A stretch of 64,000 bases of DNA from Polytrichum commune (Eukaryota > Streptophyta > Polytrichopsida > Polytrichales > Polytrichaceae): NCBI GenBank assembly GCA_950295325.1, contig OX485808.1, forward strand, positions 7,566,501 through 7,630,500, in the 5' to 3' direction. Of this stretch, positions 1-64,000 are shown piece by piece. How positions within the stretch are numbered: the stretch's first letter is position 1; every line of letters starts with the position of its first letter. The position numbers were made by a program, and so were the translations under genes. Below the pieces are notes generated by a model, which saw only the letters and a list, made by a program, of their open reading frames with translations, was not told where the DNA came from and did no database searches.

Positions 1-2677
1 GCGGTTGCAGTGGGAGTGAACCACTGTACAAGTATTTGACGTGGATGATCTCCCGTGACCGCCAAGTTCGGTACAGACACAGCCCGGCATACCCAAATGG
101 GTCTACCTATATCTTGTTCTTGGGGACGCAATATTAGCATATGCCCCTCGTGCACATTCTCTGCGATGCGGAAAGCTACTGCAGGACGAAGGTTTGCTGG
201 ACCAACATAATGGTCGTCCGGTTGGTGCTCTTCCCGAAGCTCTCCGTTCTGCAAGAAGGGATGTACATCTGCTTCGACTCTACTTCGTGGCCAGAATCCC
301 TCGCATAATGGCAGCCCAACAGTGTATACGTTTCTGAGGGGTGCATCTAATGCCTCCTTCACCCCTATCCAATATTGCAAAATATGCATGTGTGAACCCA
401 TATATGCTCCTGTCGTGTCATGGTCACATATTGATTGCCAATAGTCAATGAACCCTTGCAATCCCACAAGAACCTCCTCCAGCTTGGCCATACCTCGCGG
501 TGGTGCAGGAAAGGGGTCCCCGGATGGAATACATGGCTCCCCTTTTATATTTGATTTCCACATCTTCACACCGTCTTTGGGCAACCACTCCCCATACGTG
601 CTTAGCACTTTGTATTGCATAACTGGCCAACCATCATCTCGGACATAGAATTTGAACTGTTGAGCCTTAGTGTGCCCAATGAGTTTCTCCTTACCACTTG
701 GGATATGCTCGCTGACGAATGTTCTCCAATCTGGAAGTTCCTCTATCATGTGTGGAATGACAGGAACCTTTTCCATGTCCATGTATGATTTCATAAGAAG
801 GGGTATAGTGGGATAGTCATGTTCACGCAAGTCCATACTCCACCTTCCAAATGATGCATCGATGTCATCATGGGTGTGGCCAACCAATAGATAAGATACA
901 TGTACCTCCGTGAATATTGCTTTCGCCGTGAGCATAGACCAAAATGCCTTTACAAACCTACACTTGTTGTCCTTCCAACAATTATCAAGCTGAACATGCA
1001 GAATGGGTGGAAGAGGAACTGCAGGTGTGGGCTCCGTGGGTGGGGGTCGTAATTCTCCCAAACATACTTCGCTCCCATTGAAAACAACACAATACAGAGG
1101 TGCACGCCCGGAACCATGAAAAAGACGCTGGGATGATGATATGGGAGGTTCCTCCAAATCGCGTAAAAGTCTCGCGAATGAGCCCACAGTATGGTTGCAA
1201 TCTCCAGGGTACATGTCCAGTGCATAGTAGGCATATCTCTTATCTCCATGTCTATGGGCCATCATGCCTGTTACAGAAAGTGGTAGCTTTGTAAACATAT
1301 CGGTGTCTTTGTTCTTGGAAGCAAAGCAAGGCGATGCGGTTTTGCCATGGTCCATTTTGTCGTGGATAATCGTCAACACCTTTTGGAGATGCTCAATTGA
1401 AAGAGCCCTCATGCATCGGTAAGTGTTGCGAGCCGATTCTTGTTGTGCTAGGTGTTTTTCCAATTGTTTCGAAAACCCTGTGTGTGCGGCTGAACCTTTC
1501 ACATGTTGAAGTATAATTGCGGACAACGAATCACACTTCCCACAACGCGCAAAATTGTCACCAACCCTCTTCTTTATGTAGTGCTTAAAGTAGGTATTTT
1601 GAATTTTGCTCAGAGTTGAAATAGATATTGGGAGCACTCTGCATTTGTCATTCACCTGCCCATATAGTATTAGTATAACATTAATAATACTTCACATGAA
1701 CCATGAACCAAACTGTATGAAATACGTTCATAATTGCCCCCTCGTGTCTATTAATTATACACAAACCCAACTCGATTGAATGTTTGATCTCCACTGTCAA
1801 TGCGGGTAATTGGACTATACCAATTGCGTACCTCATTGATTGTAACCAAGAACTTCTTCCATTTGGTTCCGCGAGGCAAGACCATTTCTACAACTCGTGT
1901 ACCATTTGGCAATGTGCGAGCCTTGTGAGGCATCATATCTGCTTTGTCTTCCAGTAGTGTCGAAAGTGTGGTTGTAGCTTGCTGGATGGATGTTCGATTC
2001 CTTTTCTTATTTAGGTTCCCATGATCGCGTGGATGCATACCATTCTTGAATTCCGACCGGTTTCTGTAGAACGTCGTTTTCGAGACGGCAAATATGTGTC
2101 TCCATGCCTTTTCGCAGACATTGCGCCCACTCAAGGTAACGACCTTTGTTGAACTTACAAGTAGTACATGTAATTGGCCATGGACTTCGAGTTGCTTAGC
2201 ATGTCTCATCCGTGGCGAACAAGTGTAGAACTCCGTTCGTAGCGCAAGTGCCTCTTCCCTGGAAAAATATCTAGTGCACTCCCTATCACAACACACGCTA
2301 GCAGATAGTTGGTGGATGCTATTATTATTGAGAATCTGTGATTTTTTTGTCGGTCTGATCTGCGGCGTCGTGCGTGATGTGACATATGCCCTCTTCCCCT
2401 CTTTCTTCCGTCTTTCTAGTAACGTGTTTTGCACACGCAATCTGCGTGTGCTCACTAGGAGGTGGTGTGCAAGTGTATACCTCTGTTGGAAAACCCGATC
2501 AAGAGGCCATATTCGCAAGGAGAACATCCATCCCATGTCCATCATTCCCTCTAATGGCTCCATAATAAGCACACCAACATTGTCTATTCCTAGACATTTG
2601 TCTTCCACACAATCCATCGGATTGACGTTGCAGCAGATTCCTTTTGCCACATTTTGTCCACTCACATTTACAAGCAT
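1..2677 (-). CDS. DUF7869-family protein, 3' end beyond the window
   Basis: Two exons join in phase: 2677-1832, then 1655-1, still open at the window edge. The 176-bp intron (1831-1656) has donor GAG|GTACGC and an acceptor ending GGGCAG. The protein begins with a low-similarity region, then a cysteine-containing segment (CCDREC) and a GRNVCEKAWRHIFAVSKTTFYR block typical of the family's N-terminal half. Exon 2 carries FARCGKCDSL, HDKMDHGK, LDNCWKDNK and GHTHDDID, which match the usual order of conserved DUF7869 blocks. Function is unknown; the spaced Asp and His residues recall an RNase H/DDE-like nuclease fold, but that is inference. A stop lies just upstream in frame (2695-2693), and a further in-frame stretch opens from an ATG at 2797, so the true N-terminus may be broken or spliced. 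I chose ATG 2677 as the first Met after that stop. No other gene lies on this strand nearby. Confidence 0.85.
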
Positions 2678-2692
2678 CACAGGACTATGCAG

Positions 2693-2797
2693 TCATTCCT
2701 CCCTTCTCAGCCCGCTGCAGTCTACATCAATATCCTTTATGCCAGCATCAGTGTCGTTTTCCGTGAACACCGCTTCAGATAGTGAAGATCCCTGCAT
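2693..2797 (-). pseudogene. Possible original N-terminus of the DUF7869 gene, ended by TGA
   Basis: On the minus strand an ATG at 2797-2795 opens 34 codons, including DVDCSGLRREE, and then reads TGA at 2695-2693. The frame is identical to that of the downstream exon, and the peptide on both sides of the stop reads smoothly (LRREE, stop, LHSPVMLVNVSG). The simplest reading is a nonsense mutation in the first exon. Alternatives are an unrecognised intron or real initiation at the downstream ATG 2677. Confidence 0.45.
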
Positions 2798-3540
2798 CGT
2801 ATTATGAGGTAAGTATGTTTGCCCGTACGCTTGTCAGATACCACAATATGAAGTTACATCACATTGCAAAGTGGGGCAGTAACTGACCTCCTCGGAGCTC
2901 AAATGCTCTACTTCAGGTTGCTCCATTGCCCTGATAACAACACATAATTTCATTAACCATATTATTGTGCCGCCTACATAAAGTTCTATTACATAAGAAG
3001 TATACACGAATATGGAAACCCATACCCAAATATTAAAGCACAACACTGGGCGTGGACATTCAGTAGTTTAGGCGAACATTGATCAACAATAACAAATACA
3101 CATCATATTTTATTGACCATGATCAAACAAATACACATCATATTTTAGTATGCCTTCATCATGGAATAAAGATAATGATGACACTTTCGTTGTTCAAGTG
3201 GGTAACATTTATAGAGGGGTCCCTACGAAATTATGTGCCTGTTTTCAGAATTCAATGGAGCTTTATCAATATTGATTACACTGCGACCTTGACAGTAGCA
3301 ATTAAAGGAGCCCAATTGAATACAAGGATATTAGACACTATGCTATACGCGGAGGTTAGTATCATTGGAACCTATTCAGAGCACTGATTATAGGTTTATG
3401 ACAATTATGCGTTTATCCGTCTTTTAGATTGAAGATGTGTTCGAGGATGTAAATACCGGTGGCCGCCCTTCACAACACTTCATTATGTTAAAGGATGAGC
3501 TACACTTACACCTACACCTACACCTAAACCTATTCATGGA
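2798..3540. other. Non-coding stretch upstream of the DUF7869 gene
   Basis: No convincing gene is visible. The stretch would contain the promoter of the minus-strand gene, but no clear TATA motif at a usual distance stands out. Short ORFs on either strand lack recognisable motifs. A small CACCTA tandem tract (3505-3530) lies at the end. Confidence 0.4.
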
Positions 3541-3551
3541 TTAAATGATTT

Positions 3552-3927
3552 CCTCTCGGCGGAGAGGAACTTGGCGTGGAGATTCCTCTCGGCCGAGAGG
3601 AAACTTCACTCCATGGTCTTTACACCCCGCGGGCGCGTGACTGGGACTAGCGGACTAGCGGTCCATGTCCAATTGTTGTTCACATGGAACCATTCTCCAC
3701 TTCAGTCTTCAAAGTTCTCATTTGGATTTAGGTTGGAGCGCAGTTTGGCACCGTAACTCGGCTTTCGGTTCATCCCGCGTCGGCAGTACTGATAACCAAA
3801 AATGGCCCAATTGGAGCTCTCATTCTGTGCCAGGGTTCAACCAAGCAACCCTGGCGGCTTACATATTTAAAGTTTCAGAATAGGTCGAGGGTGTTACACC
3901 CCCGATGCCTCTAATCATTCGCTTTAC

Positions 3928-3982
<55 letters not shown>

Positions 3983-4234
3983 AGTTTTTCGCCCCTATAC
4001 CCAAATCTGACGAACGATTTACACTTCATGAACCGGTTGAGTTGGATTGAGATTAAACAAAGAGATCTGTACCAGCAACAAAGAGATCGGTGCCAGGGTA
4101 CAGGGAGTCGGGTTTCCTCTCGGCCAAGAGGAAACTTGGTGCCAGGGTGAAGGGTACGGTGTGAGTTTTCCTCTCGGCCGAGAGGAAACTCAGTGCGAAG
4201 GTGAAGGGTGCCAGTTTTCCTCTCGGCCGAGAGG
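3552..4234. repeat. Palindrome cluster A (5 copies)
   Basis: Five copies of a 16-bp hairpin core, CCTCTCG-NN-CGAGAGG, at 3552-3567, 3585-3600, 4116-4131, 4170-4185 and 4219-4234. The central dinucleotide is GC in all five. The first and third copies have one arm mismatch each. In this cluster the arms continue outward as GTTT on the left and AAAC on the right, unlike the AACTT/AAGTT arms of the other clusters. The copies sit in otherwise non-coding DNA; short ORFs across them are read from the palindrome itself and are not believed. Confidence 0.9.
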
Positions 4235-5000
4235 AAACTTGGTGGCAGTGTTCATGAGGAAAACAGGGCTATGTCAGCTGGGCCGTACAACTATACGGCT
4301 GCCACGTGGATGAAGTTGTACGGACAACTGATCGTAGGATCAACGGCAACAGAAAACATACACTACTTGGACCGGCACCTGTAAAAGAGAGCATGTGTTG
4401 GGTTCTGAATGCGTGTAGTGTCGACAATGAGAGGTATGGAAATGCCTCAAGAGTGAGAGTCGGAGACGGTTGTGGGTCTTATATAGTAGATGGGAGATTG
4501 GTGGTTTTGAAATAGACGGGATCCTCTCTTGTACGGAGAATCAACAGTTGAGGTGTAGAGAGAATGATTGTTTGGCGAGTAGATGTGCTTTCTAGTTGAT
4601 AGTACATATCATGTACATTCTACACTACCTTCCATTGAATGCCACTGATCTGAAAATTTTGAATTTAGTGTACATATATCCTCTCCAATGTGTTCATTGA
4701 TTGTTGATCGTGGTTTAGTGTGATGAACTCTCAATCCCACTGTAGTCCAATCTCCTATAAACATGTGTCATTATGGTATTTGTTCTTTTACACTCACCGA
4801 ACCACGCACCGACCAGTGGGCCATGGTGGCAGCATGCAATATTTAGTAAATGTCAAAAAATTTACCCTAAACCCTTAACCAAAAAAACGGCAAGATGAAC
4901 CATCATTAATATCCATGGGCCCACTATATAATTGCACTCAAAACAATGTGCCATTGATATATGAATTTAAGACATTAAAAGGTAGAATGGAAAAAAAGGC
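4235..5000. other. Non-coding stretch, nothing recognised
   Basis: Low-complexity AT-rich sequence with short ORFs lacking motifs. A degenerate CCCTAAACCC tract appears near 4861-4880. Confidence 0.35.
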
Positions 5001-5026
5001 TAACCCCAAACCCTAAACCCTAAACC
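5001..5026. repeat. Interstitial telomere-like tract
   Basis: About three and a half units of the plant telomere heptamer, in the CCCTAAA orientation, the first degenerate. A second short tract lies at 9554-9570. Both are too short to suggest a chromosome end, but they are a hint of plant origin. Confidence 0.7.
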
Positions 5027-5252
5027 GTCTTGGAGTGTGAAACTAAACATTGTTGTAACTTAATATCATGTCACACTTGTCTGTAGCAAACATGATCCAG
5101 TGGGTGACTTGTGGCGAATTCAAAAAATCTGGGGTCAATTGCCATTTCGTAGATGCTTCCATGTTAAGTTCTTTGTTTGTTAAAATTATGAAAACAATCA
5201 CTACACTGATTACCCAAATTGGTGAGGGATGGCTAATAGTGTTGTTGGGAAA

Positions 5253-5506
5253 GTACACTAAATAGGATGTTGAGTGTTTAATACACTAGATGAGAACGAA
5301 TACACTCAATATCAATAACCATTAGTGTTAGTAAAAGATATGGGAAAAATTGGGATATAATAAGGGATGTGGTAGTCGGGAAGAAAGCGGTACATTTATG
5401 TCCAACACTAATGGTTAAAGAATTGAAAATTAGTTTTGAGCAAGGTAGGGTGGTGGTAGCAAACCCCAAATATAATCAAACACTAAATATCTTATTTAGT
5501 GTAGTG
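5253..5506. mobile_element. CACTA-like MITE (TAGTG family, copy 1)
   Basis: A 254-bp element bounded by imperfect inverted ends: the left begins TACACTAAATAGGATG, the right ends CTTATTTAGTGTAGTG. Internal blocks (for example the run through ATACACTAGATGAGAACGAA) match the reverse complement of the element at 63128-63465, so the two are one family in opposite orientation. The right end finishes TAGTG, as in CACTA elements. No clear target duplication is visible and it has no coding capacity. An ORF over it is incidental. Confidence 0.65.
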
Positions 5507-8280
5507 AAGGTGATACTAAAGTTCTTTATGCTAGGGATTTAGTGGCAGCAAAAGACCTAGGAAGCATTGGTCATCGTGAGTAATATTTATAACATCATTA
5601 TTCATTTAAAGTATTGGCACTATTCGTTGACAAGCAATGTGTTTGCATACGAAATTTTTAATCACACTACTAGCACCTTAGAGCACGCACTAATTTTCTC
5701 AAAATGAGCATGTATTTGTGAATTCAAAGATGTATGTGGAGTTTTAGAATGAGTCTTCGTATTATTATAAGATAGCTATGTCCAATTTTGGTTTCTTATC
5801 TTAATCAAACACCTAGTATATGTCAGTGATATGTGGTTTGATGTGGCTCCAAGAATGGATAATAAAAAGGAGCTTTATTTTAAGGTACGAGGAGCCAAAA
5901 AGCTCGCGATGGGACTAGAGGTACATGTTGTCAAAAAGGCTAATTGCGTGGAGTAATAAAGCACAAGGGCGTCTACGAGATAGCGGCTGATATCAACTTT
6001 ATGATCCACTCGGAAAAAGACTTGAGAGTACTATGATCTAAAATAGGGACAACGGTCAAGATCATCATATGGTCTCCAAAAATGATTAAGAAATGGCTAT
6101 ATCATGACTTGGATTAGGTAACCACTTGTTTCATATCCAACGATAAGTGGGTGCAGAGGTTTAAAATGTCCATATAAGAAATGCTTAACTTAGCTCACTT
6201 ACTTATTGACTTTATTAGTTTTTTCGGTAGCTATGATCTCATAATTGACATGATTAAGTATGCCTCCTTGATGCCTTTGACCTTGAAATGTGAGTGTATA
6301 TAATCCAGTATAACACCACAATGGGCCCACAATATATGTGTGAAATAGTGGAAGGGCAAGATTTAAATGAGATGCATGAAAATGGGAAAATGTTTAATGC
6401 ACAGCCACATTTTAAGAACTAAAAAGAAAAGAGGATGAGGATCATTACTAACCAACTAGATGATGGTCTCCATAACATTACTTAGTTGTTATTGAGTGTT
6501 CCGTTATAATAATAGTAGGGCTCGGGGCAATCACACCCCCCTTCCATTTCGTTATCGCGTGCGTTTACCGGGTACGCAACTCCCGTATTATGTGGCCCTG
6601 ATTATAATCACTTACAATGCGTTTTATTCCAATATTGAGTGATGCAATTTGTTTTAATGTAGGAACCCCTTGTGGCCCTTCTAACAAAGGATCCAAAATT
6701 GTAATTATATGTAGGAAACAAATATGTTTTGAAGCATATGATTGCATTGAAAACCTGATTATTTGGTTTTTTTGATACAGGTACCATAGGTCAAACTACC
6801 CAACTTTTTGGACTTTTTCATAAAATTTCAACATTGTGAACGACTTTTAATTTTCGTGGCAGGCAACTATTCGTGGTTTATAATTCTAATTGGAGGCAAC
6901 TATTCGGGTGGATTTTTAAAACTATGTGTAGGCAGTTTTTTTCTCATCTCATTTTATTTAATTTGGTCTTCAAAAAATTGAGGGGTTGATATAAAACTAT
7001 TCCCAATAGGCAATGTTCAGAAGGCATAATTTCAAGCATCACATCCGATTTAATGAATTCTTCAAAACCAAGTCCAACCTCCATGTAGCAGCCTCCATGT
7101 AACAGGTGAGGCTATATTTACAACGTTACAACATTACACCATGATTATAGACACATGGATGCATTAATGATCAAAGTCGGTTCAACATTTTGCCATTACC
7201 ATTTTGTAGATGTGATTTTTCCACTCACAACGTGAACTTTGGCCTAAATATTATGAGTTGCATGTCATGGATTTTAAAAGAGACATGTGCCCAACTTGAA
7301 GGTCATCTCATCATAATCAAAGTGTTGTAAGGTCAAGGTTTTGTGTGCCAAAAAAAACTGTGTTACAACTTAATGTATTTCAAGTACCTTCTCTTCCATA
7401 TTTATCATATGTTCTTAAAGCAAATCTGTTTTGTGTGTTTATTATAGTCAAATTTCATGAAACAGTTTGGCACGCATATGGAAGATTACTCATCACTAGT
7501 AATGCTTCTTATTTGAATGAAATACTCATGTTTTATAAAGATGGGTTGACATAATTTGAATGAATTACTCATGTTTTATAAAGGCAATAATTTGAAGGGT
7601 TGCTTGTATTTCATAGGGAAGGGTAACTCTAAATTTTCCCTTTCAAAATGAAGGGTTACCTCAAAAACTGCCTTTCATGTATGTATTGAAGTTTTTGTTG
7701 AAAGTGCACATTACCATGTTTATCATTTAAGCGACGTTGAAAAATCTAAAACAAGTAAGACCAAAGAACACACATGGTTAAAAGATAGAACTATTTCATT
7801 AATGAAACATGGTTGTTTGAGTACAATAAAACGGTAATGACATCTCAACATATTGATATCAATGATAATCTCGAGGACAACAAGAAAGCAGTAGTATAAA
7901 GATGTAAGAAACTCACAATCTAAATCACGTTTGAAATCTTTTATGAATCATTCATGCACCTCTCCCAAATATTTTTAAAATCAAGAGACTCCATAGGAAT
8001 CTTCGCCATACTCCATTTTGAAGGGTTTAATAAAAATCACCCCTTCTTTTTTGAAGGGTTGCAAATTTTTTTTGAAGGGAGTGTGAAGTTCTGGACCCCA
8101 AGAAAAGGGTAATAGCCATTCAATTTTTGTCCCTGCTTTATATCATGGTGCTTGCATAATAATTTATCTATCACTTAACAGACGAGGAATTGCCAAAGCG
8201 CAAGAAAATAAAATTGAAAGACAAGATCCATGTTCAGGGGTCTCTTTTGAGGCATGAAGCCCGCCTTTACATAAATATAT
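5507..8280. other. Intergenic stretch with a decayed repeat
   Basis: No gene is recognised in this 2.8-kb AT-rich stretch. The only notable segment is 5829-6126, described separately, which resembles 48741-49020. The small ORF at 7345-7554 has no motif and no coding signature that I can see. Confidence 0.35.
5829..6126 (+). repeat. Decayed dispersed repeat, copy 1 (partner near 48.8 kb)
   Basis: The start (TGGTTTGATGTGGCTCCAAG) and the end (AAAAATGATTAAGAAATGGC, then a TTTCATATC block) both align with 48741-49020, separated by similar distances. Conceptual translation gives the recurring fragments WFDVAPR and KMIKKW, broken by many stops. It looks like an old copy of a coding sequence, perhaps from a transposon, but I do not recognise the protein. 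Confidence 0.4.
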
Positions 8281-8697
8281 ATAGGTTTGCCTAGGTGCCC
8301 CCCCCCCGGTCCAAACGTACTCTATCGACACATGTCGATTGGAGCTCCCCTACACGGGCTATTAGTCGGTATAGAGGGTCATAATGGGTAGGTGAGATGA
8401 TCTTGGCCGTTTATAATGACGGCTCAATGTACGCCGTCGATGCGGGCCACAATCCGAGGCCCCCGGGTGGAGTCCCTTCGGATTCATTGCGCCTTTTCAT
8501 TTGTGGCCGCACCTCCTCCCTCCCCTCCTCTCTCCCTCCCTCACTCCAACTCTCTCCCTCTCTTTTCCTCGCATTTCCTCACATTTCCTCGCCTCTCATT
8601 GCATTTGCACGCAATCTCCCACTACTCCAGGTTTGGGCGCGGAGGTGCATATCCAGCGGCTTCGGAAATCTTCGGCGCGCCTCACAACAACTTCTGG
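8281..8697 (+). promoter_or_regulatory. GC-rich island with possible 5' UTR exon
   Basis: About 400 bp clearly richer in G, C and CpG than its surroundings, containing a long pyrimidine tract (8510-8600, CTCCCTCCC type) and ending in a good splice donor, TTCTG|GTGAGT, at 8697/8698. This is what a promoter with a non-coding first exon of a plant gene looks like. If so, the first coding exon would be downstream on the plus strand, possibly the ParB-like gene starting at 11745, whose ATG lies just behind an acceptor (TTGCAG). The link is inference. A short ORF across the tract has no motif. Confidence 0.35.
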
Positions 8698-8924
8698 TGA
8701 GTATTCCACCACTACACCAGATTTTGCTTATAACTTCATGTTTGAATGTTGGTATGGAGCGATTTGATGAACATTCTTTGAATTATTATGAGTATGTTTG
8801 TATGTGCTTTGAATCTGTTGGTCTTGTGCGATCTCTCTGAACATCTGAAAATAACTGGTGTGCATCTCTGAAGTCAGAGTTGTGCTCTCTCCACTTAGAA
8901 TATGTGTTTGAGCTATCTATCAGG

Positions 8925-9135
8925 GTTGAATGTGTTGAGTTGTTGGTTGGGGTGCAGAAATTTCAAGGTTGAATGTGTTGGGTTGCTGAAATTTCTTGCT
9001 TGAATGTGTTGGGTTCAATGTGTTGGGTTCAATGATTTGGGTTGCTGAAATTTCTTGCTTGAGTGTGTAGGGTTGAATGTGTTGGGTTGATTGTGTTGGG
9101 TTGAATGTGCTTGGTTGCTGAAATGTCAGGGTTGA
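8925..9135. repeat. Minisatellite, TTGAATGTGTTGGGTT-type
   Basis: Irregular tandem repetition of a GAATGTGTTGGGTT motif, often followed by GCTGAAATTTCTTGC. Unit length varies from about 15 to 45 bp. The ORF on the opposite strand, rich in QHIQP-like peptides, is a by-product. Confidence 0.8.
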
Positions 9136-10060
9136 ATGTCTAGGATTGAAAGATGTGTGAGTGCTAATTTGATCTTTTAAATCAGCTGACCTCAAGTAAG
9201 ATGCAATGAGATGTGTTGACCACAACTGTTCTTTTGTGCCAAAGACTATTTTCACACTAACCCTCTGTCCTTAGTAAAAGATTTTCTTGGGTGGTAGGTG
9301 GTTTCTGTACACTTTGGGAGGCGATGCTGATTGCATAGTCTGCTTGCAATAGTGAGAGTGCACTTTCTGCAGATACAGTGAGAACTGGGATATAAGGTGG
9401 TTATTTAGTTACCTTTGAATGCATCTTACTCCCTCATATTGGAATAAGTAAACATAGTATCTTCAATGTTCTGTTCCTCAACTTCCTCAAATAATGGTGG
9501 ATCTTGCTGAATATCAATGTAGCAATTGTAGCTGTAGTGGCATTCATCAATGTAAACCCTAAACCCTAAAAACTAAACTAAGCAAATGTTCTTTTCAATC
9601 TCCAGTAATTATATTGTATTTGCTGTTGCCGAACTAGTTCCAAAGTTTGTCTTTCTTCTGCGTTAATTGTTTGTGTGATAATCATGCAGTCTCATTGAAA
9701 CATCACATCTTATTGCAAGAAACTCAATTGGGCGTCATCAATTTCCATCATAGATTCATCGTCACATTGCCATGAGATTCTGGATACATTGGTAGCAAAG
9801 GAGAACCAGACTGGTACTGAAGAGGATCTGTGTGGGCGCCATGATGGGTGTATTACAGTTCCAAAGTAGAAATTGAGACATTGCAGTCTGATAGTGACAT
9901 TGACACAATAGTTATGTTTTGGCATGTGCATTGATATCAATTGCATGAATTCATAGTCGGTATTTAATGCTTGATTCAACTCAATGTTACAAAACTCAAA
10001 ATAGTGTCACAAAATAGTGTGGAGAACTTTTCCCTCACACAAACCCTCCCTCACAAGCAC
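9136..10060. other. Non-coding stretch between minisatellite and palindrome cluster B
   Basis: No gene recognised. A short plus-strand open stretch near 9720-9870 reads moderately well, but it has no motif and no supporting splice sites, so it is not called. Confidence 0.3.
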
Positions 10061-10505
10061 CAGGATGGGAGGGAAAACTTCCTCTCGGGCGAGAGGAAGT
10101 TCTCCCCTGCGCGTTCAGATATCTAGAGCCCCTCCCCACCCTCACACACACACTAGGAGAGGGAGAACTTCCTCTCGCTCGAGAGGAAGTTCTCCCCTGC
10201 GCGTTCAAATATCTAGAGCCCCTCCCCACCCTCACACACACACTAGGAGAGGGAGAACTTCCTCTCGCTCGAGAGGAAGTTCTCCCCTGTGCGTTCAAAT
10301 ATCTAGAGCCCCTCCCCACCCTCACACACACACTAGGAGAGGGAGAACTTCCTCTCGCTCGAGAGGAAGTTCTCCCCTGCGCGTTCAAATATCTAGAGCC
10401 CCTCCCCACCCTCACACACACACTAGGAGAGGGAGAACTTCCTCTCGCTCGAGAGGAAGTTCTCCCCTGCGCGTTCACATTTCTAGAGCCCCTCCCCACC
10501 CTCAC
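10050..10505. repeat. Palindrome cluster B: five 90-bp tandem units
   Basis: A tandem array with an exact 90-bp period. Palindrome cores lie at 10081, 10171, 10261, 10351 and 10441 (16 bp each). The spacer between them contains CTAGAGCCCCTCCCCACCC and a CACACACA tract. Arms are AACTTCCTCTCG and its complement, extended in copies 2 to 5 by GGGAG on the left and CTCCC on the right. The central dinucleotide is GG in copy 1 and CT in copies 2 to 5. Because the unit is a multiple of three, both strands give long ORFs with repeating TSSRARGSSP-like peptides; I regard these as artefacts. Confidence 0.95.
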
Positions 10506-10696
10506 CCACAGAGTGACGTCTCCCTAGCCTACAATCCTTTTTTAAATATTCAAAGATGTCAATTCTTCGAGTCATTTCTCTGTGTCAATATCGTCATCCT
10601 TGCACCAGGCAGAAGCACGTTTCAAATCAAGCTCATTGATGATCACATTACAAAGAACTGGATACTTGGAACCAAGATGTGTAATTACCGACAATC

Positions 10697-10885
10697 TTGA
10701 GTATGTGCTGTGGTGAATGCTTAATAAAGAAGTTTTTGTTGGAGCTTGCGACTAAAATTACTGTGGTAAGCAAACGTCTTCATACATTATTAATCGATTT
10801 TGCTGATCTGTGGTTGGAAAATGGCAGGTTCGTTATCTCAGACAGTTTCGCGAGTTGCGACTCCTTTGCCTTGAAGGCAACCCTC
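10697..10885 (+). pseudogene. Possible LRR relic resembling DRC3/LRRC48
   Basis: Two exon-like pieces: one ends LELATKITV at donor GTG|GTAAGC (10764/10765), and the next starts after GGCAG near 10828 and reads VRYLRQFRELRLLCLEGN followed by PLCK. Joined in phase they give a leucine-rich-repeat end with the GNPLCK signature seen in cilium-linked LRR proteins such as DRC3/LRRC48 (dynein regulatory complex). Such proteins persist in plants with swimming sperm. No further exons of the expected protein are visible on either side, so this is at most a fragment lying between two palindrome clusters. Other LRR families could also give this motif. Confidence 0.35.
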
Positions 10886-11176
10886 TTTGCAAAGTACAAG
10901 TTCCACTTCAAGGAAAAGATAAAGAAAAAGAGTGTCATTGTTTTTTACAACTGATATGTGATGTTTGTTCATCAATCCCTACTCATGGGGAGCGTGGGGG
11001 CTGGTTTAATGTCTACTTGTGGCAGGTGGACTGTGTGGTAAGGTAATTAGTCTATATTATGTTAGTAAATCCAATATGGAGGAATGGATGCATGTCTTTT
11101 GTTTTTCTGGTTTCCTTCAATTTAGAATGATGTGGGTTACGTATTCGATGACAAACCCCTATCAACATGACAGCAG

Positions 11177-11625
11177 GAAAGGGAAAACTTCCTCTCGAGC
11201 GAGAGGAAGTTTTCCCTTCGCTCTCATTTTAAGAGCCCCCCCCCACCCTCACACAGACTTCAGGAGAGGGAAACTTCCTCTCGCTCGAGAGGAAGTTTTC
11301 CCCTGGTGGTGCGCATTTTAATAGCCCTCCCCACCCTCACGCACACACTTGAGCGCAGGGGAAAACTTCCTCTCGGTCGAGAGGAAGTTCTCCCCTGCGC
11401 TCTCATTTGAAGAGCCCCTCCCCATCCTCACACACAGACTTCAGGAGATGGAAAACTTCCTCTCGACCGAGAGGAAGTTTTCCCTTGCACACTCATCTTA
11501 TTAGCCCTCTCCTAACCCTCACTCCCCCACTGACGTCTCCCTAGCCTTCAATCCACCCCTATCAACATGACAGCAGCAAAGGGAAAACTTCCTCTCGACC
11601 GAGAGGAAGTTTTCCCTTGCACACT
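11177..11625. repeat. Palindrome cluster C (5 copies)
   Basis: Cores at 11191, 11277, 11369, 11459 and 11591, spaced 86, 92, 90 and 132 bp. Central dinucleotides are AG, CT, GT, AC and AC. The outer arms are mostly GGGAAAACTT on the left and AAGTTTTCCC on the right, differing from cluster B at the same position on both sides. The segments CCCCTATCAACATGACAGCA and GACGTCTCCCTAGCCT flank copies here, and the latter also ends cluster B, so whole blocks have been duplicated. The last copy lies about 30 bp upstream of the candidate TATA box of the next gene. Confidence 0.95.
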
Positions 11626-11637
11626 CATCCCTCACAT

Positions 11638-11645
11638 TATATAAA
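11638..11645 (+). promoter_or_regulatory. Candidate TATA box of the ParB-like gene
   Basis: TATATAAA lies 100 bp before the ATG at 11745. A short 5' UTR intron is possible between CAAG|GTACAA (11678) and TTGCAG (11739). The palindrome at 11591-11606 ends 32 bp upstream of this box. Confidence 0.5.
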
Positions 11646-13237
11646 CCCTATCTATCAACGTATGCGATAGCCTCAAGGTACAATCTCTCTCAAGCTTGCT
11701 TTATTCCACAAATACTAACCATTTCAATTTGTCTTGCAGGTGACATGGACAAGGAAGTGCTATGGACAAACCTTGTTGGGAAAATGGAAATAGGGCAGAA
11801 GGGTGTCTATTGGGAATTAAAAGACACTCACTTGAGGCACTGGTCACTTCAGGTACACAGGAGGGACAAGGAATCTCCGTTAAAACTAACCTTCGCATAC
11901 AGGATAGACAAAAATTGGATTCCAAACCCAGGAAACGCAATAACCCTGGCATCGGTCGGCGATCGCGACCAGCTTAATGTAACGGTGCTCGAAGGACTCG
12001 AAGAACGCACTTTGTTCATCGACTGCAAAAGGCATAGATTTCACCTGGAGCCATTCACCCAATCAATCGAAATGCTTCCCCCGGGGGACAAAAAAGAGAT
12101 GGAGAGAGTGATGGTCTCTGGTGTATCGAAGAAGGCAATTAACTTCCTTCTTGAAGCAATAGGTGATATCAATTCGAGAGAGGCGAACGAAAGGGAGGCT
12201 CTGAGGAAGCAAAAGAAGAAACAAGCGGAGACACTTATAAAATCTAGGACTGATGATGAGGGGAGTAAGAAGAAGAAACACAAGAAGCAGAAACCCGGCG
12301 ATCAAGATGTTGAAGGAACAAGAGAGGTGGCGAAGAAGCCCAAGAAGGCTTCTGGCGAACTCGTTCTCTTGGCGACGCCTACAAACGCGACGCCAATAGA
12401 GCCATCCCCAAGAGACATCAGGTGCAAGGAAACCTCCGGCCTCAAAGAGGACTACTGATGAGGAGCGGAAGACAAAACCCAAGAAGGCGAAGGCTGCGGA
12501 TGCATCGGAAGAAACTCCACTAGTGCTTACCGTAACAGAGAGGGGCAGAGTCATCGCGCATGGCGAGGAACCAAGTCTTGAGGAAGCTGCAGCGGACCGC
12601 AAGAAATTCGTCCAATTATTTGGACACCTATATCCTCTCGGTATCGAGAAAGTTTTCCATGTCTATATCAAAAAAATGTTGAGCGCAAAGTCGTATCAGA
12701 TTACTCGCCCATTGGATGATGCCGGAGTAGCTCTCATGAAGAACTACCTTATATAGACCCCACCAGCGTGGCCCCATCACAATCTATGTCTCATGCCGAA
12801 ACTCAATAAGGGTGAGACATGGAGAGAAGAAATGACTTGGGACGACATCAAGGACGGCAATTTTGTGATCATCAACGGTCAACACAGCGTGGCTGCATCA
12901 AGGCAGATTATAGGACACAAGGATACAGATCAATCACTGAAGGATAAATTGAAGATTTGGCCTTGTACGATTGTTTGGACCAATGATCCAAGCATGACAG
13001 TTCGTCTTTCCTATATTCTAAACAACTCTAATTCTTTCAACAAGTTCACTCCTACTTGGACAACACAGATTATATACTGTCGTAGGGTGTGGGTGAAACT
13101 AAGAAGGCCCTTAAAACAACGGATCAACGCTGTGGGGACAACTATAGACCCCAAAATGAAGGAGGCATGGAGAGTAAATTTTCATACACCCACTCCCACT
13201 CCAACTTTTATTTTCGCACTCCAACATGCAGACTCCA

Positions 13238-13475
13238 CTCTCCCATCCCTCAATCAAGGCTCAAGGGATTGGGAGATGTGAGGGAACTTCCTCTCGGCCG
13301 AGAGGAAGTTCCCTCACCTCCCTCAATCCCTTGATCCCTGATTGAGGGATGAGAGGATTGATGGAACTTCCTCTCGGCCGAGAGGAAGTTCCCTCACCTC
13401 CCTCAATCCCTTGATCCCTGATTGAGGGATGGGAGGATTGATGGAACTTCCTCTCGGCCGAGAGGAAGTTCCCTC
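13238..13475. repeat. Palindrome cluster D (3 copies) inside intron
   Basis: Cores at 13290-13305, 13370-13385 and 13450-13465, exactly 80 bp apart, all with central GC. They fill the 360-bp intron (13174-13533) of the ParB-like gene. The first copy has 20-bp perfectly paired arms (GTGAGGGAACTTCCTCTCGG, 13278-13317) and, with a few mismatches, arms of about 60 bp (13238-13356). Copies 2 and 3 share the spacer CTCAATCCCTTGATCCCTGA. Confidence 0.95.
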
Positions 13476-15860
13476 ACCTCCACCCTCCATTCAAAGTTAC
13501 TTCAACTTGTGTTCTAACACTTCTCCACTGCAGAATTTCACGACAAGCATGGAGGCTTCATTTACCGCCATTGCTAGAGGGATCACCCACAACGACCTTA
13601 ATGCCGAGCTGGCACTCATCATGGCAGATGATGAGACCTCGAGGATGTGGAAGAAGGTATTTCAAGGACACGAGAAAGGGACCCTTATTAACCCGGGCAA
13701 ACCAGGCTCCACCTATTTAGAAGAATACCTGGACGCGCAACAAAAACAACAAGCCCGCCACGAGAAGAAAAAATCGGCAACACCATTCGAGGAGAAGCCG
13801 TATGTTTGTAAGCCATTGACCAGAGAAACTTTCAGGGTGATGGCAGGTCTAACACGGCCCGACTATCTTCTGTGTGCAAGACGTATCCTCGAGGTGAGGC
13901 CTGGCGAAGAGGTTCCTAGAGTCTCTCTCCGAGCCACGAAGAACCACGATGTCACGACCTTGAAGTCGTGGTGTAATTTTAGGAAGTGGAAGAATATTCT
14001 TATGTAAGAGTTGTCAATACTCGACCCAAACGATCTTGGCATTTGGAGAAAAGACTCGGAGGACAATAAATGCCTTAATAGATCTGTTTGGGACAAATTC
14101 AAGAGGGACCATGACATCACAAAGGCCAAGTGGGTGAAGCTTTATCAGGTTGCAGGTGATGGTTGGCTGAATAAGAAGCGGTTGCCGAACTACAAAAAAC
14201 TAGACCCTACCCCGGCATGCTTGCGTTTGTTGCAAGAGTGGCTACAAACACCGGTAGAAGAGAGTCAATGACAAGTGATCACTAGGTATGTAGATTATAA
14301 TCCTCTGAAGCGGAAGTTGGTGATCCCTAATTAGGACAAGGTCGACACTGAATGGCTCTCAAAGTTCACCATTACAGGGGGCTTCATCGACTTTAGATTC
14401 ATCCCGGGGTGTGTCGATCACCCAGTTTCATCTTCGGTGGTCGAGTCCTTGGTGAAGTATGTTGCGGACCCGGTCTGGGCCCCGGGCCTCAAGAAAATCC
14501 CCGCTTGGATGATTGTGTCCGATTTGCGCAACCACCCCGCGGCTGAAGAGTTCATCTCCGCCTTGATTCGCAAGCACCCGGGGACGTTTCTGAACGTTCC
14601 GTCAGTTTATCTACCCTGTCACGCTGAGGATCAAACCTTCAACAAGGAAGTAGATTGGCTGAGGACTACCCCTCTTTTTTATGTGGACTTCCTCACTTGC
14701 CGAAGTATCCTCCCGCCCACAAGCAGTTTCGATATCCCATGATAGCGCCTGTAACTCGGCGTTACAATGTGAACCCGAAGGAGTGGTCGGAACTTTCATA
14801 CGAAGCGAACAGAGGCGAGTTGCGAATGGAGGTTTACAACTCGTTTCTCAGCAACCTTGGAAGCTCGGGAGGAGTTGTGATAAATCTATTCGGCGGGTTG
14901 AAGCCTATTGCTGCCGCATTGGTAAGTCCCTACAACATCCGCAACCTTGCTTTTATTTGCAGGCTTGTTTATCTATTCTGATATTGTTCATGTATGCAGA
15001 TGAACGAACAGCATGTGTTCTCGTGCATGGACTCTAGCTTCATGCACACGCTTCCTGAGAAGATAGATCACGTTCGGCGACTTCGGGCTGTGGACTTTCA
15101 AGATGACCAAGAAGACCATGAAGTTGCAGGTGATAGAGATGACCACCCTCAACCTCAGCAAGAAGCACCCCCTGCACTGTTGCTGGAGGATGTCTCGCGA
15201 GATCCGTCACCCGGTTTGGACATCGACGCCATGGACGTTGATAGAGACGAATCCGAGGGCGAGTATGAGGAGTCCGAATATGACGACGACAACAAAGAGG
15301 CGCCTAGTGAACAGGATACAGAGGAGGCCTCCAGTAGAGGGGAAAACGCCCATATGGATACGCAATCGGATGAATGCGATTCCATTCACACACAATCGCC
15401 ACAACCACAGTCTGCTGCTTCACCTATGCGCGGCAGGGTCCTGGAATTTGAAGAGGACGAGCATGTCACCTCTCTAGCGGAAGGTGACCCGGCCGAAGAC
15501 CAATATCGCGACGAGGATCACGAGGGAGATGCCAATGAAGAGCAAGATGCCAAGGACTCGGACCATGAGGAGGAGTTTGAAGGAACGCTCGAGGGGGAGC
15601 TCAAGGGGGAGCTCGAGGGGGGGCTTGACGACGCACAAGGGGCTTGCGAGGGAGCACAAGAAGAACGAGAGGTGGCTCAAGGAGAAGATGAGCAGGCTCG
15701 TGTTGAAGAGGAGGCCGAAGGTGATGCGGCTGAGCTCACACCCGAAGTGGCAACCACCTCCCGGCCTTCCACGGCGTCACTTGTATCTGAGAACGAACAA
15801 GAACTGCCACCGCCCAGTGCCCCAAAATCCAAGGCCTCCAAGCGAGGCAAGCACAAGGAC

Positions 15861-16379
15861 CACGGGTAGATCACTTAGTGCATTTTAAAAACGACTTGCG
15901 GCATAATATAGAGAGGATTAAAATCATTTGAAATAAAAATTATAAAAGAATTCCAAATAATGAAGGGGCCATTAAATGTAGACAATCCCATTATAAGTAA
16001 GTTAGATGGACATAAAATGTGGGCCATTATTTTTTTGTAAAATTAATATAGGGGTTGAAGATATGGATCCTAGAAGGTATGTTTAGTATGGTATGTAAAT
16101 GGATTTAGGACTCATGGGGATGGATGATAATTGGGATTTCCGTCTATCCAAAAATGGATGAAAAGAGAACGCGCCGTCGTTAAAAGGAATATAGAGTACA
16201 AAATATTACAGTGACTTGGACAATATAAGTAATGGAAGGGTGAAAATAAATTGGCCATTTTTGAAATTTAAGTAATTATAGGGAGGCTTTAATTCAACCC
16301 TTGAAGGTAAATAGCCCCAAAACAAAAAACCCCCAGCCGCACGTGGTGCACAAAAATACCTTAGAGTGATCTACCCGTG
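15861..16379 (+). mobile_element. hAT-type MITE 1, inserted in an exon
   Basis: A 519-bp element with 15-bp perfect terminal inverted repeats, CACGGGTAGATCACT, and an exact 8-bp target duplication ACAAGGAC at 15853-15860 and 16380-16387. The 8-bp duplication and a CA...TG end fit the hAT superfamily. The interior is AT-rich with no coding capacity. Subterminal sequence matches the elements at 31596 and 55196. It lies inside a coding exon and introduces a stop two codons in. Without the element and one duplication copy, codon GAC (15858-15860) is followed in frame by CGG (16388). Confidence 0.93.
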
Positions 16380-18201
16380 ACAAGGACCGGCATACGAAAA
16401 GAGATATTTCTCGGGTTCCAGAGCCTGTGATAGCGGAGTCTGTATTGGAAGACAAGATTGTGGGGATCTTGAGAAGCACACTGCCCAACATGCTGTCGGG
16501 ATTGCTCCAAGAAGCGTTGGGCCTAGCAAAAAATACCCCCCCTCAGCAAGTGCCGACACCAACACCCACAGTGGATGTTGCAGTCGGTGCAGCCGAGCCC
16601 GAAAGGGTGAACGATCAGGTGGGCGCATCGCTCCCAGTTGGCGTGCAAGCAGTGGATGCCTCCTGCGTGGATGCAGCACTGACAACCATGGATACCTCCG
16701 ACAAGGCCGAGGTCAATGTAAGTATTCGATCCCCGTGAACATTTCAGTATGCAAGTTTTTCTGTTCAAGTGAGTGAATCTCCACCTGGATGTTTGATCCA
16801 GGTCAGTGATGGCACGACATCTTGAAGCTAAAAGTGGACTAGGACGAGTAGAATAAATAGAGTTAGGGGTGTTGATTACCCAGAATTCCTCCCTTGCGGA
16901 GAGGAGATGCAATATGTTTGACCATTTATTATAAATAAAGTGGATTCCTTTGTCTAGCACATGTACTTTCTAGTTTGCATTCAATTGTCCTTAATGATGT
17001 CTTGCAATTCACAGGCTTGCCTGCACAACCCAGAACGAGTGGATGCATCACACACTGCAATTTTGTCTATTCAAACGTCACTTACCCCAATCGACGACGA
17101 GCACATCAACCCCTTGCCTATTGTGGTTCCCATACACACTTCGGATGCAGCGGTGGTCATCCGCGCTCCACCCACGGCCCCGTCACCGCCAGAACATCTG
17201 CAAGCTCACGTTCCATCGCCGCGTATGGCACTCTCGCCGACTGGCATCAAACAAGTGGCAAATTCTACAATTAGTGACATCATTCAAGAAGTTATCCAAG
17301 TGCCACATTCTGCGCAGCCTCCACTTGAGCCCTCACCTTTGGAGGTTGTCCAGCTATCGCCGCAAGGTGTGGATGATGATGTTGCCAACAAAGAGGCTTC
17401 AACTCCACCCGTGGAGTGCCCTCAAACAAAGCCACAGTCGCATGCGACGGCATCGACGAGTGCTGTCAATGTTATCCCATTGGACTCGTCGAATCCAGAA
17501 GCCACCATAAATGCTTCACAAGCAGTTAGGAGGTATTTGACACGTTGGCCACAAGGCGAGAAGGATCCCCATCCAGTATTCAACAACGTTGGTTGCCAAG
17601 ATTTCCGGACGACGCACAACAACCAAGACGATCAGAGACGGCGTGCCAAGCTTCTAAAAGTGGTGCCTTCACATGTCAAAGTAAGTTTATTCCATCCAAT
17701 GCATTCGTTAAAAGGCACGTTAGTTTCGATTGACATATGTCTATTTTGACCTTTTCACCTCCCCATTTATTTAAAATCGCGTAGTTTTGGGTTCAGGCTC
17801 CACAACATTCGATAGCGCCTTTGGATGCACCTTTACCAAAAGACGTCGTCTATGATAAACTATTTGTTTACGATGACACATACCTAAAGATCAATAGACC
17901 TTGCCAAGTTTTCACAAGGGAGATGGGAATCGCGTGTACTAAAAGACTAATGTCTAAGTATCCCGAAGATCCTTCCCTAGGGTACTCTGAGCGATGGGAA
18001 TTCAATCCAATACAGTACGAGGTATTGATCGTGGCCCATTTCTCCCTGTCGTTCGAGTTCGCCCATACCACACGTGGTTTGGAGGACTACACAATGAACT
18101 ACTTAATGGTCTAGTCCATCATGCCTAGGTTTGCGAGGTCATTCTATATTTAATTTATATGTAGCACATGTCAGAAGCTCACAGTGGGTTCATGTCGGTA
18201 G

Positions 18202-20073
18202 GCGCCTGCTGCTACACCCAGTCGAAGGTTCATTGTGGTGTTCGATTTAAACGGCATATTTTGCCACTGTTCCCGACGTAACCCGGGTATGGTGACTGTG
18301 CCCACTTGGATAACTTACGATAAAGCACCAGACAAACCTCCGGCCTTGGTAGGGCCCAAGGTTGTCCTACCTAGACTGGGATACAAGGTGTTTTGGTTGC
18401 GGATGTCCTCCATGTTCCATGTTTGCATATGGTCATCCATGAAAAAATCCACCGTAGACCTTGTGGTGGAGTATCTATTTGCCAGGGGCCCAAAACCCGC
18501 ATTAGTACTTGGCCAAGAGGATTGCACCTTGTTCAAGGACATGTGGAACAATGTCGTCATGAACCCTTTGAAGCCAGAAGCTCCTTTGTTTTTGAAAAGT
18601 TTACTCAACAAGTTTTGGTGGCCGCCTATATCCTTCGATTCTGGAAGGATCACAGCTGCACCCTCCAACACCATTCTAGTAGACGATTGCCCTTACAAAT
18701 CTGTTTGCAATCCGGACGAGTGTGGTATCTTTCCCAACCCATTCACATCCAATCGGGTGGAAGACGCAGACATGACAAAGGTCCTCCTTCCTTACTTTCA
18801 ATGATTGTTCTACTCACCAGTGTCTGACGCACACGACTTTGTGGTCAGCCGTAGATTTGGGCAACAACCTGTACGGCATAACGATGCAGTCAAGGTGGCA
18901 GTTTTGAAATCCAACGGGCTCGAAGAAACCGACTCGGAAATTGTAGAAAAGTTGCAAATCGATCGAATAGAAGTAGCAAAGAAATAAGTAGGATTGTATG
19001 TCTAGTAACATTGTATTTTATGGTATCTTCAGCTTCCTCCTGCTGGGTACACACCATCCAGTTCCACGCCATCAGCTTTTGCGTGCCCCACTTCGGGGCT
19101 CTCACGCGGTCCAATAGAGGCGAAACAAGTTTTAGAGTCGCGGAACCCAATGGAGGTTTCCCCAGTGAAGAACAACTTGCACCATGTGCAATGGACTGAT
19201 GGATCAACTCTGGTAATTTATTATTGTGTCATTTATTATTATTGTGTCAATTATTGTTTCGACAACGTTATTGTGTAAAGGTTATTGTAATATCAAACAC
19301 ACATTTCATTACCAATTCAGGGTCATTAGCATAAGTATACTTGAATCTGTATAAATCCAGACTCGCTTGAACGTGCATGTGTACGCAATTTTGGTTCAGT
19401 TGCTACCGCATATGCGAGTTATGAAATCATGATAAGTTGCAAACATATATATGTATGGGTGTATATGTGTATGGGTGTATATGTGTGTATGAGTGTATAT
19501 GTGTGTATGAGTGTATATGTGTGCACGAGTGTATATGTGTGCACGAGTGTATGTAAATTAGTAAGCCAAATAAATGCGTGTCACTTTGTCACCGTGCAGG
19601 GTGTTGATCTCAATATGGAACCCGCAGTGGAAGATTGTGCATCCCCTTGTGAAACATTGCCCGTCCTGCGCTCTATCTCTACACGCGACCACCAAATCTC
19701 CCTCATTGAATCAAGAGGCCCTAACTCAAGGGGTGTTCACATGTTACGTGCGGGATTGGCGAGCATTGGCAAAACTTATGACCCACAACCTATCACGACC
19801 AATGTGCCAACGAATCTTTTGAACGCGCAAGGTGCTGACTTCAATATGAAACCATTGGGACCGCCTTCCACCCGCGAGCATCAAATAGAGCTTATTGAGT
19901 CAAGAGGCCCTAATTCAAGAGGCGTCAATCTATTGCATGCGGGGTTGGCTGACCTCGCGACACACACAGAGCACGGTCCGCAAACGGTTAGCCTCCCCTT
20001 GGAAGGCCCAAAACACCACAATCAATGTGATGGACAGATGATTTGTCTGTACCCTAAATATGCTAGAAGTTAA
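18202..20073 (+). pseudogene. FCP1/NIF-type HAD phosphatase-like gene with in-frame stop
   Basis: Proposed exons 18202-18972, 19033-19212 and 19600-20073. The first carries the FCP1-homology fold: RRFIVVFDLNGIF (motif I), HVCIWSSM (motif II) and NTILVDDCPYKS (acidic motif). Motif I is DLNG where active FCP1/SCP phosphatases have DxDxT, so the second aspartate is missing and the protein is probably inactive or altered in activity. A TGA at 18802-18804 interrupts LLPYFQ-stop-LFYSPV, most simply a Trp codon turned to stop. The splice at 18972 (GAA|GTAGCA) is weak; otherwise translation ends at 18987. The last exon has two copies of a roughly 50-residue motif containing LIESRGPNSRGV. It begins 88 bp after the preceding gene on the same strand and could be part of it if a poor donor at 18109 is used. 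Confidence 0.6.
19440..19557. repeat. TGTATG-type simple repeat in intron
   Basis: An irregular GTGTATATGTGTGTATGA repeat within the 387-bp intron 19213-19599 of the FCP1-like gene. An ORF that starts here is extended artificially by the repeat; the real exon begins at 19600. Confidence 0.85.
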
Positions 20074-20916
20074 ACAATCCCGTGACCAATTGTGCGGGCA
20101 TTCATATGTGTACACAAAATTTAGTGCAACACTCAATATATAAAAGTGGCCAGACACTCCCAATACCCAACGCATTGTCTTATATCAAGTCGGTTCACAT
20201 GTCAACCATGCTCTCATTTTGCTTACCATGTCCACTTGCTTGTTTGCACCCAATGTATGATTCTTGCTTGTCCTTCATAAATCCATCATTGAGCACTCCC
20301 CTATGTATGGGTGGAACATGTAGTGCATAAACGATACGGCGGAAGCTCCATGTGAATGTTTTCGTTCTGTCTTGCATAACTGCTTCATGGGAAGCTGCCC
20401 CTTCATGTAACCTATTTGTCCTGCCCAAACTCTTCTGTGACTAGACACAACGCGTAGGGTGCATTTGTCTTGCATGCACACTCCCACAGGAACAACCCAT
20501 GTGTGCACCATGTAAATCCGCCCTTAAGTTAAAGACACCCTATAACCGATAACGATCCCATCACCGACAAGTAGAGTAGCTCATAAACGCGCATGGCTTT
20601 ACTAGAAGTCGTTATGAATATATATAAAACGCGAGGACAATATGACTGTGGAGGGGAAGTTGTTTCCCATAGATATTGTCGGTCATGTGTGAAGCTATGT
20701 GTTGGTTATGGGCTCTGACCGACTTTCGCACAAAGAAATTTTACACAATCAATTTTGAAAAAAGGGTCATTATTCATGAACCTTATTTTCCTACACACAA
20801 AAAATAACTCCTCCTTGATATTCCAAGATATGCTATGCTGAAATGCTTAAGTTTTCGGTTATAGGTATTTGTACCTTACATGTTGAAGCATTATTCACAC
20901 TTGTTCGTACTATTCA
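20074..20916. other. Intergenic stretch, nothing recognised
   Basis: No gene, repeat or clear promoter motif recognised. It presumably holds the 3' flank of the FCP1-like gene and the 5' flank of the next ORF. Confidence 0.35.
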
Positions 20917-21831
20917 ATGCCGTGTCTGGATGCCCCTCCCAACCCAGCCAGTTCCCCCCCAGCTCCCCAGCCAACTGGGTTCGGGGAGGTGATTGCGAGA
21001 ATGCAAACAGCTGAACTGGAACGCCCGTTAGGCCTCCCAATGGAAAGGAGGAGTATGGACAATGAGTTTAACAACTTAGCTTCAGATATTGATGTGTGCA
21101 TGGAACGGTTCATGCAACTACAATCATTTATGACCACTGCTTTACATAGATATAAAGGATGCCGCTTGGTTGGAATGGATGCACACATGCTTGGGAGATT
21201 GGTGGTATACAGTGCCGATATAGGGCTCACCATCCCACAAGTGGAGGCACTCCAACAACGTCTCCCAGAGTTGCACTTAATAGAGAACGATATGTGGGAA
21301 GCTATGCAAGCAATCGAGCCCCATTTAGATGACTTACTCCGCCGTGATTCAGAAGACATGTTGAACCATGTCTATGACATCACGGATGAGAACCTCCCAA
21401 TCACACCATTGTTGGAAGTTTGTCATATTGCCGATCCACAGAATGATGAAGGAGACCTAGTGGAACCCACAATGGGGGAGCGTACCATTGATTACGAGTT
21501 TTACTACTTAGCATCGCAGATCCATGACGTAACGCGCGAGTTTATGGGACTACAGAGGACCATGACAACTGCTCTACAGAGATATACGGGCACTCTTTTG
21601 CTCGGCGATCGCATACACCGCCTTTGTATGTTGGTGTTAGCGGCAGAACACATTGGCTTTGACTCCCAGCAAAAAGCCTATCTTGGGAGCAAAATACCGG
21701 ACTTGGCTTACATGGAGAAAGTTACATGGGAGCAATCTCGGGAAATCAAACCTCACTTGCCAAACATCTTTGAGTCCATGGCCAAACAGGACTCCACATT
21801 TTGCGAAAGCGAAGGCACAAATGTAGAGTAA
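20917..21831 (+). CDS. Intact single-exon protein of two repeated helical domains
   Basis: A complete 304-residue ORF from ATG to TAA. Residues about 43-150 and 185-292 are clearly related: each begins M-x-x-R-x-(M/I)-D-x-E-F, continues LAS-(D/Q)-I and a (F/M)MTTAL-(H/Q)-RY motif, and ends with EIKPHL- or AIEPHLDDL-like sequence. The pattern suggests a tandem duplication of a roughly 108-residue, mostly alpha-helical domain. No family is recognised, and there is no signal peptide or membrane segment. The N-terminal 20 residues are proline-rich. It follows the decayed block on the same strand but carries no lesion, so it may be a live gene or a final exon of a longer one. Confidence 0.65.
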   Translation: MPCLDAPPNPASSPPAPQPTGFGEVIARMQTAELERPLGLPMERRSMDNEFNNLASDIDVCMERFMQLQSFMTTALHRYKGCRLVGMDAHMLGRLVVYSADIGLTIPQVEALQQRLPELHLIENDMWEAMQAIEPHLDDLLRRDSEDMLNHVYDITDENLPITPLLEVCHIADPQNDEGDLVEPTMGERTIDYEFYYLASQIHDVTREFMGLQRTMTTALQRYTGTLLLGDRIHRLCMLVLAAEHIGFDSQQKAYLGSKIPDLAYMEKVTWEQSREIKPHLPNIFESMAKQDSTFCESEGTNVE

Positions 21832-23309
21832 TTTAAGTTATGGCATGTTACAGGCATTTATAGCACAATATTCAATCGAGTGGACGCCTCCTAGCATAGA
21901 ATTGGTGTTTCAATGAAAAGGATTGTGGGTGCAAACCTCCTGTTGTGTGACAGTCTATGCAAAAGCCCATTGGAAGCAAAGAGTATTTGTCTCGCATGTG
22001 CAGGTCCATCCAAAGTGTCCCCGAGTTCCCAATGAGTTCCCAATGAGTTCCCCATCAGTTCCCCACATACATCCCAGAAGTCCCAAAATCAATCCTAAAG
22101 TCCCATAATGTTTAATATCGCGTTTAATGTACTTGAATGGAGGACCTCTAGAAAATATATAACATTTGTACTTGTATGGTAGGGTCACTAGGATTAATGG
22201 GATAAGTAGTTAATATTGGATGAAACTAGGATGATTCATTTTTCTCATTTCGTTATCTCATCCATGTATGTATGGAAAAGGCAATATTAGGGTTTTGGAA
22301 GGTGTGGTTGAGCTGAGAACGAGGCCACTTCGTGCTTAGGGTTGCAAGAGGAATGACCAATGCTTCTTTGTGGTTGATGCGGGTGGTTGTGGGTGGTTGA
22401 TGCCTTTGTTAGATCATGGGCGGCATTGAAATTGCGAAGGTGTTGATTCCTTGGTGGGTTTCCTCTCAATCATTTTTTGTATCATTAGTAAGCCTCCAAT
22501 ATGTGCAACAATTTGGATTAACCATTTAGGGATCACAATTGTTGTAGGATCTAAGGGTTGCAAGTTCTATGATCAAGCATGGAGACTCGTTTATATTGGT
22601 ATTAAAAAGGAACCAAATGGACTTACAATCTTATGCATCATTTGATGATAGATTTATAAACAATAAAATGCATTAACTCCTATGACATAATATTGTAGAC
22701 TTAGATGCTTGTGAGCAACATCCAAGGGATGGAAAAATCTGCAATGACTTTATCAATGAATGCTAGGGTTTTACATCATACATATGATAGGGGTTCATTA
22801 TAATTCAAAAGCATATTTATATACTCGTCTTAATGACTATACATGAATGTAATTTCTTTTACCTATACATATTATTACTTTTATTTTTATCATTGAAAGT
22901 GTATATGTATTGCTTGATTTCACACACAAAAATTGTACATAGGGGGGTTTTTAGAATATGTTGCAAACGCACGTGGTTCTCGGTTTTTAATGAAAAGTGC
23001 ACCCCTTGGGAGTCATAGTGGCAAGCTTTGAGAAATAATGGGCAATTGCTAAAAGGGAGAATTTGGAGGAATTGGTTTATCTGCCCCCACCAAAAGGCGA
23101 GGAGAGGTGCTACAAGATCCACATTTGTAATGCAAGGACTTTCAGTTTCTTCTCCAACGTTTCAAAATAGAACGAGGGGATAAGGTAGGCCATGCAGCCT
23201 TTTTTGTGTTCCACAAGCAAGGAATATCCCTGACGGTGAATAAACCCTATGTGTAGGGGGGGGACGCAAATGTCCATTGTTACTGCAGTGAAGTGGCTCA
23301 AAACATTTA
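21832..23309. other. Intergenic stretch, small tandem only
   Basis: Nothing recognised apart from a short GAGTTCCCAAT-type tandem (22020-22065). Short ORFs here have no motif. Confidence 0.35.
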
Positions 23310-23811
23310 GGGCCACTTCACACACGAATCAAGAGCCGAGACCATGAAATTGTGAGAGCCCAAAAGAAAGTGTCCAAAGGCCGTCTCAATACACCTCCAA
23401 AATCATGTAGTGTGGTCACAAACCCTCAAGTGTAGTGTGAAGTCATATGTGACTAGGCCCTCAACCAAATGCTATTTCAATGAATTTCTATTCATGCGGG
23501 TCTTCACACATGATAAAATAGAATAAATCAACGGTCGTGAACGTTAAGAGTGCCATGGTCTCCCGGTCTTGTGTTAAGTCTACCTCCAAGAGGTGGTTTT
23601 TGAAAATAGTCCAAATGACCATGAAACATGATCCATTCGATGCCATGTAGGACTCCATCGTGTAGACTTTACATCTATCTTTCATTCACATACTCCGTTG
23701 GTCCCTCAAGTGTAGTGTGGAGTGAACTTGGACCGGCTCCGCCTTTTCCACCAATGAGAGTGCTTGAAGTGTAATGGTCACGAGCTCTCAATCTTGTGTG
23801 TGAAGTGGCCC
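23310..23811. mobile_element. PIF/Harbinger-like MITE, complete copy
   Basis: A 502-bp element with imperfect inverted ends starting GGGCCACTTCACACAC and a TTA target duplication at 23307-23309 and 23812-23814. A 3-bp TTA duplication and G-rich ends fit PIF/Harbinger (Tourist-type) elements. There is no coding capacity. A rearranged relative lies at 49032-49531. Confidence 0.8.
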
Positions 23812-25086
23812 TTAGGGCAAATAAAAATTGGGCGAAGGAGGCCGTGTCTGGGAACTAAGCAAGAGCCTACTACACAATGGGAGAATGTGGAAAGACAATC
23901 ACTGGACCATCAAGGCAGAAAGAAAGGCCTCCCATGAAGAGCAAATTACCAAACACACGTGGAGGAATGAGTACTGTAGTGGAAGTAAACAACAGGAAAT
24001 TGTCTTTATAGTGGACACGAGAAAATAACATGCAATGATCTCGTTCACATGGCGATAAGGCGTCTTTGAGCGTATTGATTATTCGACATGTCGAGGATCT
24101 ACATGTCCACCAACGAAGTGCCAATTGAGTAACACCCATATATTCGCCGAGTGTTGTTTTAGGGACAATTTTTTTAGTAGTGGTCAAGTGGTCGCGGCTT
24201 TTTTACCACTTGTAGCGGCACCAAATGATGATAGCGAAAGAACAAGATGTTCTAAGTGATCCATGGATGCGATTGTTGTCATGGATCGTTCTCCAACATC
24301 GAATTACTGCCGGTTGTGCATGGAGTCATTCTAAAATGGTTCATAAACCCATTGGGTTGGGGTCCCACAATTTGATCTTGGCACTAATCTATCATGAAAT
24401 CAATTTCACTTCGACATGATTAGAATCACCTACTTAGTAGGTTGTCATTTATTTTAGCCAATGTAGACCAAAAAGTAATTGTTAGTGCCGCACGCATCTG
24501 CACCAAAAAAGTATGTTGATGGCCTTCATTGCATTATGAATTAATCTTTCAATTTGGTTCCAATTGACATGATTGTTCATGAAATACACACATGACCTAA
24601 TAAGTAGGTGCCCACCCTAATTCATCTAGCCTTATCTTCAACTTCCATACCACTCACAGTGCCTTGCTCTCATTGGTTGCTACTTATTTAATCTCTAAAT
24701 AAGTGAGACTCCCAAGACTAATGTATCCAAAGGGAACAAGGCCCAATGAGAGGGCATGTGGCAAAGGGTGAGGTATAAAACCAAAGTTTCAAGGTAGAAA
24801 GTGGTCAAAAGTTGGTCCAAGATCTCAAAAATATGCTCGGCAGCCCATTGGTTTGGAGCTCACAAATCAAGGGCTTGACTTTCTTTGCTCATTTGGCGAC
24901 CACTCTCCTCATGATGTGATAGAAGGAGCTCATGAGCTCAAGCTTTTTGGTTCTTGGAGAACTTTGGAGCGACGTGTCATTCTCCACTTTGATACTGGAC
25001 TTTGACTTTCTAGTTCATCGTAAATTGGAATACCCAAGTGTAATGATTTCACATGAGAATATTCAAGTTCATTGCCAACCATCCTT
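23812..25086. other. Intergenic stretch, nothing recognised
   Basis: No supported gene. Short ORFs on both strands lack motifs. Confidence 0.35.
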
Positions 25087-25211
25087 CACTACTGTAGTAG
25101 AAATGTGGGAGTTTCACGACCCAAAGTGACCAGAATGACATGAGCCCGACTTGGGCTCGTGTTATTCTGGTCGAATCGTCGTGTCGTGAAACTACCACAT
25201 TTCTACTAGTG
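25087..25211. mobile_element. Fold-back CACTA-like MITE
   Basis: A 125-bp element that is nearly all inverted repeat: the left arm starts CACTACTGTAGTAGAAATG and the right arm, read in reverse, CACTAGTAGAAATGTGG, both followed by AGTTTCACGAC. The CACTA start suggests a CACTA-derived miniature element. The target duplication is not clear. Folded RNA would make a long stem, a possible small-RNA source. Confidence 0.75.
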
Positions 25212-25627
25212 TTGTGATGACAATTTTACATGTGGCATTTTAATCTTTTGTCCAACTATTGTCCAACCAAATAGTAGTGAGATACTACATGATTTCAATG
25301 CAGAAGTCGAGATGTGTAAGTTCATCCTAGTGAAATTAAGAATGCAACAGTTGTGACATGCATATTCTTCAATGAGACATTTCTCATGATTGAGCTGATC
25401 TCAAAGTTAGGAAAAATGGAAACTTTGATCTACAACTATCACAAGTTTGACATTACTGAGTTTCATACTGTGAATCTGTCATATCACCACAAATTGTACT
25501 CAATACATAGACTTCAAACACAAAAAAGAAACATTTGTCACCAAAAAAAAAAACTGTACATTTTGTAAAAAAATTGCATTTTAATCACAGGGCAGTGATA
25601 GTATGGATGATCTGCACATATGTTCTT

Positions 25628-25886
25628 GTTCGCGGATTTCAGGGTGATCAAACCTCATGGAATTAGTGCTAAAAGTGCACAAGAAACATACTAATACACA
25701 TTTTATCTAAATGTTCGCGGATTTCAGGGTGATCAATTCTCATGGAATTGGACCCAAAGTGCACATTAATAAACACACTAATGCACATGATATCTAATCG
25801 TTCGTAGATTTCAGGGTGATCAATTCTCATAGAATTGGATCTAAGATTCCACATCAATATACATACTAATGGTACACATTGAACGG
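25628..25886. repeat. Three tandem copies of an about 86-bp unit
   Basis: Units start at 25628, 25713 and 25800, each with a TTCG(C/T)(G/A)GATTTCAGGGTGATCA-type opening and an ACTAATGCACAT-like tail. Copies are diverged. A minus-strand ORF over the array is a by-product. Confidence 0.85.
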
Positions 25887-26819
25887 TCCAAATTAAACAG
25901 CAGATCCGCACAAGAAAGTATCATAGTTGCGTCTCGTCTGATCTAAGACGTTTGAGAGCATGAAGGACATAACAAATATAACAGTTTCATGATCCTGATC
26001 TTTCAGAAGTTCATGCTGCTGTAACAAACTCATAACCCTCCTCAAAGATGGAACATTGTTGACAGGTTTCATAATCAAGCACTAAGTCTACTCTAACCCT
26101 AATTACTGGACAACTCTAAATCTATCTGGTCTTTTATTCGAGTTCATGTTTTCCAAAGGAACTGCAACAAAGAATGGGTGGCTTCAATCCGCGTGTTGCA
26201 TTAACAATTTCCACCTTCAATTGTCACGGAATCTCGAAGGTGAAGTTATGAGTTTTTTTGAAAACCACCCAAGTGATTGGAGCTCCTGATCACATTAGAT
26301 GATCCCACGGTGATGATCTGTGGGTAAACTAGTAATAATTTTCATAACGTTATTATAACCTCTCATGAACTGACATTTGAATTTGTGTACAAACTAACTA
26401 CTTAACCTACCTCCTACATTCTGCAGTAGTAGTAAACACACATGCCTCTACAGATTTTATCAACTTTTTTCTGGAACTTGTAACTAAAGGTGCATGCTGA
26501 TCACAATTTGTTGCTGGAGACCTAAAAAATGGTGGGAATCTTCTCATCAACTCTTGCGGGTGGGAATTAGCATGCATGCACACAACTTCAAAGCTAATGC
26601 ATCCATGCATCAAGTTGCAGCATCATGACAGAAGTGGCGTGGGGTGAGTCATGGCGATCGACGGGTCCATTCAAAAAACATCAATTCATCAAGTGTGGTG
26701 ATGATATACGCTGTGCATGAATCTATCTTCATCACATGATGAACACTGAAAATTTTCACCAGCAAAAAAATCGATTCAGCCGCATCGAATATCATCCCAT
26801 GATGATGATGATGATTTCT
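25887..26819. other. 3' flank of the LRR gene, nothing recognised
   Basis: Lies downstream of the minus-strand LRR gene and should hold its 3' UTR. No clear polyadenylation signal was decided. A short ATG-repeat (about 26801-26817) abuts the coding end. Confidence 0.35.
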
Positions 26820-29668
26820 TCATACGGTGGTCTTCACCCAGCTGGTGTTCTGTGCGGATTTCGGTGTGGAGTTAGCTGCAGGAAGCTTGGAAGGACTTTG
26901 ATCGACATCGGTTTTGGTAGCATGGACGGCAATGGCTTCCTGCACACTTCGGTAGCGACGTACAAACAGGGAAGTGCCGACGACAAAGATGAGCAAAGCG
27001 GCACCGAAGGAGACACCGATCACAGTTTCCAATTTCTTTGCCCTGGATGAGGAATGACCACCAGAGTTGCATGTGGAGGAGGATCCCGCTTGGCACAAGT
27101 AAGGGTTACCCGTGAAATTGACAGTAAGGCCATTTGAGGTGGTCGGGATGACCCCGGAGAGGTTGTTGTATGCGATGTCGAGGGTCTGCAACTTGACCAT
27201 GGAGAAGAAGCTTGAGGGAACGGTGCCAGTGAGATCGTTGTTAGAGACGTCGAGAGTGTTGAGCATCGAGAGAGTTTTAAGGTCGGGGATGGAACCCGTG
27301 AGGTGGTTTCTAGAGAGGTCGATCTGGTAAAGACTGGTGCAGTTGGCAAGGGCGGGAGGGATAGGCCCGGTGAATGAGTTGCTACCGAGGAAAAGCTCAT
27401 TGAGATTGGCAAGTTTTCCTAACTGGGAAGGGATGGCGCCACTGAAGTTGTTGAAGTGCGCCCGAAACTTGGTCAAACTGGTGTTGCCAATCTCTGGAGG
27501 CATTGGGCCGGAGAAGCTGTTGTTGTCGATCCGGAGGAGCATCAAGGCTGTTGCATAAGCGATGCTAGGAGAGATGCTTCCGTTCAGCTGGTTGTTGTGT
27601 GCCAGGAAGGAGTAGATCAAAGGCCCTCCCCACATCCCTTCCGGGACGGGACCTTCAAGCATGTTGTTGTACAGAGAAACTTTCAACAACGTTGTGCAGT
27701 TCCCATATGCTTCAGGGATCGTGCCGGTGAGCTTGTTGCCGTTTAAAAGGAGGTAGGCTAGCTTGTTACCGTTGCAGAGGTAAGGTGGGATAGGGCCTTC
27801 AAAGTTGTTGGAAGAAAAATCTATGTTCATGAGGGAGAGGGCTTTCGATCCCAGACGGTAAGGGAGTGTGCCTGTGAGTTGGTTACTGAACACACGAAAC
27901 TCCTGTAAATACTCCCAGTCGCCTACCGCAGCTGGAATCTCCCCGGAGAAGTTGTTCATGAACAGATTGAACATGGTAAGCTGGGTTAGGTTGCCTATGG
28001 AGGCTGGCACCGGTCCACTGAACTTATTCTCCGAAATATCCAGCGTGATCAACTGCTTGAGGTTGCCAATCTTGCCGATGTCCCCTTCCAGGAGGTTGTT
28101 GTAGAGGAAGAGAGTTGTGAGTCCTGTTTTCTCCCAGATTGAGCTCGGCAAGATGCCGGTGAGTTGATTCGCTTGTACAGAAAAGCCAGTCAAGTTCCAC
28201 AAGCTTCCGAAAATGTCCGGAATGTCTCCAGTGAGCGAGTTAAAGTCCAGATCAATCGTGCTCAGATTCGTCAGATTTCCAAGCCAGGAAGGAATTGGCC
28301 CCGTCAGGTTGCAGTATGAAAGTGCAAGATACGAGAGTTTCGGCATGCTTCGGATACCTTCCGGAAATGGGCCCGAAGTGAAATTGCATTGATAGAAATG
28401 GAGGTATTGCAGATTCACTAATGCAGAAAGATCTGGCATGGGTGCCACGGTGAAATTGTTGAGACCAAGATCAATCTGCGTTAGACTTTGGAGCTTGAAG
28501 ATACTCGCCGGGATTGTGCCAGTAAAGTAGTTCCCCGTAAGAGTGAGAACTTGAAGCTTTGACAAATTGCCAATGCTGTCAGGCACAGGACCAATGAAGA
28601 AGTTGCTCAGCAACGCCAGGTAGACAAGCTCCTGGAGACTACCGATGCTATCAGGAACCGTCCCATTGAAGTAAGCGTATGACAAGTCCAGGTGTTGCAA
28701 TGATGTGATGCCAGAAATTTCTGCCGGAACTTCTCCTCCGATGTAGGTGAAACCCAAGTCGAGATACACAAGCTTTGAGGAATTTAACAAGTCCGAGGGT
28801 ATCGTTCCGGTAAGGTTCGTTTCTCCAACATCCAAAGAACTGAGGTTCGGTAATTGTCCTGCAAACACTCACAACAACCACCAGACCGAGCTTATTAATA
28901 TCCAGACAACCAGCTTATGTTGAGGATGCTATGAAAATTGTGTCGAATAATTTGATGACCAGATTCTCAAAACTCGGATGACTTCCTCAAGATTCAACGT
29001 CGAACACTGAAGACGGCTTTAGGGAAGATTTGGACATGCTGGCCTCCCATCCCGATGTGCTACAGGTATAGACTCTACAAACTTTCAGTCTACTCAAGAG
29101 AAGGGAAGCGTCGACAGAAAGTATGATATCTAGCTTGCAGATTCAATGCTATCCTCGGCTGAAGGTGAAATACAGAAGTACTTTAATAATCATTAGTGCG
29201 TCGTGAAACATGATGATGATGATTGTGTCATGATGAAATTGACTCTGCTGAAACGAATCACTCTGAGGAAGATTGCGAGCCAAAATGAAACAATGATAAT
29301 ATGGTGGATGACATAACCAGGAAAGCAATGGAAGTTGGAGGTGTGTGGAGAAACTCACCGAAAATATTTTGAGGGATGGTGCCATTCAGCGCAAGATAGT
29401 TGTGAAGGTTGATGGAGGTCACTGATCCATTGGTGCAAGTGATCCCGGTCCAGTTACAAGGAGTGGAATCCGACGCGTTCCAACTCTGAATGGGATCTAC
29501 TGATATGCTGTCCGTGTAGGTCAAGGACGATGTCTTCCATTGCATCAGCAATTGACCTTCTGTATTGAGAGAGAGCACGCGTAAGGGTGATTTCGACACA
29601 GCCTGCAACGCAACCAGCAGCACTCCCAGCACCTGCACCTTCCATAGCTGCCCCCCCATCGCCATCAT
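26820..29668 (-). CDS. LRR receptor-like protein without kinase
   Basis: Two exons: 29668-29359 and 28858-26820, with a 500-bp intron (donor TTCG|GTGAGT, acceptor TTTGCAG), giving 782 residues. The N-terminus has a hydrophobic signal peptide (VLGVLLVALQAV), then an LRRNT_2-type cap with WNASDSTPCNWTGITC, 24 plant-type leucine-rich repeats (LxxLDLSxNxLTGxIP), a short NFTGNPYLC cap, one membrane segment (VIGVSFGAALLIFVVG) and about 50 cytoplasmic residues ending TTV. It is a receptor-like protein, or a receptor kinase that has lost its kinase domain; no kinase is seen within 2 kb downstream. ATG 29668 is the first of two adjacent in-frame Mets before the signal peptide; the GTG further out at 29677 is not needed. 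A plasma-membrane receptor role is family knowledge; the ligand is unknown. Confidence 0.93.
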
Positions 29669-31595
29669 TCTTGTCACCTAAACCTTAATCCTACACTCTA
29701 GTGTCTTAATTTCTGCCTGATCGTCCACAAAACTGAAGTTTTTAAATCAAACACTTGATGATGTTCTCCGTTCTTGCATGTGACCCAGATTTATTGCCCA
29801 CCAAGAAACTGTTACAAATAAAGTTGATGAATCCTTACACCTCGCCATGATCTGTCTCCCAACCCTCCTATGGTTCTTCCTGTCAACTTGCAGCTCCTAC
29901 TCAAAACTCCCCAAACATTAATAACTCGTGGAAATCAAACCTGCTCCCCACGTTTGGAAGTCTCACAGATTTCAAATTTTGTTTAAGCTTCCGTAACCTC
30001 ACCCAAGCAACCTTCAACTACAGTTGCCTGCACAAAATGCTCGTATCCTATCCAAAACCCGCCAACCTCTTAACACTCAACCTCCAAACCTCACAATAAG
30101 CTCTATGCTTCTTCTTGTCAACTTGGAGCTCCTACTCAGAATCCCCCAACATTACTCCCCAAATTTCGTTACAGTCTCACAAATTCTTCTTCTACAAATG
30201 AATGGTCAAGCTGACAAAACCTCTCACCGAAGCAACCTTCTTCAACCTACAGCTGCCACAAAATGCTCATATCATTCCAAAACTCTGCAAATCTGCAAAT
30301 CCTCAAAGCTCTCACTGCAAGCCTCTCTTTCTTGACCTTCCCAGATTCTTGAGCAACAAAAATCAGGTGCACAGGAAAACATCAGCTGCAAACCCGCAAC
30401 TTTGATGATCAGGATGAGTCTACTTACTGCAGAAGTCACAGGATGAGCTACTTGAAACTACTAGTTACTTCGAATCATCATGTGCAGATTGGCAATATAT
30501 AGACTTGATCATGAGGCTACTACAAGAAGGGAATTTGTGGAACCCAAATTCCTGCGGGGTACGGACCGCTTTCCAGAGGACCAGCCTCTGATCATGAATT
30601 GTGGAGGTTGAAAGTGGTGGTGGTCATCCATGGAGGAGCCCACACCGGATCTCACTGCTCCTAGTGCCAAATTCAATATTCCAGCTTAATTGTTAATGTT
30701 TGCGGTAAGTGAGTCGGAGGATGGTGGTGATGTTGTTCGGAGTGAATCAATGACTGGTTTATTCTTTTCCATATGAAGACATTCTCAGCTGTGTGCCCAG
30801 AGGAATTGCGGAAACAGTTCCAATTGTTTTGGGTAATTGAGTTCTGGTGGATCGGACTACTGTGCCAAGAGGCTGAAAAGTTCACATTCCTAACAGTGTC
30901 AATGTTACTCATCTTGGTATATTCCTATTCTATGGCATTCCATGAATAGAATGTGACATTCACCCATATGTTTTAACTATTAGTAGTACGGTTTGACGGT
31001 TTCGTGATGGAAACATTTCGTGAATGAAATTATTGGTTTTCGACAAAATAATATATTTTTGAGGACCTTTAAGATTGTCACTTAGCAAAACTTTGTCAAA
31101 TTGCCTCAAAATGATTCTTTGCAAGGTTTTTTTTTAAGTATTATTTTGGTTGAACATAACAATACTCAACCATTTGGGTCAGTTCACGAACCTGGAATGA
31201 GGAAGTTTATTCTAAGGGTAATAAAGTGAACAAAGTGGTAAGTTTTTTAGTTATTTTCCATACACACATGCTAACAATTGGAAATTTGGGTGAAGTTATA
31301 GTCTCAGCACTATTCGACAGCGCATCATTCTTCCTAGTCCAATTCATTGGAAACATTTGTTCACATCGGTATTATCTACTATAATTCATACCAACATCAA
31401 TTTCTTCCTGTTATTTAATTTGAATTCTTCCCCATGAAGGTAAAATGGTGTAGGCTCATGTTAGATGCTCAATATAGAAATTGAAGGAAACCATATGGAT
31501 GAGTATGTTATGAAATGCTTGTGAGTGCTTCAATTAAGTTTGGTTGTGGGATTGGATTGACTCAAATATCCGATTCTACAATTGTGGATCCAAAT
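29669..31595. other. Upstream flank of the LRR gene
   Basis: Contains the promoter side of the minus-strand LRR gene; no firm TATA motif was decided. It includes the duplicated segment listed separately. Short ORFs are not supported. Confidence 0.35.
29877..30310. repeat. Diverged tandem duplication, about 200-bp units
   Basis: Sequence beginning TTCCTGTCAACTTGCAGCTC (about 29877) recurs from about 30108 as TTCTTGTCAACTTGGAGCTC, and similarity continues through a CACAAAATGCTC block in both. It lies just upstream of the LRR gene and could be a duplicated promoter segment. Confidence 0.7.
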
Positions 31596-33096
31596 CACGG
31601 GGAGGTCACTTAGTGCATTTTAAAAACGACGTGCGGCATAATATAGGGAGGATTAAAATCATTTGACATAAAAATTATAAAAGAATTCCAAATAATGAAG
31701 GGTCCATTAAAAGTATATAAGCCCATTACAAGTAAAATAGATAGGTATAAAATATGGGCCATTCCCTTTTAGTAAAAATAATATAGGGGTTGAAAATAAG
31801 GATCTTAGGATGTATGTTTAGTAGAATCAATTTCGTACGCATGCCTCACGAGGGATGGATGAAAAATTACTCATCATTCACCCAAAAATGGATGAAATTG
31901 GAAGCCTCAGTACAGAGAACCAGAAATTTTTTGCCAACCGTAGAAGTTGATGGGCATTCCATTTACAAGTCAACGTTTGTCTCGCAACTCAATGGTAATG
32001 TTTTTCTATCCAAAGATAGATTAGCAAGAATTAAACATAGTATTCATTTCAACAACCATGATAATTGTCTCCAAGCAAGATCTTCATGTGGATCAAGTTT
32101 GTTATCTATAGGATCTGATTGTGGGGTGCATTTTGTCCAACGGAGCACAACAATGCTATTGTCAACTGTAAAATCCGTTGCCAAACGAAAAAGGGGACGT
32201 TCAATGACTGATGTTAAAGCTGGAAATGCTACTAACATATTGAACGGAGTAGATTCCAGTTCATGGTGGGTGGGTAGGGTGCAGGCTATGCGGCGGCGCA
32301 ATGGGAAACAATTTGGAGTACTTAGGCAAGCGGTTGACCTCCTTGCTCGAACGGAGGAATCAGGGAGGAAAAATCCTAATAATCCCCACATCGAAGTAAT
32401 GTTGCAATATTATAGAAAATATCCAGGCCGTAACAAATTTAAGTATGATCACACGGATAGCAAATGGATTGATGTAGATTGCATTATATCTACGGTAAAC
32501 ATGAGCTACAATTCTACAAATGAGGTGTACACTCTTGATAGGAATGATTCAGAGCAACTGTCCAAGTTTGTGACAGAACGAACTATATAAGATTCATGAC
32601 CAAGCTTAAAGTGTTTCACACTATATGGTTTTGGTCTTTACTATCATGTAAAGTGATTTTGAATAAAATATTTTTATGGAGCGGGTGTTGTGTTTGTGAA
32701 CACACACACACAATCTTGTTGTGTTTGTAAACACACACTCAATCATGTTGTGTTCCATCCTAAGTCTTCTTTTTGTATTTTCACTTTAAGTTTTTGTACT
32801 TGGTTTTTGCAATGGTACATAATTTTTATATTTTTTTGTTGCCATGCTTTTCCCATCACTTTTGCATTGCATACATTCTTAAATTCAATTTTTTAATTAA
32901 AAGGAATATAGACTACAAAAAAATTCAATGACATGGGCATTATAAGTAATGGTAGGGTACAAAAAAATAGGCCATTTTAGAATATTATGTAATTATAGGG
33001 AGCTTTTAATTCGTGCCTTGGAGGTAAATAGCCCCTAAACAAATACCCCTCCGCCGCACATGGTACACAAAAATCCTATTGAGTGACCTCCCCGTG
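31596..33096 (+). mobile_element. hAT-type element 2 carrying an ORF
   Basis: A 1501-bp element with terminal inverted repeats CACGGGGAGGTCACT and an exact 8-bp target duplication ATCCAAAT at 31588-31595 and 33097-33104. Both ends match the elements at 15861 and 55196 (for example GTGCATTTTAAAAACGAC followed by CGGCATAATATAG). It differs from them by an insert of about 1 kb with a 259-codon ORF. No hAT transposase motif is visible, so it is likely non-autonomous. Confidence 0.93.
31814..32590 (+). CDS. ORF inside hAT element, possible captured gene piece
   Basis: An ORF open from ATG 31814 to TAA (codons upstream are also open from 31790 without an ATG), 258 residues. It has a basic KRKRGRS segment, SWWVGRVQAMRRRNGK and KWIDVDCIISTVNMSYN. 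The last two blocks recall the C-terminal part of some DUF7869-type proteins, where a short W-rich domain follows the catalytic-like core; that is a weak, by-eye resemblance. It does not look like a transposase. The best reading is a gene fragment captured by the element, or a degenerate element gene. Whether it is expressed is unknown. Confidence 0.45.
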   Translation: MFSRINFVRMPHEGWMKNYSSFTQKWMKLEASVQRTRNFLPTVEVDGHSIYKSTFVSQLNGNVFLSKDRLARIKHSIHFNNHDNCLQARSSCGSSLLSIGSDCGVHFVQRSTTMLLSTVKSVAKRKRGRSMTDVKAGNATNILNGVDSSSWWVGRVQAMRRRNGKQFGVLRQAVDLLARTEESGRKNPNNPHIEVMLQYYRKYPGRNKFKYDHTDSKWIDVDCIISTVNMSYNSTNEVYTLDRNDSEQLSKFVTERTI

Positions 33097-33119
33097 ATCC
33101 AAATATTGATTTGTCATTT

Positions 33120-34230
33120 TGAGTTCTTGGAAATAATTAGAGTTGAGATCCATAATTTATAAGAGGTCAAAATAAACATGGGAAGAAAAACAATCCATGT
33201 CATTATAAGGTGTGTGGCCCTATGTTTGTGTTTCTTGGCAATCATGTGTGTCCAAAGGTGTTTGTAGGGGGACTATAAGTAATACCATTAAGCATATATA
33301 TTCTCATAAATTATATTAAATCATGGAATATTTTAATAATTGATTCTCATATGAATTTTGGAAACCCTATGTTACCTAGAAACTCTTTATTTTTTAATTT
33401 TCAAATGATAAATGCCAACACCCTATCTTGGACCTCCCTAAGCTCCACAAACAATTGACAACTTTGACCGTTGAATCGAATTGGAAGTTGTGACTCTTCA
33501 GCGATTTGCAATTGCATTTAATTATCCTTTTAAGTTTCAAACGGAGTTGGAGATGTGATTTAAGTCCTAAGAGGTCAAACTTGAAGTGAGAATGAGAAAA
33601 AGCTCACATTCTTTGTATAGTATATTGAGGCCCTACGTCTATGGGCACTTTTGACTCCGTATGCAATTCATAAGCACGCTAGCCATTCAATCGGATAAGG
33701 AATTATGACTCTATGATCTCGTTAGGTTCACGATTGAAGATCATGGAGATCAACATCGTTTCAAGTTTTAGGGTGCTCGAAGTTAAAATGCAAAAGCTGT
33801 AAGAGATCAAAGTGAATATTTCTATGAGGCCCTATTGTGGTCCTATCATGTTTGTGGACACTTCCACCTTCATAGAAAATTGAGTTTGGCCATCGGAGCA
33901 TATTATCGGGAATTGTGACACTCACGAAGACTAAGCGTATTGTCAAGTTTCAGAATCATCAAAGTTGAGATGCAAAATCTTAAGAGGTCCAAGTGAGCAT
34001 TAGGAAAAGTTCATATTTTAACGTATGTGATCCTACATTTGTGGGCACCTTGGACTCCACAAACAAATGATTTTGGCCTTTCAGTTGGATCGGGAATTGT
34101 GAGTATCTTCCAATTTGAAATTGTGGGATCACACATATTGTCAAATTCAAGTTTTATGATCATTGGAGTTGAGATGCAAGACTTATATAAGTGGTCAAAG
34201 TGAAGATTCTCTTTTTATTGAAGTCATCAC
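33120..34230. repeat. Diverged tandem repeats, about 190-250-bp units
   Basis: Four or five degraded copies of a unit containing GTTGAGATGCAAAA, AAGAGGTCAAAGTGA, CCCTA(C/T)(G/A)T(T/C)TGTGGGCACTT and TCGGGAATTGTGAC. Copies begin roughly at 33130, 33535, 33780, 33965 and 34155. No coding sequence is supported here. Confidence 0.6.
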
Positions 34231-35792
34231 ATATTTAGGCTCGGCTCCTACTTATGGTATTTATTGAACATAAGAATGGTGTCCATGTTTTGAGCATTTT
34301 TATCGTAACATGTGTCTTATTTGGTGTTTGTTCTAATTAACAAGGAGCTTTGCCATACCACTCAAATATAGGTGTTTGAGTGACCAAAAAAAGGCACATA
34401 TATCCACAATATAGACCATAACTTACATAAGAAACATTGTGAATTCCCCCATTATCAGTTTTGAAAACTCAACATGGTGACTGAGTTTCTCAATTCAGTT
34501 TGAAAACTTGAAATAGCCTAATAATAATGAAAATGTTGTTTTAAGTGCAACTTGCTACAAAATCGACTACATAACCACAACTTAATGATGCATAAATTTG
34601 TGCTTATAATTGAGCCCATGTTGGTAAAATTGAGAGGGTTAAGTTGACATAAATAACCCTTTATTTTCTGAGCCTATTTTCATATGGTCAACCATATCTT
34701 ACACCTTCAATTTCATCACTCATTTATAATTTTATAAAAAAATTTGCTCTAGATTTTTTTTGTAGCTACCACTACTGTTACAATACTCATTTCCCACTGG
34801 ATAGTATGGTAGGGTCCACCTCCTGTCATTTAATAGAGTGATTCATTAATTCAACATAACATTTGGTCAAGAGTTGGTTATTTTGCATGGTAACAACATT
34901 TTCTATGTTCGGTAAACGTTCAATGCATGCTTGGCATGCCCAAATGAGTTTGACTTCTAATGAACCGAAATAGAATGTTCTTTGTTCAAATTTCCATACC
35001 CACTTCACACACGCAGTAGCAAAACTTGCCGAACATGGAAAGTATTATGTGCATGACAACCAATTCCCGACCCAAAACCCCAATTCAAAATGTAGTGGAC
35101 GTACTAGACCTCCATAGCTTGTGAATGCAATAGAAAACTCGGTTCTTAGAGTTTCCCATGCACGAAAACAAAATGGGAAGTTCTAGAAAGGGAGCTCCTT
35201 TCGTGATCCGACCTCATATTAAAGCATTGAATGGATTGGAAGGTGGAATGCAAGTTTGACCGGCGAAGGCAACCAAGCCGTTCCATGTTGATCCCACGTC
35301 ATGAGAAAGGTACTTACATGCCACCTACGAGACTCGTCGTCGATATATAACCTTATATTGGCCAAAGCCTCGACGTTCTTCTTCACAACCATCTGAAAAC
35401 AGTAAGGTTGGGGTACAGGAGATGCAGGCCTCCGAGCCCAGAGTCCAGGCATCACTTTGCTTTTCATAGTATCTAACTTAACTTCATAGGCCGGCTTCTA
35501 GAACGGACTCGGGAGGTGAGGTCCACTAACTTATTACTGTGCCTGGTTGACTCGTTGAATGGTCCTCACAAGCTATTCCCGTAAAGTGAAGGGGCCATGC
35601 AGTCAGGGCTCACTCACTGACTCACTGACTCACTGACTCTCTGCCTGCAGCAGAGCAATTGTTTCGATCCATTTGTAAGTTCAACGTGTTTTTGAAGCTG
35701 TAAGGTAGAACCGCCTTTGAACATGAACCTCCTTTTTTAACGTCCAGGCAAGCTGAAGGGCTTAAGGGTAGATGGTTGTTAAATGGTTACTT
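34231..35792. other. Intergenic stretch, nothing recognised
   Basis: No supported gene. A short CACTGACT tandem occurs at 35605-35640. Small ORFs lack motifs. Confidence 0.35.
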
Positions 35793-36680
35793 CCTCTTTC
35801 CAACCACACTGATTGTCCCGATTAGTGCGTGCTACTCTTCAAACGGTCGGGGTGTACCGACCCTTACATTGGTTTCTTGGAGGCAAGGGTTTAGGCTTGT
35901 ATGGGTTGGTTCACCCAACTCTTCTTCACTGATTATCTCGATTAGTGCGTGCTACTCTTCAAACGGCTGGGGTGAACCGACCTGTACATTGGTTCCTTGG
36001 AGGCAAGGGTTTAGGCATCCAATAAGAAATGAGTGTATGGGTTGGTTCGCCCAAATCTTCTTCAAACCACACTGATTATCCCGATTAGTGTGTGCTACTC
36101 TTCAAACGGTTGGGGCGAACCAACCCGTACACTGGTTCCTTGGAGGCAAGGGTTTAGGCATCCAATAAGAAATGAGTGTATGGGTTGGTTTGCCCAAATC
36201 TTCTTCAAACCACACTGATTATCCCAATTAGTGTGTGTTACTCTTCAAATAGTTGGGGCGAACTAACCCGTACACTGGTTTCTTGGAGGCAAGGGTTTAG
36301 GCATCCAATAAGGAACAAGTGTATGGGTTGGTTCGCCCAAATCTTCTTCAAACCACACTGATTATCTCGATTAGTGTGTGCTACTCTTCAAACGGCTAGG
36401 GTGAACCGACCCGTACACTGGTTTCTTGGAGGCAAGGGTTTAGGCATCCAACAAGGAACGAGTGTATGGGTTGGTTCGCCCATATCTTCTTCAAACCACA
36501 CTGATTATCCCAATTAGTGTGTGCTACTCTTCAAACACTTGGGGCAAACCGACCCGTACACTAGTTTCTTGGAGGCAAGGGTTTAGGCATCCAATAAGGA
36601 ACAAGTGTATGGGTTGGTTCGCCCAAATCTTCTTCAAACCACACTGATTATCTCGATTAGTGTGTGCTACTCTTCAAACG
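35793..36680. repeat. 143-bp satellite, about 6 copies
   Basis: Unit starts (GATTATCCCGATTAGTG-like) lie at 35811, 35931, 36074, 36217, 36360, 36503 and 36646: one 120-bp step, then five exact 143-bp steps. The last copy is partial. Similarity is high, so the array is young. Because 143 is not a multiple of three, the repeated ORFs in it (MYGLVRPN-like) are not coding. Confidence 0.95.
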
Positions 36681-38370
36681 TCTCATTTTCAAGTACGTTG
36701 TAATAGTAAACTTGGCATAGTTTGTTATCTCTAGAGGGGGAGTGCTATCATGTGAGTGGTAACGTCTGAGTAGTGAGGGAGTGAAAATACTTGGAATTGC
36801 ACCTACTGGTATCCTATACCATGGAATTTTGCCACAAACAATAAAAAAATAAATTGTAATATGAGTGGAAATGAATTTAAATATTGTTTTTCGGTTCAAA
36901 ATTCAATTCTCCAAAAAATTGCAAGCATGTTCTAAGTGTTGAGCATGATTTAGACTATTTAAAAAAAAACTCGCATAGGTTTGAGAAATGAATTGATGGC
37001 AACATTCTAAAAGAAAAAACTTAAGATCATGGGCATAGATGGAAGTATAAGAGAAATTGCTCACATGAATCAATATCCACTGATTATGGTAATATAAAAG
37101 GAAATCCAAGATCCAAACATACTTACATAATTTGAAATTATTATCACTTTGATTATAGAGAAATTATCACAACAAAGTTGTTTGAACACATGAAGAAGAT
37201 GGGTATGGGGCAAAATGATTAATTGCGCAGACAACACAATGGCCATTTTGTTATTAATGAAAATGCAAAATCAGAACCATCTCATACACACTCACGATAA
37301 CACATGCGTAGCCATAAACTAAGTCATTACCTAATTTAGCCTAATCATGAAGAAAAATGCACTCATTCACCTCGTCGTACATGAACAATGGGTAACAAAC
37401 AATTTGTTTATACCTACAACAAGAGACCGACGCCGTTGACCATGCCATGATCCAAGCAACACCCTTTGCATATGAAGGCTAAACCATAAAACTTGGCGTA
37501 GAAATCATGCCAAAAAAATTGTTTTGTAGAATGAAATTGCCAGATGTTAGACTTCAAAAGTGGGCACTTCTTAAGCTATAGATGTCAAACAATCAAGAGA
37601 ATTTGGAGAAATGGTTAAATTTATGTACTCAATTGAATTTTCCTCACCACTTCTTGACATGGTTTCATTGGAATTGACAAAGTCTACCTAAGCCATATTA
37701 GCATAAGAATTAGCAGTTGGTATTGTATCACGCAATGGTAATAGGATGACATCGAATAGTGAAGAGTTTTCCTTTTATGCAACTACATCGTGGCCACTAT
37801 GTCTACAAGCATGAATGGAGGCACCTAGAAATTAAATGTTGAGAGGTCAATAAATTTGCATAAGCCATGAACAAAACCAACAATGAAGTTCACGTAGCTT
37901 GAAACACCTTCAGAACATGAGAAATACCAACATGTAGATGCATAAGCATCGAGGATAATCGACCCAAGAGTTGTCAAGGCCTCCATTAGGATTTGCAATG
38001 ATTCATATATTTTCTCGCTATCACCTCTCTATGACATTTTGACGTTTATGAGCTGTTTGCTTGCCAATGTGAGAGTATAGTAAATTTCCAAGGCCTTTCC
38101 ATCCACCTCAGCCTCTGCACTTTTCGTTTTGAAAACAAACTCTGATTTGGGCTTTGAATGGAGAAATGTCATGATGTAAAGCCTCAAGTTTGCGTAGTAG
38201 ATCATACCGTTCAAGGTGGTTACCTGAAAACAATTTAACATTCCAATGCATTGAAGAGGGAGAGCTTAACGTAGCAAAGGGGTTAAGGTTTGGAAGTAGC
38301 ACTATCAAATATGTGTGAAGAGGAAAACACAATGACAACTCGTTGAAACCCCACCAATTGGTTTCCAACA
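36681..38370. other. Intergenic stretch, nothing recognised
   Basis: AT-rich, with no gene or clear repeat supported. Confidence 0.35.
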
Positions 38371-38505
38371 CAAATCATTCCTCAATTTCCTACAAATCTT
38401 CGAAGGCTACGAATGTCCTTATATAGTCCTTATATATTCGTAGCCTTCGAAGATTTGTAGGAATGATTTCCTCAATTGTAGCTACGAATGTCCTTATATA
38501 GTCTT
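38371..38505. repeat. Perfect 26-bp-arm hairpin with nearby direct repeat
   Basis: The left arm 38389-38414 (starting CCTACAAATCTTCGAAGG) and right arm 38436-38461 are perfect complements around a 21-bp loop. GCTACGAATGTCCTTATATA occurs at 38406 and again near 38483. The mixture of inverted and direct copies looks like replication template switching. Confidence 0.85.
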
Positions 38506-39757
38506 CAACATCTTTCCTTTTAGGGATAAATAGAGATAAGGGGCCGTCATCAATGAAATATGCAAATGCAAACCCAAACATAATCTCAATATTCTTTTGT
38601 TTGTGGTCATTTCAAGGAGGGATGGTATATGGAGGTGACAAAATATTAGGCTCATAAAAAACCTTCTGGAAACTGCCAAATATGCACCAATAATATCAAA
38701 AACTTCAAAGATACAAGACTCCAAAAAAAACCCAATTTCACATATTGTGAAAAGAATGAGAACACGTTGTCTTGGCGCCCAAAAGTAAAATATGAATATC
38801 ATGGATTTTTTTAAAGAATTCTTATAAATATTTATTAAATTATCAAAAAAAGTCACAACAAAACAACCTTGTACATTCAATAATTACTCCAAAATTGAGA
38901 ATATTATGTCTTGGTATCAAGACTAAAAATCTTACATTTTTGGGCATCCTAATGTTCATTCATGATATTATGTATTTTTTTTAATCAATGTTCCAAATGA
39001 CCCAAACAATGGACCACCGACGCTTTTTGGTGTCTTCAAAAAAACATGTAAGGTTGATGCTTTGTTGTCTTGGATCCCAGATACTACATATTAAGGTGTT
39101 GATTTTTATACTCATAAATTTAAAAAATCAATTAAATTTGGTCAAGTGGGCTTCAAATGACCCCAATAGTGTTTCCCAATTGTCTGGAATAAATCGCAAA
39201 AATGATAAATTTGTGTCTCAAATATGAAAATACAATGGATGATTTGATCCAAACTTCATGTAGATTGTGAAGTATAGGTCATGATTGAAAGGTGGATTCA
39301 CAAATAAAGGCCATGATTCAATATCATTGAAGCTTAAGGCTATTGCCGAATGTGCGGATCTAATGCCAATGGCAATGGCCATGAAGTTTTATCTAGGGGT
39401 AAAAGGTCATAACATCAAGAATTGTGCCTTGGAGGGCACAAAGTTGTTTGGTTCCATCAACTAAAAACTCGACTTGCCACCAAGTGCCAAACGTGACTCA
39501 CATTGACCCGACAAGGTGAACTATTCTATTCCTCACCCAAATACTAGGGCAAAAAGAACATGCATAGAGGAGTCCTTGAATTATGCAAGGCGTGATGTGG
39601 CACATACCACATCAATGTTGAAGATTGACGGCCCTAAATCTTAGTGCACATTGTAAGGTTCTCACCCAACTCTACCAAAAGATGTTGGGCAATGTAGGCC
39701 ATCACATGGACTTTGTGCAATGCCAAAGTGGGAATTGACAAACATGGCACCTTTGCT
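38506..39757. other. Intergenic stretch, nothing recognised
   Basis: No supported gene. Short ORFs on the minus strand have no motifs. Confidence 0.3.
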
Positions 39758-40296
39758 CTAATGTACGGAGAGATGAAGAAGAAGTTCCCTTCCACCAACA
39801 ATTTGGAGTATGGATTTTGGTTTTGCCATGATGACATTTTGGTTTTGCTTGAGTGGCAGAAAGAATGAATATGTTATGCCTATAGTATCCAACACATGGC
39901 TGCTAAAGATAGGAATCGATATATCAAGGGAGAACATATCAATACTAGAGCTCACCATGTTCCAATTGCAGCAAAGGGAGACATTTTTGCCTTGTTGGGA
40001 CACTCCCCATACCTTCATTTCATTATAGTGTGCCAATAAACCATGATGCCCATTCAACTTCCAAAATCTCAAAGATAAGGCATCATAATCCAACATCACA
40101 AACAACGTATCGCATAAAAAAATGACAGATTGATGGACTTATGGACATATATTATGTTGTTGGAGTCACTACCATTTTGTATCCAAGATTTGAAGTGCTC
40201 ATCAACATCGTCTTCAAGGAGGATAACTCCTAATGTGTCACAATTGATGACATCCAATAATACACATGCTTGGACTTAATCAAATTTGTCTTCCAT
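39758..40296 (-). pseudogene. Degraded open frame of unknown family
   Basis: Reading the minus strand from ATG 40296, about 70 codons (DDVDEHFKSWIQNGSDSN, IYVHKSINLSFFYAIRC) contain one in-frame TAA. They then continue after a frameshift near 40105 as a 115-codon ORF (LRFWKLNGHHGLLAHYNEM). Amino acid usage looks protein-like. I do not recognise the family; a transposon-derived gene is possible. It is called a relic because of the stop and the shift. Confidence 0.3.
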
Positions 40297-43200
40297 GGCT
40301 TTAAGAAAGAAACAAAAATTGGTGTATTGCAAACACTTGTAGTAGAGTTTAAAATTCTATCGAAGGTGAATTACGACAACAACTTCATCCACAATCCAAC
40401 ATATACCTATAACAAGGTCATGCGACTGTTTGAACTTGTTGGTGTAGTTAACACAAGTAGTGATGCTAGTTTAGTGTTCGTCGTAATATTTCAAACATTA
40501 GTTGATGATATTCATTATTTCTAATCTATTTTTGGTTTCGTGCAACAATTTATTGGATTATTACAATAAAAATAAGCAATTGACTTAACACTATTCTAGT
40601 AGTCCATGGTAATAGCCCTCCTTATGTTCTCAATTTTCAATATGTTAAAGCAATACATGTGAATGAATTTTAATATATATAGTACTAAATTTAAGTTATG
40701 ACCCCCATAGTCGTGGGAATTTACTATATTGACTATAATGCTCATATGATAAAGCTCATTACTCATGTGTTGTTGCTCACCACTCATTGCTCATGAGATA
40801 GCTTCCCTCTCTCAAGAGATTGGGATAGTTGGCTACTAGCTAGTTTGAATCGTGGATCTATAATTTGAAGCGTTGTAGGCTGTAATGATTTTGCATTGGG
40901 GTGGTAACAAAGGTTGCTTCAAGTTTTCTTTGCGTTCACAGTTGAGAAAGTCTTTGAGGGTTAGATACTCTACTTTCTTTCTTATAAGGTGGACGGAGTT
41001 CCATTTAAGAGACATAAAAGGCTTATTTGAGAGCATCAAATGTGGTTTTGGTGGTGTTGGGATGTCACGGGTTAATCATTGTGATAGATCCCATGATGCC
41101 TTCCAAGTGTTTGTCGTTTTGTGCTAGGTGTTAAATCTTGTTCAACCACATGCCAAGAAAAGTGAGGTTGCTTGACTAACTAACCAAGAGGAGGGTAGGT
41201 GGGTTGGATGCTCTTGAAAACCTATAATGGATCTTTGAGTAGATTCTAAATCTAACATGAAATTATCTTCAAAATCATAATTTGAAAAAAATAAATTACT
41301 TTACAAATAAAACAACATTGAGATCACAAGAATCAAAGTAAATCTAATACCTCTAGTTATACTCAAAGTCACAAAATGCATTTGACACACACTAGTTTGT
41401 GATTGTGGTGTTTAACATATGCAAACATAAGTGCAAAGTTTCTCATGTTGTATGGACTTTGGTATATGTTGCTAATATTGCATCTGCAAGTATAAATATT
41501 GGATGAATGTAGGTTGTGTGGTTGATGACGAAAAAGGTTAAGTTACTTTTGTTAGTTTACCCACCCATTTCGCACTAGCCCACATGACGAAATAGATTTT
41601 CAACCCACAATAAAAGAGGTGCACAACCACTTCAATCAAATAGTATGTTACCACTAGATTTAGATTACATGCAATGTAATAGTTAGTATTGGAGTCTCTT
41701 TCATACATCACGAACTCCAACTCAAGAATAAAAATAACTTTAGGGGGGTGCTAACCAAGTAAATGATGGCACCATCCATAAAGGGACAAAAATTACGTGT
41801 TAGAATTGGGTCACATACACTATTTGACAATTTTGCCAACGTATTTTTCATTGAAGATTTTAATTCGTGCAATTGGAATGGGTGCTAAATTGATACATTC
41901 CAAGTCAATGTGTTACTTTTTTAGTTTCGAATACAAGGACTTTCATTGCAATGAGAAATATAATTTTAACCAATACCAGAACCCCAAATTTGGTTTGGTC
42001 AAAGAGGATGGGGTTGAAGACCAACCAAGGCACATGAGACCAAAGAAAAGAGTGAGAGAGACAACAAGAGTTTTGAACAACATCATCCAAGGCAAAATGA
42101 CGCACAACAACCAAACCAAAATTGAGAAATGATGCTCAATAACAACACATGATTGTAAAGCAAAGTATGAGTCAAGGAGAACATAGGCATTGAAAGTAAT
42201 ACCACTCATTTATTTCATTTACCAAGCAACCTATAACTCAAATTATTCACCTCTATATGGAATAATATGACCCCTTAACATCAACTTGCCTGTAAATATT
42301 TAGTGATCGAAAGTTCTATAGATTGGGTGCCGCATACTTGGTGGATTACCACATGTAGTATTGTAAAAAGGATACAAAAAACATACATTCAATTCCTTTA
42401 TCCCATTATGTCTTCCTTCCTTCCTTCCTTCCTTCATCCTATTCCTCCTCTTCTTTTGTAATTCTCTCATCTTCTCTCCTCCACTCATCCTACATTATAT
42501 GTTCATTAGTATGTCTTTCTTTGCCCTCATATACATTGTGTATTGAAGCTTCCATAAGTGTCCATGTGACAAGGGACCATGAGGGTTGGTAGCGAGCATC
42601 ACTGCATTAGAATACGTGATGTGATAAAACATAATCAGATGTGTGGAATTTCCAATGAATATGCCCATTACTATGTAACCCCCATGAAGTAACCCTTTTA
42701 TCTCAAGTGTTTCATATTTCCACAAAGGAGTGCCTCTCTCCCAAGCACCCACCCACCCTCTTAAATATAAGCTCCAAGATTTTGATTGTATGATCCAAGA
42801 GAGAGAGAAAAAAAAAAAACTTTTGTTTTGGTTGCTTTTGGCATATTACTTACTTTAAGAGTGGATTGGACATCAACTTTAAAGAGATATAAGTTAAGGC
42901 CTTGAGTTTTTGCCACATGTCCATACTAAAGCTTTATTTTGAAAGTGAATACCTTGAATGAGGGTGGAGAATGTTGGCATGTACTAACCAAGCTACCCGT
43001 ACTAAACACTTTCTATGTGTTGTCATCATGTTTGTTTTGATGTAGGAGAATCTCATGTGGAAATTCTAGTTCGGCTCTAAAAGGGATGGACCAAATGTGA
43101 AGTACGGGTATCTCCCTCATTAGCAAATCCTTTGGTTTGAATCTCACTTGCTTAGTTGTAATAAGTTATATTCGGTCTAATTGGATACCCCACCATGAAT

Positions 43201-45010
43201 GATTGGGTGCCAATAAGGCATACTAGGAATCAAGTACTATGGAGGTCATCCACCCTAATATCGTAGCTCTCTAGCAGCTTGGGTATCTTTCTGCCTAATA
43301 ATTAATTAAAATACAAAAGTAAGTTAGGCAGTCCAGAAAACAATATTCTAAAATTTGGCAGATTCAAAAAGTAATTTAAAATAATTAGACATTCATCCAA
43401 GTTATTCCTATAATTCATGGATGGTTTTCTTAATTTCATCTATGGTGACTACAACTAACCTAAACACTTCCCTTAACCAACATTCCTTACCTTAAAGTTT
43501 GTCTTTTACTTGTATGTCATGGTTTTACTTGACAACAATTTTTTCTTTGATTTTATGCTACTTTGTTGGATTCCAATGAATGTCACTTGCGTTATTGTGA
43601 TTTTAGACATTCTTTGAATTTTATTCTTTTTTTTGGACACTCAACAAAATTAATTTCATGTAAATTTAGGCACCTTTAAATTTATTTATTTAATGCCCAA
43701 GCTACTTGAGAGCTACGGTAGTATTCTTGCCTATGCAACCAAAACCTCAAGGTTCTAATGCCTAGTTATTGGCAAAGACATTAGATTTAATCTACTCTTG
43801 AAAGTTGAACGAACATCAAACTACCAAACCACGCATATATGGTTATAAATCCAACATGTACATCAGTTTTTTATTTTATTAATCGAGGTTTTCATTTGGA
43901 GTCACATGTTGTGATTACTTCTTATTGAGAATATTATATTTCATCAAGTAATTAGTGCATGTTCCTTGATGTGCTTATTATATTGTGTGCACCTAATATT
44001 GTTGTCTAAAAATTAGGCTTGTGGACCTATAAATTATCGTGGCGCACTTACAATCATGTGTGGTTTGAAAATTAGGATGGTTTATAAGTCACCACTATAG
44101 TACTAATTAAATGTACAATAATGAAATTCAACAAGGTATCAATATTTTGGTTTAATATTGACATTATAGAAAACATTGATTCCATATTCTTAGTTTTGAA
44201 CATATGATAATGTGGGCTGAGAGAGAGAGAGAGAGAGAGAGGCTCACCTTGAGCATAATCGTGAGCTTGTATGTAAAGTTGAGACATGCTTACAGAACAA
44301 GGTTATGATACAAGTGCTACTGCCTTCTAACATAGGAGGTCCATGTATCTAGGGTGGAAGAGGCATTGGGGGGCCTCAGTTAGTTTGAGTGTTTATTAAT
44401 AGGGGATTTGTTGTTATGTGCACCTCTAGGGTGGATATTATCTTGGCAAGGGGTCTAACTAGTTTCTGGGCTAAAATATGGCGTGGGTAAGGAAATTTAC
44501 ATTGACCAATATTATCATGGTATGTCAAAACTATAGTGGGCCACAATAGTAGGTGTAGAAAGTGTAGCTCTTTATGCTACATAGGTACAAAAACAACTTG
44601 ATTGATTTATTAAGATTTAAAGAGATGCATAAACACCAAATGATAGCATGCACCAACTTTGTACCTTTGTACTTGCTATAGTTTCGACCTCAAGATGTGC
44701 ATAACGGTTACTACAATATTAACATAGTGGGTGAGTCTAGCCCTTACGGTCAAGGTTCAATCACGTCATGAACAATAGCACCGGGTATCATGGTAAGTCA
44801 AACAACTAGAGTAATTCGACCACGAAGAATTTTCCAAATGGCACAACTTCCATCCACAATCAACATGCATGGCTACATGAACCCTCCCTCCCCTCCCTTA
44901 GATATGTACATATTTCCCTTGAGAATAGGCGATGGGTGGGCTTTTATGAATGTCATTTTCTTTGGCACCAAGTAGGTTTATCCATCTATAGTAGCGCCCC
45001 CCCCCCGGTG
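40297..45010. other. Intergenic stretch with microsatellites
   Basis: No supported gene in 4.7 kb. Simple repeats lie at 42412-42435 (TTCC) and 44219-44242 (GA). The (GA)n tract begins just after GGGCTGA. Confidence 0.4.
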
Positions 45011-45354
45011 CTACACTAAATAGGTACATTAGTGCTGGAAACACTAATTGTCGACGAAAACGCTAAATTTAAATTGTCTCTATAGTGTTAGAACACTAAA
45101 TGTCAACTCTAACACTATTTGTACCAAGTAGTAACTCTAAATATTTACATGAGCGCATTTAGTGTTAGATGATATTTTGTAAATCTTGGAATGAAGAATT
45201 GAAGGAAGAAGAATATGAGAACCTCATAAAAGGTATAATTTGTTCAAACCCTATTCAAACACTAATTGTAATATCAGTTGAAAATTAGTGTTTTAGGTAA
45301 CTATTGCATCTAACACTAATCTTCATCTAACACTAATCTACCTATTTAGTGTAG
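45011..45354. mobile_element. CACTA-like MITE (TAGTG family, copy 2)
   Basis: A 344-bp element with perfect 14-bp inverted ends, CTACACTAAATAGG. The interior is full of AACACTAAT/ATTAGTGTT motifs. The ends are related to those at 5253 and 63128, but the interior is only loosely similar, so it may be a sister subfamily. No target duplication was identified. Confidence 0.7.
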
Positions 45355-48300
45355 TAAATACATTCAAAATATTACTTACAAAGTGGAAATTGAACCTACT
45401 ACATCATTTATGGTAGTTAGTGTCATGTGCACTTTTTGTGAAGGGCCTAAAGTAGATGCCTAAAGGTCTTAAAGTGTCGCGTTCACTAATTATCAGTAAA
45501 ACATTGTTTATTGACGTAAGCTCCTTTTTAGTGTGAAAGAATAATTATAACATGACATTTAGTGTAGCACATTGGGATGCTTGAGATGATAATATTGCAT
45601 TTTAGTATATAAGGGGAAGATATTATTGAACATACTAAATGAAGAATATCATTTGTTTACATTTTAGTACGGAAGAGAAAGATATTTTTTAACATACTAA
45701 TGTTAAGTGTCATTAGTGTACACTTTGGTTAACTTGTAGATCATTATGTAACATAGGCATACACCTCATAATATCATTGTACATACTCATGCCAAGTGTC
45801 AGAAGATGACACTACCGATGAAGTTGTTGACCACTAGTGTAACTAGGATACACTTCAAAAGAGAGTAAGTGACATTATTACACATTTGACACTTAACACC
45901 ATAAATGGTGTAGTGGAGTTGTGTAATTGTTAGCCGGGAACCCTCTACCCTTGAGAATTTGGTTTTAGACTTATAGCATTCTATACACAAGAGGTACCTA
46001 TACATAATTGTGTATGGGTACATTGTTACCAACTTCAAATTGGTCAGTCAACCAAGCTACATGGTTGACTACCTTAGCTTGATAACCGCTAAGTCTTTTG
46101 TAGATTTATCGTACTAAGTTGAGTACACTCATATATGACATTAATTCTATGTCGGTTAGGATCTTCTAAAATGTAGTGATCTTGTTCATTTAAGAATACA
46201 AATCAAAGGAAAAAACTCAGTGGTGACCCATCAAATATACATTGGACGATGTGGGTGGTTGTGGTGATGAGGTTGTTGCGCCTCTTTTCCCGACCGTTAT
46301 GAGAACGGTGGACGAAAACAACGAGGTAGAATGCATGGGGGTCAACCTGGACCACTAGCGGTGGGGAGACCACATTAAGTGTTTCATGATTCATGTGCAC
46401 AACTACACCATGTTGGGACATAAAATACTAATGTTTTTATGGGTACATAGTTGCCTAGCATGTGATTGTATGCTTCCCTAGCATGAATGCGGAGATTTGA
46501 TGTTTGATGTGGTACACACGCAGCATCTTTGGTAATTATGGGTGCCAAGGCAAATGTGATCCAATTACAAACCTTTGTGGAAATTTGACCACAAAATTGG
46601 AATACTATTCATATTGGAATGTTTGATTGACTCCCCTTGGGCTTGGTGTGTGAAGGGAGGGGTGAAACCTATCACTTCCACCACTTTGCACTCTAAAAAA
46701 AGTTGATTGCGTCAACTAGGGCTTATAATAAGAGGAACTTAAAATATGCATTATCACCTCTTACCACATTTTGCCGAACTCATGCATGAGAGGAAAAATC
46801 ATAGTGCTACTTTATGCATTGTACATGTATCGTATAGCCTCAAGGCTAGTACTTGCAAAAGCAACAAACACCAAAATAATCAAACGTGAAAAACACACGA
46901 GTATGAGAATATTTAGCATTTCAAGTCATGTACATGTTGTTTGAAAACAACTACTAGAAGCTTCCAATTTGTTATTAATGTTTGTTCCAAACAGTGGAAC
47001 ATCACAAATGTCAATATTAGATCACATTATCTCTTCCATAGCATTGAATACATATATTGTAATATCCAAATAAAATAAATTTATATGTATATATATTGAA
47101 AAAGGTCAGATATCTTGACACTCAATAACTTCACACGCTCGCACACACACAATACTCATGCCAACTTAAAATTTCCTACATCATGCTATTTAAAGGTAAG
47201 TAAATTACTATAGAACTAACTTTATATCATGTGATTCCCATGCCATTAATCCCTAACGTTAGATGGCAAGTCTCTAGAAGGCCACATCCGTTCAACCACT
47301 TAAACAAATCACACGTTGTTTACTTTTGAGGTTAACTTAACAATGAACATTGTTACTACATGAAACCTTTACTTAGATAGAAGCTCCAATCTTAAGGTGA
47401 AGGTGGGATCCAAAGCCCGGAAGGTTGGTACTATAACGATGATGAAGTGTGAGGGTTATGGCACTATTTTAACAACTTACTTGCAATAGCATTGGCCTCT
47501 TGGAGATATGGGGGAGATATGAACATGGTCATGTGTCAAGGTAAATGCAATCAAGTAACATGACTAATTAAGTTGAACCCAAAATTGGAAAGGAACATGC
47601 CACCAATGGTGTTGGAGTCAAAGATGGTTGCATTAATCTTCATGGGTTTAATGTAAGATGGTTTCTTCTCGGGAGAGGTGAAACATGGCACGGTCTCCAA
47701 CATTCCCTTTGTATTTTCAAGGATTACCCGTGTCATCAATGGCTACGATACGAGGAATTACTTTAGAATATGTTTTTACCACTTCTCATTTCACTCCGTT
47801 TAAATCGTCCATCATAGGCAGTGTGGGATCATAGTCCATCATAGTTGTGCTTTAGTCCATTGTACAACTTTGACACTAACTGCAGTAGTAGAGAAATGTA
47901 TTAGGTGGCATTAGAGAGAGACAGGGACAGAGACAGAGAGAGTATTTATTAAGGATGTTATGGGACAAGTTTAAACTCACCTCATTGATTATCTCCACTA
48001 GTTGTGGATTTGGGTTGGTGCTACAATGCCAAGGCACTAAGTTAATGATGTGTAAGCATAGAAATGTAGTTGATGATATTTTGTCTAATACATTTTCACG
48101 CTAATTTGATATAGCTTACCTATAGACACGTGAATTCCCACTGTTAATTGTTGAGTAAGTTTCATCACACAACCTATACAATTAAATATGTCTACCATAT
48201 TGATTCAACATTTAGCTAATAATGTACCCACCGTTGATTTAACTCCCCCTTACATCTTTTAGACCTTGCAACTATCAAGTATATAAGCAAAGACTAGAGA

Positions 48301-49031
48301 ATGCAACCCTATATTTGGATTGGTGCACATTGATTCAATGTTAGTTTAATGCGATTGGATCAATGTGAAATTAGAATTGATGTAGGGATCTAGAAACATG
48401 TGATGAAAAGGACAATGAACAATGGTGTCAAGATAGATAAGCAAATTAACAATTATCATTAGCACAATGACATGAAATTGCAGATGCACCTTAGCATTAT
48501 GCTCTTGCGTTAGTTTTAGATGATATTTCAAGAAAACTTTGAACCCTTATAAGCTTTTGCATTGGGAATTCAAATAAGTTGAACATTGGCATAGTGGAAT
48601 CCCCTTCCCATTGCTAATGATCAACATATAAAACTTTTATCAATCCGATAATAATATATAGACTCATCACTTAAATTGATGGTTTTTGCATCATGGAAAG
48701 TCGATGTGCTTAATTTGGCTACGTCTCTTTATTGAACATTGGTTTGATGCGGCTCCAAGAACGGATACGAAAAAGACATGTCTTTAAAAGAGGTTGGAAT
48801 ACGTGCTCAAAATATGATAATTGATTAAATGGAAGAGTCAACAGAATTGGAGGACCTATATGACCATTTGATGAGCATGAGATTCTTCACTTTTTATAAT
48901 GAACGAGATATTCAAGTGAGCTCAAAAATGATGAGAAAATGGGCTAAGACTTTGACTTGGATTTGTTAACCATCTTGTACTCGTTGCATGTTTCATATCT
49001 TAGGATAAAGTTGCAAAACATAACCATTTAA
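45355..49031. other. Intergenic stretch with decayed repeats
   Basis: No supported gene. 45540-45830 holds further TTAGTGT motifs, probably remnants of the preceding MITE type. 48741-49020 matches 5829-6126. Confidence 0.35.
48741..49020 (+). repeat. Decayed dispersed repeat, copy 2 (partner near 5.8 kb)
   Basis: Aligns with 5829-6126 at both ends (TGGTTTGATGCGGCTCCAAG; AAAAATGATGAGAAAATGGG). Broken translation gives MMRKWAKTLTW, similar to the other copy's KMIKKW. It ends right at the left edge of the following Harbinger-like composite. Confidence 0.4.
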
Positions 49032-49531
49032 GGGTCACTTCACACACGAGGCTGTGCGCCCGTGACCACTTCAAACACTCCAAGAGGTGGTTTTTGAAAG
49101 TAGTCCAAGTGACCATGAAACACGATCCATTCGATGCCATGTAGGAGTCCATGTAGGAGTCCATGTAGACTTTACATCCATCTTGCATTCACATACTCCA
49201 TTGGTCCCTCAAGCGTAGTGTGAAGCGAACTTGGACCGGCTCTGCCTTTTTCACCAATGAGAGTGCTTGAAATGTAATGGTCACGGGCTCTTAATCTCAT
49301 GTGTGAAGTGGCCCTTATTCTATTTCGTCATGTGTGAGGACCTGCATGAATAGAAATTCATTGAAATAGCATTTGGTTGAGGGCTTGGTCACATATGGCT
49401 TCACACTACACTTGAGGATCCGTGGCCACACTACACGATTTTGGAGGTGTGTTAGGACGCTCTTTGGACACTTTCGTTTGGGCTCTCACAATTTCACGGT
49501 CACGGCTCTTGGCTCATGTGTGAAGTGGCCC
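49032..49531. mobile_element. Rearranged Harbinger-like MITE
   Basis: 49032-49314 has both inverted ends (GGGTCACTTCACACACGAG on the left; TGTGTGAAGTGGCCC on the right) and matches the right half of the 23310 element. 49315-49531 is the left half of that element in inverted orientation, ending GTGTGAAGTGGCCC. The result is three terminal repeats in one block. A short GTAGGAGTCCAT duplication is visible near 49140. Confidence 0.8.
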
Positions 49532-51243
49532 AAAAACCTCTCTTCCTTAGAAAGGAGAGAAAACAAGTCTAAAATAGGAAGTATTTTGGGTAAATTGTCC
49601 CCCCGGCCAAAAGAAGACGTTTGACTCCACAGTAAGCTATTGACATGTCTATTTTGATTTTGCAATTTAACGATTTGTTTCCATGTTTCAAAATAGAATT
49701 GTACTCGTAGTCTTCCTCTTTAACCAAGTTCGTTCCTCGACCTATATATACAACACCATCTTAATAGTATCCAAGTGGTGTGTACTGTACAATATTGTAG
49801 CATTAGCACACTTACAAATCAAGTCTTCATTGAAGGACGTGCCAACGCCTATTATCGTGATTAATCTATAATCAAGCTCAGATTAGGAGTCTCGGGCCCT
49901 AAAAAGGTCAAAAGTCAAATTGCTCCATTTGACCCAGAAAACACCCTAAGTTCATGACACGTACGAGGCTACGAGCGAGCTAGCTAGGGGTGGATTCTCC
50001 TCCCATTTGATTCTAACTTTTAATAAATAACGACTTAGAGTATTCTCAAATATCTCCTTGAGATCTCATCCGCAGATATCCAAGCCCAATTATAGTGAGT
50101 GATTGAATGTTTTCTTGAGTTATTTTAATCCACACACACATTTGTAGGGACGCAATAGACAAGGCTTGGTCGAGAACTTGGGTGTGTTCTTGTTGGTGCG
50201 TTGATGGGAACCGTCAAAAGGGTCGTCTCCTCCGGCGATTGCCAAGCTTTGCATTTGACCAAAGGACAACCCCGCATCGATCTCCAACAATAATGTGTAC
50301 TAGCTTAGCGAGTGGGGCATGTGCGGATCGAAGGATTGTCCAGTTGTGAGACTCCACTTGACTCCACTCGCGGAGAGCTTCCCATTAACCCCTAAATCCC
50401 CGAGATGCTCAAAACGACCAATTCTTGGTGGATTTTGTTTCCGAATGTGTACCTTTGACTTCTTAGATGGGGGTGAAATTTTTTGTCATCGTTAAGGAAG
50501 TTCATCTGCATCCAACGTCCCAAATTTCACAAGATTTGGACTAAACCTCAACCTTGTGGAATTTTCAACGTCATCCGAAGTCCCAACTTTCATTGGATCT
50601 GGACGAAACCTCGTGATACACTAGGAGATGTGTTCGATAGGAACACAACACTCGTGTGTACTTGGAATGCTATGAAAATTTGCAAGGATTTGGTTTATCT
50701 TATGTTTCTGATATCTGCCGTTGGAATTGGTAGTTGGAGTTTTTGAAGTTACTCAAAAATATTATGTAAGATTGGATGTGAAATAGAGTGCTACACATTG
50801 CAAGGGCTCTCAAAAAAGCACATTTGGTGCAAACATAAAAAGTTCAAGCCTCAAAGGTTCCCAATTTAGTTGGAGATCTTATGCATAAAGTTTCATGTCA
50901 ATCGGGTCTCATCCCGTCATCCATCTGATAATGTCACCTTCAATGGAAGTTATTCCTTTTTTTGCGGGGGGGGGGGGGTGGCAACCATGAAGACTCCCCT
51001 TCCCATGAACCCAATTACTTCGACATGCTTTCTAGTTTTATGAGTTCACTTTGGTTCTTTAAATTTTTTGAAAGAAAAGCTGAAGATTTCATTTAATTGT
51101 TGAGCGATTGCATATGAAGCCCTTCCAATTGTGTTAATACTTGACCTAGAATGTGCCTATATTATGAGCACATAGTCCAATCTCATTGTAACAATTAGTT
51201 TTTGGGTGTGATATCTAAACAAGGCAAATAAATCTTATCTATC
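49532..51243. other. Intergenic stretch, nothing recognised
   Basis: No supported gene. 50505-50620 shows a roughly 65-bp diverged tandem (CAACGTCCCAAATTTCAC and CATCCGAAGTCCCAACTTTC). Homopolymer G runs near 50966 may be hard to sequence. Confidence 0.35.
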
Positions 51244-51263
51244 TATATATATATATATATATA

Positions 51264-51386
51264 TAGAAGATTGAGTAAGCTAATCTAGACGATTTATTTA
51301 TTTAATATATATATGTTGTGCTCTAATTCCAAGGTTCAAAATAACTTCTCAAAAAAATCGTCTAGATTAGCTTACTTAATCTTCTA
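51264..51386. mobile_element. Fold-back element beside a (TA)n tract
   Basis: The left arm starts TAGAAGATTGAGTAAGC and the right arm ends GCTTACTTAATCTTCTA, with arms of about 32 bp around a 60-bp AT-rich middle. It directly follows a (TA)n tract at 51244-51263, a common landing site for TA-targeting MITEs. Total about 123 bp. Confidence 0.7.
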
Positions 51387-54300
51387 GCTTGCTTAAAAGG
51401 ATAGCACTCATACTAGAGGGATTGGCCGCCGGGGGAGAGGAGGGGGGGGGGGGGAATTGTGCCTTTCATTTAAACCAAGAATCATGTGCATTTATGTACT
51501 CTAAAAACCCCTCTACAAAAAGTTTTTTTTTGTAAAATTAAGAAAGACACATACAATTTCAATGATAAAATACAAGTGACAATATTCATTCATATATGGT
51601 CATTAACATAAGTATACAAATATACTTTTGAATAACAATCAACCCCAATCATATATACAATGTAAAACCCTAGCGTGCATCAATAATGACATTGAGGATT
51701 TTTTCATCCAATGTATGTAATTCATGAGCATCTAAACGCCATAGAAGCTAATGAAATTATTGTTTGTAAGTCTATCATCAAATGATTGGTAACATTGTAT
51801 GTCCACTCGTTGTTAGTTTCTTTATGATACCAACATTAGCCGTTCTTCAAATCAATTGCATCCCTATAATGCACCCAATAATTGCCAAAATTTCTACCAT
51901 CTTGTAAATGCTCCCAACTAACCATACCTTAATTGAATATGATTTCTTTGGTCGTCGTCATTGTTATTATTTTTTGGTTTTTTAATTAATTAATTAAACA
52001 ATTTTAGCTTCCGCGGTGTTCAAAAAACATACACCACAATCACAATCAAGATTTGACACAGTATCATGATTTGTCATGGTCAAGGAGTTTAGTCTTTGTG
52101 CATAATGTGTTAGTTTTCATCTAACTTAATTGAATTTCATATAGAGTAAAAAAATTGCCATTCAATTGACTAACTAGAATCCCCAACCTCTACATAAGCT
52201 ACAATAGACTTCACATTAGATTGAGAGGGTATTTGAACACTTTCATGTTCATCATTATCATCCTAGTTTCATCCCAAACTAGAACCTCGTGGTGTAAAAT
52301 CTAGTTACACTAGCATGCAAATAAAAATGTTATATTCCTTCAAAGGTCCTCCATACATGTACATAACTATGAGTTATAATTTGTGTAACATATGTATATG
52401 TTCTACAACAAAATGTTGATTAGTACTCCTTTTGTGCACTCGCATATAGCCTTATGTGTTCAGTATTGTGTGCCCTTTGGGAGGATTGCTCAAACCTTAA
52501 TACCTATAGGTTTTGATTGATTTATCCCAACTTCATTCAAGATGTTTGATGTTTATTCCAAGTTCAAATTGTTTGTGAATTTAAGGATTTTTCTTAGCTA
52601 CAATGGCGTGTTCACCTCCAACTACATGGGTACTACAAATCCTTAGCCCTTGCAAAGGCCTTCTACATCTTCCATATATGTCATAAGCCTTGATTTCTAC
52701 ATATTAGCTGCTCTACACATATATTTTAGTTTAGGTTTTTGCTATGGGTTAAAACAAAACAACAAACAACCTAGGAAACTAGATCACAAGGACCATTGGT
52801 ATAGTGTCTATAAGGATTAATGTCACATTGGTTTAAGAAATTTTATAACAATATGAGATTCTTTCCTGTAGATTTCCATTTTAAAAGGTTCATTACCCAT
52901 TCTTTACCCTCTTAAAGTTCATTTGGGCATTTCTCAATGATGTGTGAGTTTGTTTTATTTGACGACTCCTATAAACTTAATGACATGCTTCTACATCAAT
53001 TGTGAAGCTTTTTTGACTTCGGCAATAATAATTGTATTGGCCATAGTCTTCCAAAGGATTCATATCCGTTCAGGGTTAGTAATTGTTCCTTAATTAAAAT
53101 AATCTTTCATCAAGTCCAAACCCAAATCAAATTACCTCTTCATTTCTTTATCTTCAATTGGTTCCAATTGAGAATTCACTTATCTTGTTTTCTTCATTGC
53201 CACACAACACAAGGGCTTGCTCAATTTTTGCATTATCTCCAAAGCAAAATATAGGTTTGTAGTCTATAGCCATTCAATCATGAGCTGACTAGCTTTAATG
53301 CTTAGCCTAACCTAATTCAAATCATCACACACAATCTTGTTACAATCATTCAAGTATGTTCTTTGTCAACAAAACTATACGCCAACTAAACATCATCATG
53401 ATTGTTACCCTTCTCTCAATCTCATGACTCACTATCCTATCATAAACAACCCATCACTTTTGTTATAGGCTTATCGCCCTAACAACTTTATGGTAATCTC
53501 CTCTCTCATCATTCCTCAATTACTAACTTCACTCCATCTCTCTTCTTTCGTGGCTTGCTCTCTAGCTATGCTCTATCTCAATCCTCTCTTGCATCAACCT
53601 CTCATCTTCTAACCATACTTTTGTGCTTATGAGTTGTTGCTGCACATTACTTCTTTGTATCTCCAACCCTCATTCTCATCTATTTTAAAGCTATTATGCC
53701 TATCTCTCAAGTTATTGATCTCAAAGTATCTCAAGCTACTAACTTTCCCTTGACATGGCTCTATCACTCCTACAAATTGTCTTCCAATGTCACTAGGTCT
53801 CACTTGGTTGTGATTTTGAGATATGTCAATGCCTCAAACTATTGCTTTCTAATCCATGTCGGTTTAGGCTATAGTTAGTATTTATCAAGAAGTTCCTATT
53901 CTACTCTTGGTTCATAATGTGACTCTAGACTCTTGATTCAAACCATGTTCCTTTCACATGAAAGGCTATAGCCTCTTCCAATTCTTGTTTATCACATGAC
54001 CTTGAGCATAACAACATTGATTCATTCCAACAACTCCTCTCACATTTAATTCATTCCACTCACTGGATTCTTACATTTGCTTCACCTTCTTCATTCACAT
54101 TGTACCCTCTCCATTCACTGAAATCTTACATAATCAAGACATGCATCCAACAAAATACTCACTCGTTTAGACCACAAGGCCACACACACAAATTATCATC
54201 CTTTACATACATCGAACACGAAACCAACAACCCTTACTCAAAATCTCTTACTACTATTTCACTATCTTTGTGCACACTCTCCTATCACATGCGGTAATGT

Positions 54301-55053
54301 CACTCACTCTAATTCTTTGTCTATCTATAAAAAAAAAATCTCTTGCTTATAGCCTATTGCTATGCAACTATGGCCTTAGCAAATATAACGAAAAATGTTG
54401 TTGTCTTCAGGTGATAGTCTTCTTATCCCTTCGGAGGCTGAAAGTAGTTACAACCTCCCAAAACTACCTTTCCCAGACTATAGCCTTTTTGACTCACTCC
54501 AAAATGTCTTTCATCTAATTTATCATCTATTAAATATTTTCCTACTTGCTAAAATGCAGTGGCCCAAAAATTTGTTTTACAAAAACCAAGAGCTGTGACC
54601 ATGAAATGCTAGAGATGCTTGAAAATCATCCAAAGGTTGTACCATTGGAACTAGAAACTCAATCTTGCAATTGATGTACCCTCAAGCTTAATGTGAGTGA
54701 AAGTAGACGACATTGAGGGACCGGAACATTGTATGTAGACACATCTATATAGTAGTCCCTATATCTATATAACTTCTCACATTGCCACCTCATGTAGTTT
54801 CAACTCTAAAGGTGTGAGCATTCTAAAATAGAAAAAAATATTATTATTATTTCTATCAAATTTTTTTCAAGGCTAGAAAGTAAGGACTTGTGAAGAAAAC
54901 TTGTTGATCTCAAAATTTGGAATTCTTTTCTCAAGGGTTTTGTGTTTCCATTGCATAACCTAGTTGCACGTGGATTTTAAGCACATAAATAAATAATAGA
55001 TCATAATTATTTTTTCAACCCAAATTCTTATCATAGGTAATCCCGGAGGCTAA
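51387..55053. other. Intergenic stretch, nothing recognised
   Basis: No supported gene in 3.7 kb of AT-rich sequence, which is pyrimidine-rich between 53.4 and 54.5 kb. Small ORFs lack motifs. Confidence 0.35.
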
Positions 55054-55195
55054 GGGTGAGTTTTCATGTAGCTTGATCACCCACCAAATTTTGGTGGGAA
55101 TAAGGACAAATGTAGATGGAATTTGGTGGGGTGGTATTTGTATGTGCGAACCAACTATTGCTATATCAAGTGTTTATATTTTTGTATGTGTTAAC
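55054..55195. mobile_element. Left end of a Harbinger-like MITE, split by a hAT element
   Basis: Starts TAA|GGGTGAGTTTTCATGTAG, matching the terminal repeats of the 60176 element. The hAT-type element at 55196 has landed in it or right beside it. The far end is not clear. Confidence 0.5.
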
Positions 55196-55757
55196 CACGG
55201 GTAGATCACTCTAAGGCATTTTTGTGCACCACGTGCGGCTGGGGGTTTTTTTTGGGGGGGCTATTTACCTTCAAGGGTTGAATTAAAGCCTCCCTATAAT
55301 TACTTAAATTTAAAAAATGGCCCATTTGTTTGCACCCTTTCATTACTTATATTGTCCAAGTCACTGCAATTTTTTGTACTTTATATTCCTTTTAAGTAAT
55401 AAAAGCTAATCTACTTGCTAACGCAATTGACAAGTGTTGAGGGAAAGCATGGAAACAAAGAAGGGTGCAAACAGTAATACCATTGCAAACAAAGTTATGA
55501 AGAAAACATATAGGAGACCATAGCAAACATACTAAACATACATTCTAGGATCCTTATCTTCAGCCCCTATATTAATTTTACAAAAAAATAATGGCCCACG
55601 TTTTATGTCCATCTAACTTACTTATAATGGGATTGTCTACATTTAATGGCCCCTTCATTATTTGGAATTCCTTTATAATTTTTATTTCAAATGATTTTAA
55701 TCCTCTCTATATTATGCCGCACGTCGTTTTTTAAATGCACTAAGTGATCTACCCGTG
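55196..55757 (-). mobile_element. hAT-type MITE 3
   Basis: A 562-bp element with 15-bp perfect ends CACGGGTAGATCACT and an exact target duplication GTGTTAAC at 55188-55195 and 55758-55765. It is the reverse orientation of the first two elements. The middle retains GCAATGGTATTAC and CCATGCTTTCCC blocks (read in reverse) that match the 3' part of the insert in element 2, so it looks like an internal-deletion derivative of an element-2-like ancestor. Confidence 0.93.
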
Positions 55758-55765
55758 GTGTTAAC

Positions 55766-57109
55766 CAACTATTGCATTGGGGTAAAATGCAAGTTGCCTT
55801 TTTATTGCATTATGCATCCAACGTGGTGACTTGCCTTGGTTGTAGTATGGATTTAACTACACATTACTACTATCCAATTGGCTACCTGACCTCCCAATGG
55901 GTTGCATGAATTGAAGTGGCCCATTTTTGGGCCATGTGCCCAAACCTTTTGGGATAGTATTGGAATCCTTATAGATGCCTTGCAAATGATTTTATAGGAA
56001 ACATTTAGCTTGAGAATACCATCTAATTGTTTTACACAACTTGCAACACTAGAAATACATCTCTTGATGTTTTAATATTTAACACTTAAATAAAAATGTA
56101 TCATTTAGTCCAAATATATGTTTTTGGAAGGGTAAGTGGGATGCCAGTAGGATATATGTTTTAAGACATATATCATGTCTTTTGAGTAAAATTTTATTTA
56201 TTTTTCTATATAAAAAATTCCCTAATTGGATTCACAAGTGCTGAAAATATGCCTGGGTGAATTCAATGAAGAGAACCAAAATGATGTGAATGGCTACTTT
56301 TGAACCCTCCCCCCCCCCCCCTCTTCCATGTTTATATCTATAACTGATATGGGAAAACATGAAAAAAATCACTACAAGTTCAACCTTTTGCAAATTCTAT
56401 GTGGTAGAAAGTTGTATCCATTATGTCTTGTCATTTTTATTTACAAACTTTCATAGGAAAAAATGAGACGTTTTATTTCAAACTAACATGCAAGTTTTGA
56501 AGGTCATTGTCATTCAATTTGGTCAAATTTTGCTTTGTGAAATGAAGAATTGCAAGCAATGAGATCATATCCGGAAACAATCATGCTAAAAATGATATTG
56601 GTAGATGTAAATAGGGGGTACTAGAATTTGGTTTTCCACTTACGTCATTTTGATTCTCACATTGTCTTTTGAGAAATCAAGTGAGTTAAGACTTATGTTT
56701 GTGAAAGATAGTCATGCAATTAAAACCTTGATTGGACTTTCTATAAGGCACTATTGCTCGGTCAAATGATTAAGGATGTATAGAAACTAGCTTGGACCCA
56801 TGCTCGTGGCTTGTGCACCCATGCATATAATTGAATATTGCATATGAACCCAATCCCATCCCAGGGTTGACACTTATTGTGACTTACGGGAACCACAGAT
56901 TTATAATGGTTTAGGAGAAGGGCTCTTAGTACCTAAATTGGGGGTTATAAGAGAGCCTTTGTAAAATCCCCTTGGGGAGGTGTCTTGCTAATAGCAATGG
57001 AAATGAAGGCTTCTTGATGGTTATGGTTTGGTACCCCTTCTGTAGTAGGAAAATTGGATCCCCCCCTTTGGATTGTATTACGAGCAGTGGATAGAAAAAT
57101 CCTTGTGAA
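55766..57109. other. Intergenic stretch, nothing recognised
   Basis: No supported gene. A C-rich run lies near 56310. Confidence 0.35.
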
Positions 57110-57260
57110 AGTAGAACAAGGGAGTATAGGTAAGGACATGCTTGGCAATAGCTTCCAGAATGCTCCTGGTAGGACGAGATTGGACATGCAATTAAGGAAA
57201 AGCTCGACAAGAGCTTCTAGAATGCTCTTGGTAGGACCAAATTGAGAGTATTGATAAGGA
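57110..57260. repeat. Short diverged tandem, about 65-bp units
   Basis: AGCTTCCAGAATGCTCCTGGTAGGA (57149-57173; one run given in part) and AGCTTCTAGAATGCTCTTGG (from 57210) show two units, with a possible third after 57250. Minus-strand ORFs over them are by-products. Confidence 0.55.
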
Positions 57261-60172
57261 TAAGCTTTGGCAGTGATTCCCAATGTGCTCACAATATAGA
57301 CTAAGAAGGCAAGTAGAGTTATGGTCAAACATTGTAGGATCGCCTATACAACTTAGTAGGACACATGGCCGACCGAAAAAGATGATTGGTTTTCCAACCA
57401 ACAACCCTACTAATTGGAACCAATCATAGGACGTATATTGATCAGAGTGAGGCCCAAAGTAGCATAAGAGAGAAAGCAATTTAGGGGGGTAGGCTATTTG
57501 GTTAGGATACCAAAATACTAGCATCCTAAAGTAGGACAAAGTAGCACAACTAGGAAGGGTATGATATAACCATGAGAGTTGGTGGCCAAACTACCCACCA
57601 ACAATGGCCAATTCTAGTTGGTTTCCCAATCAAAGCCAAATTTTGGTTTTAAAAAATAAATCAAAAACCATCTCAAATTGCATAGCCAATAATTTATTGC
57701 AATGTGGTTTAGCATCAAAACAATTTCACGACAATTCAAAACAAACATGCACAAAATAGTAGGCACTTAAGGACAACATGAAGTGTTTTTGTTGCAAAAC
57801 CATAGACCGATAATATATGATTTATACCATGATATCTTTGAGAAATATAAAATTAATCTAATGGAATTTTTAACAAGCTACATTATCTTGAACTCAAAGT
57901 TACATATTGTGTGGGGCCTATTTTATTCTGAAACCGGCCCAATTTATTTGATACCATCCATAAAAAATGACCCTATCTTTGGCCGCACATTGTCTCTAAT
58001 TTTCACGAGAGCCCCATGACTTGCTATCATGCCCCCACTTTAGGGAATATTTTTAGTTTTCTTTTCTTTTTAATTTTCTTACTTTGTCCTATCACTCATG
58101 CCATGTCACCAACTTAGCTCCATGCCCATCACCTTCCCATTGTTTTCCCATCATGTATATCATGCGCACTTGGAATGCCCTACCGTTCCAACTTTTTTCC
58201 CTCTTTCTTTTGTCACATGTTTATTTGAGATTTTGTTTTTTACATGTGACTCTTTTTCTTTGGAAAGCTTATTGGACATGTATTCATCTTTTGTAGACCA
58301 CCACCACTATCATCATTGTGTTGTTTATTGTATATAGATGCATATAAAACTATAATTACTTCAAATTTGATACATAACCCATAATCACCCTTATGAATGG
58401 CGAAAACAATTTCACTCACAAACTTAGTGTTTCTCACCAAACTACCATATTTCTTGAGTAGTAACCATATATGGTCATCAATGAGTGTCCTAGTTTGGCA
58501 CATCAAAAGTGTTCATAAGGTCTCCATATCCTAAGGATACGTAAGAGATTCCAACTCTTGATATATCATGATTTAGTTTTAATATTGAAAATTGTTCACA
58601 CAAATTACAACGAGTTTCTATGAAAATTACAGCCTTATGCATGTGATCCTAAAATGAATGACAACAATCTTGTGTCATAAAGTGCTTACTTCTAGACTTT
58701 AAGGGGGGGGGGGGGGGGAGGGGAGGAGAGTAGCATTGCTCTTCAACATTTATGTGAGTCCAAAAATAGGGACTGGTATAGGTCTAAAACATAGCCATTG
58801 TAGTCTCTTGAGAGGAATAAATGTGAGGAATAGATGTTAATTAGTATCCATCTTGATCATGAAATTGGGTAAGTGGGGGTGTAATTATATGGTGGGTGTT
58901 TGTGTGAATACATATCTTTGTCCTGGTTGCATTCTGGAATATTTAGAGTAAGGTGGGGAATTGCTACGCTTGGACGAATATATTGTTGATCTTGTGATTG
59001 TGATGTGTCTTGGGTGGAAATAAGTTTAGTGCATATGGCTTGTTGTTTAGGGCTTGTAGTAAATTGTGTTCGTAATAATATGTTGTCGGGGTTTAGAAGG
59101 TGGGTTTGGGTGATCCATTAGGTGTAGGTATTGATGGGAGTGTTACATGAAAGTGTGCTTAAATGAGGTTATTGCTTAAGATATATAGGTATGCCAAGTT
59201 GGGGGGAATGTGTTGTTCTGTTTGTGGATTTTGTTGAAGTGGTGTAGGTGGTGGTCTATGGTGGGGTGATGTTGTTGTAGATTGTTGGTGAAGACAACAA
59301 AGGTTTGTAGGAGGGCATACATTTATTATTTTGGATTTGGTGTGATAGTTTAGTTGGAATTCTTGGAGGGTGAGTATTCTAGTGCTTGTGAGGGTCTTGT
59401 ATTTAAGGGGGGTGCTATGATGTTGAAGGTGGAGAGTTTGTTGAGGAATTTTGTGGTGTTGGCTTCCCTCAAGGTATTAACCACAATAATTTTATAATCA
59501 AGGGGTTCATTGATCTCAAACCTCAAGGGTCTTAAACCAAAATGAGATTCCAATAAAGTGGTGGTTTCAATGATTGGCCAAGGCTAGATGCCCACCTCTT
59601 GGGTTGGGCCTCCATCACTATTACCAAAGTAAATGGGGTATAGTAAAGATCTAATCCTCGTAGGTTTGTGGTAAATGCATCTCAAGTGGGCCCCTTAGAC
59701 ATATTTAGGCCTATGATACTAACTCCTAGTTTAATGAACTAAAAAAACATACATACATGTTTTAACAAAATTGATTACATATTCCCCTTGGGTAATTGTG
59801 GTGGGGCCTAGTTCAAAGAGGTGGACCTCATTGATCTTAGACCACATCTAGTGCTGACCTCATTGATCTTAGATCAATTATCCTTGCGTAAAAAGTGGCG
59901 AGTTGGAAAGCTATAGCCATTTCTTTAATTAGTCTATGATATTCTCATTTCAAATCTTCCATTATATATCAAATTAAATATATCCTAGAAGAACATGTTC
60001 TTTCACATGCCTCAATTTAATGAATAATGTATAGTTTGACATGATTTCCTTTCATTTGAGAAAATATAGTGTGCTGAAATCTACATCCGAGAAGACCAAT
60101 CATACAACCATGCACCCAAATAACCATCAACACTCTCGAACAAATTGATACAAACGCCAACTTCTTGAGGAA
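57261..60172. other. Intergenic stretch, nothing recognised
   Basis: No supported gene. A long G homopolymer lies near 58703. 59815-59880 holds a short direct repeat of GACCTCATTGATCTTAGA. Confidence 0.35.
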
Positions 60173-60175
60173 TAA

Positions 60176-60592
60176 GAGTAAGTTTCCATGTAGGCCATTT
60201 GCCCCACCAGATTCTAGTGCGCATAAGGACAAATTAGTCCAAATGTAAAGGGAATCTAATGGAATAGGGTTCGTACGTGCCAACTAGCTACTCTCATCTT
60301 CTCAAATCCGGGTCCACTTACTAACCTCCTCCTCCCAATTACCAATAATGGAATTCTAAACCAACATTGGTTCCTTTGAGTCTGCAACCGGTCTTAATCC
60401 TTTGGTGACCGGCACCTGTAATGTGAAGAGTCTTTAGTGAACACATGGAAGTCTAGTAGCCCGTGTTCATGGTCCTACACATTCTAATGGACCGCTAGAA
60501 TGTGGTTGGATAATGATTTGTGCTTAACTACATGCGAACACCTTTGATTATCTAAAATCTAGTGGGCAAGTGGCCTACATGGAAACTCGCCC
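60176..60592. mobile_element. PIF/Harbinger-like MITE, TAA target
   Basis: A 417-bp element with imperfect inverted ends sharing AGTTTCCATGTAGGCCA(T/C)TTGCCC, flanked by TAA at 60173-60175 and 60593-60595. No coding capacity. The end sequence is shared with 55054. Confidence 0.8.
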
Positions 60593-60595
60593 TAA

Positions 60596-63127
60596 GCACG
60601 CATGAGGAGCTTCATCTGCCTTGATTTCTACCCCCTTTTGGGCTGAGCTATATTCAAGGGACCAATAACTAAAATACCATACAAGTAACTTTGCCGAGTA
60701 AGAGCTCAAGAGGAAGACTCTTACAAATTTACCCCTAGGATATCATCCATGTGATTTACCAGTTTTCATAAATCATCACACACCAATAATTGGAGAAAGT
60801 GATGAACTACAAGTCTAAACATCTATTTATCATGGCATTAACACTTTATGCCATATTGATTAGAGTGGTCTTTGCGACTTGCCATGTAGCGCCAAGACAT
60901 GTAACAAATCCTCTCTAGTTGTCATCCAACAATTGTAAGAAAGGAATAGTAGAAACCAAGAGTTATCTATAAAGTCCCTCACAAATTGTGGGTTGTTCCT
61001 TCTTTGAGATTTTTATTTTATTTGATTAAAGAGCTTGTTAGCTTGTATGTATTGAGCTTATTTTGAAAGTTGGATGAAACTTTTGGGGCCTCCACCTTCT
61101 AAAATAGGGTATGCACATGGGACCCGCTCTCCTAAATCCCAGATCGGCCTATGCAAGGCTAGCTTGGTCCACCCATCCTAGGAGGACAAGCTAAAAAGCT
61201 GGATTTCTTAATAGGACACCATTCTTTATGTGTGATAATTTAAGTATTAAGAAGAATTGGGTGATTTTGTGTTAATTATAAACTCAGGTATTTGGACTAA
61301 ACTCATGGTTTCATGTGCTTTACTTTGTGGATAACTCTAATCTCTCCAAAGGTTGACGTGATGATGGTCCATTGGCCATCCTCATTACCTGTCCATAGGT
61401 AAGTATAAGAGTAGGATGGTGTAGTGCCTATCATTCAATAGGTGGATCCATAGTGGAGAGTGTTAAGAATTAGTACCGAACGTCCATTGTTGTCATTGTC
61501 CACCAAACATCCATTGATTGCCTCAAAAACTTGGATATTATACCCAAAACTAAAATTAGAATCCTTATGGAAATTCTTTTTTGAAATGTTGTCCAATGCC
61601 TCACATACAACATTCTCAACAAACAAAAACTTGGAAAACAAGCACCGACATTGTTGGAAATGATGAAGCAAATAAATTTGTCAAATAAGAATCAATAGGT
61701 AATGGCCCCTTTCCATCTCATAGGACACGTGATCACTATTGGCTACCACAACTTGCAACCTTTCCTCAACATGATGGCTCCATTTTGCAACCTTCAATGT
61801 CACTTTGAGAAAGAATATTATACTTACATTATATCATATGCAACAAATCATTTCGTACATATAAACAAATGGCTTTGTAGATAACAACACCATCCATTCA
61901 TAACAGTCCAACCTCTTTGAAGACTCCACACCAACCTTTGATGCATAAATTACAAAAAATATTATACTCAAATATGATCGTTATATGGACAACTTCCGTA
62001 AACACAAAAATCCTCAAAATCGATATCTTTTTCCTTTTGTAACCTATGCCGCTCTAACCAAAATAAGATTTGCCTACACCTGTGGAGAGGTCGTCTATCC
62101 AATTGACGATTACTATTCTTGAAGGGATGATAGAAGCACGTTATGTGTAGATTGACTGCAAGACAATTATTGAGGGAATGATAACCAATGTGGGTCACAC
62201 TAAATCGAATGTTTGTAGATCCCATCATTCAAATGAACATTGCATCCAACTTGTGTGAGTATCTCTCGCGAATTTCGCAACAAGCTAGAAAGCATTTCGC
62301 CATCAAATTATCGGATTTTCCACCGAGTCATTCGAATGGAAGTATGATATGATAAGCATGCATTCCCACGAGTTCTTAACAATGAGTAACTTATTATCCC
62401 CGTATTTGAGGCCGCCTTCGAGACCCATTTGCTCGATGAACTACCGAGCGGCCTTAATTTAGTCTCATTTTGATCATGCATGGTACGAGTGAAGGGATGT
62501 GGTTCACCGCATCCCTCTCATGAGGCTTTGTACAACATCACTAGCTAGAAGCGGTTCTTTGGAATACTTGACAAAAGTCAAGTCAAATAGCCGATTGGAG
62601 GGTGCCACGGATGCTTAATAAGACAGCCATATTGGCTCCTTTGTGGGTTCTTTATTGTAAAAAGTGGCCGTGCACATCAAATATCTAACGATTACATCAA
62701 CTAATAAGTTATGTATGACTTTGGGCATGTCTTGTGACCACGGTGGCACATCGAGGCGATATTTTACTGTTATTTGTTCAGCCGAGTATTCAATATTAGG
62801 TTTTCATTCATGAAGATCGCACCCATCATTAGCCGCAATGTCCACATCGGGTAAACACACATATTTAGTAGAGTGAATTGATAAAGCTGTAACATTTTTT
62901 TTCTCTGCACAACGATTCTCATATATATATCTATATATATATGTGTGTGTACTTAAAAATCAATAGTACACATTTGAGAGCGTCAAATATATAACAAGGG
63001 TACATGTTATTTAGAAAGTCTTGTGACCACGGCAACACATTAGATTAATATTCGACTGAGTATTCAGAATTAGGTTTTCGTTAATGGAGTTCAAGCGAGA
63101 GCCTATTAGCCACAATATCTAATATTA
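60596..63127. other. Intergenic stretch, nothing recognised
   Basis: No supported gene. A short (TA)n/(TG)n tract lies near 62920-62950. Confidence 0.35.
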
Positions 63128-63465
63128 CACTACACTAAATATGATATTTAGTGTTTGATTATATTTAGTGTTGTTACCACCATATCTTGTTCAACACTAA
63201 TTTTCAATTCTTTGATAATTAGTGTTAGACATAAATGCGCCACCACTTTCCCTACCGTCACCTCTCTTCTTTTTTTATCATTGTTAATTTTTTTCATATC
63301 TTTATTAACACTAAATTGATGCATGTAACTTCCACATATTACCATAGTTGATATTTAGTGTCTGAGTTTACATTTGATGTTACTTACTTTCATAGGGTTA
63401 GTGATATTTAGTGTATGCGTTCGTATCTAGTGTATCAAACACTAAATATCATATTTAGTGTAATG
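63128..63465. mobile_element. CACTA-like MITE (TAGTG family, copy 3)
   Basis: A 338-bp element with inverted ends of about 32 bp beginning CACTACACTAAATATG on the left and CATTACACTAAATATG on the right strand. Each end contains its own small palindrome (ACTAAATATGATATTTAGT). It is the same family as 5253-5506 in the opposite orientation. No coding capacity and no clear target duplication. Confidence 0.8.
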
Positions 63466-64000
63466 GTGTGGCAAAAGACTCGTGTGATATCATTTAAACA
63501 GTGTATGTTGTGGTGCACATGTTAGTACACACATACATATATGTAATCAAAACCGACACCAAACTTAAACCCAACATTATGTCTCACAAACCTACCCAAT
63601 TGAGGGTTTCAGTTGTATAACAAAAAAAACATGTTGTTTAAGATATGTGTAGCTTAAATCCAAAATTATGTTTCACAAACCTACACAATTAAGGGTTTAA
63701 GCTATACACCAAAGATACATGTTGTTTAAGATATGTGCATCACTGAACTTAAACCCAACATCAAGTCTCATTGACCTACAACATTTGAGGATTTCAAATG
63801 TACAAGATGTGTGTAGGTTTGGGGTACCATGCCTAGTACCTTACATATCATCTTTTTCATGCCCAATCGCTTGAATTCAAGAATACAAAAGTTACTAAGA
63901 ACTTGCCACAAAATTTCATGCAAAGGAACCACAATACCGACCACAATTTCTAAATTACGAACATTGACTAAATTATTTACGATTGATAACAAACTCAAAT
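63466..64000. other. Window end with short diverged repeats
   Basis: A unit of about 90 bp containing ACATGTTGTTTAAGATATGTG and TCTCACAAACCTAC-like blocks recurs two or three times between 63570 and 63780. No gene is supported. Confidence 0.4.

Follow-up and report, generated by a model that had tools for sequence, protein, structure and literature searches.

The window analyzed here is a 64,000-nt stretch of the Polytrichum commune genome, in which positions are denoted by w. Up to w22124, it is occupied by a DNA transposon of about 23.05 kb that starts 929 bases outside the left edge of the window, at w-928 (L001:9072). These limits were set by the alignment of copies, by the ends, and by the TSD. 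Alignments with copies on contigs C1 and C3 run from about w-935 to w22127 and then end. The left terminal inverted repeat reads AACATCATATTAAACATTATGGGACTTT; the right one, given as the reverse complement, reads AACGCGATATTAAACATTATGGGACTTT and was located at w22097–22124 (minus strand) by terminal-repeat comparison. Both ends carry TATTAAACATTATGGGACTTT inside AAC..., with seven GGGAAC motifs in the leftmost 300 bp and four subterminal GTTCCC motifs in the rightmost 300 bp of the element. The window copy is flanked by the 4-bp TSD TAAT. A 4-bp TSD was found in five of the six copies tried (TAAT, GGAT, AAAG, ATAT, and TACT); in the sixth, the right end was not located within the 1 kb examined. 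An insert of about 519 bp at w15861–16379 is absent from the C1 and C3 copies and represents a piece of another dispersed repeat.

The minus strand of w1–2930 carries the gene of the presumed transposase, recognized by a Pfam match and by open frames at w3–1691 and w1754–2692, with putative exon limits and a start near w2930. By the Pfam match, the product is a DUF7869 (PF25273) domain protein (E = 7e-41, 140.4 bits versus a cut-off of 26); its catalytic DDE/D role is putative. Array A (w3552–4234), which consists of five palindromes with GC centers, lies between the start codon of this gene and a TATA-containing block, CTATATAAG, at w4363–4489 (minus strand). This putative promoter was delimited by alignment of subfamilies A and B (76.7% over 133 columns) and is the only noncoding part of w2701–4500 that aligns between them. 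A prokaryote-type promoter scan of w4300–4550 gave 0 sites, with a model that is not informative for this DNA.

Two more arrays, B (w10081–10456; five palindromes at 90 bp, centers GG and CT) and C (w11191–11606; five palindromes, four of them at about 90 bp, centers AG, CT, GT, and AC), precede the first long coding stretch of a divergent accessory (“right”) gene, an open frame at w11746–13230 on the plus strand. In the window copy, this frame is disrupted near w12455 and interrupted by a stop at w12754–12756; in the C1 copy, the same stretch is open over 518 amino acids. No Pfam family scored above its cut-off in this stretch. Since coding sequence aligns with subfamily B on both sides of array D (w13290–13465; three palindromes at 80 bp, GC centers), at w11705–13186 and w13507–13600, this array probably lies in an intron of the accessory gene. 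Further open stretches at w13507–21831 (plus strand) were interpreted as coding parts of one or more accessory genes; an NLI/FCP1-like phosphatase domain lies within w18202–18801 (PF03031, E = 5.2e-9, 36.4 bits versus a cut-off of 21.8; E = 1e-9 in the C1 copy). The palindromes belong to the noncoding interior of a family of large DNA transposons that encode DUF7869. The arrays adjoin the starts of the transposase-like gene and of the accessory gene, and one of them is in the putative intron.

Palindromes in the window and across the genome

The pattern CCTCTCG-NN-CGAGAGG has 16 exact matches in the window versus 0 in 100 dinucleotide shuffles and, when up to three mismatches are allowed, 19 matches versus a shuffle mean of 0.70. 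The good palindromes number 18, the 16 exact ones and two with one mismatch (w3552 and w4116); the 19th match, at w15469 with three mismatches, is at chance level. They start at w3552, 3585, 4116, 4170, and 4219 (array A); w10081, 10171, 10261, 10351, and 10441 (array B); w11191, 11277, 11369, 11459, and 11591 (array C); and w13290, 13370, and 13450 (array D). The initial annotation had described eighteen palindromes in four clusters, with a central dinucleotide varying among GC, GG, CT, AG, GT, and AC, and both statements are borne out. The regular spacing that it noted holds for the last three clusters, for which Tandem Repeats Finder gave 90 bp, about 90 bp, and 80 bp, but the first cluster has no strict period. 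The perfect arms are mostly longer than 7 bp: in a search for arms of at least 10 bp, they measured 10 to 20 bp in 16 palindromes. Among palindromes with such arms, a GC content of at least 40% was found in 16 of 17 in w1–22127 and in 0 of 9 in control DNA (87,280 bases from the flanks and from other parts of the window).

The genome searched comprises 407.8 Mb, 406.1 Mb of it in seven contigs. Counting the motif genome-wide against a control, as had been proposed, gave 304 exact copies versus 2 for the reversed pattern. The matches listed (50 of the 304; placement in each pattern search rests on 50 listed sites) all fall within six 23-kb elements of this family. The element is present in many copies, and the genome copy numbers, from searches that scored 40, 40, 150, and 83 candidates, are to be read as “at least”. 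The mobile unit is this transposon and not, as had been suggested, a tiny mobile palindrome; among the listed sites, no lone MITE- or foldback-like insertion with its own TSD was encountered. The array-bearing elements are dispersed, with arrays read on contigs C1 to C6; on C7, a copy of the L037 family aligns throughout its array. Flanks are common to copies within one subfamily, where the whole element is copied, but not between subfamilies. The motif is therefore neither restricted to this locus nor provided with the same long flanks in every copy, and a satellite, that is, a local array lacking a larger mobile unit, does not describe arrays that recur inside dispersed elements.

The palindrome design recurs in other DUF7869 families, with 10- to 13-bp arms around a two-base center and unlike arm sequences. 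The palindromes GGTTTGGGTCG-NN, CCCACGGGTG-NN, and GGTTTACGGACG-NN have 3138, 644, and 254 exact genome sites, respectively, and 0 for the reversed control in each case; GGGTGAGGCA-TG and CCCACGGGCG-NN were each found at single loci of DUF7869 families. Four of nine further DUF7869 loci have no array in the 3 kb read, and some of the sites listed for the relaxed pattern, e.g., C1:1,733,071, have no element gene traced to them. A search for DUF7869 elements gave 1491 first-look candidates, of which 150 were scored, and also covered 14 control genomes. DUF7869 elements are not named in any paper of the literature searched, and no relatives of the element were confirmed in viral contigs. Absence from the nine named control genomes says little about plants, because these are prokaryotes.

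What persists between subfamilies

Two sister subfamilies, whose exons are 76 to 86% and 65 to 81% alike, have palindromes at the same places though the DNA between the palindromes cannot be aligned. The palindromes occupy the same noncoding places in 11 of 11 subfamily A, 3 of 3 subfamily B, and 2 of 2 subfamily C copies (up to three mismatches allowed). When palindromes were masked, the array intervals of subfamily A gave no blastn match (E ≤ 1e-3) in one B and one C copy, while exons aligned; in these two copies, the palindromes are the sole part of the array intervals that is still alike. The palindrome itself is the conserved unit, just as the initial annotation had proposed, and is maintained across subfamilies while its surroundings are replaced.

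This persistence bears on the idea that the arrays are functionless mutational by-products, in which palindromes of a tandem repeat become symmetrized via template switching or foldback replication. We regard it as unlikely, since unselected decay should have removed the core along with the spacers, and yet the core has kept its positions where the spacers can no longer be aligned. The recurrence of the same design, in other letters, in several DUF7869 families and the lack of GC-rich palindromes with arms of at least 10 bp in the 87,280 bases of control DNA also speak against it. A by-product would, in turn, account for the number of units, which differs among copies and reaches 15 per array, for the very long perfect arms of individual copies (in L030, for example, arms reach 47 and 33 bp and, in L035, 53 bp), and for the covariation of outer arms. 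At 21 hand-picked representative sites, complementarity was seen at 148 of 231 outer-arm positions beyond the core; shuffling the partners gave 87.9 on average, and 0 of 5000 shuffles scored as high; in subfamily B, the covariation extends 36 positions out.

The same outer arms, unlike between arrays yet complementary, and the same very long perfect arms would be expected if the palindromes acted as structures, either RNA hairpins in 5′ leaders and introns or DNA cruciforms, with selection on complementarity and not on letters. Such structures might serve as a source of small RNAs or influence splicing, transcription, or replication. Judging from the TATA-containing block and splice-like sites, transcription may extend over all of the arrays. 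In subfamily A, at sites with one arm exact (L009 excluded), the 39 single-arm mismatches read on the presumed transcribed strands comprise 21 G-U, 10 A-C, and 8 other pairs; read on the plus strand, they comprise 15 G-T, 16 A-C, and 8 other pairs. However, the wobble counts stem in part from changes shared by descent and depend on the presumed direction of transcription, and RNA cannot close a loop of 2 bases, which means that the innermost pair would open.

The letters of the core provide a further comparison. Half-sites were counted with at most one half-site mismatch per site and with L001, L002, and L009 excluded. In subfamily A, both arms match the CCTCTCG half-site exactly in 129 of 161 sites. 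In subfamily C, both arms match CCACTCG in 15 of 27 sites, with 4 more combining CCACTCG and CCTCTCG; half-sites differ between A and C on both arms. In subfamily B, 15 of 48 sites pair two unlike half-sites, for example, CCTCTCG with CCTCGCG. Mismatched pairs of this kind are expected from a tolerant half-site and not from a perfect stem, and core letters are conserved within each family far beyond the need of complementarity. Overall, we consider a role as nucleic acid structures possible but rather improbable.

Comparison with known systems

Short repeated motifs and dyads are known from several systems. In CACTA/En-Spm transposons, subterminal repeats are bound by TnpA. The moss elements are similar in having repeated short motifs, for which we infer an element-encoded binder; in CACTA/En-Spm, however, the motifs are at the element ends, while here the palindromes lie in the interior and the ends carry another repeat, GGGAAC. 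In bacteria, dyads near promoters of their own gene occur as operators of dimeric repressors and as parS. Here, too, dyads lie near the putative promoter of the element’s own gene, but in a eukaryotic transposon and in tandem arrays of up to 15 units.

The size of the palindromes is presumably near that of bacterial parS, and the arrays flank the gene of an accessory protein whose first coding stretch contains VIINGQHSVAASR, a ParB-like-looking motif that we take to resemble the ParB/sulfiredoxin fold motif. A eukaryotic ParB/parS-like partition system or clamp, with the accessory protein loading on the palindromes, is nevertheless very unlikely: there was no ParB family match in Pfam, PHROGs gave a weak match (E = 0.1) to a phage family without assigned function, the best PDB match was to heat shock proteins (E = 0.18), and a single-sequence AlphaFold model of w12757–13240 had a pLDDT of 33 and was unusable.

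The hix sites of serine recombinases have inverted arms of about 12 bp around a 2-bp overlap, and the arm and spacer lengths of the moss palindromes fit a crossover site of this type, which the initial annotation had raised. Unlike hix, there are many sites per element, and the centers of neighboring sites vary, which would hinder recombination between them. No recombinase domain was found by Pfam in the element proteins tested, and the sole PF00239 (Resolvase) match found in the genome is on the minor contig C23. This reading is already largely refuted, and we give it next to no credence.

Among plant transposons, the Arabidopsis VANDAL elements (MULEs) with their VANC antisilencing proteins are also multigene (PMC5735166; PMC10398659). 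According to passages in PMC5735166, VANC targets are family-specific short motifs in noncoding tandem repeats located upstream of the transposase gene and in accessory-gene introns; the motifs are unlike between related families, and the repeats turn over by rapid gain and loss. This placement recurs in the moss elements, where family-specific motifs in noncoding tandem repeats lie beside the transposase gene and in the putative intron. In contrast to VANC motifs, the moss motif is a 20- to 26-bp palindrome with a two-base, mostly variable center; the main text of PMC5735166 does not describe VANC motifs as palindromic (the string “palindrom” occurs 0 times), which counts against the VANC-like reading. 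The presumed transposase also differs, being a DUF7869 protein with a 4-bp TSD; Pfam scans of the element proteins gave DUF7869 and no MULE transposase model. No VANC-type domain, including DUF1985, was found in the element proteins tested, and a genome search with PF09331 (VANC domain) gave 0 matches, with a control that also matched nowhere. The antisilencing role here is putative. The moss arrays may work like VANC targets but are not known to be related to them.

A possible self-recognition code

The explanation that we favor, with modest confidence and by analogy, is that the palindromes are family-specific dyads bound by an element-encoded regulator and working like VANC target repeats. 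A protein-binding dyad is the best supported of the three options in the initial annotation, although binding itself is something we infer; of its interpretation as a whole, the conserved palindrome unit stands, the tiny mobile palindrome does not, and the serine recombinase site is not supported. Each palindrome would be a two-fold-symmetric site with roughly 10 to 12 bp per half and a 2-bp spacer of little sequence demand, bound by a homodimer encoded in the element itself. As the binder, we would consider the accessory protein first and, after it, the N-terminal part of the DUF7869 protein. Arranged in tandem, the sites would reach a higher local density, allowing the protein to recognize its own family only, and the bound protein may switch on element promoters or shield them from host silencing. 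Slippage or unequal exchange would lengthen and shorten the arrays, and changes in arm sequence would go along with changes in protein specificity. Several observations fit a dimer less well: outer arms covary beyond the core, a feature that is superfluous for a dimer site spanning about 24 bp; Pfam finds no DNA-binding domain in the element proteins tested; and there are the array-free DUF7869 loci and the relaxed-pattern sites with no traced element gene.

More tentatively, DUF7869 transposons of this moss may use a self-recognition code that evolved independently of VANC, in which every lineage would carry a separate palindromic address at multiple places in promoters and introns, to be read by a protein of that lineage. 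To our knowledge, VANC/VANDAL is the one worked-out plant case of transposon self-recognition and silencing escape. The question touched upon is how transposons recognize their own copies, escape silencing, and spare the host. DUF7869 elements, for whose domain Pfam gives no function, now have a described anatomy. If the dyads are bound as proposed, clear predictions follow on the identity of the binding protein and on the arm positions that determine specificity, and a set of new sequence-specific DNA binding proteins would be at hand. Were VANC-like logic shared by another, seemingly unrelated group of transposons from a distant plant, the arms race would become testable with thousands of natural sites. 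Should the code be real, its addresses, which number in the thousands and comprise five or more clearly distinct arm sequences, would constitute a natural set of matched protein-DNA specificities.

Palindrome arrays within a 23-kb transposon

The palindrome CCTCTCG-NN-CGAGAGG occurs 16 times as an exact match in the window and 0 times in 100 shuffles. Together with two one-mismatch copies, these sites form the four clusters described in the initial annotation, here called arrays A to D (w3552-4234, w10081-10456, w11191-11606, and w13290-13465; w, position in the window, negative to its left), and Tandem Repeats Finder returned the reported spacing for the last three (90, 90, and 80 bp). Genome-wide, 304 exact sites were found in 408 Mb compared to 2 for the reversed pattern. 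The window and genome counts relative to controls show that the clustering was correctly observed and is far above chance. In 87,280 bases of flanking and other window DNA, there were nine palindromes with arms of at least 10, none of them with a GC content of at least 40%.

Piecewise alignment of the window with copies on contigs C1 (15.65-15.69 Mb) and C3 (52.81-52.85 Mb) revealed a common unit extending from ~w-935 to w22127, with ~91-98% identity among the three copies, tandem arrays excepted. Inverted repeats form the element ends, with AACATCATATTAAACATTATGGGACTTT at the left and, read in reverse complement, AACGCGATATTAAACATTATGGGACTTT at the right, next to 4-bp duplications (TAAT, GGAT, and AAAG) in these first three copies. 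Two of three more copies have ATAT and TACT duplications; the right end of one further copy was not found within the 1 kb fetched. The accessory stretch is present in at least 15 full-length copies at ≥93% identity, the window's own included, and the transposase stretch in at least 19 at ≥97%. More distant copies form subfamilies B (76-86%) and C (65-81%), the window's own being subfamily A. Six such elements hold the 50 palindromes that were listed of the 304, all 50 on C1. The listed palindromes thus lie inside a large repeated unit and are passenger anatomy of a transposon, not the tiny mobile element considered initially as one possibility.

The left 300 bp (L001:9065-9364, in the locus holding DNA left of the window) contains seven GGGAAC motifs, and the right 300 bp (window 21828-22130) four GTTCCC motifs; of nine motifs of this type in the remaining w1-21800, four fall in array D, within the palindromes' outer arms. 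These subterminal repeats are probably transposase sites, and there is some indication that both they and the palindromes may be read by a single protein. A small stem is located just inside the element end (GGGACT/AGTCCC, L001:9092-9109; GAGACT/AGTCTC in another family, L037:7431-7448), and the difference in its letters is another symmetric change. An insert of ~519 bp (window 15861-16379) is in parts 95-98% similar to a repeat in locus L002, whose copy also matches w55195-55757. Outside the element, a 143-bp tandem repeat (5.3 copies) occupies window positions 35927-36680.

Element genes and array placement

The left gene runs on the minus strand. Its product has a DUF7869 domain (PF25273, E = 7e-41), to which Pfam assigns no function, and is taken here as the transposase. 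To the right lie one or more accessory genes, in which an NLI/FCP1-like phosphatase domain was found (PF03031, E = 5.2e-9; window 18202-18801) that is also retained in the C1 copy. Phosphatases of this type work on RNA polymerase II, and it is conceivable that the transposon's domain counters silencing. A genome search with the accessory protein gave 972 first-look candidates. Its motif VIINGQHSVAASR (window 12865-12903) resembles a ParB/sulfiredoxin-type loop, a likeness that the databases searched did not support; a ParB-like role at the palindromes, of which this one motif is the sole basis, gained support from none of the tests run. Serine-recombinase sites, suggested initially as a speculation, were not supported: no such domain was present in the element proteins tested, and the one genomic match to Resolvase that was found lies on C23, one of 57 minor contigs (~1.7 Mb together).

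Array A is flanked by the start codon of the DUF7869 gene (~w2930) on one side and, on the other, by a block with a TATA sequence (w4363-4489) that is conserved with subfamily B. Arrays B and C are ahead of the accessory gene (start ~w11746), and array D is in its inferred intron. Sites are present at all four places in 11 of 11 subfamily A copies read (up to three mismatches allowed); the copies read of B (3 of 3) and C (2 of 2) have sites next to both genes, transposase and accessory, as well as in the intron region.

Conservation and symmetry of the palindromes

The window, with palindromes masked, was compared to a single copy each of subfamilies B (L028, L029) and C (L032, L033). Coding sequence and a single promoter-like block shared with B could be aligned, while the masked array intervals gave no blastn matches at E ≤ 1e-3. 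The palindromes are therefore the sole part of these intervals that is still alike, in agreement with the initial view of the palindrome as the conserved unit. CCTCTCG is on both arms at 129 of 161 sites in subfamily A and 24 of 48 in B, where another 15 combine unlike half-sites (e.g., CCTCTCG with CCTCGCG); in C, CCACTCG is on both arms at 15 of 27 sites and mixed with CCTCTCG at 4 more. The relaxed pattern TTCCWCKCG-NN-CGMGWGGAA matches 432 genome sites compared to 0 for the control; 50 of the 432 were listed, part of them traced to an element. More relaxed-type palindromes occur at C1:1,733,071 (L039), with a AGGATCCACTCG-NN-CGAGTGGATCCT-type cluster at L039:1131-1643; no element gene was identified in the 3.5 kb fetched.

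Outer arms differ between arrays yet are complementary (148 of 231 positions in 21 hand-picked sites, compared to a shuffled mean of 87.9; 0 of 5000 shuffles as high), and perfect arms reach 47, 33, and 53 bp at individual sites. Both observations require either a structural role or a symmetrizing mutation process. When mismatches are read on the strands inferred to be transcribed, G-U is the more frequent (21 versus 10, counts that are not independent); on the plus strand, the counts were 15 versus 16. A role of the palindromes as structure, hairpin or cruciform, is kept as a less likely alternative. The long perfect palindromes at L035:2082 (53-bp arms) and L030:568 (47-bp arms) lie within arrays, which suggests recent inversion or symmetrization of repeat units.

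Similar arrays in other DUF7869 families and comparison to VANC

DUF7869 is very common in the genome (1491 first-look candidates; 150 of 150 scored ones over the cut-off) and was not found in 14 control genomes, those known by name being prokaryotes. Two other families were picked by frame length. L036 has CTCCCACGGGTG-NN-CACCCGTGGGAG-type sites ahead of the transposase and one in a gap between its coding blocks; L037 has GGTTTGGGTCG-NN-CGACCCAAACC every ~78 bp ahead of the transposase (15 units, 13 exact). Their inner letters are unlike CCTCTCG, and an outer GGTT is common to L037 and subfamily B. When 3 kb upstream of nine further DUF7869 loci were read, five had such arrays: GGGTGAGGCA-TG in L041 (centre TG throughout), AGGTTTACGGACG-NN in L045 and L047 (spacing ~95 bp), CCCACGGGTG-NN in L046, and CCCACGGGCG-NN in L048; L040, L042, L043, and L044 had none there. 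Genome sites numbered 3138 for GGTTTGGGTCG-NN, 644 for CCCACGGGTG-NN, and 254 for GGTTTACGGACG-NN, with 0 for each reversed control; centres among the sites listed were AT, GT, CT, AG, AC, and GC; AA, TT, and AT; and CG, TG, and CA, respectively. At C1:33.993-34.015 and C1:48.454-48.475 Mb, two stretches with a DUF7869 match, the CCCACGGGTG sites have a similar two-block spread over 21-22 kb.

The half-sites are fixed, the 2-bp spacer between them places little constraint on its sequence, unlike yet valid half-sites are tolerated, arrays are dense near promoters and in introns, and other families have a different address. Judging from these sequence features, the palindromes would most likely be recognized by one of the element's own proteins, one that binds DNA as a dimer and is specific to its family. 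The complementary outer arms and the very long perfect arms fit this reading less well.

DUF7869 was not named in any paper of the literature searched. Among the best matches on palindromic arrays in transposons, on transposons of mosses, and on VANC, no title or abstract beginning described anything similar. The closest described system is VANC, the anti-silencing protein of Arabidopsis VANDAL elements. As reported in two papers (PMC5735166, PMC10398659), the VANDAL target motifs are arranged in tandem, both upstream of VANA and within VANB and VANC introns, vary between families with fast turnover, and are bound by the transposon-encoded VANC, leading to methylation loss. The logic of the DUF7869 arrays is alike, whereas the design of the sites, the group of transposons, and the host organism differ and are new to us. 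By analogy, we infer that the palindromes may serve as VANC-like targets in anti-silencing of these moss transposons.
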